From: Hyphomicrobiales bacterium
GTDB lineage: Bacteria > Pseudomonadota > Alphaproteobacteria > Rhizobiales > Aestuariivirgaceae
Reading direction: 5' to 3'
NCBI GenBank assembly: GCA_025359045.1
Contig: JANYHN010000048.1
Location: 62,001-126,000 of the forward strand
Length of the DNA stretch: 64,000 nt
Within the stretch, counting starts at the first letter, position 1; each line of letters starts with the position of its first letter. Positions 1 through 64,000 of this stretch are shown here, piece after piece. The notes below the pieces were generated by a model, which was not told where the DNA came from, made no database searches, and worked only from the letters and a program-made list of their open reading frames with translations. The translations under genes were made by a program, and so were the position numbers.

Positions 1-1
1 C

Positions 2-52
2 AGTGCGAAATATGCGGGCTGGAAAGATGCAGTAAGAAAGCTTTTGGCTTAG
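2..52 (+). CDS. Possible C-terminal tail of an upstream gene, perhaps a FGGY-type sugar kinase
   Basis: Only the last 16 codons of a reading frame enter the window, ending in TAG at 50-52. The peptide has the pattern Y-A-G-W-x-x-A-V near its end, which resembles the closing helix of FGGY-family carbohydrate kinases such as glycerol kinase or xylulokinase. The gene would converge on the TerC-type gene. With so few residues this is a guess from pattern; it could equally be a non-coding stretch. Confidence 0.3.
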   Translation, partial: SAKYAGWKDAVRKLLA

Positions 53-97
53 AGAAACATGGTTGTAATTTGAACTGCTATTTTTAACGCGCCATCG

Positions 98-156
98 CGG
101 CGAAGGCCGGGATTGGGCTTTGATTTGTTTCGTAAGCCCGGCCCCAGCCTTCGCCG
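98..156. repeat. Inverted repeat between convergent genes, terminator- or REP-like
   Basis: The arms CGGCGAAGGC (98-107) and GCCTTCGCCG (147-156) are perfect reverse complements. A second nested pair, GGGCTT (115-120) and AAGCCC (134-139), lies inside. The element sits between the end of the upstream frame and the end of the TerC-type gene, the usual place for a REP-like palindrome or a bidirectional transcription end. It has no obvious T-tract, so termination is only inferred. Confidence 0.55.
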
Positions 157-203
157 GGTGACGGATTATAGCGATAATTGCTTCCAATATTGTGACACTT
201 TAT

Positions 204-860
204 CTAAGCAGGCATAACGTGGGGCATCACTTCAAAGGCTCCGCGATAAATCATTTCTAAAGCCACATAAAGTATGATGGCAAAGCCCGCATAGCCAATC
301 CAACGATATTTGCCCAACAGTTTGGCGATAAACGATGCAGCAAGTCCCATCAAAGCAATCGACAATACAAGACCTGAAATCAAAACCCACGGATGGTCAC
401 GCGCAGCGCCAGCAACCGCAAGCACATTATCGAGAGACATCGAAATATCGGCCACAACAATTTGCCATGCGGCTTGAGCGAAGGTTTTAGATTTGGTGTG
501 AGAACCAATCTGCCCGTCATGGTCGACGTCCTCATCGCTAACTGTTTCAAGCCCTGCATTGCTGTGTTGAGCATCGCGCAATTCGCGCCACATTTTCCAA
601 CACACCCAGAGAAGGAGAATGCCACCCACCAATACCAAACCGATCACTTGTAAAAGCTGCACTGCAACAGTGGCAAAGGCAATTCGCAGAACCGTGGCCG
701 CTATAATGCCAACCAAAATTGCCCTGCCGCGCAGTTCCTTTGGCAAGCCCGCAGCCGCCATACCGATCACAATGGCATTATCACCCGCTAGAACCAGATC
801 GATCATAACAACTTTGAAAAATGCGATCAGTGCATCTGGTGCAAATAACTGGTCGAGCAC
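204..860 (-). CDS. TerC/YjbE-family integral membrane protein, probable metal exporter
   Basis: This 218-residue protein belongs to the TerC family, whose studied members include manganese exporters. About seven hydrophobic segments are visible. Two family repeats carry the conserved acidic signatures D21-x5-GDN near residues 21-28 and an ADISMSLDN segment near residue 140, which are likely ion-binding sites in the membrane. A hydrophilic acidic loop with D and H residues lies around residues 95-125 between the two halves. The start is a GTG, with a GAAGGA ribosome-binding site about 10 bases before it. It lies 83 bases downstream of the ribokinase gene on the same strand and may be read through from that operon, but its function seems unrelated. 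The substrate is not shown by the sequence. Confidence 0.85.
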   Translation of the reverse strand: MLDQLFAPDALIAFFKVVMIDLVLAGDNAIVIGMAAAGLPKELRGRAILVGIIAATVLRIAFATVAVQLLQVIGLVLVGGILLLWVCWKMWRELRDAQHSNAGLETVSDEDVDHDGQIGSHTKSKTFAQAAWQIVVADISMSLDNVLAVAGAARDHPWVLISGLVLSIALMGLAASFIAKLLGKYRWIGYAGFAIILYVALEMIYRGAFEVMPHVMPA

Positions 861-943
861 GTTCTATTAGTCCTTCGGTTATTTATAACGTAAGGTTACA
901 TAGTGTTCATGAAGTGCGAAAACAAGGGTTTTAAGGGATGTTT

Positions 944-1876
944 TTACTTTCCCAACAAGCTAAAGGTCTCTTGCAAATAGGGCATTGAAGGTGCAGTTCC
1001 AAACCGTGTAACTGAGATGCCGGCGGTCGCACTGCCAAAGCGTGCCGCGGCTTCTGGGCTTTCGCCCCGCGCCAATGCAGCCGCGAACCCACCATTAAAG
1101 GCATCGCCAGCGCCTGTTGTATCAACAACTTTTCCCGCGCTGAAAATCGGAACGTGAACTGAAATATTCTTAGTATGAAGCAGTGATCCCTGCCCACCCA
1201 GGGTGATTAAAACAGCACCCGCACCTTTCGCGATTAAAACATCTGCCGCCTTTTTGGCACTTGCCAAATCAGTCACCATAACTCCCGTTAACATTGAGGC
1301 TTCGGATTCATTGGGCGTTACATAATCGCAAAGCTTGTAAATTGAATCGTCAAGTGGTGCTGCAGGAGCAGGATTGAATATCGTTATTACGCCCGCTTCC
1401 TTGGCTATTTCTAATGCACGTACAGCAGCAGGGATCGGTTGCTCTAACTGCGTCATGAAAACTTTTGCGCTGCGGATTGTCGCAGCATTTTCCTCAACAT
1501 CATCCAACGTAATCGTGCCCGCCGCGCCTGGCACAACGATAATTGCATTGCTGCCAGTGCCATCTTGGACGAAAATATAGGCCGCACCTGTTGATACATT
1601 TGGGTCTTGCGGAGCGAGCGCCTTAACACCCTCTAGGCCATACATGGCCAAAGCAGCGTCACCAAAATTATCCTTACCCAATTTGGTGATGAAGGTGACA
1701 GCGGCTCCGGCACGAGCAGCCGCCACAGTTTGATTTGATCCCTTGCCACCTGGCCCCATTGCGAAGGATGTGCCTAAAATAGTTTCGCCCATTTCAGGCT
1801 GACGAGCCGCCCGAAATGCAAGGTCAGCCACATAAATGCCAAGGATCACAACGCCTTTTTTTTCCATGCTGCTCAA
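944..1876 (-). CDS. rbsK: Ribokinase (PfkB family)
   Basis: The 310-residue protein is a PfkB-family sugar kinase that would phosphorylate D-ribose to ribose 5-phosphate in the cytoplasm with ATP. The sugar-binding signature GGKGSNQ is at residues 43-49. The C-terminal DTTGAGDAFNGG motif, holding the catalytic aspartate and anion hole, is near residues 253-264. Length matches the family. Its ATG overlaps the stop of the RbsD/FucU gene by 4 bases, so the two are translationally coupled. Pairing of a ribokinase with a pyranose mutarotase is the classic arrangement for ribose use, which supports the specific call, though related kinases for other pentoses or nucleosides cannot be excluded. Confidence 0.85.
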   Translation of the reverse strand: MSSMEKKGVVILGIYVADLAFRAARQPEMGETILGTSFAMGPGGKGSNQTVAAARAGAAVTFITKLGKDNFGDAALAMYGLEGVKALAPQDPNVSTGAAYIFVQDGTGSNAIIVVPGAAGTITLDDVEENAATIRSAKVFMTQLEQPIPAAVRALEIAKEAGVITIFNPAPAAPLDDSIYKLCDYVTPNESEASMLTGVMVTDLASAKKAADVLIAKGAGAVLITLGGQGSLLHTKNISVHVPIFSAGKVVDTTGAGDAFNGGFAAALARGESPEAAARFGSATAGISVTRFGTAPSMPYLQETFSLLGK

Positions 1877-2334
1877 CCCAATTTTTCATCTGGCGAAACC
1901 ACACCAAATTTAAAAGCAAAGCAGCCATAAAATCGCCTCTCGCCAGTTTGCACAACGCAATATGATTTTTTGGCAAGATCATAAAATGCAAAGCGCTCGA
2001 CCACACCCATAGGCCAAGACTTGCCTTCGGCACGATCTATCTCTTTTTGCACTTCAGATTGTACTGCCGGAATATCTTTGGGATCAGCGCCCACCTGCAT
2101 ACGCGATGCAGGACTTGTGACAAAGCTATCGAGCGGCATCACCGAAAGGATGGCTCTGCATGCACGTGCTGCCGTATCACAATCAATGCGCAGTAGTTTG
2201 CCATAGACAGTGGCGCGGGCCACAGAATCTGCTGGAAAATTCGTGTCGCAAATAATCAGATCATCACCATGCCCCATACACCGGAGCGCGTGCAATAGCT
2301 CTGCATTGAGCAACGGATCGAGATTTTTTAGCAT
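1873..2334 (-). CDS. RbsD/FucU-family sugar mutarotase
   Basis: The 153-residue protein belongs to the RbsD/FucU family, small decameric enzymes that interconvert anomers or ring forms of ribose or fucose ahead of a kinase. The N-terminal segment LRCMGHGDDLIICDTNFPA (residues 17-35) holds the conserved catalytic histidine and the acidic D-x-NFPA stretch. Length is closer to FucU (about 140) than to a minimal RbsD. It lies 25 bases after the KdgK-like gene and overlaps the ribokinase gene by 4 bases. The ribokinase partner argues for a ribose pyranase-type role, while the sequence looks FucU-like; the substrate is therefore open. Confidence 0.8.
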   Translation of the reverse strand: MLKNLDPLLNAELLHALRCMGHGDDLIICDTNFPADSVARATVYGKLLRIDCDTAARACRAILSVMPLDSFVTSPASRMQVGADPKDIPAVQSEVQKEIDRAEGKSWPMGVVERFAFYDLAKKSYCVVQTGERRFYGCFAFKFGVVSPDEKLG

Positions 2335-2359
2335 TCATTATCTCCCAATTTTTGATAGA

Positions 2360-3250
2360 CTATTCAGGTGCCGGCATTTTGTCACGTGGGATAATGGCTC
2401 CCGGAAATTGCACCACCTGGCCCGCAAGGCGGTGGCCAGCGATGGCCGATTCTTCAGCCGAAGCGCTGCTCATTCTGGCAGCTATATAAGCAGCCGCAAA
2501 ACTATCGCCCGCAGCTGTCGTATCAACAACATTGGCGATTGGTTTTGCATGAACCAAAATCTCATCCGGTGCCGTCATCACCCAACACGCAGGGTCTGCG
2601 CATTTATAAATTATCTCTGCATTTGGCAGCAGCTTGCGCAACATGTTGCGATCAGACTGACCATAAAGCGCATCTAAATCTTGTGATGAAGCAAATAATA
2701 GATTGGTGAGTGCATAAATTTTTAGAAATGCCGATTGGCTTTCATTCAGCGTGGCCCAGTTGCGCGGGCGGTAATTCGTATCAAAAATAATTTTTGTGCC
2801 TTTGGCTGCGGCAATCTTTAGGCTTGCAAACAGGTTCGAACGGCCTTCCTCTCCATAGAGAGAAAGCGTGATACCCGAGAGGTAGATAAAATCATAGTTT
2901 GAAAGATCGGGGTGCCTGCTTCCGCTGAAAATATCGCGCGCTGGCGATTGCCCCCGCCAATAAGAAAAGCGGCGTTCGCCATGCTTGTCAGTCTGGATAA
3001 CATAGAGCCCTGGAAGTCTGCCGGTCTTACGAACAACCTGCGAAACCCCAACACCTTCGGATTGCCAAGCTGAGATCATCTCATCGCTCCAAGCGTCGTC
3101 TCCCAATGCTGTGATATAGTCAACGCTAACGCCAAGCCGCGCCACATAAATTGCAGTGTTCAGTGTATCGCCGCCAAAACCACGTGCAAAAGTGCCATCC
3201 GACTGCTCACGCAATTCAATCATACATTCGCCAATTGCTGCAATCCGCAT
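2360..3250 (-). CDS. kdgK: 2-dehydro-3-deoxygluconokinase-like sugar kinase (PfkB family)
   Basis: The 296-residue protein is a PfkB kinase of the KdgK branch, which phosphorylates 2-keto-3-deoxygluconate to KDPG. The N-terminal GECMIELRE is followed by GFGGDTLNTAIYVARLG, the substrate-binding signature of this branch. The C-terminal VDTTAAGDSFAAAY holds the catalytic aspartate, with AAGD replacing the more common GAGD as is usual in KdgK. It starts 3 bases after the stop of the flavoprotein gene, so both are surely co-transcribed. The gluconolactonase-like protein at 7920 could feed the same sugar-acid pathway, but it is not in this operon. A related 2-ketosugar substrate remains possible. 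Confidence 0.75.
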   Translation of the reverse strand: MRIAAIGECMIELREQSDGTFARGFGGDTLNTAIYVARLGVSVDYITALGDDAWSDEMISAWQSEGVGVSQVVRKTGRLPGLYVIQTDKHGERRFSYWRGQSPARDIFSGSRHPDLSNYDFIYLSGITLSLYGEEGRSNLFASLKIAAAKGTKIIFDTNYRPRNWATLNESQSAFLKIYALTNLLFASSQDLDALYGQSDRNMLRKLLPNAEIIYKCADPACWVMTAPDEILVHAKPIANVVDTTAAGDSFAAAYIAARMSSASAEESAIAGHRLAGQVVQFPGAIIPRDKMPAPE

Positions 3251-3253
3251 GGT

Positions 3254-5293
3254 TTAGATGTCCTTCATCAATCGTAATGCATCGTAAATTGCAGCGTGCG
3301 TGTTGCGGGCAGAAACGGCATCACCAATACGGTAAAGCATAAACCTCCCATTTCTATTCTTCTCTAATTTTTGCGCTTCGCCATTGATCAACATGTTATA
3401 ATCAACAGCGCCAAGATTGCGTGAGTGCGGCTTCAATTCAAAATATAAATCATCAAGCGGCCTCGTGCCGTGGTTGACCACGACTTGATCAACAAATCTT
3501 TCGCGCGACACCCCACCATAATCACTGCCAATCACACAGCGCATTTGATTGCCTTGGCGCTCCACATCTTCCAGACGGTAAGTCACTGTGAAAGTGGTAT
3601 CGAGCTTTTGTAACGTACGCATATAAGGCACCAGATTCATGCCCATCACGTCCGGTGCAAATGAACGATCGGGCGTCATTATTTCAAGTTTCGCCCCAGA
3701 CGCGGCAATCACCTCTGCGGCCTGCAAAGCCGCATGGTCGCCTGCGTCATCATAGAGCAGAACATTGCTGCCAGGCTTTACATCGCCCGATAAAATGTCC
3801 CATGCAGAAACCACCAGATCGTTGCCCGATTTCAAGACCTCGGTATGGGGTAAGCCACCTGTAGCGATGATCACTACGTCAGGCGAAAGCCCGCGTACCT
3901 CATTGGCCTCTGCCCAATTATTGAATCTAAACTGCACGCCTTGCGCTTCACATTGCGCCATGCGCCAATCGACAATGCCGATCATTTCAGAGCGGCGTTT
4001 ACTTCGGGCGGTTAAACGAATTTGGCCACCGGCCTGAGGCGCTGCTTCAAACACCGTCACATTATGCCCGCGCACCGATGCCACACGAGCTGCTTCCAAT
4101 CCCGCAGCGCCCGCCCCAATGATCACCACGCTTTTTTGAACAGCCGCACGCTCAATCAAATGCGGCATTGTCAGTTCGCGGCCTGTGGCTGGATTGTGGA
4201 TACAATAGGCCTCACCGCCTTGATAAATTCTATCGAGGCAATAGGTGGCCCCCACGCACGGCCTGATGTCATGTTCGCGTTTTTCGATAATTTTCCATAC
4301 AATATGTGGGTCGGCCATGTGGGCCCGCGTCATACCAACCATATCTATTTTACCCGAAGCAATCGCGTGTCGCGCTGTGGCTACATCTGAAATCCGAGCT
4401 GCATGAAAAGTAGGAAAATCAGTCGCTTGTTTGATCTCACCCGCAAAATCTAAATGTGGCGCAGACGTCATGCCTTGCACAGGTATCACATCGGTGAGCG
4501 CTGCATCGGTATCAATATGGCCGCGAATGATATTGAGATAATCAACAAGGCCAGACGCCTTCAACGCATGCGAAATTTCTAAGCCGTCGCTCTTAGTTAA
4601 GCCACCTTCTAAGGTTTCATCGGCGGTATACCGAATGCCAACAATAAACGCGTCGCCCACTCGTTTGCGAATGGCACGCAAGCAATCAAAGGTAAAACGC
4701 GTGCGGTTTTGCAACGAGCCGCCATAAGGCGCATCAAGCGTGTTGGTCAATGGAGACCAGAATTGATCTTGCAAATGGCCATAAGCTTCCAATTCAATGC
4801 CGTCCATGCCAGCGGCCTTCATGCGCTCGGCGGCGTCTGCATAATCAGTAACAATCCGGTCAATATCCCAATCTTCCATTTTCTTGGGAAAAGCGCGGTG
4901 TGAGGCTTCGCGGTTATGGGATGGTGAAACCACTGGCAACCAATCACCCTTGCTCCAACCTGTGCGGCGGCCCAGATGCGTCAGCTGAATCATCACCGCG
5001 CAATCATATTGATGCACTTCGTCGGTTAGCTTTTTCAACCAGCCGACAACCTCATCTTTATAAGCCAGAACGTTGTTAAAGACAGGTGGCGAGTCTTTCG
5101 AAACAGCGGCAGACCCCGCCGTCATCGTCATGGCGATGCCACCCTTGGCGCGTTCCACATGATAGGCACGGTATTTATCCTTGGGCATGCCATTTTCCGG
5201 ATAAGCAGGCTCATGCGAGGTCGTCATAATCCGATTTTTTAAAGTCAGGTGTTTCAGCTTATAGGGCTGTAACAGCGGGTCAGATGATTGCAT
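3254..5293 (-). CDS. FMN/Fe-S/FAD oxidoreductase of the 2,4-dienoyl-CoA reductase / DgcA-trimethylamine dehydrogenase family
   Basis: The 679-residue protein has an Old Yellow Enzyme-type FMN barrel (about 1-340), an Fe-S segment (346-364) and a C-terminal FAD/NAD-binding domain opening with GAGAAG at 393-398. This is the architecture of 2,4-dienoyl-CoA reductase, trimethylamine dehydrogenase and the N-demethylases DgcA and StcD. The Fe-S segment has cysteines at 346, 352 and 364, but alanine 349 stands where the family's usual second cysteine is. The overall sequence resembles the DgcA/StcD N-methyl amino acid demethylase group more than fatty-acid reductases. It is the first gene of a leftward operon with three sugar-metabolism genes, an unexpected partner set. 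The start is an ATG shortly upstream of the divergent pyrophosphatase gene. The substrate is unknown. Confidence 0.8.
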
Positions 5294-5374
5294 TTACCGA
5301 TTCCGATTTCAGGTCTTGCAAACTTAAGCGCTTTGCGGTGCAATAGTAAATCGGTTCAAATCAGAGGTATCCCA

Positions 5375-5902
5375 ATGCGCATCGAAGCCATTTCCCCCGG
5401 ACGTGACATTCCTAAAGAAGTCAATGTTATCGTTGAAGTGCCAGTGGGCGGCGAACCGATTAAATATGAAATGGATAAGGAAGCGGGCACTCTGGTTGTT
5501 GACCGTTTTCTTTACACGTCCATGCGCTATCCCGGCAATTATGGTTTCATTCCACACACGCTTTCGGGTGATGGTGATCCAGTGGATGTGCTCATCGCCA
5601 ATCAACGCGGCATTGTTCCCGGCGCCGTGGTCGCCTGTCGTCCGGTTGGCGTGTTGAAGATGCAGGATGAAGCTGGTGGCGACGAAAAGATCATCGCCGT
5701 TCCTGTGCCACGTTTAACGAGGCGCTATGAAAACGTGCACAATTACCTCGACTTGCCAGATATCACCATCCAGCAAATCGAACATTTCTTCACGCATTAC
5801 AAGGATCTGGAACCCGGCAAATGGGTGAAGGTGCTGGGCTGGGGCAATGCCATTGAGGCCGAGCAGATGATTTTGGAAGGGCTAGAGCGGGCGAAGAAGT
5901 GA
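5375..5902 (+). CDS. ppa: Inorganic pyrophosphatase
   Basis: The 175-residue cytoplasmic enzyme hydrolyses pyrophosphate to phosphate, driving biosynthetic reactions. The family signature DGDPVD (66-71) carries the three metal-binding aspartates, and a second cluster with D98, D103 and K105 matches the other metal and phosphate ligands. The active-site segment YPGNYGF is at 52-58. The ATG at 5375 follows the purine stretch AGAGG and matches the usual N-terminus; a longer frame back to 5288 would add 29 non-conserved residues and is unlikely. It is divergent from the flavoprotein operon and convergent with uup. Length is typical for the family I bacterial enzyme. Confidence 0.95.
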
Positions 5903-5935
5903 GGCTTGCGTTTCTCTCTATTGCGCTGCCAACTC

Positions 5936-5957
5936 ACTCCCCCCGGGGGAGAGAGCA
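5936..5957. repeat. Short GC-rich palindrome between convergent ppa and uup
   Basis: The stretch CTCCCCCCGGGGGAG is a loop-free palindrome about 40 bases after the ppa stop and before the end of uup. It resembles one arm of the palindromic intergenic repeats seen elsewhere in this window. It may help end transcription of both convergent genes, but a classical hairpin with T-tract is not visible. Confidence 0.35.
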
Positions 5958-6007
5958 GTCCGCGAAGCCGACAAGAGAAGGGCGGATTCCCAATGTAAAA
6001 GTTCACT

Positions 6008-7819
6008 TCACTTCCCCTCCAACTCCTCGCGCATCATCTCCAACTCCAGCCACTGTTCTTCACCCTGCACCAATTCATCATGCGCAGCTTGATGCCTGAG
6101 CGACGTCTTCTCAAATAGTTTCGGATCGCGTGTAAACAGCGTTACATCGGCCATCACATCTTCAAGCTGATGCAACTCTGCCTTCAGTGCTTCAATCTTT
6201 GCGGGCAAAGTATCCAGTGCATATTTTTCTTTAAATGAAAGCTTGCGCTTGGCTTGTGACTTTGCTTCGGCCACAACAGAGGGCTCGCGAATTTCTTTTT
6301 CCTGTTCTTTCAATTTCCGCGCTGCAACGCCAGCGCCGCGCTGCGCCAGCATGTCGGTATAGCCACCAGCATATTCCGTCCAATGGCCCTCGCCTTCATA
6401 CATCAGGATCGAAGTCGCCACTCGGTCAAGAAAATCGCGGTCATGGCTCACCAACAAAATAGTGCCTTTATAATCAGCTAACATTTCTTGCAGCAGGTCA
6501 AGTGTTTCCAAATCCAAATCATTGGTCGGTTCGTCGAGAACTAGAAAATTTGAGGCTTTGGCCAATTCGCGCGCCAAGATCAAACGCGCACGTTCACCAC
6601 CTGATAAAACCGAAACAGGAGTTCGCGCTTGTTCAGGCTTAAACAGAAAGTCCCGCATATACGAAACCACATGCTTGGTCTCGCCATTGATAGTCACGGA
6701 TTGCCCGCGTCCTGCAGTAATCACATCTTGCACCAGCGTAGTGGGGTCAAGACTCTGACGGCTTTGATCAAGTGCTACCACTTGTAGATTAGTGCCCAAT
6801 TTTATGGTGCCGGAATCAGGCTCAATCAAACCTGTTATGAGCTTGATCAGCGTTGTCTTGCCCCCACCATTTGGTCCCACGATGCCAAGCCTGTCTCCGC
6901 GCAGCAGCAACAAATCAAGCCCCGCCACAATCGTGCGGTCGCCATAGGATTTTGAAATCTTCTTGGCTTCCGCCACCAGCTTGCCAGAAATATCAGCCGT
7001 TGAAGCCGAGAGCTTCACATTGCCTTGTGACCCCACATATTCCCGCCGTTCACTGCGCAAACTGCCGAGCAATCCTACGCGCCGCACATTGCGTTTGCGC
7101 CGCGCCGTCACGCCATAACGCATCCAATGTTCTTCGGCGGCTATCTTCTGCGAAAGCTTCTGCTGGTTAATTTCTTCTTCTTCCAAAACCTGGTCGCGCC
7201 ATTCTTCAAAAAATTCAAAGCCGCGATTCATGCGTTTAGCCATGCCCCGGTCAAGCCAGATTGTGCGGTTGGTCAACGCTTCCAAAAACCGCCGATCATG
7301 GCTGATCAAAATAAAGGCCGAACGTAATGATTTCAGTTCAGCTTCCAGCCATTCAATCGCCGGAAGATCAAGATGGTTGGTTGGTTCATCCAGCAACAAA
7401 ATATCAGGCTCTGGGGCCAGCGTCCGGGCAATGGCCGCCCGCCTCGCCTCGCCGCCTGAAAGCTGCGCTGGATTTTCATCGCCACTCAAGCCCAATTCAT
7501 TCAAATAATGGCGGCAACGATAGGGATTATCGGTTGGCCCTAATCCTGCTTCCACATAATCCAGCACCGTTTTGAAGCCCCCAAAATCAGGCTCCTGTGG
7601 CAGATAGCGCACCGTGGTGCCCGGTTGGAAAAACCGCGTACCATCATCAGTTTCAATCAGGCCAGCCGCTATTTTCAGCAAAGTCGATTTGCCAGAACCG
7701 TTGCGCCCCACGAGGCACATGCGGTCATCGGAATGCAACATCAATTCCGCGCCCTCAAGCACGGGCTTACCGCCGAAAGTCAATTTAGTGTTTTGTAAAT
7801 TCAATAAAAGATTTGCCAT
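6008..7819 (-). CDS. uup: ABC-F family ATPase, Uup type
   Basis: The 603-residue protein has two ABC ATPase domains and no membrane segments, the ABC-F plan. Walker A motifs are GRNGSGKS at 38-45 and GPNGGGKTT in the second half, with the signatures LSGGEARR and LSGGERAR and Walker B segments ending LLLDEPTNHLDL and LVLDEPTNDLDL. The C-terminal 100 residues are charged and predicted coiled coil, the DNA-binding extension that marks Uup within ABC-F. Uup limits precise transposon excision in Escherichia coli and acts at the ribosome or on branched DNA. The ATG at 7819 (MANLLL) is chosen because the longer frame to 7921 adds an unrelated hydrophobic leader and overlaps the next gene. Confidence 0.88.
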   Translation of the reverse strand: MANLLLNLQNTKLTFGGKPVLEGAELMLHSDDRMCLVGRNGSGKSTLLKIAAGLIETDDGTRFFQPGTTVRYLPQEPDFGGFKTVLDYVEAGLGPTDNPYRCRHYLNELGLSGDENPAQLSGGEARRAAIARTLAPEPDILLLDEPTNHLDLPAIEWLEAELKSLRSAFILISHDRRFLEALTNRTIWLDRGMAKRMNRGFEFFEEWRDQVLEEEEINQQKLSQKIAAEEHWMRYGVTARRKRNVRRVGLLGSLRSERREYVGSQGNVKLSASTADISGKLVAEAKKISKSYGDRTIVAGLDLLLLRGDRLGIVGPNGGGKTTLIKLITGLIEPDSGTIKLGTNLQVVALDQSRQSLDPTTLVQDVITAGRGQSVTINGETKHVVSYMRDFLFKPEQARTPVSVLSGGERARLILARELAKASNFLVLDEPTNDLDLETLDLLQEMLADYKGTILLVSHDRDFLDRVATSILMYEGEGHWTEYAGGYTDMLAQRGAGVAARKLKEQEKEIREPSVVAEAKSQAKRKLSFKEKYALDTLPAKIEALKAELHQLEDVMADVTLFTRDPKLFEKTSLRHQAAHDELVQGEEQWLELEMMREELEGK

Positions 7820-7919
7820 GTTGGCCGCGTGGTAGCCGAAGCTGGAGCAGTTGCCTAGGGGCTTGCATGATGCAAATTGCCCCGCCAATATAAGAAAAAA
7901 ATAGATGAGGAAATGAAAC

Positions 7920-8852
<933 letters not shown>

Positions 8853-8863
8853 TTTCCCCTCTG

Positions 8864-8980
8864 CCCTTCGGGCACCTCCCCCAGCAAGCTGTGCGGAGGG
8901 CGATACATTTTTTTGCGCTCTAAATCATCATCGCGCTCAACCAGCTTGCTGGGGGAGCTGTCCGAAAGATTGAGGGGGTG
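8864..8980. repeat. Long imperfect inverted repeat (REP/BIME-like)
   Basis: A 16-base arm CTCCCCCAGCAAGCTG (8876-8891) is exactly complemented by CAGCTTGCTGGGGGAG (8942-8957). The match continues imperfectly outward, CCCCTCTGCCCTTCGG on the left against CCGAAAGATTGAGGGGG on the right. The 50-base centre is AT-rich. It fills most of the 262-base gap between the SMP-30-like gene and the convergent enoyl-CoA hydratase gene, the typical site of a palindromic intergenic element. Nothing else is recognised in that gap. Confidence 0.65.
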
Positions 8981-9114
8981 CTTGCCACATGCGATTGCCC
9001 TCCCCCAACGTCGTCTTCACTCACCTTGCAAGACTATTGTTGGAATGGCGGATTTGTGGAGTGTAGCGAAAACTAGCATCTTCACCGTACGCTGTCAAGG
9101 ACTATTTTTCATTT

Positions 9115-9891
9115 TTATGATTTTTTAGTTTTGTTGCGAAAATTCTGTAATCCTTTTTGCAATTCTGCGCTCTGCGCTGCCCCTATTCCCGCCAGCGCTT
9201 CCAGCGCACAACCTGCATCTTCGCCATCTGCCGCATTGATCATCATTTTGGCCGATGATGTGGCAAATCCGCTGCGGGCGATGATCTGTGTGGCCATTTC
9301 GCCAGCCGCCGTCACGCTGCTGCCCTTCGGAACCAAGCGATCAATCACGCCCGAAGCCAAAGCATGATCCGCCGTTAACATTTCACCCAGCACCGACATG
9401 CGGCGCACAATCTGGCTTCCGAAGCGTTTCACACAGCGCTGCGTTCCCGACCAACCGGGGATGATGCCAATGCCGGTTTCCGGAAGGCCAATTTTGATTT
9501 GCTCTTCGCCCACACGAAAATCAGCACAGGCCGCCAATTCCAAGCCACCACCCAGAGCATGACCATTGAGTGCGGCAATCAAGGGTTGGCGCAAACGGGT
9601 CAGTGCATCAAAAGCGCGGTGTCCGATGCGCACCCATTGCAAGCCAAAATCTTCAGGCTGCACTTTCGACCATTCATTCACATCACCACCTGCGCAAAAA
9701 GCACGGTCACCCGCACCCGTAATGATCGCCACACGCACATCTACATTGGCATCAATCAAATGCGCCGCATGTTCCAACGCAAAAATCATTTCAAACGTGA
9801 GTGCATTTAATTTATCAGGCCGCGAAACAGTAATTGTCGCAATTGCTCCGTCTACGGATAATTTTATGAATTCGCTGCCCGTGTCAATCAT
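9115..9891 (-). CDS. Enoyl-CoA hydratase/isomerase family protein
   Basis: The 258-residue protein is a crotonase-fold enzyme. The oxyanion-hole segment GAGDRAFCAGGDVNEW is near residues 60-75, and LIAALNGHALGGGLELAACADFR near 104-126 carries the second oxyanion glycine and the conserved acid region. Length fits a single-domain enoyl-CoA hydratase. It ends a three-gene leftward operon with a GMC dehydrogenase and a CoA-transferase, its start overlapping the CoA-transferase by 8 bases. The context suggests it hydrates or isomerises an acyl-CoA made by that transferase. The precise substrate cannot be read from the sequence. Confidence 0.85.
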   Translation of the reverse strand: MIDTGSEFIKLSVDGAIATITVSRPDKLNALTFEMIFALEHAAHLIDANVDVRVAIITGAGDRAFCAGGDVNEWSKVQPEDFGLQWVRIGHRAFDALTRLRQPLIAALNGHALGGGLELAACADFRVGEEQIKIGLPETGIGIIPGWSGTQRCVKRFGSQIVRRMSVLGEMLTADHALASGVIDRLVPKGSSVTAAGEMATQIIARSGFATSSAKMMINAADGEDAGCALEALAGIGAAQSAELQKGLQNFRNKTKKS

Positions 9892-11461
9892 GAAGGTTCA
9901 ATCCTGTTATAGCCGCGTTAAAAAGCTTAGAGTCCATCAATTTCAGTTTTGGTGAAATGATCAATGGAAATTCTGATTGGTCGAGAATGTTGGATTGCAA
10001 CTCGGCACCAGGCGCAATCTCAGTTACTACAATTCCTTCACGTGTTAATTTCAAAACCGCACGCTCGGTTACATAGGTTATATCCTGGTTTTGCATCACA
10101 CCTCTGCGACCAGAAAATGTGATCTGCTCACAAGTCTTCACCAGCTTTTTAATCTTGCCTTCTTTTTCAATACGCAGCTTGCCATCCACCACTTCCAACT
10201 TGGCACCTGCGTTGTAGAATCCGGAGAACACGATCTTCTTGGCCCGCGCCGTAATATCCACAAATCCGCCCGCCCCTGCCGTCACATGCGGCCTTGCGCC
10301 TAATCTATGTACATTCACGCAGCCATCTTCGCTGATTTGTAGAAACGAAAGTAGCGAGCAATCAAATCCACCTGCTTGAAAATAGGTGAACTGATGAGGG
10401 CTCGGTACAATGGCCTCGGCATTCGAAGAGCAGCCAAACTGAAATTCCAAAAGCGGAATGCCGCCCACAGCGCCTTGCTCAATCATCCATGTCACCTCAC
10501 CATGATGACCTTCTTCCAACAGAATGCGCGGCACATTGGCGGAAACTCCAAAGCCCAAATTCACCGCCCAGCCTTTTTTGAGTTCCTGTGAAACGCGGCG
10601 TGCAATCACTTTGCCCGTGCCAAATTCCATTAAAGCAAAATCGGACAGAGGTTTGCGCACTTCACCGCTTATCACCGGATCATAAGGCGTTTGCGTGGTT
10701 TGCCATTGGTCTGGGGCTTCCACGATATAGTCTACCAAAATACCGGGGATGCGCACGTCGTGGGTTTTGATAGTTTCGTTTTCAACGATGCGCTTGACCT
10801 GCGCAATTACTATGCCGCCATTGTTATGGGCGGCCATGGCCACTTCCATTCCACCGAGATATGCGCCCTCCTGTTCAAAGCTCAAATTGCCGCGCTTGTC
10901 TGATGTAGTGGCGCGAATGATTCCAACATGCGGAATGATCGTCGGGAAGAATAAGAGTTCCACACCTTCAAAATTAATCTTCTTCACAATAGGTGCGGCA
11001 GCAGCAAGCGCATTCATCGCGCAACCCTGTTGGTCGGGGTCAACAAAAGTGTCCAATCCTACTTTCGTCAAAACGCCAGGGCGCTTGGCCGCTGCTTCGC
11101 GCAGCAAATCAAAAACAATGCCGGAAGGCACATTATAAGCTGGAATTTGGTTGCCCGTAATCTTGTTCCAAATCTTCGGAGATTCAGCAGATGATGGGCC
11201 TGAAGGATATGAGCCTGCAATTGTGCGTGCCACTTGGTCACCTTCCATCAAATGCTCAATGCCCTTCACGCCGTAAAAATCTCCGGCGGCAATTGGATGA
11301 ATCATGGTGAGGCCGCGAGGATGTTGTTCTTTGGCGTAACGCTCACCTAAAGCCTTCAACACCGCATCAGGGCAACACAGACCTGATGACGAATTAACTG
11401 CAATGATTGCAGCATCAGCAATATGCGAGACAGCTTCGGCGGCAGAGACAATTTTAGGCAT
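9884..11461 (-). CDS. Fused alpha-beta CoA-transferase (family I, YdiF / propionate CoA-transferase type)
   Basis: The 525-residue protein fuses the alpha and beta halves of a family I CoA-transferase. The N-terminal half carries the SGLCCPDAVLKAL glycine/serine region and the later GAGGFVDI segment. The catalytic glutamate is expected in the MIEQGAVGG segment near residue 330, which matches the ExG loop of the YdiF/Pct group. Such enzymes move CoA from acetyl- or succinyl-CoA to a carboxylic acid, often a short-chain or hydroxy acid. It overlaps the upstream GMC gene by one base and the downstream hydratase by eight, so the three form one translationally coupled unit, consistent with alcohol oxidation, acid activation, then acyl-CoA hydration. 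Acceptor acid unknown. Confidence 0.85.
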   Translation of the reverse strand: MPKIVSAAEAVSHIADAAIIAVNSSSGLCCPDAVLKALGERYAKEQHPRGLTMIHPIAAGDFYGVKGIEHLMEGDQVARTIAGSYPSGPSSAESPKIWNKITGNQIPAYNVPSGIVFDLLREAAAKRPGVLTKVGLDTFVDPDQQGCAMNALAAAAPIVKKINFEGVELLFFPTIIPHVGIIRATTSDKRGNLSFEQEGAYLGGMEVAMAAHNNGGIVIAQVKRIVENETIKTHDVRIPGILVDYIVEAPDQWQTTQTPYDPVISGEVRKPLSDFALMEFGTGKVIARRVSQELKKGWAVNLGFGVSANVPRILLEEGHHGEVTWMIEQGAVGGIPLLEFQFGCSSNAEAIVPSPHQFTYFQAGGFDCSLLSFLQISEDGCVNVHRLGARPHVTAGAGGFVDITARAKKIVFSGFYNAGAKLEVVDGKLRIEKEGKIKKLVKTCEQITFSGRRGVMQNQDITYVTERAVLKLTREGIVVTEIAPGAELQSNILDQSEFPLIISPKLKLMDSKLFNAAITGLNLHD

Positions 11462-13047
11462 CAGCGATTCCCACGAATAAGGTCAGCGGCTTTTTCCGCC
11501 ATGGCAATGGTTGGAGCATTGGTGTTGGATGAAACAACGCGCGGCATTGTTGAGCTGTCGCAAATACGCAAACGTTCAATGCCATGCACGCGCATTGCAA
11601 GGTCAACCACCGCCATCTCATCGACACCCATCTTACACGTGCCCACAGGATGATAAGACGAACGCGCGCTAGAACGGCTCATTTCAATGTAATCTTGTTT
11701 GGTCTTGCAAGCTGGCCCGGGGAAATGTTCGGCGCTTACAAATTTTCGCATCGCTCTCGAATGCCCTACTTCCTGCGTTAATTTGATTGCATCAATGTGG
11801 CGTTCCAAATCATAAGGTTCAGCAAATGAATTGGGATCGACAATTGGCATAGCAGCTGGATCATTCGACCGCAGCGTTACGCTGCCCCGAGATTTGGGCC
11901 TCGTGTAATAGGAGTTACATGTTGCGCCATGGCCCCCTGGCACCGTTCCCACACCTTCTTCAACTCCAGCACCCGCCAAAAAATGGAATTGCAAATCAGG
12001 GGTTTTTTCTTCTTTTCTATTGCCCCACCAAAATGCACCCGCTTCAACAATATTAGAAGCAACAGGCCCCGACTTGAACATCAGATATTCCAAGCCAGCG
12101 GCAATTTTCCAATGTAGCTTTTTATATTTGTCATAAGAATGTGGGCCATTCAGCGCCCATGTCACATCAGTTGAAAAATGATCGTGCAGATTCTGGCCAA
12201 CACCCTTGAGATCATGCTGAACCGAAACACCCACATCATTCAGATGCGTGGCAGGGCCAATACCCGATAACATCATCAGTTTCGGCGATCCGATTGCTCC
12301 TGCAGTCAGGATCACTTCGCTCGAAGCACTCAAAGTTTTTTTCGTTCCACCTTCAATGACTTCAACGCCAGTCGCTTTTCCGTTTTCAATAACGATACGA
12401 GAAACAAAAATGCCCGTTCGCAATTCAAGGTTTGGCCGCTTCAGCGCGGGACGCAAATAGCCGACGGCTGCGCTACAACGTTTTCCGCCGCGCGTTGTGG
12501 TTTGATAGAAACCGGTACCTTCCTGCTTGCCGGAATTAAAATCTGGATTGAATGGCATGCCAATGTCCATGCAACCTTGAACATAGGCAGCAGAAACGCG
12601 GTTCGGCACATTGTCAGAAACCCCTAGGGGGCCATCGATGCCATGATTGACGCCACCCAATTTTGTGTTGCCCTCAGATTTGATGAAGTATGGTTGCAAG
12701 TCTTTGGCGCCCCACCCCGGGCACCCCATATCATTGGCCCAGCCGTCATAATCTTCCGGGCAGCCCCTCGTGTAGACTTCAGCATTGATCGAGCTGCCTC
12801 CGCCAAGTACACGCGCCTGTGGATAAACGGTCTCGCGATTATTGGCGTGGCGCAAAGGAGCTGTTTTGTAACCCCAAGTTAGAGGCCCGCTGGTCATTTT
12901 GAAAAATCCAACGGGCATATGAATATAAGGATCCGTGTCTTTTGGCCCCGCTTCAAGCAGCAACACCTTTGCATCCGGCATTTCAGAAAGTCTGGCCGCT
13001 AGCACGCAACCAGCAGATCCACCTCCTATGATGATATAGTCATACAT
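11461..13047 (-). CDS. GMC-family FAD alcohol dehydrogenase (paralogue 1)
   Basis: The 528-residue protein is a glucose-methanol-choline oxidoreductase. The FAD-binding dinucleotide motif GGGSAGCVLAARLSE is at 8-22 and the GMC signature ARVLGGGSSINAEVY near residue 80. Catalytic His466 lies in SYHPVGTCKMG and Asn510 in the C-terminal SSNTNAPT segment, so the active site appears intact. It resembles choline, polyethylene-glycol and long-chain alcohol dehydrogenases of this family. No signal peptide is seen. It heads a leftward operon with CoA-transferase and enoyl-CoA hydratase and is divergent from a TetR regulator, with a palindromic operator candidate 37 bases ahead of the start. A paralogue lies at 16501. 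The substrate alcohol is unknown. Confidence 0.88.
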   Translation of the reverse strand: MYDYIIIGGGSAGCVLAARLSEMPDAKVLLLEAGPKDTDPYIHMPVGFFKMTSGPLTWGYKTAPLRHANNRETVYPQARVLGGGSSINAEVYTRGCPEDYDGWANDMGCPGWGAKDLQPYFIKSEGNTKLGGVNHGIDGPLGVSDNVPNRVSAAYVQGCMDIGMPFNPDFNSGKQEGTGFYQTTTRGGKRCSAAVGYLRPALKRPNLELRTGIFVSRIVIENGKATGVEVIEGGTKKTLSASSEVILTAGAIGSPKLMMLSGIGPATHLNDVGVSVQHDLKGVGQNLHDHFSTDVTWALNGPHSYDKYKKLHWKIAAGLEYLMFKSGPVASNIVEAGAFWWGNRKEEKTPDLQFHFLAGAGVEEGVGTVPGGHGATCNSYYTRPKSRGSVTLRSNDPAAMPIVDPNSFAEPYDLERHIDAIKLTQEVGHSRAMRKFVSAEHFPGPACKTKQDYIEMSRSSARSSYHPVGTCKMGVDEMAVVDLAMRVHGIERLRICDSSTMPRVVSSNTNAPTIAMAEKAADLIRGNR

Positions 13048-13083
13048 GCTCTTGCCTTCAAAACAAACTTGGACTAATCATAA

Positions 13084-13099
13084 ATAACTATTTAGTTAT
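13084..13099. promoter_or_regulatory. Palindrome in the divergent GMC/tetR promoter region, likely TetR operator
   Basis: ATAACTA (13084-13090) and TAGTTAT (13093-13099) are perfect inverted repeats separated by TT, giving a 16-bp dyad. It lies in the 67-base gap between the leftward GMC gene and the rightward tetR gene, which starts 16 bases further on. TetR-family repressors bind such short AT-rich dyads next to their own gene. Control of both operons is inferred from position; no binding data exist here. Confidence 0.6.
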
Positions 13100-13114
13100 A
13101 TCAAGAGGTAATTC

Positions 13115-13774
13115 GTGGCTGCCAAGAAACAGTTAAGAGACCCGGAAGAAACCAAGCGGCGAATAATGGCAGCTGCAAAGGTGGAATTTGCAAAATCCGG
13201 CCTCGGCGGTGCGCGGGTGGATGTGATTGCCGCGCGGGCAAAATCCAATAAGCGTATGATGTATCATTATTTCGGCAATAAAGAGACGTTGTTCAGACTG
13301 GTTTTGGAAGATGCTTATGCCGATTTTCGCGAGGCTGAAAAAGCGCTCGAACTTGACACCGAGGAACCTATCGCTGCTTTGGGCAAGCTGGTGAGTTTTA
13401 ATTGGAGCTACTTTTTGGAGAATCCTGAATTCATCACATTGGTGAATTCCGAAAATCTTCATAAGGCAAAACACATTAAAAGCTCAAAACGCATGCAGGA
13501 GATGAGCCGCAATTTTGTGGGTCGTATGCAAGCGCTTCTTGATCGGGGGGCTGCTGCCAATTTGTTTCATAAAAATTTAGATGCCGTTCAAATGCAGATT
13601 TCGGTTGCGGCTATTGCTTATCATTATCTCACTAATCGCTATACTGGTTCAATCGTTTTCGAGCGTGATTTGATGTCGGCCAAAGCATTGAAAGAGAGAT
13701 TGGCTTTCAATATTGAAACTGTGCGCCGCATCGTGTGCACACCTGAAACACTTCGTAAATTGGAAACTGAATGA
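13115..13774 (+). CDS. TetR-family transcriptional regulator
   Basis: The 219-residue protein has the TetR N-terminal helix-turn-helix in residues 10-60, including IMAAAKVEFAKSG and the recognition-helix region MMYHYFGNKETLF. The C-terminal ligand-binding part resembles the TetR_C group seen in RutR-like regulators, but no ligand can be assigned. The start is a GTG preceded by AAGAGG at the right spacing. It opens a four-gene operon, overlapping the SDR gene by 4 bases, and is divergent from the GMC / CoA-transferase / hydratase operon. It most likely represses both operons through the palindrome at 13084-13099 and is relieved by a pathway metabolite; that is inference from layout. Confidence 0.88.
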   Translation: MAAKKQLRDPEETKRRIMAAAKVEFAKSGLGGARVDVIAARAKSNKRMMYHYFGNKETLFRLVLEDAYADFREAEKALELDTEEPIAALGKLVSFNWSYFLENPEFITLVNSENLHKAKHIKSSKRMQEMSRNFVGRMQALLDRGAAANLFHKNLDAVQMQISVAAIAYHYLTNRYTGSIVFERDLMSAKALKERLAFNIETVRRIVCTPETLRKLETE

Positions 13775-14535
13775 TGGGTGGAGTTGCATTGGTCACAGGT
13801 GCGGCGCGCGGCATTGGCAAAGCTATTGCTTTGACGTTAGCGCATGATGGATTTGACGTTGCCGTAAATGACATCATGGCATCGCCGGAGATTGAAGCTT
13901 TAGTCGCGGAGATCAAATTTTTTGGACGAAAATCTATCGCTGTGATTGGAGACATTTCCAATATCGAATCTCATGTCGCAATGCTCATTGAAGCTGAAAC
14001 GCTTGGGCCGCTGTCAACACTCGTCAACAATGCAGGTGTTTCAGTCCTCAATCGCGGCGATTTGTTGGAGGTATCACAGGAAAGCTATAATCGCTGTATG
14101 GATATCAATGTCCGTGGAACTTTCTTCTTATCGCAAGCATTTGCAAAGCGCTTATTGGCGAAACAACAAACATCGGCTCACCGCTCGATCATCAATATTT
14201 CCTCTGCAAATGTGATTGCGGTGTCAATTGCACGCGGGGAATATTGCATATCGAAAGCGGCTGTTTCGATGACATCAAAACTATTTGCCGCGCGGCTTTC
14301 AGATGAGGGCATTGGTGTTTATGAAATTCAGCCTGGGTTTATCGAAACGGATATGACCGCCCCTGCCAAAGTCAAATATGACAAGATGATTGAGGAAGGC
14401 CTGACAGTTATCAGGCGATTTGGCCAGCCCGCTGATGTGGCGCGTGTGGCTTCGACGATGGCGCAGGGGCTCCTGCCCTATACTGTAGGTCAGGCCATTC
14501 AAGTTGACGGCGGATTATTGACGGTGAGATATTGA
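13771..14535 (+). CDS. Short-chain dehydrogenase/reductase
   Basis: The 254-residue protein is a classical SDR. The NAD(P)-binding motif TGAARGIG is at residues 9-16, VNNAGVSV near residue 89, and the catalytic pair is the Y-x3-K in GEYCISKA near residue 158, with the upstream serine in NISSAN. The closing VDGGLLTV matches the family C-terminus, and the full length is present. It overlaps tetR by 4 bases and precedes the DUF993-like gene by one base. In the operon it probably oxidises or reduces a hydroxyl or keto group of the pathway intermediate. It looks like a FabG-type paralogue used in catabolism rather than fatty-acid synthesis. Confidence 0.88.
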   Translation: MMGGVALVTGAARGIGKAIALTLAHDGFDVAVNDIMASPEIEALVAEIKFFGRKSIAVIGDISNIESHVAMLIEAETLGPLSTLVNNAGVSVLNRGDLLEVSQESYNRCMDINVRGTFFLSQAFAKRLLAKQQTSAHRSIINISSANVIAVSIARGEYCISKAAVSMTSKLFAARLSDEGIGVYEIQPGFIETDMTAPAKVKYDKMIEEGLTVIRRFGQPADVARVASTMAQGLLPYTVGQAIQVDGGLLTVRY

Positions 14536-14536
14536 A

Positions 14537-15673
14537 ATGAAAATTTATTTGCCTTCCAACGATCAAAAATCGATCTCTTACAAACTTATTGGCGAGCCCA
14601 TTTCAGCGCGTAAACAATCTAAGCCATTTAACCGCGTGGCCTTTGCCGCGGGTCATGTGGTGGCTGATCCATTGAAAGGTGGTATTGATTGGAAAGGCAC
14701 TATTGCTTATCGCCGCTACTTGTTGAATTTGGGCTTTGGTATTGCCGAAGCTATGGATACGTCTCAGCGCGGCATGGGTTTGGACTGGCCAGATGCATTG
14801 GAACTGATCCATCGTTCACTTGATGATGGGGGATCTGAGAAGTCTAAACTAATTTATTCTGGTTGCGGCACAGATCATCTGCATCTTGCAGAGGCACACA
14901 CCATCGAGGATGTGACCAAAGCATATTTAAAGCAACTTCATGCCATTCAAAAACTGGGTGGGCGAATCATCTTGATGGCAAGCCGCGCTTTGGTGCGCGC
15001 TGCGAAGACACCAGATGATTACATCAAAGTTTATTCTGCTGTGTTACGAGATGCTGATCACCCCGTCGTGCTGCATTGGTTGGGGCCAATGTTTGATCCC
15101 GCACTGCAAGGCTATTGGGGAACCGATCATTTTGAGCCTGCAATGGAAACATGCCTGGCGATGATCAATCAGAATATTTCCAAAGTTGATGGCATAAAAA
15201 TTTCGCTTCTCGATGCTGAAAAAGAAATCATCATGCGGCGGCGGCTTCCTGCATCCGTCAAGATGTATACGGGTGATGATTTCAATTATGCAGAATTGAT
15301 CGCGGGCGACGCTACTGGCTACTCACATGCATTGCTAGGCATATTCGATGCAATTGCACCTGCTGCGTCCATTGCACTTTCTGCGCTGGCAAAGGGTGAC
15401 ACGGCGAAATTTCACGCGGTGCTTTCACCCACAGTTCCGCTTTCTCGGCTCATTTTTCAAGCGCCAACCCAGTTCTATAAAACTGGGATTGTGTTTCTGG
15501 CTTGGCTGAACGGACATCAAGATCATTTCGTGATGATCGCGGGCGCGCAATCATCAAGATCAATTTTGCATTTTTCCGAAATTTTTAAATTGGCTGACCA
15601 AGCAGGACTGTTGCGTAAACCTGATCTGGCACTTCAACGCATGAAGCAATTATTGTCGATAAATGGTTTGTGA
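14537..15673 (+). CDS. DUF993-like protein (possible dihydrodipicolinate synthase/aldolase fold)
   Basis: The 378-residue protein resembles the DUF993 family, annotated as related to the dihydrodipicolinate synthase aldolase superfamily but without a firm reaction. Features in sequence include RVAFAAGHVVADPL near residue 32, a GIAEAMDTSQRGMGLDW stretch near 73, and a lysine in DGIKISLLD near residue 220 that would suit the Schiff-base position of that fold. The last is an inference by eye. It lies in a tight run after the SDR and overlaps the TIM-barrel gene by one base. Membership in a TetR-controlled operon with dehydrogenases argues for a carbon-carbon lyase in a catabolic route. Confidence in the family is moderate and in the reaction low. 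Confidence 0.65.
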   Translation: MKIYLPSNDQKSISYKLIGEPISARKQSKPFNRVAFAAGHVVADPLKGGIDWKGTIAYRRYLLNLGFGIAEAMDTSQRGMGLDWPDALELIHRSLDDGGSEKSKLIYSGCGTDHLHLAEAHTIEDVTKAYLKQLHAIQKLGGRIILMASRALVRAAKTPDDYIKVYSAVLRDADHPVVLHWLGPMFDPALQGYWGTDHFEPAMETCLAMINQNISKVDGIKISLLDAEKEIIMRRRLPASVKMYTGDDFNYAELIAGDATGYSHALLGIFDAIAPAASIALSALAKGDTAKFHAVLSPTVPLSRLIFQAPTQFYKTGIVFLAWLNGHQDHFVMIAGAQSSRSILHFSEIFKLADQAGLLRKPDLALQRMKQLLSINGL

Positions 15674-16509
15674 TGCGCGTCCTTGATGCAAAGCACTGCG
15701 CGATTAATACCGCCACACTTGGATTTCAGGCACCGATCAATTTGGTTATTGATGCCATTGCGCGGCATGGCTTTGCGGGCATTGCGCCATGGCGCAGGGA
15801 GATAGAAGGTCAAAGCATCAAAGCTGTTGCAAAACAAATTCGTGATGCTGGATTAGAAGTGACGGGTTACTGTCGCAGCACCTATATTCCGGCAAATAGT
15901 AGAGCCGAATTTGAGGCCAACATTGCTGATAATAAACTTGCGTTGAATGATGCGGCAGAACTTGGTGCAAAGTCATTTGTGTTAGTTGTCGGCACATTGC
16001 GCGATCTTGTATCGGCGCGCGCACAGGTGCGCGACGGAGTTGCGATGTTGCTGGATCATGCGCGACCCCTGAATGTGAGGTTGGCTCTTGAACCACTGCA
16101 CCCGGTTTATGCGGCAGATCGCAGCTGCATAACATTGGCCGAAGAAGCGCTTGACATATGCGATGCGATTGAAGGTTTAGTTGCTGATCCGCAACTTGGA
16201 ATATTAGTCGATGTCTATCATCTTTGGTGGAGTGCCACTTTAAAACGCGATGTTGAACGCGCCGGAACGGCAAAACGAATTTTTGGATTTCATGTTTCAG
16301 ATTGGCTTAATCCAACTGTCGATATTTTGAATGATCGTGGCATGATGGGCGACGGCGTGATTGATTTAAAATCAATCCGTCAAATGGTTGAAACCGCTGG
16401 CTATCAAGGCTTGGTTGAAACCGAAATCTTCTCGACCCAAAATTGGTGGAAGAAGCCGATGGATGAAACTCTGCGTGTCATTAAAGAGCGGATAATAACT
16501 TCAGTGTGA
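15673..16509 (+). CDS. Sugar phosphate isomerase/epimerase (xylose isomerase-like TIM barrel)
   Basis: The 278-residue protein has the AP-endonuclease-2/xylose-isomerase-like TIM barrel. Likely metal ligands are seen in order in LALEPLHP near residue 141, ILVDVYHLWW near 177, FGFHVSDW near 205, and VETEIFS near 248. These match the Glu-Asp-His-Glu set of the sugar phosphate isomerase/epimerase family. The ATG at 15673 overlaps the preceding TGA by one base; a GTG one codon earlier is an alternative. It closes the TetR-led operon and its 3' end overlaps the convergent second GMC gene by 9 bases. It probably isomerises a keto sugar or hydroxy-keto acid of the pathway; the substrate is unknown. 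Confidence 0.78.
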   Translation: MRVLDAKHCAINTATLGFQAPINLVIDAIARHGFAGIAPWRREIEGQSIKAVAKQIRDAGLEVTGYCRSTYIPANSRAEFEANIADNKLALNDAAELGAKSFVLVVGTLRDLVSARAQVRDGVAMLLDHARPLNVRLALEPLHPVYAADRSCITLAEEALDICDAIEGLVADPQLGILVDVYHLWWSATLKRDVERAGTAKRIFGFHVSDWLNPTVDILNDRGMMGDGVIDLKSIRQMVETAGYQGLVETEIFSTQNWWKKPMDETLRVIKERIITSV

Positions 16510-18075
16510 GGCCTTAATCAAGTCTGACGCTTTTTCAGCAATCATGATCGTGGCAGCATTCGTATTGCCCGTCACAACTGTTGGCATGATTGAAGCATCG
16601 CAGATGCGCAAGCCACCAAGCCCCCGTAGCTTTAAATCTGGGGTCACTACAGACATGGCATCATGACCCATTTTACATGTGCCTACAGGGTGGTGATCGG
16701 TTTTGGCGTTGGCACAGGCATAGTCAAACAACTCTCTATCCGATTGCAGATTTGCACCGGGCAAATGTTCAGATTTGATGAAAGGCCTCAAGGCATTTTG
16801 ATTCATAATTTCGCGAGCCAATCGTAAGCCCCTGATCGACATTTCCTTATCATATGGATCAGCCCAGTAATTTGGATCAATCAATGGCGCTGCGTTTGGA
16901 TCATTCGAAGCAAGGCGTACCGTGCCACGTGAGCGCGGCCGCATATAAGCGGAATTCAATGTTGCGCCTGCATTTTTCATTTTGGCAACACCTGCTTCAA
17001 TGCCCGAACCTAAACCGAAGTGGAATTGAATATCAGCTGATCGTGCATTTTCATCCGCATACCAAAAGCCGCCCTGGCTAAAGAGACTCGAAGCCACTGG
17101 GCCGGTTTTTGTAAGGATATACTGTATTCCGGCAAGGGCGGCCCAATGGGGCTTGCCATATTTGTCATAGGTGTGATCACCCGTGCATTCGCTGATCACA
17201 AAGAGATCGAGATGATCTTGGAAGTTAGAGCCTACGCCTTGAAGATCATGCAAGGTCTTTATGCCGACTGACTGCAAATGATCAGCCGGGCCTATGCCGG
17301 ACTGCATGAGGAGTTTGGGGGACCCAATTGCTCCCGATGATAAGATCACTTCACGGTTTGCGTTAAAGATTTCGCCGTTCATCATTTCGACGGCAACTAC
17401 GTTATGATTTTCGATTATAAGCTTGCGCACATTCGCGTTTTGCTTGACGATCAAATTCTGTCGGTTTCTTGCTGGATTGAGAAAGGCCGTAACGGTGGAC
17501 GAACGACGGGCATCTTTTTGGGTGAGTTGATAGTAGCCGATGCCATCTTGCGTTGTTCCGTTGAAATCATGATTGCGTGGGATGCCCAGTTCGCCTGCTG
17601 CTGCAAAGAAAGCTTCGCAGATCGGCAATGATGAACGTGGATCGGAAACACCTAACGGGCCGTCCTGCGAGTGATATTCATCTGCTGGCCGTTCAAAATT
17701 TTCCGACTTTTTAAAATATGGCAGCACGTCTTCATAGCTCCAACCTTCACAGCCGAGTTGCCGCCATTCGTTAAAATCCAAGGCGTTGCCGCGATTATAG
17801 AGTTGCGCATTGATTGACGAGCCGCCACCGATCACCTTGGCTTGCGTAAAACGAAGCACCCGGTTCTGCAAGTGCTGCTGGGGCACTGATGACCAGCCCC
17901 AAGAGGCTATCCCCTTGGTCATCTTGGCAAAGCCTGCGGGCCAATGGAACAAGATATTGCGATCAGAGCCACCTGCCTCAAGTAACAGAACAGTTACATC
18001 TGGTTGCTCACTAAGCCGTCCCGCCAGTACGCAGCCCGCTGAGCCGCCACCGACGATGATATAGTCATAATTCAT
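16501..18075 (-). CDS. GMC-family FAD alcohol dehydrogenase (paralogue 2)
   Basis: The 524-residue protein is a second GMC oxidoreductase, clearly paralogous to the one at 11461. It shares GGGSAGCVLAGRLSE at the N-terminus, the KVIGGGSSINAQLYNRG signature, and the HPVGTCKMG segment with catalytic His462 and Asn506. ATG at 18075 is chosen because GAGGA lies six bases before it; an extension of six residues to 18093 lacks support. It is transcribed alone, divergent from malate synthase and convergent with the TIM-barrel gene. Two GMC enzymes around one regulator suggest either two oxidation steps on one substrate or two related alcohols. No signal peptide is seen. Confidence 0.87.
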   Translation of the reverse strand: MNYDYIIVGGGSAGCVLAGRLSEQPDVTVLLLEAGGSDRNILFHWPAGFAKMTKGIASWGWSSVPQQHLQNRVLRFTQAKVIGGGSSINAQLYNRGNALDFNEWRQLGCEGWSYEDVLPYFKKSENFERPADEYHSQDGPLGVSDPRSSLPICEAFFAAAGELGIPRNHDFNGTTQDGIGYYQLTQKDARRSSTVTAFLNPARNRQNLIVKQNANVRKLIIENHNVVAVEMMNGEIFNANREVILSSGAIGSPKLLMQSGIGPADHLQSVGIKTLHDLQGVGSNFQDHLDLFVISECTGDHTYDKYGKPHWAALAGIQYILTKTGPVASSLFSQGGFWYADENARSADIQFHFGLGSGIEAGVAKMKNAGATLNSAYMRPRSRGTVRLASNDPNAAPLIDPNYWADPYDKEMSIRGLRLAREIMNQNALRPFIKSEHLPGANLQSDRELFDYACANAKTDHHPVGTCKMGHDAMSVVTPDLKLRGLGGLRICDASIMPTVVTGNTNAATIMIAEKASDLIKASH

Positions 18076-18193
18076 TTGGAATCCTCGTCGCAATTAGATT
18101 AAATCCCTCACATGGATTGGTCAACAGCAAAAGCTGCTATTGTACCATGAGCCTAAGCTGCCTATTGGTTCCATTCATGTCAGGAACGCCAAA

Positions 18194-20272
18194 ATGAAGA
18201 TCGAATTGCACGGCTTGAAAGTTGATTTGACGCTGGCAAATTTCATTGCCCAGCACGCTCTTCCAGGAACAGATATTTCAGAGGACTACCTCTGGTCATC
18301 ATTTGCGGAGCTCATTCATGATCTCGCACCTAAAAATAGAGCATTATTGAAAATCCGAGATGAATTGCAGGACAAGATTGATGCGTGGAATACTGAGCAT
18401 GCTTCAAAGTTTGATTTGGCTGCCTATAAGGCGTTTCTCAAATCGATTGACTATCTTCGGGATGAAGGTTCGGATTTTGCAATAACCACGCAGAATGTGG
18501 ATGATGAAATTGCTCTAACGGCTGGACCTCAACTGGTGGTGCCCGTTAACAATGCACGCTTTGCACTCAATGCCGCCAATGCACGCTGGGGCTCGTTGTT
18601 TGATGCGCTTTATGGCACAGATGCAATTTCAGTGGGAAGCAATAAAGGCGCCTATGATGAAGCGCGCGGCGCAGCTGTTATCGCCTGGGCTATGGATTTT
18701 TTGGACAATGCCACGCCACTGAAGAATAGCAGTTGGGCCACTGTAACCGCGCGTTCGATTGAATTGGCCGATGAAAGTCAATTAGTAGGATTTATAGGGA
18801 ATCAAGACCAACCTGCATCCGTTTTGTTAAGACATCACGGCCTTCACATCGAAGTGAAATTCAATGCCAGAGGCATTGCGGATGTAATTTTGGAATCGGC
18901 TCTCACCACCATTATGGACTGCGAAGACTCGGTTGCTGCGGTGGATGCCGAGGATAAGGTTCTGGTCTACCAGAATTGGCTCGGATTGATGAAAGGTGAT
19001 TTGGCTGAAGAGATTTCCAAGAATGGGAAGACGTTTGAGCGCAAGCTAAACCCCGACCGCAAATATATGAGCCGTGATGGCAAACCCTTTTTGTTGCATG
19101 GTCGTTCTTTGATGCTGGTGCGCAATGTTGGGCATCTGATGACCAATCCTGCGATTATAGATCAGCACGGGAATGAAGTGCCTGAAGGTATTATGGACGC
19201 AATGATCACTGCACTCATTGCGCTACACGATAAGGGCATGAACTCGCGCACTGGCTCGGTTTATATCGTGAAACCCAAAATGCATGGGCCTGATGAAGTC
19301 GCCTTTGCGTGCAAAATATTCGGTCGCGTCGAACAATCACTGGGTATGAATCCGAATACCCTAAAAATTGGCATTATGGACGAAGAACGGCGCACCACGA
19401 TAAATTTGAAAGAGTGTATTCGCGTCGCGAAAGATCGCGTGTTTTTTATCAATACTGGCTTTCTGGATCGCACGGGCGATGAGATTCACACGTCAATGAA
19501 TATAGGCCCAATGTTGCGCAAGGGCGATATGAAATCGGCCACTTGGATTCATGCCTATGAGAACTGGAATGTCGATATTGGGCTCGCATGTCATTTTCCG
19601 GGAAAAGCGCAAATTGGTAAAGGCATGTGGGCGATGCCTGATCAAATGGCTGCGATGATGGAGCAAAAAATTGCACATCCAATGGCAGGCGCAAATACGG
19701 CGTGGGTTCCATCGCCAACAGCTGCTACGCTTCATGCCACTCATTATCACCGCGTGCTGGTAAGCTCAGTTCAAGAAAAATTGAAAACTCGCACCCATGC
19801 GAAACTTGATGACATTCTATCTGTGCCTGTGGTGCAGCGGCCCAATTGGAGCGCTGATGATATCCAGCAAGAACTCGACAACAACGCCCAAGGCTTGCTG
19901 GGATATGTGGTGCGTTGGGTTGATCAAGGGGTTGGCTGTTCCAAAGTGCCTGATATTAATAATGTGGGGTTGATGGAAGACCGTGCAACGCTTCGCATTT
20001 CGTCACAACACATTGCCAATTGGCTGAAACATGGCGTTTGCACCAAGCCCCAAGTGCTGGAGACATTAAAGCGCATGGCCAAGGTTGTAGATATTCAGAA
20101 CGCTGGTGACGCGCTTTATTGTCCAATGGCCGATAATTTTGAAAATTCACTGGCGTTTCAAGCCGCTTGCGATTTGATTTTCAAAGGCAAAAATCAACCA
20201 AATGGTTATACTGAACCTTTGCTGCATGCTTATCGTTTGAAAATTAAAGCCCTGTCATCTGACGTCATATAA
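18194..20272 (+). CDS. glcB: Malate synthase G
   Basis: The 692-residue enzyme condenses glyoxylate with acetyl-CoA to malate in the cytoplasm. Length and sequence fit isoform G. Conserved stretches include HDLAPKNR near residue 43, [20 protein letters not shown] near 118, [18 protein letters not shown] near 254 with the metal-binding acid region, and the [20 protein letters not shown] segment near 420. ATG 18194 is preferred because it gives the normal N-terminus and has CAGGAA upstream; the frame is open back to 18140. The next gene is separated and degenerate. Its position beside the GMC/CoA-transferase block suggests that the pathway yields glyoxylate or acetyl-CoA, which is inference. 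Confidence 0.93.
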
Positions 20273-20326
20273 TTGCGGCATTTTGAAATTAGCAATTCCT
20301 GAATCACCAATTAATGGAGAAGACAG

Positions 20327-21303
20327 ATACGCACATTTTCCAGATTGATTGCCGCCTCTACGGTTATGATGAGTGTCAGTTTTGCAATTGCACACGCTGA
20401 AACATTTAAAATTACACTGCTCGGTGTTGGTGACATTTACAATTTTGATGCTGGCAAAAAGCGTGGCGGCCCCACGCGGTTGAACGCTGTGGCAAAAGCT
20501 GAACGCGCCGCCAATCCTAATTTTTTTACGTATTTGACGGAGATATGATTTCGCCATCACTGCTTTCAGGCCTCGACAAAGGCTCGAATATGATCGAATT
20601 CACAAACCTTGTACCGTTTGATATAGCTGTGCCAGGCAATCACGAATTTGATGCTGGCAAAGAAAACTTTGTTGAGCGCGCCAAACAATCAAAATATCCT
20701 TGGGCTGTCGTCAACGTTACCAATGCTGATGGCTCCGTTTATGCAGGCCTCGGCGGGGTTATGATGAAGGACATTAATGGCGTCAAAGTTGCGCTTGTTC
20801 CAATCGCCCAAGATACCTCCCCGGAAGTTGCTTCGACTGGCGACTTAAAATTTTCCCCGAGTGTTGAAAGCGGTATTGAAGCAGCAAAAAAAGCCCGCAA
20901 AGGTGGCGCTGATCTGGTTATCGCTGTAACCCAGACGCCACGTTCACAAGATGCCAAGCTAATGGATTCAAAAGCATTCGATGTTATTCTTTCCGGCGAT
21001 GATCATGAATTGGCGATGGAATATAATGGCGTAGCGGCCTATGTGGAAACTTCGATTGATGCAAATTATTTGGTGCCGATCGACTTAAGCGTAACAGTCG
21101 AGGAAAAAGACGGTAAGCGCAGCGTGAAATGGGAACCAAGCTTCCGCTTCATTGACACGGCAAATGTAACGCCTGATCCAGAAACCCAAAAATTGGTTGA
21201 AGGCTTTAACGGCAAACTTATTGCCAATGATGTTTTAGTTTTGATCAAGAAATTCGGCACTATCGACGCCAAGGTTGAAGGCCGTATTACAATCCAGCAG
21301 TAA
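20327..21303 (+). pseudogene. Frameshifted calcineurin-like metallophosphatase / 5'-nucleotidase-family protein
   Basis: Two frames together read as one secreted metallophosphatase-domain protein of about 325 residues. The first has a signal-peptide-like stretch ending AIAHA and the opening strand ITLLGVGDIYNFDAG. The second starts DGDMISPS and has the GNHEFDAG motif, a SGDDHE segment and a complete end. The join falls in a run of seven T at 20521-20527, and one extra T would restore NFFYVFDGDM. The natural start also looks damaged: a GGAGA site (20316-20320) precedes ATA at 20327, where ATG would give MRTFSRLIAAS. A TTG at 20345 could start a shorter form without a charged N-region. The usual D-x-H motif reads D-I-Y. 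The domain is shorter than UshA-type enzymes. Probably decayed; a sequencing error is the alternative for the T run. Confidence 0.72.
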
Positions 21304-22024
21304 TCTTCTGCGCCGCAATCAGAAACTCCAAATTCCCGTCGCCGCCTTCCAATGGCGACGGGATTATTCCTTGTACAGACCATCCGCTGGATATGAGAAA
21401 ATCTGAGATTTCCTGATTTACACGCTCATGCGCTAATTTGTCTTTTACAATTCCACCACGCCCAATGCCTTCGCGGCCCACTTCAAATTGCGGTTTGATG
21501 AGTGCGATGAGATGCGCGCCTGTTTTCATCAAGCTCAGCGCGGCAGGCAGCGCAATCCGAAGCGAAATGAAACTCACATCGCAGGTGATCAGCGAAACGT
21601 CTTCTGAGATATATTCGGCTTCTAAATCTCGGGCGTTCAAGCCCTCATGCAAAGTTATCCGATCATCGCGCAGCATCATTTGGCTATGGCCAACATCAAT
21701 GGCAAAGACATGTTTGGCGCCACGTTCGAGAAGTACTTCAGTAAAGCCGCCTGTGGATGCGCCGATATCTAAACATGTGAGGCCTTCAACCTCAATTTGG
21801 AAATGATCGAGCGCGTGAACCAGTTTCAACGCAGCGCGCGAAACATATTGGCTGCCCTCATCGGTGATCGTCAATTTGGCATCTGATAAAACCATTTGCG
21901 AAGGTTTGCGTGCGGGTTCGCCATCCACTTGCACAAGCCCACGCAACACAGCATCACGTGACCGCGCCCTGCTCGGATAAAGCATGCGGGCAACCAATGC
22001 TTCATCTAAGCGCTGGCGGATCAA
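21287..22024 (-). CDS. tlyA: TlyA-family rRNA 2'-O-ribose methyltransferase
   Basis: The 245-residue protein joins an N-terminal S4 RNA-binding domain ([20 protein letters not shown], residues 2-21) to a FtsJ-like SAM methyltransferase domain. The SAM-binding [20 protein letters not shown] is near residue 85, and the conserved DVSFIS segment near 148 and LIKPQFE near 177 complete the family. TlyA-type enzymes 2'-O-methylate cytidines in 16S and 23S rRNA and can set capreomycin sensitivity. It overlaps xseB by 4 bases, and its end overlaps the decayed phosphatase gene by 17 bases on the other strand. In many alphaproteobacteria dxs sits between xseB and tlyA; here it is absent. Confidence 0.9.
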
Positions 22025-22266
22025 TCCACATCCAATGGCGTTGTACCAATCGGCTTTCCATTTGCGCCAAGCGTAATTTTTTCAATGCGGGCTTCAGCTT
22101 CAGCTAATTTGGTTTCGCAATGCTTGCGCAGCGCTTCGCCGCGTTCGTAAATTTTGATTGATTCTTCCAAATCCACGCGGCCTGATTCAAGTTTGGCGAC
22201 GATTTCTTCCAATGCGGCCAAGGCCTTTTCGAAAGACAAGGATTTGATTTCTGCTTCTTCAGCCAT
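22021..22266 (-). CDS. xseB: Exodeoxyribonuclease VII small subunit
   Basis: The 81-residue protein is the small subunit of exonuclease VII, which with XseA degrades single-stranded DNA. The family core is present: [19 protein letters not shown] (residues 10-28) and [20 protein letters not shown], two amphipathic helices rich in E and K, followed by a short tail. It starts 3 bases after the histone-deacetylase homologue ends and overlaps tlyA by 4 bases, so all three genes form one leftward operon. Length is typical of the family. Confidence 0.92.
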
Positions 22267-22268
22267 GT

Positions 22269-23243
22269 TTAGTCTTCCTCGTCTTGCTCGTATTCATCTT
22301 CTTCGCCCATCACAGCGGAACCATGCATCAGCGCTGCCAGATGCGCGCCGACACCACCTGCCAGGCCTTGCAAATCATAGCCGCCTTCGAGAATGGAAAC
22401 AACGCGGCCTTCGCAATGGGTTTGGGCAATTTCCATCAGTTGCAAAGTGGCCCAAGCGAAATCCTCTTCCACTAATTCCAAGCTGCCTAATGGATCGCGT
22501 ACGTGCGCATCAAATCCTGCGCTGATAATCACCAAGTCGGGTTCAAAGGCGTTGAGGTTGGTCAAGATTTTTGTGGACATTGCTTCGCGAAATTGAGCGC
22601 CGCCATCGCCAGCGCGTAAAGGCGCATTGAAGATATTGCCAACGCCCGTTTCACCCACCGCACCTGTGCCAGGGTAAAGAGGCATTTGGTGAGTGGAACC
22701 GTAAAACATATCTTTGTCCGACCAGAAGATGTCTTGTGTGCCATTACCGTGATGCACGTCAAAATCAATCACAGCGACACGCTCGGCATTATATTTGGCA
22801 CGGGCGTAAAAGGCGGCAATGGCGGCGTGGTTAAAAAAGCAAAAACCCATTGCGCGGTTGTGTTCGGCGTGGTGGCCAGGTGGGCGCATGGCGAGGAATG
22901 CGTTTTGCGCTTCACCTTTGAATACGGCATCGACTGCTGCATTTGCTCCACCCACGGCGCGCAGCACAGCGGGCAAAGTGCCGGATGACATGAGGGTGTC
23001 TGAATCTAGATACTCAAAGCCCTCCTCAGGCGCCGCGCTTAGGATGCGCTGATAATGCTCTTCGGTGTGGCAGCGGATAATGTCCTCCGCGCGGCCCAAG
23101 GGCGCTTCGCGGTTGACAATGGATTTAAAATGAGGGGAGCGCAAAACATCATGCACCGCACGGATGCGGTCAATCCGTTCCGGGTGACCATCGGGGGTCA
23201 CATGGGCCATGCTGGCGGGGTGGGAGAAAACAAAAGTGGACAT
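22269..23243 (-). CDS. Histone deacetylase-family amidohydrolase
   Basis: The 324-residue protein belongs to the zinc-dependent histone deacetylase/acetoin-utilisation superfamily, whose bacterial members act on acetylated polyamines or other N-acyl groups. The active-site stretch [20 protein letters not shown] near residues 120-139 and [15 protein letters not shown] near 163-177 carry the tandem histidines and zinc-binding Asp-His, and SAGFDAH near 245 carries the third metal ligand. The C-terminal dozen residues are almost all acidic, an uncommon tail. It is the first gene of the operon with xseB and tlyA, a conserved neighbourhood in Hyphomicrobiales, and is divergent from tsaC. The true substrate is unknown. 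Confidence 0.88.
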
Positions 23244-23288
23244 GACTGCTGGGTAGCCGAAAATTTTAAGTGATGCTATAGGGCGTTG

Positions 23289-24209
23289 ATGATCAGCGCC
23301 AAAGACATTTCAAAAGCTGCCGACCTGCTTTTGAGCGGGGAATTGGTGGCATTTCCGACTGAGACGGTTTACGGGTTGGGCGCACTGGCGACCGATGATA
23401 AAGCCGTGGCGCGGATTTATGCGGCAAAAGGGCGGCCAACATTTAATCCACTGATTTCACATGTGCCTGATGTTGAGGCAGCTTTTGCGCTGGGTGAATT
23501 TTCAGGCGACGCTCTCAAATTGGCGGCACGGTTTTGGCCGGGGCCTTTGACTTTAGTAGTGCCGCGCTGGAGTACATGCACTGTTTCTCTTCTCGCTTCG
23601 GCGGGTTTATCTTCTTTGGCCATTCGTGTGCCGCAGCACCCGATTGCACTGGAATTGCTGCGCGTCGTGGGCAAACCAGTTGTGGCACCCTCTGCTAATC
23701 CATCAGGCCGCATTAGCCCGACGACGGCACAACATGTGCGGGATGGGTTGGGCAACAAGGTTTCGATGATTTTGGATGGTGGGCCTTGTGCAGTTGGGGT
23801 TGAGTCCACTGTTGTGAGTTTTCTTGAGGGTAAGGCGACATTGTTGCGGCCCGGCGGTTTACCGCGTGAAACGATTGAAGACGCGTTGGGGTTTAGATTG
23901 CTTGATGCTGATACAGGTGTGATGCATTCGCCGGGCCAAATGGAAAGTCATTATGCTCCACATGCGGCGATGCGGTTGAATGCTGAGACAGCAATGACTG
24001 ATGAAGCTTATTTAGGATTTGGGAATTTTGATGGTGCTCATAATCTATCGCCGTCTGGTGATGTGGTTGAGGCCGCTGCAAATCTGTTTCGCATGTTGCA
24101 TGAGTTAGACGCCACAAAGCCAGAGCGTATTGCCGTCGCCCCAATCCCCATGGGTGGTTTAGGCGAAGCGATTAATGACCGCCTGAAACGCGCGGCGGCT
24201 CCACGATGA
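23289..24209 (+). CDS. tsaC: L-threonylcarbamoyladenylate synthase (Sua5/TsaC type)
   Basis: The 306-residue protein makes threonylcarbamoyl-AMP from threonine, bicarbonate and ATP for the t6A modification at position 37 of tRNAs. The YrdC domain covers about residues 1-195, with FPTETVYGLGALATD near 22-36, KGRPTFNPLISHV near 48-60, and APSANPSG near 135. The extra C-terminal 100 residues form the Sua5 domain, so this is the long Sua5-type enzyme. The ATG at 23289 directly follows a TTG that could also serve. The stop overlaps the next gene's ATG, so tsaC and the FAD dehydrogenase are coupled. Confidence 0.92.
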   Translation: MISAKDISKAADLLLSGELVAFPTETVYGLGALATDDKAVARIYAAKGRPTFNPLISHVPDVEAAFALGEFSGDALKLAARFWPGPLTLVVPRWSTCTVSLLASAGLSSLAIRVPQHPIALELLRVVGKPVVAPSANPSGRISPTTAQHVRDGLGNKVSMILDGGPCAVGVESTVVSFLEGKATLLRPGGLPRETIEDALGFRLLDADTGVMHSPGQMESHYAPHAAMRLNAETAMTDEAYLGFGNFDGAHNLSPSGDVVEAAANLFRMLHELDATKPERIAVAPIPMGGLGEAINDRLKRAAAPR

Positions 24210-25606
24210 TGCCAACATCTGAAACTCTGCAACGCTTCATCGCTATCGTCGGGGAGAAGAATGCAATCAGCAACGTCACTGACATGGCACCCTATATGCG
24301 TGAATGGCGTGATCTTTGGCCTGGCACTTCGCCTCTGGTGTTGCGGCCTGCCGACACCGACGAAGTTTCGCGCATTCTGAAAATTGGTTGCGAAACCAAC
24401 ACCACCATTGTTCCGCAATCTGGTAACACAGGCTTGGTGGGTGGACAGATGCCGACGGGGCCTGAGGTTTTGCTTTCGCTCGACCGCATGACAAAAATTA
24501 TTTCAGTTGATGCCGATGATTATTCGATGACAGTGGAAGCTGGGTGCGTTTTGAAAAATGTGCAGAATGCGGCGGATGCTGTTGACCGCCTGTTTCCACT
24601 CAGTCTTGCCTCTGAAGGTTCATGTCGCATTGGTGGCAATCTTTCGAGCAATGCGGGCGGGCTTAATGTTCTGGCCTATGGCAACACGCGTGATTTGTGT
24701 TTGGGGCTTGAGGTTGTGCTGGCCGATGGGCGCATTTGGAATGGGCTGAAAAAGCTGCGCAAAGATAATACCGGTTATGATTTAAAGAACCTGTTTATAG
24801 GTGCTGAAGGCACATTGGGGATCATAACCGCTGCGGTTTTGAAACTCTACCCTAAGCCGCGCCGCAACGACACAGCCTTCATCGCCGTGCCCAGCCCTCA
24901 AGCTGCAGTTGATTTGTTGGCATTGGTGAAAAACGAAAGCGGCAACCGGGCTGTGGCGTTTGAGTTGATGCCAGAAATTGCGATGGGATTTACAGTAAAG
25001 CATATGGGCATCACCAATCCAATTGCGTCGCCCTCGCCTTGGTTTGTGTTAACGGAATTGGCTGATGCTCTGCCTGGCAGTTTTGAGACGATTTTAGAAA
25101 AGGCGATGGAGATGGGAATCGTGACCGATGCATCCATCGCACAATCTGAAACGCAGCGGCAAGCGCTGTGGGCCATTCGCGAATTGATGCCGGAATCTCA
25201 GCGCCATGAAGGCGGATCAATCAAGCATGATGTGTCGGTTCCTGTTTCACATATCCCAGCGTTTATTGCTGAGGCGACAAAGGCAGTGCATGGTTTTATG
25301 TCCGACGCCCGCGTGATGTGTTTTGGCCATATGGGCGACGGTAACATGCATTTTAATGTGACGCAGCCCGTCGGCATGGATAAACAGAAATTTCTGTTGC
25401 AATGGCACGCGCTCAATTGGGTGGTGTTTGATGTGGTTCTGAAACATGGCGGCTCCATCAGTGCTGAGCATGGCATTGGGCAGTTAAAGCGCGATGATAT
25501 GTTGCGGATTAAATCACCGGTGGAGCTGGCGTTGATGCGCGCGATAAAGGCGATGCTTGACCCTAAGGGTATTATGAACCCGGGCAAAGTTTTACCGCCT
25601 GCCTAA
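24206..25606 (+). CDS. FAD-linked D-2-hydroxyacid dehydrogenase (GlcD / D-2-hydroxyglutarate dehydrogenase family)
   Basis: The 466-residue protein has the VAO-type FAD domain of the GlcD/D2HGDH/D-lactate dehydrogenase family. FAD-binding stretches are PQSGNTGLVGGQMP near residue 71-84, SEGSCRIGGNLSSNAGGLNVLAYGNTR split near 130-157, and GAEGTLGIITA near 194. The C-terminal domain has the metal-site motifs CFGHMGDGNMHFNV near 373 and SAEHGIGQLKR near 422. Such enzymes oxidise D-2-hydroxyglutarate, D-lactate or glycolate and pass electrons to a quinone or flavoprotein. Its ATG overlaps the tsaC stop. The absence of glcE or glcF neighbours argues for a one-chain D-2-hydroxyglutarate or D-lactate enzyme rather than glycolate oxidase. 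Confidence 0.85.
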   Translation: MMPTSETLQRFIAIVGEKNAISNVTDMAPYMREWRDLWPGTSPLVLRPADTDEVSRILKIGCETNTTIVPQSGNTGLVGGQMPTGPEVLLSLDRMTKIISVDADDYSMTVEAGCVLKNVQNAADAVDRLFPLSLASEGSCRIGGNLSSNAGGLNVLAYGNTRDLCLGLEVVLADGRIWNGLKKLRKDNTGYDLKNLFIGAEGTLGIITAAVLKLYPKPRRNDTAFIAVPSPQAAVDLLALVKNESGNRAVAFELMPEIAMGFTVKHMGITNPIASPSPWFVLTELADALPGSFETILEKAMEMGIVTDASIAQSETQRQALWAIRELMPESQRHEGGSIKHDVSVPVSHIPAFIAEATKAVHGFMSDARVMCFGHMGDGNMHFNVTQPVGMDKQKFLLQWHALNWVVFDVVLKHGGSISAEHGIGQLKRDDMLRIKSPVELALMRAIKAMLDPKGIMNPGKVLPPA

Positions 25607-26490
25607 TTCAACTTCGCCTTCAAAACCATCTCCACATTGGCCCTATGAACCGCCTCATAAGGCTCAAAATAATTCACCCAGCCTGCTTCCAGTGGCCCGG
25701 CAATGATGTGGCGCAAGTCTTGGTCGCGCAATTCTGGCTCGGTGGGCATGCGTTTTAGCATGCGGATATATTGTTGCGTAGCGCGGATTAGGGTTTTGCC
25801 ATAGCCGCCTTTGCCGATCACGTCGGCATGGCCATGGTTGGGCAGGATGTGGGTTGGGCTGAGCGCCCAGATATGATCGAGATCAGCGAGGTGGGTGTTC
25901 AAATGTTCAGGTTCAGCCACGTAAGTGACGGTGTCTTCCATGGTGTCACCTGCCAGCAAGACGCCCTGCTCTGCCATCCAGACGACCGATGCATCATCAC
26001 TATGAATATTGAACTCAAGAAATTCCAGTTCAAGCGTACCTATCTTGAAATTCATCGATTTGGAAAATATCTGCGTGGGCATCATGAGCGGATTGATGGC
26101 TGGCAAGCCGTGGTCAGTGCCATCTTCAATTGACGTTTTATGCTTTGCCAAATGATCAGCGGTTTTCTGGTTGGCGATGATTGGACAATCTTTGAACACT
26201 TCAGTTCCGGCCACATGGTCAAGATGCCAGTGGCTAAGGAGTACGGTGAATTTGGTCACCCCCATACCAGTAAGATGAACGCGAATGGCGCGAGCATAAT
26301 CATTCGAACAATGCGTGTCGTAAACCAAAGCTTCATGGCCATCGACAATTGCATAGCTGGCGATGCCAAGCGATAACGCGCCACTATCAACCCAATTGTC
26401 CTGTTCCATAAATCTGTAGCCCGGCACGCGCCCATCATAATAGGCATAGATGTTTTTGTGCGGCTGAAGGATGCGGAGGTGTTTGGTCAT
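25603..26490 (-). CDS. Metallo-beta-lactamase-fold hydrolase
   Basis: The 295-residue protein has the MBL fold. The zinc motif HWHLDHVAG near residue 98-106 gives HxHxDH, followed by a GDTMEDT segment near 196 and a final LPNHGH near 232 that supplies further ligands. It resembles the broad glyoxalase II-like hydrolase group. ATG 26490 (MTKHLRIL) is preferred; a frame open to 26640 would add 50 residues overlapping the SRAP gene. It starts 4 bases after the SRAP gene ends, so the two are co-transcribed, and its 3' end overlaps the convergent dehydrogenase by 4 bases. Substrate unknown; no catalytic residue seems missing. Confidence 0.82.
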   Translation of the reverse strand: MTKHLRILQPHKNIYAYYDGRVPGYRFMEQDNWVDSGALSLGIASYAIVDGHEALVYDTHCSNDYARAIRVHLTGMGVTKFTVLLSHWHLDHVAGTEVFKDCPIIANQKTADHLAKHKTSIEDGTDHGLPAINPLMMPTQIFSKSMNFKIGTLELEFLEFNIHSDDASVVWMAEQGVLLAGDTMEDTVTYVAEPEHLNTHLADLDHIWALSPTHILPNHGHADVIGKGGYGKTLIRATQQYIRMLKRMPTEPELRDQDLRHIIAGPLEAGWVNYFEPYEAVHRANVEMVLKAKLN

Positions 26491-26494
26491 TGAA

Positions 26495-27169
26495 TTAGAA
26501 TAGACCCATTTGACCCGTTGATGGTGGAATATCTTTGGGTTTCGGTGGTGGTGGGTTTCGCGCAATAATTGTTGGCTCCATGGTGAAATAATCATCGGGT
26601 GGTGGTTTGAGCAAGTCGCGTATGTTTTCTTCGGCGCCATCTAACCAGCGATCAAAATCTTTAGGGTGGATCACCACAGGGCAGCGGTCGTGAATGGTGG
26701 CAATCAGCAGATTGGGATCAGTCGTCAGCATTGCGGCAGTTTCTAATTCTGAACCATCGGCACTTTGCCAATGTTCCCAAATGCCACCAAAAGCAAAGAG
26801 GCTATGATCTGGGCGGTGGATAAAGTAAGGGCGCTTCTTGCCGGGCACATCACCTTCCCATTCATAAAAACCATCAGTGGGAAACAGGCACCGCCTTCGG
26901 CGAATGGCGTTTTTGAAACTGGGCTTTTCATAGGCAGTTTCGCTGCGGGCGTTGATCAAAGGGCGCGGCTGGATTTCTTTGGCCCAGCTTGGAACAAAAC
27001 CCCAGCGCACCAATTCAAAATGGCGCTGATGATCAAGGCCAGTTCGCACAATGGCAATGGGGCTTCCTGGCGTTACATACTGGCGCGGCGGGAAGATGGG
27101 TTGTTCTAAATACTTGAACAATGCCCTTGATTCATCGATTGATTTGCGAAAACTATAGAGACCACACAT
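26495..27169 (-). CDS. SRAP-domain (HMCES/YedK) DNA-protein crosslink protein
   Basis: The 224-residue protein is of the SOS-response-associated peptidase family, which covalently traps abasic sites in single-stranded DNA. The catalytic Cys2 is exposed after Met removal in MCGLYS, which fixes the start at 27169; a longer frame to 27211 would bury it. Other active-site features are PLINARSET near residue 76, GFYEWEG near 102 with the glutamate, and ATIHDRCPVVI near 160 with the histidine. The tail ends GQMGLF, common in this family. It is followed by the MBL hydrolase 4 bases later, and is divergent from a Nudix hydrolase only 18 bases away, so a DNA or nucleotide quality-control cluster is plausible. 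Confidence 0.9.
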   Translation of the reverse strand: MCGLYSFRKSIDESRALFKYLEQPIFPPRQYVTPGSPIAIVRTGLDHQRHFELVRWGFVPSWAKEIQPRPLINARSETAYEKPSFKNAIRRRRCLFPTDGFYEWEGDVPGKKRPYFIHRPDHSLFAFGGIWEHWQSADGSELETAAMLTTDPNLLIATIHDRCPVVIHPKDFDRWLDGAEENIRDLLKPPPDDYFTMEPTIIARNPPPPKPKDIPPSTGQMGLF

Positions 27170-27186
27170 GAGGCAATAATAGCGAA

Positions 27187-27588
27187 ATGACAGAACCAAT
27201 TCTAGGAGCATCGGCTTGTATTTGGCGGGGTGGAAAAGTTCTGTTGATCAAGCGCGGCAAGCCGCCGGGCAGGGGTTTATGGAGCTTGCCGGGTGGAAAG
27301 ATTGAAATAGGCGAGCAGGCAGAAGCTGCTGCGGCGCGCGAATTGTTTGAGGAAACTCAGATTACCGCAAAATTGGTACAAGCCATCGGGCCATTTGACG
27401 TGCGACATGATGGGGCCGTTGTCTATTCCATAAGTTGCTTTGCGGGGCTTTATATTTCAGGAGAAGCGGTCGCTAGCAGTGATGCGGCGGACTTGGCATG
27501 GGTTTATCCACAGGCGTTGGGAGGCTTTAATCTAGCGCCAAATATTGCACAAGCCATTGCAGAAGCTGCGAAAGTGTTGAAGCTTTAG
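27187..27588 (+). CDS. Nudix hydrolase (MutT-like)
   Basis: The 133-residue protein is a single Nudix domain. The box GGKIEIGEQAEAAAARELFE, followed by ETQI, fits G-x5-E-x7-R-E-U-x-E-E-x-x-U at residues 37-60. An N-terminal beta strand with LLIKRGKPPGRGLWSLPGG precedes it, as in MutT and ADP-ribose pyrophosphatase-type enzymes. Length is typical. The start codon is only 17 bases from that of the divergent SRAP gene, so their promoters must overlap. It probably hydrolyses a nucleoside diphosphate derivative; which one cannot be said. Confidence 0.88.
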   Translation: MTEPILGASACIWRGGKVLLIKRGKPPGRGLWSLPGGKIEIGEQAEAAAARELFEETQITAKLVQAIGPFDVRHDGAVVYSISCFAGLYISGEAVASSDAADLAWVYPQALGGFNLAPNIAQAIAEAAKVLKL

Positions 27589-27608
27589 TTCAAACTGAGG
27601 GGTGTCCA

Positions 27609-27623
27609 TTAACCCTTTCTTAA
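27609..27623. promoter_or_regulatory. Perfect CtrA-type box TTAA-N7-TTAA
   Basis: The 15 bases at 27609-27623 read TTAA, seven bases, TTAA, the full consensus of the alphaproteobacterial cell-cycle regulator CtrA. It lies 88 bases before the start of a small uncharacterised gene and just after the Nudix stop. Position upstream of a gene in an intergenic region supports a real site; chance occurrence in an AT-leaning gap is the alternative. Confidence 0.6.
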
Positions 27624-27710
27624 GAATGGACTCGCTGCGTTAATTTCGTCTGGTAACGATTGTTAACACAACAGAGGTGGGCTCAGTTGTGGTCACGAAA
27701 TTTGGGTTCC

Positions 27711-27971
27711 ATGTATAAATTAACAGAAGAGCAAATTGCCGAACTGCCACCGCAGGAAGCCAAACAAATGGCGCTGCGCTATATTCTCGAAGCATGGGAA
27801 GAGGCAATTTATGATGGTCTTGATCCGGATGCTATCGCAACTGCGGCGATTTTTGCTGCTCTGTCTGATATGATTGCCACTTATGGTGAAGAACCCGTGG
27901 CTGTGATGTGTGAGCGCTTGCCGGAACGTATTCGCTCAGGTGAGTTTACGGTGGGTAAGACCCACCAATAA
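27711..27971 (+). CDS. Small uncharacterised acidic protein
   Basis: I do not recognise this 86-residue protein. It is acidic and mostly alpha-helical in appearance, with a MALRYILEAWEEAIYDG stretch near residue 19 and a second helix AIATAAIFAALSDMIATYG near 43, and no cysteines beyond one, no signal peptide and no membrane segment. ATG 27711 is preferred over a TTG at 27660, which would add 17 weakly coding residues. It stands alone between the Nudix gene and the MFS transporter and is preceded by a perfect CtrA-type box, so a cell-cycle-regulated role is possible. Family assignment needs a profile search; none is claimed here. Confidence 0.7.
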   Translation: MYKLTEEQIAELPPQEAKQMALRYILEAWEEAIYDGLDPDAIATAAIFAALSDMIATYGEEPVAVMCERLPERIRSGEFTVGKTHQ

Positions 27972-28033
27972 GCATAGACACATTGCAAAAACTGGCACTA
28001 TTGCCATTTTGTCGAAGCGGTTAGAACGCTTTG

Positions 28034-29239
28034 ATGAATCATCTTCCGGATAGTCGTTACTCTTGGATCCGTCTTGCGGCGTCAATTGCACTGGCAACAA
28101 CGGGTGGCATTGGGCTTTGGGCTGGTGTGGTGGTATTGCCGTTTATTCAGGCTGACTTCCACGTTGACCGTGCGGGTGCTTCATTTCCCTACACGATGAC
28201 GATGATTGGCTTTGCCTTTGGCGGCATTTTATCGGGTAAGCTGGCTGATAAATTCGGCATCATGATTCCGATGATGATGAGCGGAGTGATGCTGTGCATT
28301 GGGTTTTTTGCGACTGCATTGGCTCCCAATTATTGGAGTTATGTGGCGACCTCAGCACTCATCATTGGTGCGCTGGGAAGTGGAACAACATTCGGGCCAC
28401 TGGTTGCTGATGTATCCTTATGGTTTCAAAAGCGACGCGGCATTGCTGTTGGTATCGTGGCATCGGGAAACTATTTAGCGGGTACGATTTGGCCTCCCCT
28501 GCTCACTTATCTCACTCAACAATATGGCTGGCGTTCTGCTTTTATGTTTATCGGCGTGGTTTGCGTCGTGATCATGGTGCCTTTGTCATTGATGTTGCGC
28601 GAGCGGGCATCATTGGTCGAACGCCCAAGTGCGGCCGCGACATCTCAAGGGGTCAAGGGCACGAATTTTCTGCAAGCCATTCTGATATTGGCGGGGATCT
28701 CCTGCTGCGTGGCTATGAGTATGCCACAGGTTCATATTTTGGCTTATTGTGGTGATCTTGGTTTTGACCGCGCAGTTGGCGCTCAGATGCTTTCGGTGAT
28801 GTTGGGCTTTGGCGTGGTGAGCAGGCTCGTTTCGGGCTACATGTCAGATCATATCGGCGGCATTGGCACATTGATCATCGGCTCGTTTCTGCAATGTTTG
28901 GCGTTGCTGTTCTACATTCCGTTCAACGGTTTGACTTCGCTTTATCTGGTGACGGCACTGTTTGGTCTGGCGCAGGGCGGAATCGTGCCGAGTTACGCTT
29001 TGATTGTGCGTGATCACTTCCCGGCCAAAGAAGCGGGCATTCGGATTTCCATGGTGCTCACGGCGACAGTATTGGGCATGGCTTTGGGCGGTTGGCTATC
29101 TGGTGTGATTTTTGATCATACGGGATCTTATAAGCTGGCGTTCTTGCACGGTGTCGCTTGGAATCTTTTGAATATGGCAATTGCGTTTTGGTTTTTGATT
29201 GGAAAGCTTCGGCCAAAGCAAAGTGCAGTTGCTGCATGA
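28034..29239 (+). CDS. MFS transporter (oxalate/formate or monocarboxylate antiporter-like)
   Basis: The 401-residue protein has twelve hydrophobic segments in two halves with a charged loop near residues 195-215, the layout of major facilitator transporters. The GKLADKFGI motif A after TM2 near residue 72 and a GYMSDHIGG counterpart near residue 270 are typical. Overall composition recalls the OxlT/monocarboxylate transporter group. ATG 28034 directly follows a TTG at 28031. It is monocistronic, ends before the convergent PadR gene, and no metabolic neighbour points to its substrate. A signal for sugar, acid or drug specificity is not visible. Confidence 0.85.
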   Translation: MNHLPDSRYSWIRLAASIALATTGGIGLWAGVVVLPFIQADFHVDRAGASFPYTMTMIGFAFGGILSGKLADKFGIMIPMMMSGVMLCIGFFATALAPNYWSYVATSALIIGALGSGTTFGPLVADVSLWFQKRRGIAVGIVASGNYLAGTIWPPLLTYLTQQYGWRSAFMFIGVVCVVIMVPLSLMLRERASLVERPSAAATSQGVKGTNFLQAILILAGISCCVAMSMPQVHILAYCGDLGFDRAVGAQMLSVMLGFGVVSRLVSGYMSDHIGGIGTLIIGSFLQCLALLFYIPFNGLTSLYLVTALFGLAQGGIVPSYALIVRDHFPAKEAGIRISMVLTATVLGMALGGWLSGVIFDHTGSYKLAFLHGVAWNLLNMAIAFWFLIGKLRPKQSAVAA

Positions 29240-29253
29240 AGTGGCAGCACAAA

Positions 29254-29874
29254 TTATTTCGATTCTAAAATCCGCTTTGCAGCTTCTTCTAGGATCGTTC
29301 TGACGCGTGTCTGCTCAGGCTGGTTCCAGCCACCTTGTTTGGCCATGATGGCATAGCGCAAGGTGTGGATGGCATGTACGATGCTTTCGGGTGGCCCATG
29401 ACTTTCAGCACCACCCGCCATAATATCAATCCGGGCCATTAAAGCTTTTACGTGTTCGGCGTTCTCAGCCAGCATTTGGCGGCCTACTAATGTGGCGCTG
29501 TAAGATTTCTTGGTGCTTCCAGCATCGGTGGTGCTGGCAATCAGTTCTTGTTCCTCAAGCAATGTCAGCGTGGGATAAATAGTGCCGGGGCTCGGCACAT
29601 AATTTCCCTGAAATTTTGCCTCTATCGTGCGAATCAAATCATAACCATGCGACGGTTTGTCGGCGATTAAAGCTAACAATAATAATCTTAAATCGCCTTG
29701 GCCAAACATGCGGGGCCCACGTTGGCCCCGTCCTGCAAAGGGGCCAAATGGAGGCCCTCCGGCCATTCCACCTTCCATCCATTTTCGCATGAAAGGCGGG
29801 CCGCCAAAGCCCGCTGCTTTGCGTTTCCAACCCCATTTAGGGCCATGTGGTTTACCTGCTTCGTCGTCTGTCAT
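29254..29874 (-). CDS. PadR-family transcriptional regulator
   Basis: The 206-residue protein has the PadR winged-helix domain from about residue 55 to 140, with LRLLLLALIADKPSHGYDLI followed by GTIYPTLTLLEEQELI near residues 95-120. Ahead of it is a 50-residue segment rich in G, P, R and W, and behind it a helical dimerisation tail. ATG 29874 is chosen over an extension to 29958. The gene follows the DUF2852-like gene by about 80 bases on the same strand and probably shares its promoter, where a 22-bp palindrome lies. PadR proteins usually repress their own operon and respond to small ligands or stress. The inducer is unknown. Confidence 0.85.
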   Translation of the reverse strand: MTDDEAGKPHGPKWGWKRKAAGFGGPPFMRKWMEGGMAGGPPFGPFAGRGQRGPRMFGQGDLRLLLLALIADKPSHGYDLIRTIEAKFQGNYVPSPGTIYPTLTLLEEQELIASTTDAGSTKKSYSATLVGRQMLAENAEHVKALMARIDIMAGGAESHGPPESIVHAIHTLRYAIMAKQGGWNQPEQTRVRTILEEAAKRILESK

Positions 29875-29954
29875 TTTATCATTCCATCGTCTTTTGAACG
29901 ATACCCTGCGCCGAAGCTTTGGCACAGGGGCATTTTGTGTGAGGTGTTTAAATA

Positions 29955-30452
29955 TCAAGCTGAGCCAGTTTCCGAATTCGGCTTTGCTTCACGTGCCGCT
30001 TGAAACTGGGCAAAGGCTTCAGCATCGCGTTTTGCCCTGGCAGCTGCGCGGTGTTCGGCGAACGCATGACGTGTCTCCCTTAACTCATTCAACACCTTGG
30101 ATGTGTGTTCATCCATGGCTGAATTGCCACTGGAGCGCATACCACGCCGTCCCATTCTGCCACCGATGCCACGATGGCCGCAGCGGCCACCTTGCGCAAA
30201 AGGTGTTGGCCCATCGGCATTTGCATAGCGCCGGCTATTCCAGAGGAAATAGCCAAGCGCGGCCAAACCGAGTGGCGGGAAAAGTGCTGTGCCAACTACG
30301 ACTGCCGCCAGTTTGCCAAGATGAAAGCCTGGCGTTGTGGCCCAGTCGAAGCCGCCACGGCCCTGACGAAAATCCCCACCATAGTTATGGTGTGAGAAGC
30401 TATTGTTTTCGGTGTTGGTTTCAGAATTAGCGTGTTCATTTTGGTTTGTCAT
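29955..30452 (-). CDS. DUF2852-like membrane-anchored protein
   Basis: The 165-residue protein resembles the DUF2852 family. A hydrophobic segment of about 20 residues, LAAVVVGTALFPPLGLAALG near residue 45, probably crosses the inner membrane once. It is preceded by an N- and H-rich region and followed by a glycine-arginine-rich stretch (GGRCGHRGIGGRMGRRGM) and a charged coiled tail rich in A, E and R. ATG 30452 follows AAAGGA at a good spacing; the frame is open to 30524. It heads a unit with the padR gene. Such small proteins are common in Hyphomicrobiales and their role is unknown. Confidence 0.68.
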   Translation of the reverse strand: MTNQNEHANSETNTENNSFSHHNYGGDFRQGRGGFDWATTPGFHLGKLAAVVVGTALFPPLGLAALGYFLWNSRRYANADGPTPFAQGGRCGHRGIGGRMGRRGMRSSGNSAMDEHTSKVLNELRETRHAFAEHRAAARAKRDAEAFAQFQAAREAKPNSETGSA

Positions 30453-30478
30453 AATCATTCCTTTCATTTGTACGACAT

Positions 30479-30500
30479 GTCTTAAGATATATCGTAAGAC
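30479..30500. promoter_or_regulatory. 22-bp near-perfect palindrome, candidate PadR operator
   Basis: GTCTTA (30479-30484) and TAAGAC (30495-30500) are perfect inverted repeats flanking a GATATATC core that is itself palindromic. Across all 22 positions only one symmetric pair mismatches. It lies 27 bases before the DUF2852-like start codon, in the only promoter region of the DUF2852-padR unit. PadR proteins bind dyads of this size near their own promoters. Binding is inferred from place and symmetry. Confidence 0.6.
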
Positions 30501-30652
30501 TGTATTTTCAAGTGGGGTGACCATGAAATATTTTTCGGCGGTTGCTTTTCCGATGCGTACCCTAGGTGTTAAAGTTCTGAAACTCTAACCTTATCGTTTC
30601 TTGGGACTTGACCTTAAGCTGTTCAGCGGCTTTGTTGCGTTGCAACAGGATT

Positions 30653-33313
30653 ATGACGAAAACAGTAACTCAATATCTGGCACAGTTCGGCAAGTTTGGA
30701 GCTGAAGGCGCAAAACTCGGCGCTGGCGCATTGGGCCAGAAGGGCGAAGCTTTGTGTGAGATGGCAAAGTTGGGTCTGGCTGTTCCTCCAGGGTTTGTTT
30801 TGACCGTCGAAACTGCAAAGTTAATTGCGGGAGGGCAAGCAACATTTGAGATTAAGCAGCAGATCGTTTTGGCCTTAGAGCGATTGGCGGAAGAGACGGG
30901 TTGTTCGCTCGGCGACTATAAGAATTTATTATTGTTGGCCGTGAGACCTTCAACGCCGATGGCCCTGCCCGGAACTTTGGAAGCCGTTTTGAACCTGGGG
31001 CTCAACGACGAAACAGTCGAAGGTCTTGCCAAATTTTCAGGTGATCCTGGTTTTGCACATGAGTGCTATCGCCGCTTTATTCAGAATTATGCACATGTGG
31101 TGATGGGTGATGACCCTGCGGCTTTTGAAGATTTGCTTGGCCTGTTTATTGAAGAACGCGGTTATGTTTCAGCAACTGAAATAAAAGGTTCTGATGGGCG
31201 TGAATTAACAGCAAGGTTTAAATCGCAGCTTGAGGCGCATGATAACCAAGTGTTTCCGCAAGACGTGCATGAGCAGCTTTGGCATACCATCGTGGCTTTG
31301 GTGCGCGGTTGGAATGGACCGCGTGCAAAGACGCACCGCAAGCTTCATGGGGCCGATGCTGGTGCGGGTTTGGCGATAGTCGTGCAGGCGATGGTGTTTG
31401 GAAACCAACCAGAGCTTTCTGGCGCCGGACACGCATCTTCGCGTCACCCTCAATCGGGCGAACTCGTGATGCAGGGCGAATATCTGGCCGATGCGCAAGG
31501 ACCTGATTTAGTTGCGAGGTTGCGGCACAGTTTACCCTTACGCAACGGCGACACATCTTTGGAGACTGTGCTTCCTGTGGCCTTTCAAGAATTGCGCGCG
31601 GGCTTGTTTAAGTTGGAACAATTAAGGCGCGATGCAGTAGAGATAGATTTTACAATTGCACAAGGCCAACTTTGGTTTCTGGATGCTAAACCTGCTCGGC
31701 GCACCACTGCAGCGGCAATTAAAATTGTGGCCGATATGGTGCGCCAGAATTTGATGACTGAGCATGAAGCCCTATTGCGGATTGATCCTCTATCACTGGA
31801 TCAATTGCTGCACTCGACATTGGCTTCAGACACCAAGCGCGAAATAATAGCCGTTGGGCTGCCTGCATCTCCCGGTGCTGCATCTGGCATGATTATTTTT
31901 GACGCCGAAGAAGCTCGACTTCTTGTGGGCCAAGGCCTTCATGTGATTTTGGTACGGCCCGAAACTTCGCCTGAAGATATTAAGGGGGTGCATGTTGCAG
32001 ACGGTGTTTTGACCACACGCGGCGGCATGACATCTCACGCCGCTGTCATTGCGCGTGGCATGGGAAAGCCTTGCGTGGCGGGTGCTTCATCATTGAAGAT
32101 TGATGCCGCCGAAGGAACACTGAAAGGGCCTGGGCTGACGCTCAAAAAGGGTGATGTGATCACTGTTGATGGCAGCACGGGTCAGGTTTTGAAAGGCGAA
32201 GTTGCAGTTGTGAAACCATCACTCTCAGGGGATTTTGCGATGTTCCTTGGATGGGCAGACAAAATACGCCGCATGAAAGTTAGAACTAATGCCGAGACGC
32301 CGCATGATGCAAAGATAGCCCGAGATTTTGGCGCTGAGGGTATTGGGCTTTCGCGCACTGAGCATATGTTCTTTGAAGGTGACCGGATTATTGCTATGCG
32401 CGAAATGATTTTGGCCGATAGTGAGCGCGATCGTCGCGCTGCCTTGGCCAAGATATTACCGGTTTTACGCGTTGATTTTGAAGCGTTGTTTGCGATCATG
32501 GCTGGTTTCCCAGTTTGTATTCGTTTGCTTGATCCGCCGCTGCACGAATTTCTGCCTTCGGCTGGAGATGACGTCGTCGGCATTGCCAAAGACTTGAAGA
32601 TTGATCCAGCAGCACTTCGTCGCCGTGTGGCTGAACTGCGCGAGCAAAACCCTATGTTGGGACATCGTGGTGTGCGGCTTTTGCTCAGCTATCCCGAAAT
32701 TACTGACATGCAGGCTCGAGCGATTTTTGAGGCTGCGGCCAATGTGGAGCGGCAGACCGGAGAGGCCCCCATCGCTGAGATTATGGTGCCGCTGGTTTCA
32801 TCGCGCGCTGAGCTTGATGCAGTGCGCAAACGGATTGACATGGTGGCGTCTGAAGTGCGCAAGGAAACAGGACAAGTTATTACCTATTTGGTCGGAACAA
32901 TGATCGAATTGCCGCGTGCAGCACTGAGGGCAGAGGACATTGCCAAGGCTGCTGAGTTTTTCTCCTTTGGCACAAATGATCTGACCCAGACTACATTTGG
33001 CATCAGCCGGGACGACTCGGCGCGGTTCATCGGCGAATACACAGCGCGAGGCATATTTACACATGATCCATTTATATCGTTGGATGTCGATGGGGTGGGA
33101 GAACTGATCAATTTTGCGGTGGAACGAGGCCGTTTGGGGCGGGCTGGCATTCATCTTGGAATATGTGGTGAGCATGGCGGCGATCCAGACTCAATCGAGT
33201 TTTGTGAGGCATCAGGGCTTGATTATGTGTCCTGTTCTCCCTTCCGCGTGCCCATTGCGCGGCTGTCCGCAGCCCAGGCAACGCTAAAAAATTCAGCAAA
33301 ATCAAATCATTAA
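30653..33313 (+). CDS. ppdK: Pyruvate, phosphate dikinase, with altered nucleotide-site residues
   Basis: The 886-residue protein has the three-domain PPDK layout: ATP-grasp (about 1-380), the phosphohistidine swivel domain with His462 in TTRGGMTSHAAVIARGMG, and a PEP/pyruvate barrel ending in GICGEHGGDPDSIEFCEA and YVSCSPFRVPIARL. It would interconvert PEP and pyruvate with ATP and phosphate. Length is normal. The N-domain is divergent: GGKG reads GQKG (28-31), and the nucleotide ligands known in the clostridial enzyme as D321, E323 and R337 are E330, D332 and K346 here, while the loop arginine R98 is kept. ATG 30653 has AGGA only two bases upstream, so the start is less sure. It is monocistronic and may be a PPDK-like paralogue with changed phosphate donor handling. 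Confidence 0.82.
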   Translation: MTKTVTQYLAQFGKFGAEGAKLGAGALGQKGEALCEMAKLGLAVPPGFVLTVETAKLIAGGQATFEIKQQIVLALERLAEETGCSLGDYKNLLLLAVRPSTPMALPGTLEAVLNLGLNDETVEGLAKFSGDPGFAHECYRRFIQNYAHVVMGDDPAAFEDLLGLFIEERGYVSATEIKGSDGRELTARFKSQLEAHDNQVFPQDVHEQLWHTIVALVRGWNGPRAKTHRKLHGADAGAGLAIVVQAMVFGNQPELSGAGHASSRHPQSGELVMQGEYLADAQGPDLVARLRHSLPLRNGDTSLETVLPVAFQELRAGLFKLEQLRRDAVEIDFTIAQGQLWFLDAKPARRTTAAAIKIVADMVRQNLMTEHEALLRIDPLSLDQLLHSTLASDTKREIIAVGLPASPGAASGMIIFDAEEARLLVGQGLHVILVRPETSPEDIKGVHVADGVLTTRGGMTSHAAVIARGMGKPCVAGASSLKIDAAEGTLKGPGLTLKKGDVITVDGSTGQVLKGEVAVVKPSLSGDFAMFLGWADKIRRMKVRTNAETPHDAKIARDFGAEGIGLSRTEHMFFEGDRIIAMREMILADSERDRRAALAKILPVLRVDFEALFAIMAGFPVCIRLLDPPLHEFLPSAGDDVVGIAKDLKIDPAALRRRVAELREQNPMLGHRGVRLLLSYPEITDMQARAIFEAAANVERQTGEAPIAEIMVPLVSSRAELDAVRKRIDMVASEVRKETGQVITYLVGTMIELPRAALRAEDIAKAAEFFSFGTNDLTQTTFGISRDDSARFIGEYTARGIFTHDPFISLDVDGVGELINFAVERGRLGRAGIHLGICGEHGGDPDSIEFCEASGLDYVSCSPFRVPIARLSAAQATLKNSAKSNH

Positions 33314-33374
33314 CCTAAAAGTTAATTTGGCGTTTATATGGCTTAAAAGTGGCTGGTTTGGGTTGTAGGCATGG

Positions 33375-33389
33375 TTAACCTATGCTAAA
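33375..33389. promoter_or_regulatory. Near-match to a CtrA-type box upstream of the SleB-like gene
   Basis: Bases 33375-33389 read TTAA, seven bases, TAAA, one base off the TTAA-N7-TTAA consensus. A second pair, TTAA with eight bases and TTAA, lies at about 33311-33326. Both precede the cell-wall hydrolase gene at 33434. Cell-wall enzymes are plausible CtrA targets, but these matches are imperfect and the gap is AT-rich. Confidence 0.3.
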
Positions 33390-33433
33390 CGACCCTGAGT
33401 TATAATATCAATCTGGGGTCGAAAGACTCGCGT

Positions 33434-34417
33434 GTGGGCAGGATCGGTATATTGGATCGTAAACAAAGTTTGAATAAGCGTCGGCAGTACGAAGATCTCA
33501 ATTCACTTGAGATTGCAGCACACCCGAAATCATCAATTCGTGATTTTGTACCAATGGCGTTTGCTGGTGTCATGCTTGTGACGGCTTTTGCATTTGCTGG
33601 GCACTACATTGGCCGCAATGCAGACGCGCATAATGCAATTGTAGAAGATATGGCGCCGCTTGTTATGCCAACGTCTGCCTTGGCAACGAAGGGTTCACTT
33701 TTGCCAGAAGGTGAAACATTTGCTTTGCTGAATGTAAAGTCGCTTCGTAATCAGACTGTTTTGATTGATGGCAAGGGTGATTTAGAGGGGCTTGATGTGA
33801 TCGAGCCTGTTCCGGTTCCAAAACCAAAACCCAAGACTGTAAAGATTGCCAAGATTGAGAAAGATGTCAGGATTACTCCGGCTTCGATTGATTTAAAGCA
33901 TCCCGATGAACCTGCCCCAGCTGTCAAGCGCATGGCGGTTGCTCCGGCGGAACCTGCTGTGGAACAGTCATTCAAGCTTGATAAAGCAACCAAGTTAAAG
34001 GTTGTGGCGCAGCGCCGTGTTCGTTTGGCGGAAGAAAATTGTTTGGCTCGTGCGGTTTATTTTGAATCGCGTTCTGAATCTGATCTCGGACAATTGGCTG
34101 TGGCCAAGGTTATTCTCAATCGCGTCAAAGCACCTGAGTACCCCAAATCAATTTGCGGCGTGGTTTACCAAGGTTCGGGATCACGTAATTCCTGCCAGTT
34201 TTCGTTTGCTTGTGACGGACTGCCAGATGATGTGAACCAGCCTGGTGCGTGGGCACATGCCAAGTCGATTGCTCAGCGAGCTATTTCTGGCGATCCCGCG
34301 ATTGCCATGATGGGTTCTGCCACTAATTATCATGCTGATTATGTGAAACCACGTTGGGCCAAGACGATGCGTCGGCTCGCTCGTATTGGCCACCACATTT
34401 TCTACGCTGGCGGCTAA
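33434..34417 (+). CDS. Membrane-anchored cell-wall hydrolase, SleB type
   Basis: The 327-residue protein has a short cytoplasmic N-terminus, one membrane segment (about 41-60, DFVPMAFAGVMLVTAFAFAG), a periplasmic linker rich in K, P and V to about residue 190, and a C-terminal SleB/Hydrolase_2 domain. In that domain ENCLARAVYFESRSESDLGQ near 197, AVAKVILNRV near 218 and the CQFSFACDGLPD segment near 255 are the family marks, the glutamate of the YFES segment being the likely catalytic acid. These proteins cut peptidoglycan glycan strands. The start is GTG at 33434. It is monocistronic and converges with the phosphatase-like gene, overlapping it by 4 bases. Confidence 0.83.
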   Translation: MGRIGILDRKQSLNKRRQYEDLNSLEIAAHPKSSIRDFVPMAFAGVMLVTAFAFAGHYIGRNADAHNAIVEDMAPLVMPTSALATKGSLLPEGETFALLNVKSLRNQTVLIDGKGDLEGLDVIEPVPVPKPKPKTVKIAKIEKDVRITPASIDLKHPDEPAPAVKRMAVAPAEPAVEQSFKLDKATKLKVVAQRRVRLAEENCLARAVYFESRSESDLGQLAVAKVILNRVKAPEYPKSICGVVYQGSGSRNSCQFSFACDGLPDDVNQPGAWAHAKSIAQRAISGDPAIAMMGSATNYHADYVKPRWAKTMRRLARIGHHIFYAGG

Positions 34418-34911
34418 GGGTTTAGGATAAACGGTCTTCCTTCATAGGCGTTTTCACCTCTGCCGATTGCCTCCACCGCTTTTAACATTCGTCCTTTACG
34501 GCCAAGCAGATGATCGACTTGGGTTGTTATCAACCTATTTGGAGTTGCTGATGGCGAGGCCGCACGCAGCTCTTGAGCTAATTCCATCTCATCATCTTGG
34601 GGACGAAGAATACAAAGTGCAGCAAATGCTGACGCCGTTGAACGGCTGATACCAGCCCAACAATGGATCAACATGGGCTGCTGCTGATCCCAATTTTCGA
34701 TGAATGAAATCAGTCGTTTTGCGTCTTGTTCACGCGGCGAGATAAGACCCGGTGTATCAGCGTTGATGTCGTTGAACGTAAGTTTTAGATGATTGTCGAT
34801 GCCACTATAGCTGGGATGCGCGGTTTCAGGCCCCAGGATGCCGATCACCGATTTTGCCCGATGCAGATTAATTTGTGATTGAGCGACATGCAGTCCGCAA
34901 ACGATGATCAT
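34414..34911 (-). CDS. Dual-specificity/tyrosine protein phosphatase-like protein
   Basis: The 165-residue protein carries the CX5R phosphatase signature in HCWAGISRS near residues 81-89, with the nucleophile cysteine and P-loop arginine both present. An upstream HPSYSGIDNHLKL region and a following helical half complete a small cysteine phosphatase of the dual-specificity or tyrosine type. Start overlaps the stop of the HD-domain gene by 4 bases, so they share an operon with tag and ygfZ. Substrate could be protein phosphotyrosine, a nucleotide or a phosphoinositide-like compound; sequence does not decide. Confidence 0.78.
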   Translation of the reverse strand: MIIVCGLHVAQSQINLHRAKSVIGILGPETAHPSYSGIDNHLKLTFNDINADTPGLISPREQDAKRLISFIENWDQQQPMLIHCWAGISRSTASAFAALCILRPQDDEMELAQELRAASPSATPNRLITTQVDHLLGRKGRMLKAVEAIGRGENAYEGRPFILNP

Positions 34912-35504
34912 GAGTTAAGCCTTTTGAATGCCGATAGATAAAGCGCTGCTGCATCATTTGTGCGGAGAGTTTCAAGCGCGTGGAATTTTTTATCTCCCGA
35001 CAGGCCTTTGGGGCGGCCAAAGAATTTTTCGGCTTCGGGGATGGAAAATCCTGCGAGCTGCGTGGCCTCTAAATAAGCGGCCATTTTATCGGCTTGTTTA
35101 ACAAGGGCCTCAATTTCAACGGTGGCCTTCTGCGGCAGACCAAAGCGGATATGGATTGCCGCCATCAGGCGGTGTTCGAAAGCCTTATAGTCCACGCCCA
35201 ATGCCGCTTTGAAGGGCGATATCATATCTCCGATCACATATTCGGGTGCATCATGCAGAAGTGCTACAAGGCGCAGTTGTTTGCTTGGCCTTTCATTACA
35301 ATGGGCGAAAATTTGTTCGACCAGCACGCAATGCTGCGCCACGGAAAATGCGTGGTCACCTTTGGTTTGGCCATTCCAGCGCGCCACGCGCGCGAGGCCG
35401 TGAGCGATGTCTTCGATTTCTATATCAAGCGGCGACGGATCAAGCAGATCCAATCTGCGGCCTGATAGCATGCGTTGCCAAGCTCTGGGAGCAGCGTCAG
35501 CCAT
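34908..35504 (-). CDS. HD-domain phosphohydrolase (YfbR-like)
   Basis: The 198-residue protein is an HD-domain phosphohydrolase. Metal ligands are visible as the histidine in HAFSVAQHC near residue 47, the HD pair in LLHDAPEYVIGD near 80, and a later aspartate. The set matches the YfbR/5'-deoxynucleotidase-like group. It follows the 3-methyladenine glycosylase by a few bases and overlaps the phosphatase gene by 4, all leftward. A dNMP phosphatase role would suit a nucleotide-repair operon but is inferred. Confidence 0.82.
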   Translation of the reverse strand: MADAAPRAWQRMLSGRRLDLLDPSPLDIEIEDIAHGLARVARWNGQTKGDHAFSVAQHCVLVEQIFAHCNERPSKQLRLVALLHDAPEYVIGDMISPFKAALGVDYKAFEHRLMAAIHIRFGLPQKATVEIEALVKQADKMAAYLEATQLAGFSIPEAEKFFGRPKGLSGDKKFHALETLRTNDAAALYLSAFKRLNS

Positions 35505-36092
35505 TTAGCGCGCCAGTTTCTTGACCGCCTCATGGCGATGGCACTCGACCATGTGGTCATTGAAAAATCCGGTGGCTTGGATGAAAGCATAGACGATGGT
35601 GGGGCCGACGAATTTGAAGCCCTTTTGCTTTAGGTCCTTTGAAATTTTTTCGGCGAGAGGCGTTTTGCCCGGCACGTCTTTCATTGAATTGAATGTGTTC
35701 ACCACGGGTTTTCCATCGACAAAATCCCAGAGATATCTAGAAAAATCTTCAATCTTCAAATAGGCTTGCGCATTGAGCACTGTGCCTTCAATTTTCAAAC
35801 GATTGCGCACGATGCCCGTATTTTGCATCAGCGCATCTTTTTTGTGGCGGTCGTAAGTGATGATTTTTTCGGGTACGAAGCCGTCAAAAGCTTCACGGAA
35901 ATTTTCGCGTTTGCGCAAAATCGTGATCCAGCTGAGGCCTGCCTGGAAGCCATCCAGGATTAGTTTTTCAAAAAGTGCGCGTGAATCATATTCAGGTACA
36001 CCCCAATCCGTGTCGTGATAATGCACATAGAGCGGGTCAGTTCCGCACCAGCTGCAACGGTGAATTCCATCTTCGTGTTCTATTGCAGTCAT
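35505..36092 (-). CDS. tag: DNA-3-methyladenine glycosylase I
   Basis: The 195-residue protein removes 3-methyladenine from DNA to start base-excision repair. The N-terminal HRCSWCGTDPLYVHYHDTDWG near residues 11-31 has the Zn-binding CxxC pair and the conserved WG, and LILDGFQAGLSWITILRKRE follows near 44. C-terminal ATGFFNDHMVECHRH supplies the last zinc ligands. Length fits the family. It overlaps the YgfZ gene by 4 bases and abuts the HD-domain gene, so it belongs to a four-gene leftward unit ending with the phosphatase. No residue seems missing. Confidence 0.93.
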   Translation of the reverse strand: MTAIEHEDGIHRCSWCGTDPLYVHYHDTDWGVPEYDSRALFEKLILDGFQAGLSWITILRKRENFREAFDGFVPEKIITYDRHKKDALMQNTGIVRNRLKIEGTVLNAQAYLKIEDFSRYLWDFVDGKPVVNTFNSMKDVPGKTPLAEKISKDLKQKGFKFVGPTIVYAFIQATGFFNDHMVECHRHEAVKKLAR

Positions 36093-36901
36093 CGTGCGGC
36101 TTCCGGAATGATAACGTCATATTTGATCCAGTCAGGCTTTTGCACTTTGAGTGTGACAGCATTTGACAGGAGAGGCGCTGTGGTTTCAGCGAGGCGGTCG
36201 AGGCGGATGAGGGCCAGCGCGTTAGAGCTGGTGGTTGAAAGAATTTCGCCTATGGTTTTATCGGCGCTGGTGATGGTTGCACCTTTCGCTAGCCCCTGCC
36301 CGGTGGCAGGCAAAATGCGGCTGCGGGCAGTGCCCCGGTGCTGCATGCGCGAAACGACCTCTTGGCCGACATAGCAACCCTTAGCGAAATTCACGCCGCC
36401 AAATTGATCAAGATTGGCTTCATGGGGAAATAGGTTATTGGAGCCGATGTCTTGGACGCTATCAGCCAGTCCCAATGCGATTCGTGCGGCGTCGTAACCC
36501 TCCCCGGCTTTAAACGCCCCCTTTGCAGCGAAGAAGCGGTGGCCCATGGCAGCATTGCGAGGGTCGATATAGCCTTCATCGCCAACGGCCACTTCGAGAT
36601 CGTCCCGCGCAGTGATTGTTAGTTTGGCACGGAGTTTATACATCATCAATTTTTGCAAAAGAGCTTCACGTTGTTCCGAAGCGCAATCAACCAGAATATT
36701 TTCGCCCGCATTGAACACAAACATATCATGCAAAATCTTCCCCTGTGGGCTGAGCAATGCGCCATAGGCTGCATGGCCTTGCGCCAAGGTGGCGACATCG
36801 CAGGTGAGCAGATTATGCAAGAACGCCAATGCGCCCTCGCCGCTGATGGAGATTACGGAACGGTCTGGCCGCAATTGATTTGGAAAGCTTGGATTTGTCA
36901 T
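36089..36901 (-). CDS. ygfZ: YgfZ/GcvT-domain folate-binding protein
   Basis: The 270-residue protein is a YgfZ-type relative of GcvT that helps maintain or repair iron-sulfur proteins such as MiaB and needs tetrahydrofolate. The diagnostic KGCYVGQEVVSRMQHRG motif is near residues 178-194, with the reactive cysteine. Conserved N-terminal segments ISGEGALAFLHNLLTCDV near 19 and the ALLSPQGKILHDMFVF stretch near 47 match the family. It is first in a leftward operon with tag, an HD-domain gene and a phosphatase-like gene, divergent from the dihydroorotase-like gene with only 47 bases between starts. Confidence 0.9.
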   Translation of the reverse strand: MTNPSFPNQLRPDRSVISISGEGALAFLHNLLTCDVATLAQGHAAYGALLSPQGKILHDMFVFNAGENILVDCASEQREALLQKLMMYKLRAKLTITARDDLEVAVGDEGYIDPRNAAMGHRFFAAKGAFKAGEGYDAARIALGLADSVQDIGSNNLFPHEANLDQFGGVNFAKGCYVGQEVVSRMQHRGTARSRILPATGQGLAKGATITSADKTIGEILSTTSSNALALIRLDRLAETTAPLLSNAVTLKVQKPDWIKYDVIIPEAAR

Positions 36902-36948
36902 TGCAGGTGTTCTATCATGGCTTTACCAATGCTGAAACAGGAAGAACT

Positions 36949-38250
36949 ATGAAGGTTGATCTTATTCTCAAGGGTGGCACTGTCATCAACCAAGATGGCA
37001 TGGGGGTGCGAGATATTGCCGTGTCTCAGGGCCATATTGTGGGAATTGGCACTGGCTTTTCGGGTGCTGAGGTGGTCGATTGCCGGAATCTGCACATCAT
37101 GCCCGGCGTAATCGACAGCCAAGTGCATTTCCGTGAGCCTGGGTTAACCCATAAAGAAGATTTAGAAACCGGAAGCCGTGCTGCCGTGATGGGCGGGGTG
37201 ACGGCAGTTTTTGAAATGCCCAACACAAATCCGACGACGACGACGGCTGCTGCTTTGGCCGATAAAGTGGCCCGCGCGAGGCACCGCATGTTTTGCGATT
37301 TTGCTTTCTACGTAGGTGGCACGCGCGAGAATGTGGATGAGATTTCTGCGCTGGAAAAACTGCCGGGTTCGGCGGGTATAAAAGTTTTTATCGGCTCATC
37401 GACGGGTGACTTGCTGGTGGAAGATGACGCGGGTTTGGAATCGATCATTTCCAAGCTTTCGCGCCGCGCGGCGTTTCATAGCGAAGACGAGTTTCGGCTG
37501 CGTGACCGGGTGAAATATCAAGTGGCGGGGGATGCAGCAAGCCATCCCGAGTGGCGCGATGTTGAGGCGGCGAGGCTCTGCACCGAGCGGCTCATTCGCA
37601 TTGCGCGCAAACACAATAAGCGCATTCATGTTCTGCACATTTCGACGGCGGAAGAATTGCCTTTGTTAGCGGCGGCACGAGATTTGGCGACAGTCGAAGT
37701 CACACCGCATCATCTCACTTTATCGTCGGATGACTATGCGCGGCTTGGCACCAAGTTGCAGATGAACCCACCGGTGCGCGAGAAGCACCACCGCGAAGCT
37801 TTGTGGCATGCGATTAATTCTGGTTTGGTGGATGTGCTCGGTTCTGACCATGCGCCGCATACGCTGGAAGAAAAGGCCAAAACTTATCCCTCCTCACCCT
37901 CGGGCATGACGGGGGTGCAGACTTTGGTTCCGATGATGCTCAATCATGTGAATGCGGGGAAGCTTACGCTGGAGCGATTGGTTGATCTGACATCACATGG
38001 GCCGCAACGCATTTTCAACATCAAGAATAAGGGCCGCATTGCTGAGGGTTATGATGCGGATTTCACGATTGTAGATTTGAAACGCAGTGAGACGATTGAA
38101 AATAAATGGATTGAGAGCCGCTGCGCTTGGACGCCTTATGATGGCGTTAAAGTTCAAGGCTGGGTGGTTGGCACTTATGTGCGGGGTCGGCCGGCCATGT
38201 GGCAAGGCGAGATTGTGGAAAAAGCATTTGGAGAGGCTGTGAAATTCTGA
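36949..38250 (+). CDS. pyrC: Dihydroorotase (amidohydrolase superfamily)
   Basis: The 433-residue protein is a metal-dependent cyclic amidohydrolase. The metal motif DSQVHFREPG near residues 57-66 holds HxH-like ligands, GIKVFIGSSTGDLLV near 142 holds the likely carbamylated lysine, and HISTAEE near 220 and GSDHAPHTLEEK near 296 carry the last histidine and aspartate. Its form fits the class I dihydroorotase group of about 430-445 residues, which makes carbamoyl aspartate and dihydroorotate in pyrimidine synthesis. A hydantoinase or allantoinase is the alternative. ATG 36949 is chosen; an extension to 36880 overlaps the divergent gene. Its stop overlaps the next ATG by one base. Confidence 0.78.
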   Translation: MKVDLILKGGTVINQDGMGVRDIAVSQGHIVGIGTGFSGAEVVDCRNLHIMPGVIDSQVHFREPGLTHKEDLETGSRAAVMGGVTAVFEMPNTNPTTTTAAALADKVARARHRMFCDFAFYVGGTRENVDEISALEKLPGSAGIKVFIGSSTGDLLVEDDAGLESIISKLSRRAAFHSEDEFRLRDRVKYQVAGDAASHPEWRDVEAARLCTERLIRIARKHNKRIHVLHISTAEELPLLAAARDLATVEVTPHHLTLSSDDYARLGTKLQMNPPVREKHHREALWHAINSGLVDVLGSDHAPHTLEEKAKTYPSSPSGMTGVQTLVPMMLNHVNAGKLTLERLVDLTSHGPQRIFNIKNKGRIAEGYDADFTIVDLKRSETIENKWIESRCAWTPYDGVKVQGWVVGTYVRGRPAMWQGEIVEKAFGEAVKF

Positions 38251-39233
38251 TGGAAAAATTTCGTGCGTTGGTGGTGAGCAAAACTGAGACGGGGCAGCAT
38301 GTGGAGATTACGCAGCTGACTGAGACTGATTTGATGGACGGTGATGTGACCATCGCCGTTTCGCATTCATCAGTGAATTATAAGGATGGTTTGGGGATCA
38401 CGGGCAAGAGCCCGATCTTCCGCAAATATCCGATGATCCCCGGCATTGATCTGGCGGGTGTGGTGACGAAGTCAGCGCATAAGGATTACAAAATTGGTGA
38501 TGCCGTTGTGCTGGGTGGCTGGGGTGTGGGTGAAGGTCATTATGGTGGCTATGCCCAAGTGGCCCGCGTGAATGGTGATTGGCTGGTACCATTGCCGAAG
38601 AAATTTAGCGCGGCGGAGGCGATGGCCATTGGTGTTGCTGGTTACACGGCCATGCTCTGTGTGATGGCGTTGGAAGAGCAAGGCGTTAGGCCGGAACAAG
38701 GCGAGATTTTGGTGACGGGGGCTGCGGGTGGCGTGGGGTCGGTTTCTATTGCGTTGTTGAGCAGGCTTGGTTTTAAAGTGGTGGCTTCAACGGGGCGGAT
38801 GGAAGAGGAAGCTTTTTTGAAAGCGCTGGGGGCTGCATCAATTGTTAATCGAAGCGAATTCAACGGGCCAGTAAAAGCGTTGGCCAAGATGCGTTGGGCA
38901 GGCGCAATTGATAGTGTGGGTTCGACTACACTTGCAAATGTGATTTCGCAAATTATTCCGGAAGGCACAGTTGCGGCTTGTGGCTTAGCACAAGGCATGG
39001 ATTTGCCTGCTTCTGTTGCACCGTTTATTTTGCGCGGTGTGCGGTTGATTGGGATTAACTCTGTGACCACGCCACGCCCAAGGCGGATGTTGGCTTGGGA
39101 GCGTTTGGCGCGGGATTTGGATATGGCCAAACTGCATGCGCTGACTACCACTGTGAAGCTCGATGATGTGCCACGGGTGGCGGAAGAGATTGTGGCAGGA
39201 AAGGTTCGAGGGCGGGTTGTGGTGGAGTTGTGA
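38250..39233 (+). CDS. acuI: Acrylyl-CoA reductase-type medium-chain oxidoreductase (AcuI/YhdH)
   Basis: The 327-residue protein is a zinc-free MDR enzyme of the YhdH/AcuI group, which uses NADPH to reduce acryloyl-CoA to propionyl-CoA or reduces related enones. Visible segments are NYKDGLGITGKSP near residue 42-54, PGIDLAGVV near 66, and the nucleotide-binding VTGAAGGVGSVSI near 153. The pattern SVNYKDGLG is characteristic. Its ATG overlaps the pyrC-like stop in TGATG, so the two are coupled, although the functions seem unrelated. The gene ends before a long inverted repeat and converges with glyS. Confidence 0.83.
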   Translation: MEKFRALVVSKTETGQHVEITQLTETDLMDGDVTIAVSHSSVNYKDGLGITGKSPIFRKYPMIPGIDLAGVVTKSAHKDYKIGDAVVLGGWGVGEGHYGGYAQVARVNGDWLVPLPKKFSAAEAMAIGVAGYTAMLCVMALEEQGVRPEQGEILVTGAAGGVGSVSIALLSRLGFKVVASTGRMEEEAFLKALGAASIVNRSEFNGPVKALAKMRWAGAIDSVGSTTLANVISQIIPEGTVAACGLAQGMDLPASVAPFILRGVRLIGINSVTTPRPRRMLAWERLARDLDMAKLHALTTTVKLDDVPRVAEEIVAGKVRGRVVVEL

Positions 39234-39238
39234 GTTGT

Positions 39239-39390
39239 CTTCTACCGCTTAGCGGGAGAAGAAAGGGGCCCGTCGAACGAAGTGAGATGGGATAGATGAG
39301 GGTGTGTGAAGAAAGTTTGACTGCCCCTCACCTATCCCATTTTGCTGAGGCAAAATGGGCCCCTTTCCTCTCCCGCTGAAGCGGGAGAGG
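39239..39390. repeat. Composite palindromic repeat between convergent acuI-like gene and glyS
   Basis: Two outer arms of 21 bases, AGCGGGAGA...GGGCCC at 39251-39271 and its complement at 39357-39377, match with one mismatch. An inner pair at 39287-39302 and 39325-39340 (GATGGGATAG...) matches nearly as well. Two further local hairpins exist: CCCATTTTG/CAAAATGGG (39336-39344 and 39351-39359) and CCTCTCCCGC/GCGGGAGAGG (39367-39376 and 39381-39390, loop TGAA). The arrangement resembles a BIME made of two REP units. It occupies nearly the whole gap. Confidence 0.7.
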
Positions 39391-39394
39391 ACGA

Positions 39395-41623
39395 TTACCC
39401 TTCAATCTTGCTAAAATCCGCAACCTCGGCTGTTGCTTCTCTAATCCTGTTCAACAAGCGCAACCTGTTCTCGCGGAATGTCGCGTCTTTGTCGTTTACA
39501 ATCACGCCTTCGAAGAATTCATCGACAGGCACGCGCAGTTTGGCGATGGCTTTCATGGCGCCTTCGAAATCTTCATGCTCCACGGCTTTGCGGGCCAAGG
39601 CCGAGGCTTGGCTGATGGCGGAATGCAAGGCCTTTTCCCCGCCCTTGATCAGTTGGGCTGGATTGACATCGCCTGAATATTTTTTGTCGTCTTTCTTTTC
39701 TTCGATGCGCAAAATATTGGCGGCGCGTTTAACGCCTGCCAACAGATTTTTACCATCGTCGGTATCAAGGAATTTCGACAGTGCTTCAACGCGGCGCACC
39801 ACCATGAGGATGTCGTCTTCGCTATTGAGTGCGATCACTGCATCAATCAAATCGTGGCGAGCCCCACGATCTTTCAAATAAACTTTGAGTCGGTCAATAA
39901 TAAAGTTGAACAGCTCGTTCGAATTCGACCAGCTTTCGCGCCACCCTGGCAATTCTCCGTACGGGGGAATGATGGTGATGCCGTTGGCGCCTTTAGGTGG
40001 TCGATGTTTATGCTGACCTTCTCCGTGTCCATTGGAAATGCGCGCTTTTGCTGAAGCCAGCAACACATCGTCGCCAGAATAGTTGGCGACTACTCTGTGC
40101 CAATGCGGCCAAAGGAAATCTTCCACGAAGGTGGTTTCTTGACTGCCACTCTTCCCGAGGCGGAGGCCACATTCCATGACAACGCGGACAATCCCCAGCG
40201 CAGCGCGGCGCAGCGCAAACGGATCCTTCGAGCCTGTTGGCTTTTCGTCGATGGCCCAGAAGCCCACCAGCGTATCCAACTTATCCGCCAACGCCACTGC
40301 TTGACCAATTTTCGATACCGGAATTGAATCGCTAGGCCCTTGCGGCTTGTAGTGGTCGCGCAGCGCGTCAGCGACTTCAGGGTCGATGCCCTGCTCCAGC
40401 GCGATGTAACGGCCCATCAGGCCTTGAAGCTCGGGGAATTCACCGACCATGCCGGTAACCAAATCGGCCTTGGCCAATCTTGCTGCCAATTTTGATTTCT
40501 CTATATCAGCGCCAATCGTCTTGGCGATTTCGCCAGCCTGTGCTTCAATGCGTTTTACACGTTCGCCCTGTGAACCCAGCTTCGCATGGAACGTGATCGC
40601 ATCAAGCTTCGGCAACAAATCTTCCAGCTTCACCTTACGGTCTTGATCCCAGAAGAATTTGGCATCGCTCAAACGTGCGGCGATCACTTTGTTGTTGCCG
40701 TGGATGATGGTCTTTCCGCCGTCGCTGGCTATTGTATTGGCCACGAGCAGATAATGGTTTGACAGCTTGCCGTCTTTGCCGCGCAGGCAAAAACATTTCT
40801 GATTGTTCTTGATCGTGGTGATGATCACTTCGGGTGGCACGCTCAAGAAATTTTTGTCGAACGAGCCCATTAAAACCACGGGCCATTCCACGAGGCCTGC
40901 CACTTCCTTCAGTAGCGCTTCATCTTCGATCATCTCCAAACCTTGGGCGAAGGCCAGGTTTTTAGCATCGGCACGAATGGTTTCCATCCGCGCATTGGCA
41001 TCGACGATCACATGGGCTTTATGCAAGCTGCCTGCATAGTCATCAAAGCGGCGGGCTTCGATTGTGCCTTCGCTTAGGAAGCGGTGGCCCATTGTGGTGT
41101 TGCCGCTTTGAATGCCTTCGACTTCGAAGGGAACCACTTCCCCATCAAAAGTGCAAAGGATGCTTTGCAAAGGTCTGATCCAACGCAATGTACCCGAACC
41201 CCAGCGCATGGATTTTGGCCATGGAAAATTGCGCACCATGTGGGGCACGATTTCGGCAATTACATCGGTCGCCGTACGGCCTGATTTTTTGATGATGGCG
41301 ATATAGGATTTGCCCTTCTTGTCTTCCTGAATGGTCAGTTGATCAAGGCGCAGTCCGGTTGATTTGAGAAAGCCATCAATGGCGGGTTGAGGCGCATCAA
41401 TGCGCGGGCCTTTGCGTTCTTCGCTCGTATCAGCGGCTTTGGCGTTGAGACCCTCAACCGACAACACTAAACGGCGCGGTGTGGCATGAACTTGCGCACC
41501 TTCATAAGTGAGGCCCGCTTCGACCAGCGCATTGGTGATGATCGACTTCAAATCATCGGCGGCTTTAGATTGCATGCGCGCGGGGATTTCTTCTGAGAAA
41601 AGTTCGAGGAGGAGTTCGGCCAT
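39395..41623 (-). CDS. glyS: Glycyl-tRNA synthetase beta subunit
   Basis: The 742-residue protein is the beta subunit of the bacterial alpha2beta2 glycyl-tRNA synthetase, needed for tRNA-Gly binding and full charging. The N-terminal [16 protein letters not shown] near residues 3-18 is the family's opening signature, and later segments [15 protein letters not shown] and [18 protein letters not shown] with [14 protein letters not shown] follow. The C-terminal 150 residues look like the DALR-type anticodon helical domain. Length is somewhat above the usual 690 through loop insertions near residue 500. It overlaps glyQ by one base. No promoter between them is seen. Confidence 0.94.
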
Positions 41624-42531
41624 TATGCGCTCCCTCCCACTGTGTTACTCCACGCCACGCAGCAAGCTTTCGCCAGTTCGCGCACGCGGCCGATATAGGC
41701 TTGGCGTTCGGTCACAGAAATCACACCGCGCGCATCGAGCAAATTGAACGTGTGTGAGGCTTTGATACACTGGTCATAAGCGGGCAAGGCCAGAGTTGGT
41801 TTGCCGTCCTCGATATTGTGGGATAGCAACGCCTGACATTCTTTTTCGCATTCGGCAAAACGTGTAAACAGTGCCTCGGTGTTCGCCTCTTCAAAATTAT
41901 AGCGTGAATATTCTCGCTCAGCTTGCAAAAACACATCGCCATAAGAAATGCGGCCATGGCCTTCTTCGCGGCCATTGAAATTTAAGTCGTAAACATTATC
42001 GACATCTTGCACATACATGGCCAAGCGTTCGAGGCCATATGTAAGTTCGCCGGAAACGGGGCTGCATTCCATGCCGCCCATTTGTTGGAAGTAAGTGAAT
42101 TGCGAAACCTCCATGCCGTCGCACCAGACTTCCCAGCCAAGGCCAGCGGCACCTAAAGTCGGGCTTTCCCAATCATCTTCAGCAAAGCGAATATCATGCA
42201 ATGCGCTGTCGATGCCGATGGCTTTGAGCGAGCCTAAATATAGCTCCTGCAAATTGGGTGGCGATGGTTTGATGATGACTTGATATTGATAATAGTGCTG
42301 CAGCCGATTTGGGTTCTCACCATAGCGGCCGTCTTTTGGTCTGCGCGATGGCTGCACATAAGCCGCCGCCCAATGTTTGGGGCCTACGGAGCGCAGAGTC
42401 GTGGCTGGGTGGAATGTGCCCGCACCCACTTCCATATCATAAGGTTGGAGGATGACGCAGCCTTGTTCCGCCCAATAATTGTGGAGGGTTAAGATCAAGT
42501 CTTGGAAGGATTTTGTTGGGTTTAAGGCCAT
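41623..42531 (-). CDS. glyQ: Glycyl-tRNA synthetase alpha subunit
   Basis: The 302-residue protein is the catalytic alpha subunit, forming glycyl-adenylate. The class II core appears as [30 protein letters not shown] split across residues 9-38 and the [23 protein letters not shown] stretch near 43-65, with motif 2 and 3 residues following in [13 protein letters not shown] and SYDKL-like segments. Length fits the family. It heads a two-gene leftward operon with glyS. The 201-base gap upstream holds a palindromic element but no other gene. Confidence 0.94.
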
Positions 42532-42666
42532 TTCGAATTCTTATGTTGTGATGGGCGGTGCTTAGAACATTATGGATGGGGGGTGAAGCAGAAATATCAG
42601 AGATCGCGACTCGCGGCCAAGAGCCCCCTCAGTCCAATTTGGCATCACTGCTCAAGCAAGATAGCT

Positions 42667-42734
42667 ACATCCGGCGATAGACATGCGCTCTCGTCGTAAA
42701 ACCACTCTCGGTTTTAGAGAGTGGCATCGGATGT
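42667..42734. repeat. Nested inverted repeat overlapping the methyltransferase stop codon
   Basis: Outer arms ACATCCG (42667-42673) and CGGATGT (42728-42734) enclose a hairpin with CCACTCTC (42702-42709) and GAGAGTGG (42717-42724), both perfect. The right outer arm overlaps the stop of the methyltransferase gene by one base. It may end leftward transcription of the methyltransferase unit before glyQ. No T-run is present, so a Rho-independent terminator is uncertain. Confidence 0.5.
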
Positions 42735-43303
42735 TACACTGGTGTGGTTTCGACCTGCGCCACATAGCCAGCGTTTTCGAGTGTCGCTAGCTTTGACGCA
42801 AACCCGGCCTCCTGCCACACCACAGTCCCCACCGTAAAAATCAAATGCCCGCCCGGTTTCACAATTCGTACTAACTCATCAAAAGCTGATGCAGGTGCGT
42901 GGCCGGTTGTGAAAGTTCCGGTTGAGACAATGCAGTCCATCACAGCGGTTTTGAAATCTAAGGCTTCGCCCAAAACGCCCTGCTGCAAGTCGGTGTAAAT
43001 ATTTCTAATGCGGGCTTTGGTCAGCATGCCTTCGGACATGTCGACTCCCAACAAATTTGTGTAACCTAATATGGAAAGCAATTGGCCCAAGGTGCCCGTG
43101 CCAACACCTGCATCGAGAATGGCAGCGGCGGAATCAGCCACATAGCGTGCAACGAGGCTTACAATAATAGCGGGGTGGATGTAGCCAGTGGATTGCATGT
43201 CGGCATCATAATCTGACGCCCAATCATCATAACTCTTGGCAAGCTCTTGGCGTGACGCAGAATGATAAACGCTGTCGATGCGTTTATCAGCTTTTGATAT
43301 CAT
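42734..43303 (-). CDS. SAM-dependent class I methyltransferase
   Basis: The 189-residue protein has the Rossmann methyltransferase core: AAILDAGVGTGTLGQLL near residues 59-75 binds SAM, LLGVDMSEGMLTKAR near 83 gives motif II, and GGHLIFTVGTVVWQE near 150 is the later strand. The N-terminus YDDWASDYDADM is typical of Williams-Beuren or ubiquinone-type methyltransferase-like proteins. Its start overlaps the small gene at 43300 by 4 bases. The substrate is unknown. A palindromic element overlaps its stop. Confidence 0.8.
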   Translation of the reverse strand: MISKADKRIDSVYHSASRQELAKSYDDWASDYDADMQSTGYIHPAIIVSLVARYVADSAAAILDAGVGTGTLGQLLSILGYTNLLGVDMSEGMLTKARIRNIYTDLQQGVLGEALDFKTAVMDCIVSTGTFTTGHAPASAFDELVRIVKPGGHLIFTVGTVVWQEAGFASKLATLENAGYVAQVETTPV

Positions 43304-43485
43304 ACCTCTGGCACATAGACGCCGGTGATCGGATCAAGCTTCAAGCGCGGCATGTCTTTGACTTGCTTTTCTGGATTGACCTTGGCCTTAACCTGTTGTG
43401 CTTCAAGATTTTCAATGGCGCGCTTCATCGTCTTGATGGCAATCCAACCGACGATCATCAAAGCTGCTGTTCTAAAAAAACCCAT
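43300..43485 (-). CDS. Small membrane-anchored protein of unknown function
   Basis: This 61-residue protein has an N-terminal hydrophobic segment (about residues 5-18, RTAALMIVGWIAIKT) and a lysine-rich helical middle, then ends with a conserved-looking LKLDPITGVYVPEV. Such a short membrane anchor with a C-terminal GVYVP motif recalls small proteins in other alphaproteobacteria, but I cannot name the family. It is preceded by GAGG-type purines, overlaps the methyltransferase by 4 bases and follows the S49 peptidase gene by 29 bases, so it probably belongs to one leftward unit with both. Coding status is supported by these overlaps. Confidence 0.68.
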   Translation of the reverse strand: MGFFRTAALMIVGWIAIKTMKRAIENLEAQQVKAKVNPEKQVKDMPRLKLDPITGVYVPEV

Positions 43486-43514
43486 ATTACCACCTCTTAT
43501 ATTTCACGAGACTA

Positions 43515-44351
43515 TCACAAACCGAAACGTTGCCACAATGCCCGCTGTTCAAGAGTGTTAAGAACGGCTTCAGGCATTTCTGTGGCAGCCGAAAAACCCA
43601 ACCTTTTCAAGCCCCAACCCTTGGGCGCTTCGATTTCGACCAGATCAATCTTGCCCCCAAATTTACGTATCAAGACTTCATTCAGATGTCCCAAGCCATC
43701 AATTAATCCTAAATTGATCGAAGTTCGGCCCGTCCAGTAGGCACCCGAAAACAATTCCTTTGATTCTTTCAGCTTGTCTTTGCGACGCGCGCGCACTTCG
43801 GTTTTGAAGGTTTCATGCATTTCCGAAAGCATGGCCTTTAGCTTTTTTACATCCTCAGGCTTTTCTGGTTTGAAGGGATCGTTGGTGCTTTTGCTCTCAC
43901 CTGAAGTGTGCACACGCCGCTCAATGCCATATTTTTTCATGGCTACCGGAAACCCAAACCCGCCACTGATAACACCGATGGAACCGATAATGGAATTTTC
44001 GTCAGCGTAAATTTCATCAGCAGCACAAGCCAGCCAATAGCCGCCTGATGCTGCCACATCTTCGCAGAATGCGTAGACCGGGATTTTATTTTCAGCGGCC
44101 AAGGCGCGAATGCGATTCGCAATGATAGCCGATTGCACTGGCGAACCGCCGGGGCAATTAATGGCCAGCGCAACGCCAGACACGCCTTTTCGAAAAGCTT
44201 TCTTCAACAATGGCTCAAGGCTTTTGCCGTTTAGTCGTTTGCCGCCAATGCCACCTTCAGACGCAATAACGCCCTCCAGACGGACGATGTTTATGGTGTG
44301 AGTTTTCTTGCGAAAGCGAGCGGGGATTAGTTTACGGAGTCGTTTGAACAT
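43515..44351 (-). CDS. S49-family signal-peptide-peptidase-like serine protease
   Basis: The 278-residue protein belongs to the SppA/S49 family. The region EDVAASGGYWLACAADEIYA near residues 97-116 carries the catalytic serine environment, and NSIIGSIGVISGGFG near 119 and the KSTNDPFKPEKPEDVKKL segment near 154 match the core. Length is that of short SohB/SppA36-type members, with no strong N-terminal membrane anchor; the N-terminus is instead basic. It would digest signal peptides or other membrane peptides. It is followed by the small membrane protein and methyltransferase on the same strand. Confidence 0.85.
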   Translation of the reverse strand: MFKRLRKLIPARFRKKTHTINIVRLEGVIASEGGIGGKRLNGKSLEPLLKKAFRKGVSGVALAINCPGGSPVQSAIIANRIRALAAENKIPVYAFCEDVAASGGYWLACAADEIYADENSIIGSIGVISGGFGFPVAMKKYGIERRVHTSGESKSTNDPFKPEKPEDVKKLKAMLSEMHETFKTEVRARRKDKLKESKELFSGAYWTGRTSINLGLIDGLGHLNEVLIRKFGGKIDLVEIEAPKGWGLKRLGFSAATEMPEAVLNTLEQRALWQRFGL

Positions 44352-44386
44352 GCGCGTATGTAAGATGCAGCGGCGTAAATATCAAG

Positions 44387-45199
44387 TTAGCGCAACCGCC
44401 ATGCGGCTCCATCACGCAACACGGCTTCGGCATCAGGCGTGAAACCATTATCTTGTTCGTGAAGAATTAGTCCGGGCAACAGTTGCATCGGAGCCTTGGA
44501 ACCTTTGACGCCTTGTACGATGACACGAGAAGCAGCTGTGCCTTCGCGGGCATAAAGCGGGGCCACGCGAATATCGCCAAACCGAGCTTCCATGCTGCCC
44601 AGTATTTTTCCGAGCGTTTCAGCGCGGTGGATTAACGTCACCGTGCCGCGCAATGTAACCATGGCGTGGAGCAATTTAATCCAGAGATCGAGATCATCTG
44701 GCCCAAAAGAATGTGCTGCTGCTTTGAGCAATGAAGGTGACTGCGTAACTTTGCCATCTTCAAAATAGGGCGGATTGGCAAATGCATGCGCAAAAGAGCC
44801 GTGTTCTGGCATATGTGCCAAATCGCGGCGCATGGCATCTTTCACATCGCCAGTGATGATGCGCAGATGATCGCTGAGATTGTTACGCTTGGCATTTTGC
44901 TCACACAAAACGGCGTAGCGTGAATTCAGTTCAATGCCGGTCACATGCAAAAGCGGATTGCGGGCCAGCAAACACATGGCGGCCACACCGGCACCTATGC
45001 CTGCCTCAAAAACAGTTTCGCCGTCGACGGCTGGAATGCTTGCGGCGAGGAAAACGGCATCAATCCCCGCGCGATGGCCTTTTTCGGGCTGCAAGATTTG
45101 CAGTTTCCCACCCAAAAACGCATCATCGGTGAGCGATGATGGGGTTGCAGCAGTGTTGGCACGGCTGAGGGAAGGCGATGATTGAGTTGCGACTTGCAT
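44387..45199 (-). CDS. TrmN6-like adenine-N6 methyltransferase
   Basis: The 270-residue protein is a class I methyltransferase. The SAM motif VFEAGIGAGVAAMCLLAR is near residues 63-80, GIELNSRYA near 87, and the catalytic AFANPPYFED near 137 is the NPPY motif of adenine-N6 methyltransferases. It resembles the tRNA1(Val) A37 methyltransferase group (TrmN6/YfiC), whose alphaproteobacterial members also modify tRNA. The first 30 residues are Ser/Thr/Ala-rich and may not be translated from 45199. It starts 36 bases from the S49 gene, both leftward. Position beside the divergent polyprenyl synthase gene is common in this group. Confidence 0.8.
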   Translation of the reverse strand: MQVATQSSPSLSRANTAATPSSLTDDAFLGGKLQILQPEKGHRAGIDAVFLAASIPAVDGETVFEAGIGAGVAAMCLLARNPLLHVTGIELNSRYAVLCEQNAKRNNLSDHLRIITGDVKDAMRRDLAHMPEHGSFAHAFANPPYFEDGKVTQSPSLLKAAAHSFGPDDLDLWIKLLHAMVTLRGTVTLIHRAETLGKILGSMEARFGDIRVAPLYAREGTAASRVIVQGVKGSKAPMQLLPGLILHEQDNGFTPDAEAVLRDGAAWRLR

Positions 45200-45427
45200 G
45201 TAGAACCAGCCTAGCTGAAATATGGTTAGCGAGAAGTTACCACGGCGAATCTGTTTGCCGAATCATTAAATCGTATACGGCATGAAACAAAACAACAACA
45301 TGTAGTTGTGGTAAATGGCAGCTGTTCGAATGCTTTATAAAATCTACCAGCGGCAAACGGTCACCTTTGAATTGAAACCAAACTGGTTCCTAAAAGATTG
45401 AAAGAACGCAAAAACCGAAGGTACAAA

Positions 45428-46444
45428 ATGGGTGTTGTCATCGCATTTGAAGGCGGGCAGAGACAGACGGCGAGTTTAGACTCGCTGGTGGCTTTGACCA
45501 ACTCTGATATGGCCTTGGTGAATGATTTCATTTTGGAAAAAGCCCAGAGCCATGTGGAATTAATTCCTGAACTTGCCGGGCATTTGATCAATTCTGGTGG
45601 CAAACGCATCAGGCCGATGTTGACCATCGCTGCGGCGCGGATGTGTGGTTATACCGGGCTGCACCACCTCAAACTTGCGATGAGTGTTGAGTTCATGCAC
45701 ACGGCCACATTGTTGCATGATGATGTGGTGGATGAAAGCGATTTGCGGCGCGGCAAGCAGGCAGCGCGTGTCATTTGGGGTAACCAGGCCTCAGTGTTGG
45801 TCGGTGACTATTTGTTGGGCCAAGCTTTCAAGATGATGGTGGAAACAGGTTCGCTTGATTGCTTGCGGATATTATCTGAAGCGGCTTGCACCATTGCTGA
45901 AGGCGAAGTGTTGCAGCTTTCGGTGAGCCAAGATACGTCAACGACCGAAGATTCATATTTGAAAGTTGTGGGTGCCAAAACTGCCGCGCTCTTTTCGGCT
46001 GCGGCAAAGGTGGGTGGTGTCATTGCTGGTAAGCCACGCAATGCGCAAGAAGCCTTGGAATCCTTTGGGCGCAATTTGGGCATTGCGTTTCAGTTGGTGG
46101 ATGACGCTCTGGATTATTCAGGCAAACAGGCAACACTTGGCAAGGCCGTGGGCGATGATTTTCGCGAGCGAAAGATCACGCTGCCCGTGGTTTTATCATT
46201 CCGGCGCGGCGCTGAAGAAGAGCGCAATTTCTGGAAGCGCGTCATGGAAGACGGTAATCAGACCGACGATGATCTGATCTATGCTACCAAACTAATGGAA
46301 CGCCACAGCGCCATTGCCGACACGATCGAACGTGCGCGGCATTATGGATCAATGGCCTGTGATGCACTGGCGATATTCCCGGATAGTGAATGGAAGACAG
46401 CGTTGCTTGAGTCTGTCGCATTTTGCATTTCACGGGCGCATTAA
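45428..46444 (+). CDS. ispB: Octaprenyl/polyprenyl diphosphate synthase
   Basis: The 338-residue protein is a trans-polyprenyl synthase that builds the ubiquinone side chain from farnesyl diphosphate and isopentenyl diphosphate. The first aspartate-rich motif DDVVD is at 98-102 after LLHD, GGKRIRP at 57-63 binds substrate, and the second motif DDALDY lies near residue 225. Length and layout match IspB-type enzymes. ATG 45428 is chosen over a TTG at 45398 because GAAGG lies six bases before it. It has its own promoter in a 228-base gap and its stop overlaps the convergent decarboxylase gene by 4 bases. Confidence 0.9.
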   Translation: MGVVIAFEGGQRQTASLDSLVALTNSDMALVNDFILEKAQSHVELIPELAGHLINSGGKRIRPMLTIAAARMCGYTGLHHLKLAMSVEFMHTATLLHDDVVDESDLRRGKQAARVIWGNQASVLVGDYLLGQAFKMMVETGSLDCLRILSEAACTIAEGEVLQLSVSQDTSTTEDSYLKVVGAKTAALFSAAAKVGGVIAGKPRNAQEALESFGRNLGIAFQLVDDALDYSGKQATLGKAVGDDFRERKITLPVVLSFRRGAEEERNFWKRVMEDGNQTDDDLIYATKLMERHSAIADTIERARHYGSMACDALAIFPDSEWKTALLESVAFCISRAH

Positions 46445-47907
46445 CTCTTAGACGTCAGTTCGCCACCTAACCGCAACACCTCCTCTACCAGGAGGGTTAA
46501 GTCTTCTTGCTTGGTGCGGTGGTTGGTGATGGCGGCGCGGATACAGTGGCGGCCATTGATTGTCGTGTCCGACGGAGCGGCGATGCCCTGCTCCTGCAGG
46601 CGCAGCATGATTTCTGAGTTGACGGTTTTCAACTGCATTTCATCAGCACCCGCAAATACATAACGAAAACAAACGATATTAATTGACGTTGGCGCCATCA
46701 GTTCAAGCCGGGGCTCAACGTTTACAAGTCCGGTAAGATATTTGGCTTGGGCAATATTTTGGTCAATCAGGCGTCCAAATTTCTCCACTCCATTTTCCTT
46801 GAGCGAAAGCCATACTTTGAGTGCCTTTAAATTGCGGGAAAGTTCCAAGCTGTAATCCGCAAGAAATTCGCCCGACCCTATGCCACGCTGCTTCTCCTCA
46901 AGGTAGGCTGGATGTAAGGCGAAGCTGTCGCGGTGCTGCTTGGCGTCCTTCACCAAAGCGCAGCCCACTTCGAAAGGGGCATGTAGCCATTTGTGCGGAT
47001 CAAGTGATAATGAATCGGCCAATTCGATGCCGTCGACCTTGAATTTATTGGCGGGGGCGATCTTAAGCAACGCGCCGATGCATCCATCGACATGCATCCA
47101 AAGTTTGTTTCGGCCGCAGATTTCGGCAATCGTCTTAATGTCATCGATAGCGCCCGTGTTGGTGGTACCCGCAGTGGCGACCACACAAACTGGTTCTAGG
47201 CCTTTGGCCTTATCTGCCGCAATTGCTGCCTCAAGCACAGCGACATCCATCGTGAAGTCAGGTTTTGAGGCGATGAGGTGAAGTGACTTTGCGCCGAGAC
47301 CCAAGATTTCCAGTCCCTTTTGAATGCAGCTATGGGCTTGGTCAGATGCATAAAATCGTAACGGCTTTGGCAGTGTCATGACGCCTTCAGCGCGTACATC
47401 AATGCCGGCTTTTACATTGCGGGCCACCGTGAGACAGACAAGATTGGCCATTGAGCCTCCGCTCGTAAGCGTTTCCGACGCAGAAGCTGGAAAATCGGTC
47501 ATCGATTTCAACCAACTCACGACTTGACGGTCAAGCTCGCTTGCGGCTGTGTTTCCACCGCCAAGATTCGATCCCTCGATGGCAGCGAGAAAATCAGCCA
47601 GCGCTCCGGTGAAATTACTTGAACCCATATACCAGCCCCAGAACCGGGGGTGAATGTTGCCCATGGAATAGGGAAAAAGATTCTCGGTCAGCGCTTCATA
47701 AGCTTCTGTCACATCACCTTGCGCCTGAGGCAAGGGTGCTTTGAAGAACGCACGGACAGAATCAGGCATGGGTTTCCAAACTGGACGATCCCGCACATTC
47801 GATACATGGGTAATCGCGTCGTCGATCATCCTGTGTGCGAGTGCCGCGGCTTTACCCCAATCCTGCGGATCGAGGGTTTCCTCGGCGTTGTGATCATTGG
47901 CTGGCAT
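46441..47907 (-). CDS. PLP-dependent group II decarboxylase (aromatic-amino-acid decarboxylase-like)
   Basis: The 488-residue protein belongs to the group II pyridoxal-phosphate decarboxylases. The PLP-binding lysine lies in SLDPHKWLHAPFEVG near residue 302, the HVDGCIGALLK segment near 275 holds the cofactor aspartate, and GNIHPRFWGWYMGS near 84 with LTSGGSMANLV near 147 complete the fold. The family includes aromatic-L-amino-acid, tyrosine and glutamate decarboxylases; the sequence is closest in style to the aromatic type but substrate is not fixed. ATG 47907 is preferred to a TTG at 47928 since AGGCGG is 10 bases upstream. It is monocistronic and divergent from the gcv operon. Confidence 0.82.
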   Translation of the reverse strand: MPANDHNAEETLDPQDWGKAAALAHRMIDDAITHVSNVRDRPVWKPMPDSVRAFFKAPLPQAQGDVTEAYEALTENLFPYSMGNIHPRFWGWYMGSSNFTGALADFLAAIEGSNLGGGNTAASELDRQVVSWLKSMTDFPASASETLTSGGSMANLVCLTVARNVKAGIDVRAEGVMTLPKPLRFYASDQAHSCIQKGLEILGLGAKSLHLIASKPDFTMDVAVLEAAIAADKAKGLEPVCVVATAGTTNTGAIDDIKTIAEICGRNKLWMHVDGCIGALLKIAPANKFKVDGIELADSLSLDPHKWLHAPFEVGCALVKDAKQHRDSFALHPAYLEEKQRGIGSGEFLADYSLELSRNLKALKVWLSLKENGVEKFGRLIDQNIAQAKYLTGLVNVEPRLELMAPTSINIVCFRYVFAGADEMQLKTVNSEIMLRLQEQGIAAPSDTTINGRHCIRAAITNHRTKQEDLTLLVEEVLRLGGELTSKS

Positions 47908-48090
47908 TGAATTGTTTCCGCCTTTCAACTTACCCGATATTTTGCAAAGGTTCGAAACCTTTTATACGATTAATGCCTCGTCTAGAGCCAGTGTTTTCAG
48001 ATCAGGCTATTGAGCATTCACTCACTCCTTACGCCTACACTGACTTGACTTTCCAGTGGGCGAGCCTAACCTACAATCAATCGCGTAAAT

Positions 48091-48403
48091 CACCATGCGG
48101 GAGAGACTGGTCCTTAAAATCCAGCGCCGAAGGAGCAACCGCCCCGGAAACTCTCAGGCAAAAGGACCGCTTGGTGAAATATAAATCTGGAGAGCAGAGG
48201 TTGGGCCTTAATCGCCCTGCCGCTCACCGAAGGAGAAAGCAGGGTCGTGTCCTAGATCAACCTGACTTTTGACGGAATCGTCAAAAGTCAGCAAAGTTGA
48301 TCGAAGGTAACAACTTAGGGCGCTTTTGACTTTTCCATGAAAAGTCAAAACGCACGAGTGACGATCAGGCGAAAACTCTCAGGTTCCTGACAGAGGGGGC
48401 AGA
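48091..48403 (+). ncRNA. Tandem glycine riboswitch of the gcvT-gcvH-gcvP operon, with an inserted domain in aptamer II
   Basis: Two glycine aptamers lie head to tail before gcvT. Aptamer I spans 48091-48176, closed by CACCATGCGG pairing with CCGCTTGGTG, with the conserved GGGAGAG, CGCCGAAGGAGCAA and ACTCTCAGGCAAAAGGACC. A short linker leads to aptamer II, 48186-48403, with CTGGAGAG, CACCGAAGGAGAAAGC, GCGAAAACTCTCAGG and ACAGAGGGGGCAGA; TCTG/CAGA close it. Between its two core halves an insertion of about 100 nt is closed by TCGTG/CACGA. A GGGC-CTA-GCCC hairpin and an AGGAG (48437-48441) before the gcvT TTG suggest translational or mixed control; glycine should turn the operon on. Bases 47908-48090 hold nothing else recognised. 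Confidence 0.93.
48250..48352 (+). repeat. Structured insertion in aptamer II of the glycine riboswitch
   Basis: The insertion holds a perfect 12-bp hairpin, TGACTTTTGACG / CGTCAAAAGTCA (48263-48274 and 48279-48290, loop GAAT), nested in a 7-bp helix GATCAAC / GTTGATC (48255-48261 and 48296-48302). A second perfect 12-bp hairpin, TTTTGACTTTTC / GAAAAGTCAAAA (48324-48335 and 48339-48350, loop CAT), follows. The two hairpins share words such as TGACTTTT, so cross-pairing is possible. This looks like a palindromic intergenic repeat grafted into the P3 arm. Origin is inferred. Confidence 0.7.
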
Positions 48404-48450
48404 CTCAGTATGCACTGGGCCTAGCCCTTGATTGTCAGGAGACCAAAATA

Positions 48451-49575
48451 TTGAACGAAACTCTTCAACGCACACCCCTTTATGAAGCGCACAAGGCGCT
48501 TGGCGCAAAGCTTGTGCCTTTTGCCGGCTATGAAATGCCGGTGCAATATCCAACTGGCGTACTGGCTGAACATAATTGGACAAGGGCTAATGCGGGCCTT
48601 TTTGATGTGTCTCATATGGGGCAGTGCTTTATCGTTGGCCCAGATTTTGAAACCACATCACGCGCCATGGAAAAATTGGTGCCTGCCGATATTGTGGGCC
48701 TGGCCCCACATCAACAGCGCTATTCTCAGCTACTGAATGAAGGCGGTGGAATTCTTGATGATCTGATGATCACTAGAGCTGCCTATAAAAATTATGAAGG
48801 CTGGCTTTATGTGGTGGTCAATGCCTCGCGCAAGCAACCAGACTATGCGCATATCGAAAACCATTTGCCTGAAGGAATAAAACTCCAGCGCGGCGAAGAC
48901 ATGGCCTTGCTCGCATTGCAGGGGCCTAAAGCTGTCGAAGTTCTGGAAAAATTTGCACCCGCTGCTGCTGATCTCAACTTTATGCACTACGCAGCGCTGG
49001 ATATTGAAGGCATTGCGGCTCATGTCACAAGATGTGGCTACAGTGGCGAAGACGGTTTTGAACTATCGGTCTTTGCGAAAGATGCCGCTCGGTTATGGGA
49101 TTTGCTGATGGTGGATGTTTTAGTGCGACCCATTGGTTTGGGCGCGCGGGATTCATTGCGGCTTGAGGCAGGCCTTTGCTTATATGGTCATGAGCTCGAT
49201 GAAAGCACGTCGCCGAACGAAGCAGGTTTGCTGTGGTCGATTGCCAAACGGCGGCGCGAGGAAGGTGGGTTTATTGGTGCCTCTCGTGTTCAAAAGGAAT
49301 GGGCTCAAGGCGTTTCGCGCAAGCGTGTGGGCATTAGGCCGGATGGGCGCGCGCCGGCACGCGATGGTACCGAAATTCAAAATGTCGACGGTCGCAAAAT
49401 TGGCGTGATTACGTCTGGCGGCTTTGGGCCGACGGTGAATGGCCCGATTGCCATGGGTTATGTTGAAACAGCTTTTGCAGATGTGGGCACGAAAGTGAAC
49501 CTCATCGTGCGCGGACAGGCCCTGCCGGCGCAAATTTTCAAACTCCCTTTCATTCCAAACAATTTCAGACGTTAA
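48451..49575 (+). CDS. gcvT: Glycine cleavage system T protein (aminomethyltransferase)
   Basis: The 374-residue T protein moves the methylene of glycine from the H-protein lipoamide to tetrahydrofolate and releases ammonia. The N-terminus [20 protein letters not shown] and FDVSHMGQ near residue 50, then [10 protein letters not shown] near 98 and [12 protein letters not shown] near 197, match the family, and [22 protein letters not shown] near 233-254 carries the folate-site region. The start is a TTG after AGGAG, at 9 bases. It opens gcvT-gcvH-gcvP under the glycine riboswitch. Length is typical. Confidence 0.95.
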
Positions 49576-49585
49576 AGGAACAGCC

Positions 49586-49951
49586 ATGAACAAAGTATTT
49601 TCGAAAGATCACGAGTGGGTAACGGTTGAAGGCGATGTGGCCACCATCGGAATTACCAACCATGCGCAAGAACAATTGGGCGATGTGGTGTTTGTCGAAC
49701 TGCCAAAGATTGGCGCCAACGTGGTGTGCGACGCCTCCATCGCGGTGGTTGAAAGTGTGAAGGCTGCAAGTGAGATCTATGTGCCAGTGTCTGGTGAAAT
49801 TGTTGCGATCAACAATGAGCTGACAGGAGACCCCGCTTTGGTCAACCGTGATGCGGAAGGCGAAGCGTGGTTTTTTAAAGTGAAGCTCGCCAAGCCCGAT
49901 GAGCTTGCCAAGCTGATGGATAAAGCTGCTTACGATAAGTTTGTGGGGTAA
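49586..49951 (+). CDS. gcvH: Glycine cleavage system H protein
   Basis: The 121-residue lipoyl carrier shuttles the aminomethyl group between P, T and L proteins. The lipoylated lysine is K59 in [12 protein letters not shown]. The opening [20 protein letters not shown] and the closing [11 protein letters not shown] are the normal ends. It starts 10 bases after gcvT with GGAA as its likely ribosome site and is followed by gcvP 3 bases later. It is full length with no visible defect. Confidence 0.96.
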
Positions 49952-49954
49952 GAA

Positions 49955-52777
49955 ATGACGACCGACTTTATTGCCCGCCACATCGGCCCTTCTGCTGCTG
50001 ATACAGCCGCGATGCTTAAAGTACTAGGTGCAACGTCGCTTGATGATTTCATCAACAAGGCCGTGCCTGTAGAAATCCGTTCCAAGCGCGCATTAGAACT
50101 TCGCCCTGCCTTAAATGAGCGTGATGCGCTTTCGCATTTGCGTAAAGTTGCAGATAAGAATCAAGTTTTCACATCAATGATCGGCATGGGATATTATGGC
50201 ACGATCACGCCAAATGTTATTCTGCGCAACGTGTTGGAAAACCCCGGCTGGTATACGGCTTACACACCCTATCAAGCAGAGGTGAGCCAAGGCCGTCTTG
50301 AGGCGCTGCTAAATTATCAGCAAATGGTTGTGGATTTGACGGGTATGGAAATTGCCAACGCTTCGCTGCTTGATGAAGCAACGGCGGCGGCTGAAGCTAT
50401 GGTTATGGCCAAGCGCGTGGCGAAATCATCAGCTTCAGTATTTTTTGTAGATTCTGATACACATCCACAAACGATTGCTGTGTTGCAAACGCGGGCGCGT
50501 GGTTTCGGTATTCAAATTGAAATTGGTGATCCACTTGTGGATTTAAAACCTGCGAAAGTTTTTGCGGGTCTGTTTTCATATCCGGGCTCTTCAGGGCAGC
50601 TACGTGATTTCACATCCACTATTTCTGACCTACATGGCGCTGGCGCATTGGCGATTGTGGCTTCGGATCTACTAGCGCTGGCACTGCTCAAATCTCCCGG
50701 TGAAATGGGTGCTGACATTGCTTTGGGTTCGGCCCAGCGTTTTGGTGTTCCCATGGGTTACGGCGGGCCACACGCGGCTTTTTTTGCCACGAAAGATGAA
50801 TTTAAACGGGTAATGCCTGGCCGTCTGATTGGTGTTTCGGTTGATGCCAAGGGCAACCGCGCCTTGCGCATGGCGTTGCAAACACGCGAGCAGCATATCC
50901 GCCGCGATAAAGCCACCAGCAATATCTGCACGGCGCAAGTTTTACTTTCGGTAATGGCGGCAATGTATGCCACCTATCATGGGCCAGAAGGTATTCGGTC
51001 GATTGCAAACCATGCGCATCAATGCGCAGCACAGTTTGCGGAAGCCGTGAGAGTTGCGGGCTTCTTAATTGTGAATGATGGTTTCTTTGACACGGTAACA
51101 GTTCGCACTTTTGGTAACGCCAAGAAGATTGTGGCAGCGGCCAAGAAGTTAAGAATTAATTTGCGGTTAGTCGATGTTGATCGTGTCGCCGTGGCCTTTG
51201 ATGAGAGCACGCGCGAAGATGATTTGATCCGGGCACTGAGCGTATTCGGTGCGAAACTTGGCAAGAGTGCAGCTGGCATTCCGACCCAACTTAAGCGTCA
51301 ATCGGAATATCTCACCCATCCCATATTCAGTTCTTATCATTCTGAAACCGAGATGATGCGTTATCTGCGTCATCTTCAATCAAAGGACCTTGCGCTTGAT
51401 CAAGCGATGATTCCACTTGGTTCATGCACCATGAAGCTCAATGCCGCATCAGAAATGATCCCCGTCACTTGGCGGAATTTTGCGCATATGCATCCCTTTG
51501 CTCCTGTTGATCAAGCTAAAGGTTATGCTGAGTTGTTTGATGATCTTCAAAAAATGCTCTGTGAAATAACGGGATTTGATGCGGTGTCGTTGCAGCCGAA
51601 CGCTGGCAGCCAAGGTGAATTTGCGGGGCTTTTGGCGATCCGTGATTATCATGATGCGAGTGGCGGAAAAAATCGCGATGTGTGTTTAATTCCTGTGTCG
51701 GCTCATGGCACCAACCCAGCCTCTGCTGCTATGTGTGGCATGAAAATTGTGGTGGTGGCGTGCGATCTGCACGGAAATGTGGATGTGGCTGATCTTGAAG
51801 CCAAGGCAAAGACCAATGCTGCAAACCTTGCCGCGCTCATGATCACCTATCCTTCAACCCATGGCGTGTTTGAAAATTCGATCATCGACATTTGTAAAAT
51901 CATTCACGACAATGGTGGCCAAGTTTACCTTGATGGCGCCAACCTTAATGCCCAAGTTGGCTTGATGCGGCCTGCAGAACTTGGCGCTGATGTATGCCAT
52001 ATGAATTTACACAAGACCTTCTGCATTCCACATGGCGGAGGCGGGCCCGGCATGGGTCCAATCGGTGTGCGGGCGCATTTAATTCCATATCTGCCGGGGC
52101 ATAGTGTAATTGCGATCGACAAACGCAAGAAGCACGCGGTTTCCGCAGCACCATGGGGTTCGGCTTCAATTCTTCCGATCTCATGGATGTACATCGCGAT
52201 GATGGGGGGAGAGGGTTTAACGCAGGCAACAAAGATCGCCATTCTCAGCGCCAATTATATAGCCAAGCGGTTAAACCCGCATTTTCCAGTGCTTTACACA
52301 AGCGCTTCGGGCCATGTGGCGCATGAGTGCATTATTGATCTACGCTGGATGAAAGAACGGGCGGGAATCACAGTGGACGATGTGGCCAAGCGCCTTGCTG
52401 ATTATGGTTTCCACGCGCCGACCATGAGTTTCCCAGTGGTTGATACATTGATGATCGAGCCTACAGAATCCGAAGCCAAGCGAGAGCTTGATCGGTATTG
52501 TGATGCGATGATCGCCATTGCGGGCGAGATTTCTGATGTGGAACATGGCCGCGCCGATAAGGTGGATAACGTGCTGAAAAATGCACCGCACACACATGGC
52601 GAATTGTTTGGTGAATGGCCGCATCCTTATTCAAAAGAGCAAGCCTTCTTCCCGCTCAAAGGTTACACCAATGATAAATATTGGCCGACTGTTGCGCGGG
52701 TCGACAATGTTTACGGTGATCGCAACTTGATGTGCACGTGCCCACCGATTGAAGAATATCTGGAGGCAGCCGAATAA
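49955..52777 (+). CDS. gcvP: Glycine dehydrogenase (decarboxylating), P protein
   Basis: The 940-residue single-chain P protein decarboxylates glycine with PLP and loads the aminomethyl group on GcvH. It has both halves fused: the N-terminal half includes [18 protein letters not shown] near residue 73, and the C-terminal half bears the PLP lysine in [19 protein letters not shown] near residue 690. ARHIGPS at the start and [16 protein letters not shown] near 487 are typical. The ATG at 49955 is 3 bases after gcvH. Its end overlaps the frame of the next gene only if that starts upstream; the chosen aspA start is one base beyond its stop. Confidence 0.95.
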
Positions 52778-52778
52778 G

Positions 52779-54194
52779 ATGGCAACAACTCGGATCGAAA
52801 CTGACTCATTGGGAAGTGTTGAGCTTCCGAGTAATGTTTATTATGGTGTTCACACTGCCCGCGCAGCATCCAATTTTCCAATCACGGGCATGCTGCTCCG
52901 CGATTATCCAGAACTCATTCAATCGCTTGGGATGGTCAAAAAAGCGGCCGCGCTCACAAACATCGAGCTGGGTGAACTTGATCAGCGCATTGGCCAGGCG
53001 ATATTGCGAGCTTGCGACCGATTGATTGCGGGCGAGGCCAATGACCAATTCATTGTCGATATGTTGCAGGGAGGTGCAGGCACTTCGACCAACATGAATG
53101 CCAATGAGGTGATTGCAAACATCGCACTACGTGAATTGCAAAAGCCAGCGGGTCAATATGATGTGGTCAACCCCAACGATCACGTCAATCTTTCTCAATC
53201 AACGAATGACGTCTATCCGACGGCGGCGCGCCTCACTATGGTTCGCGCCTGTCCTGCATTAATTGCTGAGTTGCTGGCGCTCAAGGCAGCTTTTTTGGGG
53301 AAAGCTGCTGAGTTTCACGACGTGATCAAAGTAGGGCGCACACAGTTGATGGATGCCGTTCCCATGCGGCTTGGCCATGAGTTCAGGGCTTTTGGTGTAA
53401 CGATTGGTGAAGATGCTGACCGTCTTACAGAAGTTGCGAATTTGTTGCGCGAGGTCAATCTCGGCGGCACGGCGATTGGCACGGGCCTCAACACGCCGGA
53501 TGGTTATACGAAGACCGTGATCGAACATCTATCTAAAATATCGGGTGAGCGAATGATCGGCGCGGGCGATCTGATTGAGGCGACCTCTGACATGGGCGCT
53601 TTTATCACTTTTTCTGGTGTGTTGAAACGCGTGGCAGTGAAGCTTTCAAAAATCTGCAACGATCTTCGCCTGCTCAACAGTGGGCCACGGGCTGGCTTTG
53701 GTGAAATCAGGCTGCCTGCTGTCCAAGCTGGTTCCTCAATTATGCCGGGCAAGGTAAATCCGGTTATGCCAGAGGTTATCAATCAGATCGCTTATCAAGT
53801 GATCGGCAATGATTTGACCGTGACAATGGCGGGAGAGGCTGGCCAGCTTCAGCTGAATGCGATGGAGCCGGTGATTGTCTTGAATATTTTGCAATCAATG
53901 CGCATGCTCACGCGTGGCATGAAAGTGCTGCGTGAGAAATGTGTTGTGGGCATCGAAGCCGATGCTGAGCGATGCAAGCATTTGCTGGAGCATTCGTTGG
54001 TTGCTGTCACAGCCATTAATCCTTACGTGGGTTATTCCACGGCCAGTGAAGTAGCGAAGGAAGCTTTGAAAACTGGAAAGTCTTTGCGCGCCGTGGTGTT
54101 GGACCGAGGTCTTATGTCCGAGTTGCAACTGAACGAAGCATTTTCGACTGAAAATCTTTTGGGCCAGGTGGCAAGAAAGCGAATTGAAGTTTGA
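52779..54194 (+). CDS. aspA: Aspartate ammonia-lyase
   Basis: The 471-residue protein is of the aspartase/fumarase superfamily and would split aspartate to fumarate and ammonia. DSLGSVELPSNVYYGVHTAR opens it, NDHVNLSQSTNDVYPTAARL near residue 136 and GRTQLMDAVPM near 185 hold substrate residues, and the SS-loop signature GSSIMPGKVNPVMPE with the catalytic serine is near residue 315. The pattern is that of AspA rather than fumarase C. ATG 52779 starts directly after gcvP, with GGAGG 12 bases before. Co-transcription with the glycine cleavage genes is likely and unusual; both routes release ammonia. No residue seems missing. Confidence 0.88.
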   Translation: MATTRIETDSLGSVELPSNVYYGVHTARAASNFPITGMLLRDYPELIQSLGMVKKAAALTNIELGELDQRIGQAILRACDRLIAGEANDQFIVDMLQGGAGTSTNMNANEVIANIALRELQKPAGQYDVVNPNDHVNLSQSTNDVYPTAARLTMVRACPALIAELLALKAAFLGKAAEFHDVIKVGRTQLMDAVPMRLGHEFRAFGVTIGEDADRLTEVANLLREVNLGGTAIGTGLNTPDGYTKTVIEHLSKISGERMIGAGDLIEATSDMGAFITFSGVLKRVAVKLSKICNDLRLLNSGPRAGFGEIRLPAVQAGSSIMPGKVNPVMPEVINQIAYQVIGNDLTVTMAGEAGQLQLNAMEPVIVLNILQSMRMLTRGMKVLREKCVVGIEADAERCKHLLEHSLVAVTAINPYVGYSTASEVAKEALKTGKSLRAVVLDRGLMSELQLNEAFSTENLLGQVARKRIEV

Positions 54195-54203
54195 TAGGCT
54201 GAA

Positions 54204-54242
54204 TTGACTTTCTTAAATATTCTGACTAGTCTGACTAGTCAG
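54204..54242 (+). promoter_or_regulatory. Promoter with palindromic operator of the toxin-antitoxin pair
   Basis: A -35-like TTGACT (54204-54209) is followed after 17 bases by TAGTCT (54227-54232). Two copies of CTGACTAGT (54222-54230 and 54231-54239) overlap it, and the second extends to the perfect palindrome CTGACTAGTCAG (54231-54242). It ends 16 bases before the antitoxin ATG. Toxin-antitoxin operons normally repress themselves through such dyads. Binding is inferred. Confidence 0.6.
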
Positions 54243-54258
54243 GATTGGAATTCATCCC

Positions 54259-54531
54259 ATGAACAAGCATACCCGAGTCTGGTCTCTCCAAGATGCCAAA
54301 GCCAAGTTCAGTGAACTTGTACGCTTAACCCAAAGCGAAGGGCCGCAGACCGTTACAATTCATGGCGCACCCGCAGTCGTGGTTTCAGCGATTGCTCAAA
54401 ATAAAATTAACTTTTCGGACAAGACGGGCGCAGATTTTGTGGAAGCACTTTCGGCTGGTCCGCCAATTGATTTTGACTTGCCTGAACGACCTGCTGCCAA
54501 TCATGACCGCGATTTCAGGTTTGAAGATTGA
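54259..54531 (+). CDS. Phd/YefM-family antitoxin
   Basis: The 90-residue protein has the Phd/YefM N-terminal DNA-binding half, with WSLQDAKAKFSELVRLTQSEGPQ near residues 8-30 and ITIHG-like VTIHGAPAVVVSA near 33-45. The C-terminal half is variable and acidic, suited to wrapping the toxin. It precedes a PIN-domain toxin gene, with a few bases between the antitoxin stop and the toxin ATG, so they form one operon. The upstream palindrome is the likely autoregulatory site. Such antitoxins are unstable and neutralise the toxin. Confidence 0.85.
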   Translation: MNKHTRVWSLQDAKAKFSELVRLTQSEGPQTVTIHGAPAVVVSAIAQNKINFSDKTGADFVEALSAGPPIDFDLPERPAANHDRDFRFED

Positions 54532-54535
54532 TGAA

Positions 54536-54979
54536 ATGACTGGGTATTTGCTCGACACAAACGTCATCTCAGAGATAAGAAAATCAAATCGTTCGCAAAA
54601 CGTAATAAATTGGCTGAGCGAGCAAGAAGTGTGGCTGCTTTACACCTCTGAAGTCACCATGGCGGAACTCACCTTTGGAGCTGAACTCACCGAGGATCTT
54701 ACGAAACGGCACCTGTTGAAGCAGTGGATCGCTGAAACGATCCGGCCTTGGATGCAGGGTCGTACGTTGAAGGTTACCGAAGGTGTGCTGTTGCGGTGGC
54801 GAATATTGTCAGCCCACATGAAAAAGAACCATCGCTATTCTCCCGAAATAGGCATGCTGATTGCTGCAGTGGCCGCAGAAAATGATCTCATTGTCGTAAC
54901 AAGGGACCAAAGTCCTTTTGTCCTGAGCGGCGTTTCGACTTTCAACCCCTGGACGGGCGAGCGCTTCAACGGAGCATAA
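54536..54979 (+). CDS. vapC: PIN-domain toxin, VapC type, with altered acidic site
   Basis: The 147-residue protein is a PIN-domain ribonuclease-like toxin of the VapC/FitB type. YLLDTNVISEIRKS at residues 4-17 carries D7, and EVTMAELTFG near 39-48 carries E44. In the third active-site segment, where most members have D two residues before LIAA, this has G106 in PEIGMLIAAVA, though E104 is close. In the fourth, TRN-x-x-DF reads TRDQSPF, giving D124 and P127. Two of the four metal ligands are therefore uncertain, and activity is open. The ATG at 54536 follows the antitoxin stop closely; a longer frame back to 54362 overlaps the antitoxin out of frame and is rejected. Confidence 0.82.
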   Translation: MTGYLLDTNVISEIRKSNRSQNVINWLSEQEVWLLYTSEVTMAELTFGAELTEDLTKRHLLKQWIAETIRPWMQGRTLKVTEGVLLRWRILSAHMKKNHRYSPEIGMLIAAVAAENDLIVVTRDQSPFVLSGVSTFNPWTGERFNGA

Positions 54980-54980
54980 A

Positions 54981-55008
54981 AAAACCCGGCTCTCTAAAGC
55001 CGGGTTTT
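54981..55008. terminator. Bidirectional Rho-independent terminator
   Basis: AAAACCCGGCT (54981-54991) and AGCCGGGTTTT (54998-55008) are perfect complements around a six-base loop CTCTAA. The run of T after the stem serves the toxin operon on the plus strand, and the A-run before it serves atpF on the minus strand. It lies just after both convergent gene ends. This is the clearest terminator in the window. Confidence 0.92.
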
Positions 55009-55028
55009 GAATTTGAATGTCGAGTTGT

Positions 55029-55505
55029 TTAGTTCAACCGAGACTTCACCGCAGCAATTGATTCCGCGATCAACTTTGCACCAGACTTTTGTTCAGCAAT
55101 CAGTTTTGTTGCGGCATTGACGGCCAGATCAGTGGCAATGGAACGCACATCCTTGGCAGCCGCAGCTTCAGCTTGAGCGATTTTCTGCTCTGCTTGCTTG
55201 GTGCGCCGTGCGATGGTTTCGGTTAGTTTTTTGCGGGCCTCATCCGCGTAAGTGGCTGCATCAGTTTTGGCTTGGGCGATAATATTGGCCGCCTCTTTTT
55301 CGGCGTCAACGCGCTTTTGCTTATAGTCTGCTAGCAATGTTTCAGCATCCATGCGCAGCTTCTTGGCATCGGCCAATTCTTTGGCAATGAGATTGGCGCG
55401 GTTATCCAGCGCAGCGCCAGCCTTCTTGTGGGCACCCGCATAAAACACGATGCCAAAGAAAATGACGAGAGCGACGAGGGCGTAGAAGGTTTGATCAAAC
55501 ATCAT
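55029..55505 (-). CDS. atpF: F-type ATP synthase subunit b
   Basis: The 158-residue protein is the membrane-anchored stator subunit b. A single N-terminal hydrophobic segment (about 6-24, TFYALVALVIFFGIVFYAG) is followed by a long charged helix, about 30-150, rich in A, K, E and Q with heptad-like repeats that form the peripheral stalk. It is last in the leftward atpI-B-E-G-F operon, 6 bases after the b' gene, and its 3' end faces the bidirectional terminator. Paired b and b' subunits are typical of alphaproteobacteria. Length is normal. Confidence 0.92.
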   Translation of the reverse strand: MMFDQTFYALVALVIFFGIVFYAGAHKKAGAALDNRANLIAKELADAKKLRMDAETLLADYKQKRVDAEKEAANIIAQAKTDAATYADEARKKLTETIARRTKQAEQKIAQAEAAAAKDVRSIATDLAVNAATKLIAEQKSGAKLIAESIAAVKSRLN

Positions 55506-55511
55506 ATTCTC

Positions 55512-56054
55512 CTAGCGCTTAATGCCAGCAATGGCTTTTGCCACGGCTACTTTAGTGGTTTTGCCACCAGTAAGACTGGCCACGATATCAGCGGCTGACT
55601 CACCAGCGATTGATTCAACTGATTCCATCGCCTTGGCTTTGGCTTTTGCTACGCGGGCTTCAGCGTCTTTAATTTTCTTGGAAAGTTCACCGTCCAAAAC
55701 GGATTGTTCGCCATCAATTTCCGCAGTCACTTTAGCTTTCGTATCGCGCGCAATATCATTGGCGTTGGCTTTTGCATCGCCTAAAGCTTTTTCATAATGT
55801 TTCACGGCGGCTTCGGTTTCATCTTTCAACGCTTGAGCGCGGGCTATGTCACCATCCATTTGTGCCTTACGCTTCGTGAGAATAGCGCCGAGCTTTGGTA
55901 AAACCATGCGGCTCATCAAAAGGTAAAGCGCACCAAAGAAAATCACGAGCCAAAATAACTGTGATGGAAATGATGTCGCGTCAAGCGGTGGAAAAACGCC
56001 ACTTTCGTGGCCGCCTTCTGCGCCGGTGCTTTCCGTGGTTTCGGTTGTTGCCAT
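55512..56054 (-). CDS. atpG: F-type ATP synthase subunit b'
   Basis: The 180-residue protein is the second stator subunit. An N-terminal cytoplasmic or flexible tail of about 25 residues rich in T, E and G precedes the hydrophobic segment FPSQLFWLVIFFGALYLLMS (29-48), then a long charged helix rich in A, K and D. That extended tail and the SQLFWL anchor mark b' rather than b. It follows the c-subunit gene by 68 bases and precedes atpF by 6 bases on the same strand. It is complete. Confidence 0.9.
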   Translation of the reverse strand: MATTETTESTGAEGGHESGVFPPLDATSFPSQLFWLVIFFGALYLLMSRMVLPKLGAILTKRKAQMDGDIARAQALKDETEAAVKHYEKALGDAKANANDIARDTKAKVTAEIDGEQSVLDGELSKKIKDAEARVAKAKAKAMESVESIAGESAADIVASLTGGKTTKVAVAKAIAGIKR

Positions 56055-56122
56055 AGGTGAAGCCTCAAATAGGATAGTGGGCCAGCCCTGTTGAGCCAGC
56101 CCGATTATAAAGTTCGGTTCGC

Positions 56123-56350
56123 TTACTTAACGAACAACAGAACGAGCGCTACAACGAGCGAGAAAATGCCAAGGCCTTCGGCCAAAGCAGCGCCGATCAG
56201 CGCGTTGGTAAATTGTTGGCCTGCCGCTGCTGGGTTGCGCAAAGCGCCTGCCAAGTAGTTACCGAAAATGTGGCCCACGCCGATGCCGGCGCCGCCCATG
56301 CCGAGACAAGCAATGCCTGCACCGATGTATTTTGCTGAAACTGGATCCAT
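56123..56350 (-). CDS. atpE: F-type ATP synthase subunit c
   Basis: The 75-residue proteolipid forms the c-ring. Two membrane helices flank a short polar loop with the conserved R-N-P (38-40). The proton-carrying carboxylate is E58 in ALAEGLGIF. The glycine-rich first helix [10 protein letters not shown] (17-26) packs the ring. Length is typical. It lies between the a and b' genes of the operon and has GGAG-type purines ahead of the ATG. No sodium-binding signature is evident, so proton coupling is expected. Confidence 0.95.
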
Positions 56351-56399
56351 TTTAGTTCTCCTCGAGGTTTATGTTTGGATGGGTTAGTGGCTTTAATGA

Positions 56400-57167
56400 T
56401 TAGTGGCTGGGATGAAGTGCATCGTTTAAATAAACGCACGTCAAAATGGCGAAAACGAAGGCCTGCAAGAAGGCCACGAGAAATTCAAGCGCGGTGAGCG
56501 CCACGGCCATGCCGAGCGACAGAACCGATGACACAGCAATAATGCCGCCTGCCGCAATCATGCTGACCACGAAACCTGCGAACACTTTCAAGACAATATG
56601 ACCAGCCAGAATGTTTCCAAACAGACGAAGGCCAAGCGAAATCGGGCGCGACAAAAATGAGATGATTTCAATAACCGAGATGATCGGCAAAATCACAATC
56701 GGCACACCGTGCGGTACAAACAATTTAAACCAACCAAGGCCATGCTTATAAATGCCGACAACCACAACAAGGCCCACCACAAAAAGTGCAAGCGAGGCTG
56801 TTACAATCACGTGGCTGGTGACCGTAAAGAAATAAGGGAACATACCGAACATGTTGGCAATCAACACAAACGAGAATAGAGAGAACACCAACGGAAAAAA
56901 GGCTTTACCTTCTTCGCCCAGCACGTTGTTCACCATATTGTGGATCATGGAATACCACATTTCACCAATCGATTGCAGGCGGCCTGGAACCATGGCCGCT
57001 TTGCTTGCAGCCATCAAAAGAAAGCCTGTGATGAACAATACAATCAGCCCCATGAACAAAGCTGAATTCGTGAAACTGATTTGATGCCCACCCACTGAGA
57101 AAAGGTCGAACAGGCTATGCAGTCTGAACTGGTGGATTGGATCGTTAACCACGGTTTCGGTTGCCAC
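56400..57167 (-). CDS. atpB: F-type ATP synthase subunit a
   Basis: The 255-residue membrane protein forms the proton half-channels beside the c-ring. About five to six hydrophobic segments are seen. The essential arginine lies in RPISLGLRLFGNILAGHIV near residue 173-191, and the later ALEFLVAFLQAFVFAIL segment near 228 provides channel residues. Start is a GTG at 57167 that overlaps the atpI stop (TAGTG) by one base. The N-terminal QFRLHSLFDLFSVGGHQISFTNS is typical of this group. It is the second gene of the operon. Confidence 0.93.
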   Translation of the reverse strand: MATETVVNDPIHQFRLHSLFDLFSVGGHQISFTNSALFMGLIVLFITGFLLMAASKAAMVPGRLQSIGEMWYSMIHNMVNNVLGEEGKAFFPLVFSLFSFVLIANMFGMFPYFFTVTSHVIVTASLALFVVGLVVVVGIYKHGLGWFKLFVPHGVPIVILPIISVIEIISFLSRPISLGLRLFGNILAGHIVLKVFAGFVVSMIAAGGIIAVSSVLSLGMAVALTALEFLVAFLQAFVFAILTCVYLNDALHPSH

Positions 57168-57568
57168 TATTTATCGTCCTCATCTTCATCGTCATCTGCC
57201 GCAGGCGGCGTATTCAGTCTTGCACCAGCGGGTGGAACCCGGTTGGCGGCGCGCGCCATATTCAGAATGCCAGCACCAAAGCCAACCATCAGAAAAATTA
57301 TCATGAACAGCGGAAGTGTGTTGAACAAACGGTCCAACCCATAACCCACCGCGGCACCCACCAAAATGCCCGCGACAAATTCGCTGACCAATCGGTAACC
57401 CTTGGAATAATCTTGGGCTTTGCCATAGTTCGTCGACGGTGTTTCTGCCTTTTGATGAGTTTTCTTTTCAGCATCAAGACGGCTGGAAAGTTCATCTAAG
57501 CGGCTTGAAATATCGCCAAGCTTTGAATCTTTAGGTTCAGGTTGGTTTTTGTCGCCGGAACGTGCCAC
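57167..57568 (-). CDS. atpI: ATP synthase accessory protein AtpI
   Basis: The 133-residue protein is the AtpI/I-chain type that helps assemble the c-ring. A charged N-terminus with coiled-coil-like ISSRLDELSSRLDAEKK near residue 20 leads to a pair of membrane segments (about 58-75 and 85-105) with GILVGAAVGYGLDRLF and LFMIIFLMVGFGAGILN. The tail is rich in D and E, ending in EDDK. It heads the Fo operon and overlaps atpB by one base. A strong promoter precedes it. Confidence 0.85.
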   Translation of the reverse strand: MARSGDKNQPEPKDSKLGDISSRLDELSSRLDAEKKTHQKAETPSTNYGKAQDYSKGYRLVSEFVAGILVGAAVGYGLDRLFNTLPLFMIIFLMVGFGAGILNMARAANRVPPAGARLNTPPAADDDEDEDDK

Positions 57569-57627
57569 TTTTCATGCCCCTCTATTGCGAAAAAAGCCCA
57601 CAAAAGCCCCCTCTTCAAAGCGCGCTC

Positions 57628-57656
57628 TTGATAGTTACACAGCGTTTAGGTGTCAA
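57628..57656 (-). promoter_or_regulatory. Sigma-70-type promoter of the ATP synthase Fo operon
   Basis: Read leftward, TTGACA (plus-strand 57651-57656) is an exact -35 box. After 17 bases comes TATCAA (57628-57633), a four-of-six -10 match. It lies about 60 bases before the atpI start, with no gene in between, so it probably drives atpI-B-E-G-F. Confidence 0.6.
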
Positions 57657-57738
57657 GCGCTGGAACCGGGTTTTAACAAATTGATATAGTTGGGAAATTT
57701 TAAGGATTTAGATGCTGCGTCGAAAAGTCCACGCGAAT

Positions 57739-58335
57739 CTACAATAAACCTCTCGCCTTTAAGTCAGCCCGCAACTTCTCAGGCGAGGTAAAATGATGTG
57801 TATGCATACCCATAACTTCCGCAGCTTTTACATTTTTCTCAGAATCATCAATGAACAAGCAATCAGCAGCTTTGAGCTTGTTGCGCTTCAAACAGAGTTC
57901 GAAAATAGCGGGATCAGGTTTAATCAGTTTCTCGTCACCCGAAACGACAATATCGCGGAACAAATTCAAAAACGGGTAGTTCAACTTGGTTTCGTTGAAC
58001 TTATCCTGGTTCCAATTGGTGATGGCATAAAGGGGGGTCGCCTTTTTATGTAGCGCTTCCAGAATATCAACACTGCCCTCAATCGCGCCGGGGATCATCT
58101 CGTGCCACCGCGTATCATAAGCATCAATCTCCGCCGCATAGTCCGGGTGAAGCGGTGTGATATGCTTGACGGCATCGCTAAATGAGCGCCCGCGATCTTG
58201 CTCCAAGTTCCAAGCGCCTGTGCAAACATTAGCCAAGAACCATTCCATTTTGGCCTCGTCGGTGAACATATTGCGAAAAAGATTTCGTGGGTCCCATTTA
58301 ATCAGAACCATGCCGATGTCGAAAATGATGTTCAT
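57739..58335 (-). CDS. HAD-family hydrolase
   Basis: The 198-residue protein is a HAD-superfamily hydrolase of subfamily IA, YihX-like. The nucleophile motif is degenerate in look: MNIIFDIGMVLIKWDP near residues 1-16 carries D6 with I7-G8 where DxD is usual. YAITNWNQDKF near 105 gives motif II, and the KPDPAIFELC near 139 with LFIDDSEKNV near 158 supply motifs III and IV. Its ATG follows the smc stop with no gap, so it belongs to the dciA-dsbA-smc unit. The DIGMV opening differs from the family's DxDxV, though G-for-D occurs in YihX-like members. A phosphatase is likely; the substrate is unknown. Confidence 0.8.
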   Translation of the reverse strand: MNIIFDIGMVLIKWDPRNLFRNMFTDEAKMEWFLANVCTGAWNLEQDRGRSFSDAVKHITPLHPDYAAEIDAYDTRWHEMIPGAIEGSVDILEALHKKATPLYAITNWNQDKFNETKLNYPFLNLFRDIVVSGDEKLIKPDPAIFELCLKRNKLKAADCLFIDDSEKNVKAAEVMGMHTHHFTSPEKLRADLKARGLL

Positions 58336-61300
58336 TTAGCTGGCTTCTGCCACGAGCTCAGCAGCCTCTTCCAAATTCACTGACACCAATTGCGACACGC
58401 CGCGCTCCATCATTGTCACGCCGAACAGCCGGTGCATGCGGGCCATGGTAAGGGGGTGGTGAGTAATGATCAGGAAGCGGGTTTCCGTGCGCTGAAGCAT
58501 GGCATCAAGCAAATTGCAGAAGCGTTCTACATTGTGATCATCCAGCGGCGCGTCAACTTCGTCGAGCACACATATTGGCGATGGGTTGGTGAGAAACACC
58601 GCAAAAATCAGCGAGAGCGCCGTTAAAGTTTGTTCGCCGCCTGATAATAATGACAATGTCGTTGCTTTTTTGCCAGGCGGATGGGCCATGATTTCGAGGC
58701 CCGCTTCCAGTGGATCGTCAGACTCAATCAATTGCAATTCAGCTTTCCCGCCGCCAAACAAAGTGGTGAAAAGCTCGCCGAATTTGTTGTTCACCGTGCC
58801 GAATGCATCAAGCAAGCGCTGGCGGCCTTCCTTATTCAGTGAGCCAATACCACCGCGTAATTTAGCGATGGCTTGCACCAATTCATCCTTTTCGGATTTC
58901 ATTTTGGTGAGTTGTTCGTCGACTGCTTGTGCCTCTTCATCGGCACGCAAATTGACGGCACCGAGGCGTTCGCGATCTTCACGCAAGCTCACCAGCTTCC
59001 TTTCGATCTCGTCAGCAGCAGGTAATTTTTCAGGATCGACATCGGCCTTGGCCAAAATCTCGTGTGGCTCGCACATCAGCGTTTCAGAAATGCGGGCAAT
59101 GCAGTGTTCGTGGCGGCTGGAGGAATTTTCCAAGCGCGCACCTAAACGCGCATGATCTTCACGCGAGGTGGCCGCAAGTTCCTGCGCGACGCGTAACGCT
59201 TGATCGGCAGCACGAACAGCATTTTCAGCTGTCGCCAAAGCATCTGCCGCCAGTTTGCGACCCTGCTCGGCTTCGCTCAAAGTGTTCATCAACGTTAAAC
59301 GACGATCAGCCAATTGCTTTGGCATCTGGCTCATCTCACTGATCGAGACTTCGGTTTCTTCCAAGCGTTGGGTAAGCGAACCGGTTTGTTCCTTGGCCTT
59401 CGCAGCACGGCTGTTCCATTGGTCTTGCTCAGCAGCAATGGCTTTCAAACGTTCAGCACGAATGCGGGCTTCGCGTTCTAATCCGTCATGCTTGGCGCGG
59501 GCCTCGGCATATGTGGCTCGTTCGCCATTCAAAACATCACGTAGTTTTTGAACTTCGGCCTGCAGATTGTCCGCTGGGGCAAGTGACAAGAATTCAGCAT
59601 GCGTTGCATCATGTGCAGCGCGTGCTTCCGTGATACGCGCGTCAGAACTGCGGGCAGCTTCTTCCAATGATGCCGTTTGCGCGGCGGTTTCGGCCATGCG
59701 CCGCTCATGGGCTTGTAAGGCTTGACGGGCCACGTCCATTGCAGAACGCGTCGTACGGGCCGCTTCGCGCTTTTCGCGCTCGGCTCTCACGCCTATTTCA
59801 ACAGAGGCGCGTGCAGCTTCAAATTCAAGCTTCAAATCCTCGGCAGCGGAAATCGCCTCTTTCATATCCTCCTCAATGGAAGAGAGGCGATTACGTTCGG
59901 CCAAGCGCTTTGCAGCAGCACTTGGTGCATCAGCTGCAGCGGTAAATCCATCCCACCGCCACACATCACCTTCAACAGAAACCAAGCGTTGACCGGGCTT
60001 CAGCTGAGCCTGAAGTGCAGCACCGACAGATTTCGAAACCACGCCAACATGCGACAGAATACGAGCCAACGCCTGCGGTGCTTGAACAAATTTTGAAAGA
60101 GCTGGCGCATCGCTTGGAAGTGTTGCTACCTCAGCTAAAGGTGGAAGACCGCGCCAAAATACGGGTGCACCTTCATCAGCCGAAGCTTCAATGTCTTCAC
60201 CAAGTGCTGCACCCAAAGCTGCTTCATAGCCGCGCTGCACGGTGATTTGGTCAACCAGCTGCGGCCACAAATCGCCACCACCAGCTTTGAGTAAATTGGT
60301 CAGTGTACGGACTTCGGTTTGCAGGCGGTCAGATTTGCGGCGTGCTTCGTCAAACGCTTGACGCTTATCGGCTTCCAGCTGGCGCGTGACGCGCAAGCCA
60401 ACTTCAGCATGGCTGGCTGCCTGTTCTGATTCCTGCATTGTCGCTTCAGCAACGGCAACTGCTGATGCCAAAGTTGCACCATCTGCCGTTGATCCGACAC
60501 GGGCCGCCAATGCTTCACGGCGTTGGGCAATATCAGCGGCTTCTCTGTCTAGTTTAGCAATGCGGCTTTGGTGTTCGGCAATGGCGCGTTCAAACGCCGA
60601 ACGTTGGGCTGACAGTTCCGATAAACGATTATTTGCTTCATCTGCCGCTTCCTGAGCGCGGGCCAATGAAGCCGCTGATTCCTGCAATAAAATCGCTGCT
60701 TCCGAGCGCAGATCCGAATCCTGCGTCAGCAATGTTTCAAGGCCCGCTGCTTCGTCTTGCAACTTTACAATTACGCCATTGGTATCTTGCACCAACTCTT
60801 CTTCGCGGCGCAGATCATTTGCGGCTTGGGTGCGGCGTTGTTTCAGTTCGGTGATACGGCTTTCAACGCGCTTTTCTTCATCATCCAAAGCGGCGCGTTC
60901 AAGCGTCATGCGCTGCAAAACGGCGGCGCGAATGGTCTCTTGTTCGCGCAAATTCGGCAGGGTTTCACCCAGTTCGTCACGCCCACGCAACGCTTGAGAT
61001 GCACCAACCGTGTGTTCACCCAAAATGCGTGTGGCGTCATTCAGAGCCTGGGTATCAGCATTCATCGCTTCAGCTGCATCGCGCCAAGCCACGAACAGTC
61101 CTGCGGCTTCGAGCTTGCGAATCTCGCCGGAGACTTGTTTATATTTCACGGCTTGGCGGGCTTGGCGTTTCAAGCTGGAAAGCTGGCTTTCCAACTGCGC
61201 CATCACATCATCAAGACGCGAAAGATTGGCTTCCGCAGCTTTGAGTTTGAGTTCGGCTTCATGGCGGCGCGTGTGCAGACCTGTGATGCCTGCCGCTTCT

Positions 61301-61794
61301 TCCAGAATCAAACGCCGCGCTTGTGGTTTGGCATTAATGATCTCAGAAATTTGCCCTTGGCGCACCAAAGCTGGCGAACGTGATCCGGTTGAAACATCAG
61401 CAAACAAGAGTTGCACGTCCCGTGCGCGCACTTCTGAACCATTAACACGATATGTCGAGCCTTGATCGCGCACAATCTGGCGCGAGATTTCGATCATCTC
61501 AGAGTCGTTATATGACGGCGGCGCAGTGCGGTCTTCATTGCCCATTGTCACCAGCACTTCAGCCAGATTGCGGGCCGGGCGCTGGTTTGTACCAGCAAAG
61601 ATCACGTCTTCCATGCCAGAGCCGCGCATGGATTTATAAGAGTTTTCACCCATCACCCAGCGCAGTGCTTCCAACAAATTGGATTTACCGCAACCATTAG
61701 GCCCCACCACACCGGTGAGGCCGCGCTCAATGATGAGTTCAGTAGGTTCGACGAAAGATTTGAATCCCGTTAGTTTTAGTTTTGCAAAACGCAT
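58336..61794 (-). CDS. smc: Chromosome segregation protein SMC
   Basis: The 1152-residue protein is the SMC ATPase that with ScpA and ScpB organises the chromosome. The N-terminal ABC half has Walker A GPNGCGKSN near residues 32-40 and Q-loop region GSRSPALVRQGQISEIINAK near 137-156. Two long coiled coils (about 170-500 and 660-980) flank a hinge near 500-650. The C-terminal half carries the LSGGEQTLTAL signature near 1048 and Walker B ICVLDEVDAPLDDHN near 1072. Length is normal. It lies 31 bases after the DsbA-like gene on the same strand and is followed at once by the HAD hydrolase. Confidence 0.96.
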   Translation of the reverse strand: MRFAKLKLTGFKSFVEPTELIIERGLTGVVGPNGCGKSNLLEALRWVMGENSYKSMRGSGMEDVIFAGTNQRPARNLAEVLVTMGNEDRTAPPSYNDSEMIEISRQIVRDQGSTYRVNGSEVRARDVQLLFADVSTGSRSPALVRQGQISEIINAKPQARRLILEEAAGITGLHTRRHEAELKLKAAEANLSRLDDVMAQLESQLSSLKRQARQAVKYKQVSGEIRKLEAAGLFVAWRDAAEAMNADTQALNDATRILGEHTVGASQALRGRDELGETLPNLREQETIRAAVLQRMTLERAALDDEEKRVESRITELKQRRTQAANDLRREEELVQDTNGVIVKLQDEAAGLETLLTQDSDLRSEAAILLQESAASLARAQEAADEANNRLSELSAQRSAFERAIAEHQSRIAKLDREAADIAQRREALAARVGSTADGATLASAVAVAEATMQESEQAASHAEVGLRVTRQLEADKRQAFDEARRKSDRLQTEVRTLTNLLKAGGGDLWPQLVDQITVQRGYEAALGAALGEDIEASADEGAPVFWRGLPPLAEVATLPSDAPALSKFVQAPQALARILSHVGVVSKSVGAALQAQLKPGQRLVSVEGDVWRWDGFTAAADAPSAAAKRLAERNRLSSIEEDMKEAISAAEDLKLEFEAARASVEIGVRAEREKREAARTTRSAMDVARQALQAHERRMAETAAQTASLEEAARSSDARITEARAAHDATHAEFLSLAPADNLQAEVQKLRDVLNGERATYAEARAKHDGLEREARIRAERLKAIAAEQDQWNSRAAKAKEQTGSLTQRLEETEVSISEMSQMPKQLADRRLTLMNTLSEAEQGRKLAADALATAENAVRAADQALRVAQELAATSREDHARLGARLENSSSRHEHCIARISETLMCEPHEILAKADVDPEKLPAADEIERKLVSLREDRERLGAVNLRADEEAQAVDEQLTKMKSEKDELVQAIAKLRGGIGSLNKEGRQRLLDAFGTVNNKFGELFTTLFGGGKAELQLIESDDPLEAGLEIMAHPPGKKATTLSLLSGGEQTLTALSLIFAVFLTNPSPICVLDEVDAPLDDHNVERFCNLLDAMLQRTETRFLIITHHPLTMARMHRLFGVTMMERGVSQLVSVNLEEAAELVAEAS

Positions 61795-61825
61795 ATCTTC
61801 GTGTCGCCCAATTTAGCCCCCGCGT

Positions 61826-62455
61826 TTAAGCGAGCAGCGGATCTACATATTTCTTCAAATCAGCAAGCGTGCGTTCGCCTTCCCACAGCTTACCATTAAT
61901 GAAAATTGTCGGAATGCCCTTGATGCCATAAGACTTGTCGCCCTTATCGCGCGTTTCCATAATGCCTTTGGCCACATCAGTATTCTTCAAACACTTATCA
62001 AAGTCGTCAGCTGACATGCCTGTTTGTTTAGCAATGTCTTTCAGCTGATTGTAAGCATCAGGCACCCATTTCTGTTGGGTTTTAAAGAAAATATCGATCA
62101 GGGGGAAGTATTTTTCCTTGGCCGAACAGCGCGCCAACATAAACGCGCCCATGGCCTGATCATTATGTGGGAATTCGCGGAAAATGAATTTCACTTTACC
62201 AGTATCAACATAATCTTTTTTGAATGGCACATAAACGTCGTTATAAAACGCCGCACAATGCGGACAACTGGCCGAGGCGTATTCTACGATAGTCACCTTA
62301 GCCGTATCTACGCCTTCAATCATATCGCCTTCCTTTGGCGGAGTTAGAAGGTCGGTCAAATCGACTTTCGCGTCTTCAGCAAAAGCGGGCGTGGCGGCGG
62401 CCAAAGCAACAGCTGCGGCACCAACCATTAGATTGCGGCGGGATATAATAATCAT
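61826..62455 (-). CDS. DsbA-family periplasmic thiol-disulfide oxidoreductase
   Basis: The 209-residue protein has a twin-arginine-like signal, SRRNLMVGAAAVALAAAT near residues 5-22, with a likely cleavage after AFA, then a DsbA/DsbG-type thioredoxin-fold domain. The active site is CPHC in ASCPHCAAFYNDVY near residue 64. A cis-proline region IKGIPTIFINGK near 182 completes the fold. It should work in the periplasm to form or isomerise disulfides. Its start overlaps the DUF721 gene by 4 bases, and it is followed by smc, as is usual in Hyphomicrobiales. Confidence 0.88.
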   Translation of the reverse strand: MIIISRRNLMVGAAAVALAAATPAFAEDAKVDLTDLLTPPKEGDMIEGVDTAKVTIVEYASASCPHCAAFYNDVYVPFKKDYVDTGKVKFIFREFPHNDQAMGAFMLARCSAKEKYFPLIDIFFKTQQKWVPDAYNQLKDIAKQTGMSADDFDKCLKNTDVAKGIMETRDKGDKSYGIKGIPTIFINGKLWEGERTLADLKKYVDPLLA

Positions 62456-62985
62456 GGTGTTTTCCTACTCGAGTTTGGGGATGGAGACAAAACCCTATTT
62501 ACGCCTGTGGAGAACACGCGCTGAGGGCCGTTTGGGGCAGAAAAGGAAGCGAGCTTGGATAGCGCGGCTTTCAAGTCTGGATCTGCAATGTCGTCGAAAC
62601 TATCGGCCCAAGCTTTGGCGGCTTCGGGTTTCATTGGTTTTCGTGGAATTTTTAATGCAGGTGGAGGAGAATTATCTGGCGTCACCTTGAGCGCAGTAAT
62701 GGCGCCATAGCCCAGAAATTGGTTCACCCGCTCAATAATGCGTGGAGTTTCATAATGCAGTTCAAGGGCGCGGCCTGAGGTGGCTTTCAGCACCAAGGTT
62801 CCACCAGATTGATGGCCATTGCCCTCATTGCCACGCGGCCATTTGATTTTTTCGGGTCTGCTGATGGCCGCCACTTGGTCACCCACAACCACGCGCCATT
62901 GCGCCAACAATTGTTCGCTGGCAAAACCATGGCGCTGGAAAGCAGCCTTGGCCAAATTGCGAAAATGTTTATCGATGGTTTGCAT
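62452..62985 (-). CDS. DUF721/DciA-family protein
   Basis: The 177-residue protein carries an N-terminal DUF721 domain, residues about 12-105, with LAQWRVVVGDQVAAISRPEKIKW (split near residue 24-46) and a GTLVLKATSGRALELHYETP stretch near 60. Members of this domain include DciA, which loads the replicative helicase in bacteria without DnaC. The C-terminal 70 residues are variable and rich in P, S and A. It heads the leftward unit with dsbA-like and smc genes and is divergent from mutY, a widely kept order in this group. The role is inferred from the domain. Confidence 0.82.
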   Translation of the reverse strand: MQTIDKHFRNLAKAAFQRHGFASEQLLAQWRVVVGDQVAAISRPEKIKWPRGNEGNGHQSGGTLVLKATSGRALELHYETPRIIERVNQFLGYGAITALKVTPDNSPPPALKIPRKPMKPEAAKAWADSFDDIADPDLKAALSKLASFSAPNGPQRVFSTGVNRVLSPSPNSSRKTP

Positions 62986-63031
62986 GATTCTGTGTTGTAA
63001 TTGCGCCTTGCGGCAGGATATTCACTGAACC

Positions 63032-64000
63032 ATGGCAGAACAAGGGCTGGAAGCCGAATTATCAGGTAAACTTCTCGTATGGTATGATGCCAACGCCAGG
63101 GTGCTGCCATGGCGGGAAAAACCGGGCGTCAGGGCTGATCCTTACCGGGTTTGGCTTTCTGAAATTATGTTGCAGCAGACCACCGTGGCGGCGGTGAAAG
63201 ATTATTTCATCAAGTTCATCCGTATTTGGCCCACGGTTTTTGATTTGGCGGCGGCTGAAGCCGAAGATGTGATGAAAGCTTGGGCGGGGCTTGGCTATTA
63301 TGCGCGGGCGCGCAATCTGCACGCTTGTGCAAAGGTTATTGCGGCAACGGGAGGTGTTTTCCCGCAAACTATTGTTGAGTTGCAAAAGCTCCCTGGTATT
63401 GGCCCCTACACTGCGGGCGCGATTGCGGCGATTGCATTTGATGTGCCCGTAGCGGCAGTCGACGGAAATGTTGACCGTGTCGTTTCACGTTATTACGCCA
63501 TTGAGGAACCCCTGCCCGCATCTAAGCCTCGCATTCGCGAATTGGCCCAAGCCCTTGTTCCCCAAAAACGCGCGGGAGATTTTGCGCAAGCCATGATGGA
63601 TTTAGGGGCGACGATCTGCACACCGAAATCACCATCCTGTTTAATTTGTCCGTGGACGGATGAATGTGCGGGGCGGATCCGTGGCATTGCCACTGCTTTA
63701 CCACTCAAAGCCTCGAAACAAAAAGTGCCTACACGTTTTGGCCATGTCTATTGGATTGAGAATGCCAGGGGCGATGTGTTGGTGCGCACGCGTTCGAACA
63801 AAGGTTTACTCGGCGGTATGACAGAATTTCCGTCAAGCGAATGGGTTGATGGAAAGCGCGTGAAGTTCGCAGCCCCCTTCGAGGCGGAGTGGAAGAAAGC
63901 GATCGGATTAGTTGAACACACCTTCACACATTTTCATTTGGAGCTGATGGTGTGGAAGGCCGTGGCCGCAAAGCCAGTTCTTGAGGGGCGGTTCGTTAAA
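63032..64000 (+). CDS. mutY: A/G-specific adenine glycosylase MutY (runs off the window)
   Basis: The gene starts at ATG 63032 and stays open to the last base, so 323 codons are seen and the end is missing. MutY removes adenine opposite 8-oxoguanine. The catalytic glutamate is E44 in SEIMLQQT. The helix-hairpin-helix LPGIGPYTAGAIAAI near residue 117 and catalytic aspartate region VDGNVDRV near 142 follow. The Fe-S cluster has cysteines spaced C-x6-C-x2-C-x5-C in CTPKSPSCLICPWTDEC near residue 193-209. The last 80 residues begin the C-terminal Nudix-like domain. It is divergent from the DUF721 gene. Confidence 0.94.
   Translation, partial: MAEQGLEAELSGKLLVWYDANARVLPWREKPGVRADPYRVWLSEIMLQQTTVAAVKDYFIKFIRIWPTVFDLAAAEAEDVMKAWAGLGYYARARNLHACAKVIAATGGVFPQTIVELQKLPGIGPYTAGAIAAIAFDVPVAAVDGNVDRVVSRYYAIEEPLPASKPRIRELAQALVPQKRAGDFAQAMMDLGATICTPKSPSCLICPWTDECAGRIRGIATALPLKASKQKVPTRFGHVYWIENARGDVLVRTRSNKGLLGGMTEFPSSEWVDGKRVKFAAPFEAEWKKAIGLVEHTFTHFHLELMVWKAVAAKPVLEGRFVK

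Follow-up and report, generated by a model that had tools for sequence, protein, structure and literature searches.

The second aptamer of a tandem glycine riboswitch in a Hyphomicrobiales bacterium is interrupted by a 103-nt insertion in the loop of its P3b arm. Very probably, a MITE-like palindromic repeat inserted into this loop in this lineage, its hairpins lie away from the glycine-binding core, and the switch most likely still works. The window, meaning the whole stretch of DNA analysed here, is 64,000 nt long (positions 62,001 to 126,000 of contig JANYHN010000048.1), and its positions 48088-48403 hold the riboswitch, 5' of gcvT-gcvH-gcvP. The genome that contains it (G000) was compared with others of its genus, of which the sister genome G020 is the nearest relative. 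The features concerned are listed below in window coordinates.

48088..48179, + strand: glycine riboswitch aptamer I (RF00504, 77.2 bits)
48177..48403, + strand: glycine riboswitch aptamer II, insertion included (full-length RF00504 match, 30.4 bits, below the 32-bit cut-off)
48243..48248, + strand: native P3b stem, 5' strand GGTCGT (common to sister G020; predicted partner 48361-48366, at 0.68-0.85 when aptamer II is folded alone)
48253..48254, + strand: target dinucleotide, left copy TA (empty-site comparison)
48255..48355, + strand: inserted dispersed palindromic repeat, 101 nt, MITE-like (dispersed matches in its own genome; matches in 13 of 37 genus genomes)
48255..48302, + strand: hairpin A, an outer 7-bp helix 48255-48261/48296-48302 around a 13-bp helix 48262-48274/48279-48291 (exact helices and predicted ensemble)
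48324..48350, + strand: hairpin B, a 12-bp helix 48324-48335/48339-48350 (exact helix and predicted ensemble)
48356..48357, + strand: target dinucleotide, right copy GA, present once in the sister's empty loop (empty-site comparison)
48361..48366, + strand: native P3b stem, 3' strand ACGATC (comparison with sister G020; folding of aptamer II)
48385..48392, + strand: TCCTGACA, in the 3' part of aptamer II, a complement of the Shine-Dalgarno region (forms an 8-bp inverted repeat with 48433-48440; predicted paired at 0.82-1.0)
48433..48440, + strand: TGTCAGGA, overlapping the gcvT Shine-Dalgarno AGGAG (inverted repeat and predicted pairing)
48451..49575, + strand: gcvT (aminomethyltransferase), the controlled gene (Pfam GCV_T, 1.6e-78)
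49586..49951, + strand: gcvH (Pfam GCV_H, 3.1e-41)
49955..52777, + strand: gcvP (Pfam GDC-P, 1e-188)

Aptamer I is canonical, with the RF00504 core and the P1-P2-P3 fold. Aptamer II aligns over model positions 1-94 in a single-genome RF00504 search (G000:C9:110177-110403, which is window 48177-48403), at 1.6 bits below the Rfam cut-off, and the aptamer II of G020 scores 43.2. It is unlisted at the gathering cut-off, and equally so in a cmscan of 48000-48500 that went up to E 10. The first-pass annotation had proposed such a search to find out whether the second aptamer is degraded; the outcome is a near miss, in that the alignment runs the full length of the model and the score falls short. 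A single block in the P3b arm accounts for the additional length. The predicted helix between TCCTGACA and TGTCAGGA covers the gcvT Shine-Dalgarno, and the motifs CTGACAGA and GTCAGGA occur in 12 of the 15 genus leaders examined, the window's own included (the search expression gave no match in the other three). By this pairing and these motifs, the leader looks like a translational ON switch, as in Neisseria gonorrhoeae gcvT, whose leader is described in the available text as a tandem translational ON switch that, when OFF, hides the ribosome-binding site with a segment of aptamer 2 (PMC13104608). Without glycine, TCCTGACA would mask the Shine-Dalgarno region, and glycine binding would release the masking.

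Where does the foreign sequence begin and end? The uninterrupted loop of G020 reads GGTCGTGTCGGAGTGACGACC; the window has GGTCGTGTC, then the element, then GAGTGACGATC. The first-pass annotation had correctly seen that the halves of aptamer II are parted by a structured insertion, but the position that it gave, 48250-48352, must be moved, as the sister comparison puts the element at 48255-48355 between the TA at 48253-48254 and the GA at 48356-48357. The helix TCGTG/CACGA that it took to close the insertion exists as complementarity (48245-48249/48353-48357) but has a probability of 0.0 in the leader ensemble, and the native P3b stem GGTCGT/ACGATC closes the insert instead. Its 7-bp outer helix and second 12-bp hairpin were found as described, while the inner helix, given as 12 bp, is 13 bp long. 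The segment 48240-48362 folds with z = -7.4 relative to shuffles. Palindromes of the form TTTTGAC..GTCAAAA, a pattern picked only after the insert was seen, occur twice in the window, both times inside the insert, where 0.02 are expected, and TTTTGACTTTT, with one mismatch allowed, is not enriched in the window beyond the insert. The insert holds no reading frame of 100 aa. Its 37-nt end arms are 76% complementary and the repeat consensus ends in CTAGA...TCTAG (YTAR-like), although the internal palindromes blur a reading of either as terminal inverted repeats.

The inserted sequence belongs to a dispersed family. The 3.18-Mb genome has at least 38 matches among those listed at E<=10, overlapping palindrome matches counted; ten are longer copies, the riboswitch copy included (58-113 nt, 79-100% identity), and shorter palindromic pieces accompany them. 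Matches at E<=0.001 were obtained in 13 of the 37 genus genomes, most of them in G020 and G014, with at least 28 listed in each from the part of the candidates that was scored. The search of the insertion against genome and relatives that the first-pass annotation had advised thus returned copies in both. When 28 of the 30 collected copies were aligned (L007 and L012 were excluded as incomplete), 824 of 867 pair cells were standard and 12 of 31 pairs had changed on both sides, so the hairpins are conserved as hairpins. Several relatives join the hairpin A unit to another second unit, and hairpin B units that seem to be solitary are found as well, which makes the family a mosaic. Hairpin A with differing second units is seen at L058, L068 and L077 of G014 and at L063, L070 and L079 of G002, an architecture that presumably resembles BIME or RIME elements. 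Mechanical frames of at least 70 aa overlap 25 of the 30 copies by no more than 50 nt; the remaining five (L006, L083, L086, L097 and L101) are wholly or nearly covered by such frames. The repeat is short, dispersed, multi-copy and without a gene of its own, as expected of a MITE. Two contig ends lie inside repeat copies (G000:C9:1-36 and G000:C53:102679-102777), as expected of assembly breaks at repeats. An Rfam scan of 20 other-copy loci (L004-L012, L082-L092) listed no RNA family at gathering score; thus no second riboswitch capture by the repeat is seen there.

A riboswitch match was found in 32 of the 36 same-genus relatives, and in all 32 aptamer II measures 104-124 nt as against 227 nt here; the other four gave no riboswitch match. 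Among the same-genus genomes compared, the insertion is seen in the window's genome only. The proposal in the first-pass annotation that the riboswitch has captured a palindromic repeat is supported by the dispersed copies, the empty site in G020 and the short aptamer II of every relative with a match. Its counter-case, that close relatives might share the insertion as a normal P3 arm, does not apply, since all 32 are short. The length of P3b does vary across the order and the genome is a 76-contig draft, and one could accordingly ask whether the block is simply a long P3 arm of the lineage or an artefact of assembly. The short relatives already contradict a lineage arm, and an artefact would have to produce an insert that matches other genomic copies, between riboswitch flanks that match G020 on both sides, deep within a 203-kb contig. 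We consider both highly improbable.

How did the repeat enter the loop? Eight occupied/empty pairs were tried between G000 and G020, and two of these could not be read (L008, and L007, which lies at a contig end). In five of the six compared pairs, the occupied site has two dinucleotides and the empty site a single one, which is TA in L006 and L010, CA in L084, TG in L005 and GA in L003, the riboswitch; L011 is not clear. The riboswitch element has TA on its left and GA on its right, so the duplication there is not exact. These five of six readable pairs fit a 2-bp TA-like duplication, some inexactly, and by them the element behaves like a TA-targeting MITE. Furthermore, TA stands at a fixed offset on the left of 20 of 30 copies, on the right of 16 of 29, and on both sides of 12. 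In the available text of PMC2170065, Tc1/mariner and IS630 elements have TA duplications at their flanks, and a reference title cited there gives the TA in CTAG as the preference of IS630; IS711 of Brucella appears to duplicate the TA of YTAR and is associated with palindromic Bru-RS repeats, according to the available text of PMC2266754. The TA-like duplications, the CTAGA...TCTAG ends and the TA flanks together fit TA-targeting DDE transposases. We infer that an approximately 101-bp MITE-like palindromic repeat, mobilised in trans by a TA-targeting transposase, entered the apical loop of P3b. The break in the loop (GTGTCGGAGTGAC in relatives) would lie between GTGTC and GAGTGAC, with the target dinucleotide duplicated and the P3b stem beneath the insert left whole.

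The two-unit palindromic architecture also calls to mind REP-type elements, whose single-stranded hairpins are the substrate of the Y1 (RAYT) transposase that moves them. The transposase search of the genus genomes was for Y1_Tnp, which occurs in 7 of 37: in four of the 13 repeat-bearing genomes (G000, G002, G015 and G020) and in three of the 24 others. In G002, a half copy consisting of hairpin A lies about 0.7 kb from a Y1_Tnp match (L107 2471-2522). Yet nine of the 13 repeat-bearing genomes have no Y1_Tnp match, G014 with its many listed repeats among them, the repeat was not found to flank a Y1 gene of its own genome, the Y1_Tnp loci of G000 and G020 being devoid of element copies, and the empty sites fit a dinucleotide duplication. 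A RAYT origin is thus disfavoured, and we rate it as distinctly unlikely. Structure-guided targeting was also considered. With the flanks of 29 of the 30 copies joined, the mean folding z was -0.54, compared with -0.26 in windows 250-400 nt away (29 sites, 116 controls, one-sided p = 0.026); with the riboswitch site itself at z = -0.03, this is too weak to claim targeting.

The insertion in the window has counterparts at this position in other genomes. We searched 397 genomes of the order, 346 of which have a riboswitch match, with patterns that describe an aptamer II whose P3b is enlarged. After removal of false matches, 15 genomes from nine families have the enlarged arm (by family: G000; G348; G116; G143; G321, G098 and G051; G057, G137 and G102; G248; G052; G047, G094 and G183). 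Dropped were matches that span aptamer I to II (G072 in two places, G212, G139, G250, G104 and G175) or that lack aptamer context (G184 and G091). Repetition within the genome was examined for the inserts of G000, G248 and the group of G051, G321 and G098. The G248 insert recurs at 28 places in its own genome and matches 62 places in a Methylobacterium MAG (L123), whose own aptamer II P3b contains a palindrome similar to it; three other Methylobacterium MAGs have a short aptamer II P3b. In both G248 and the Methylobacterium MAG, what occupies P3b is a palindromic repeat present in many copies in the respective genome. The G051 insert recurs at one other place in its own genome, which rules it out as a high-copy repeat, and in G321 and G098 it is found in the riboswitch alone. 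With so few copies, this family (f16) looks like one old insertion. The P3b loop of G051 (L190/L225) has two tandem palindromic units where its relatives G321 and G098 have one, which suggests that the insertion is old and underwent a later duplication in G051. G047, G094 and G183 (L191/L224, L222 and L223), all of one genus, have in common a large, structured P3b insert of about 150 nt. Near the glycine riboswitch of G098, a Whalefall-1 RNA match scores 37.2 bits with a cut-off of 37 (L207 2870-2922).

The corresponding pattern for aptamer I, run on the 397 genomes with the shorter of two length ranges, returned no enlarged P3b. It matched 67 genomes, and these matches, going by their first 80 bases, are short-P3b aptamers I that continue into aptamer II or lack aptamer context. 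In the loci collected, 21 distinct aptamer-I-type P3b segments measure 13-39 nt, a few of which may be from aptamer II. The aptamer I of G348 is 112 nt long. That of G143 (L204 1215-1385) reaches 171 nt through a large P2 arm, and its leader also has an aptamer II with an enlarged P3b; arms other than the latter can thus grow too. The parallel cases in other lineages argue for the P3b loop of aptamer II as a recurrent permissive site, on the pattern matches and copy counts above. Other palindromic repeats occupy it in other lineages of the order, and insertions would survive there because the loop is peripheral. Targeting of the loop is weakly hinted. It is doubtful that mobile palindromic repeats in Hyphomicrobiales favour the P3b stem-loop of glycine aptamer II through structure-guided targeting, and that riboswitches regularly acquire peripheral domains by such captures, with their folding or cooperativity retuned; the large P2 arm in aptamer I of G143 lowers the probability of this view.

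Has the insertion harmed the switch? In the predicted folds, the RNA of the insert would form two self-contained hairpins atop P3b, away from the glycine-binding core, and from this placement the leader is most likely still a translational ON switch. The P3b stem GGTCGT/ACGATC is kept, with one C-to-U change relative to G020 that yields a G-U pair. When aptamer II is folded alone, P3b pairs at 0.68-0.85 (0.83-0.91 in G020) and P2 at 0.84-0.85 (0.91-0.92 in G020); P1 is unpredicted in both genomes (0.02 and 0.0). In the whole leader, P3b pairing is 0.39-0.49 as against 0.91-0.99 in G020, which is evidence for some disturbance in a calculation blind to glycine and to tertiary contacts. The most likely effect on switching, by these models, is that the insertion is tolerated.

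A less benign view would be that aptamer II is broken or weakened and the riboswitch is decaying, with aptamer I doing most of the sensing or gcvT less well regulated. The sub-threshold score speaks for it, as does a P3b pairing that in the whole leader is roughly half the sister's, and so does the gathering-score scan of ten enlarged-aptamer-II loci, in which aptamer II is listed in L123 and L203 and unlisted in the other eight, even though two of these pass in the other RF00504 search (G047 at 37.5 and G051 at 39.4 bits). We nevertheless regard it as unlikely. The core letters CCGAAGGAG and ACTCTCAGG and the Shine-Dalgarno helix are retained, the P3b stem has changed only to a G-U pair, aptamer II alone folds much as the sister's does, and the comparable interrupted aptamer II of the Methylobacterium MAG stands above the cut-off at 36.2 bits. 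The statement in the first-pass annotation that the conserved core is unbroken accordingly holds for the core letters, and is qualified by the score. Conversely, the insert might have been co-opted, its hairpins serving as an RNase III site, a stabiliser or a folding delay that tunes the switch. The three helices of the riboswitch copy are perfect, folding of aptamer II alone predicts them with near certainty, and the loop is a recurrent site of repeats; perfect hairpins are, however, to be expected of any young copy, and this insertion was seen in one genome only. Co-option therefore seems to us rather improbable, and tolerance of a MITE-like repeat remains the preferred reading.

Neither palindromic repeats nor MITEs are new, and P3b arms are known to differ in length. 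RIME and Bru-RS elements are about 100 bp long with two palindromes. RIME and the Bru-RS1 and Bru-RS2 repeats of Brucella are described as palindromic in the available text of PMC2573895 and PMC2266754, and our repeat is likewise a palindromic dispersed repeat in Hyphomicrobiales, a likeness drawn from these descriptions; the insert had no match in 72,556 plasmid records. Like TA-targeting prokaryotic MITEs of the IS630/Tc1-mariner type or of the IS711 type with its YTAR target, it is short, geneless, present in many copies and hairpin-forming, with TA-like duplications and CTAG/YTAR-like ends. It differs from them in that its putative terminal inverted repeats are short and imperfect, and its putative parent transposase is deduced from the target sites. 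Rickettsia palindromic elements are also repeats tolerated within genes, but those described in the available text of PMC10969869 lie within protein genes, whereas the window's repeat lies within a riboswitch aptamer. The leader itself resembles that of N. gonorrhoeae in having two aptamers before gcvT and an aptamer 2 segment that pairs with the ribosome-binding site, as given in the available text, and differs from it in that P3b of aptamer II contains a 103-nt mobile repeat; the words "insertion" and "Correia" are absent from the main text of that paper (PMC13104608). A MITE review, in its available text, treats MITEs forming riboswitches as merely conceivable. Our literature search met no paper that describes a riboswitch aptamer with a mobile repeat in it, which is weak evidence of absence as subscription papers were mostly outside its reach.

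On this comparative evidence, a short hairpin-forming mobile repeat appears to occupy a spare loop of a glycine switch with its core not visibly broken, and in at least two further lineages of the order this loop holds hairpin repeats of other kinds. The insert in one genome and the empty loop in its sister make a natural pair for a mobile repeat within a ligand-binding RNA, accompanied by parallel cases in other lineages. They also give a warning: aptamers with large loop insertions can drop below curated cut-offs and escape annotation. Do riboswitch peripheral arms grow through the capture of mobile hairpins, and does a tandem glycine switch need the P3b geometry of aptamer II? Both questions are thereby made testable.
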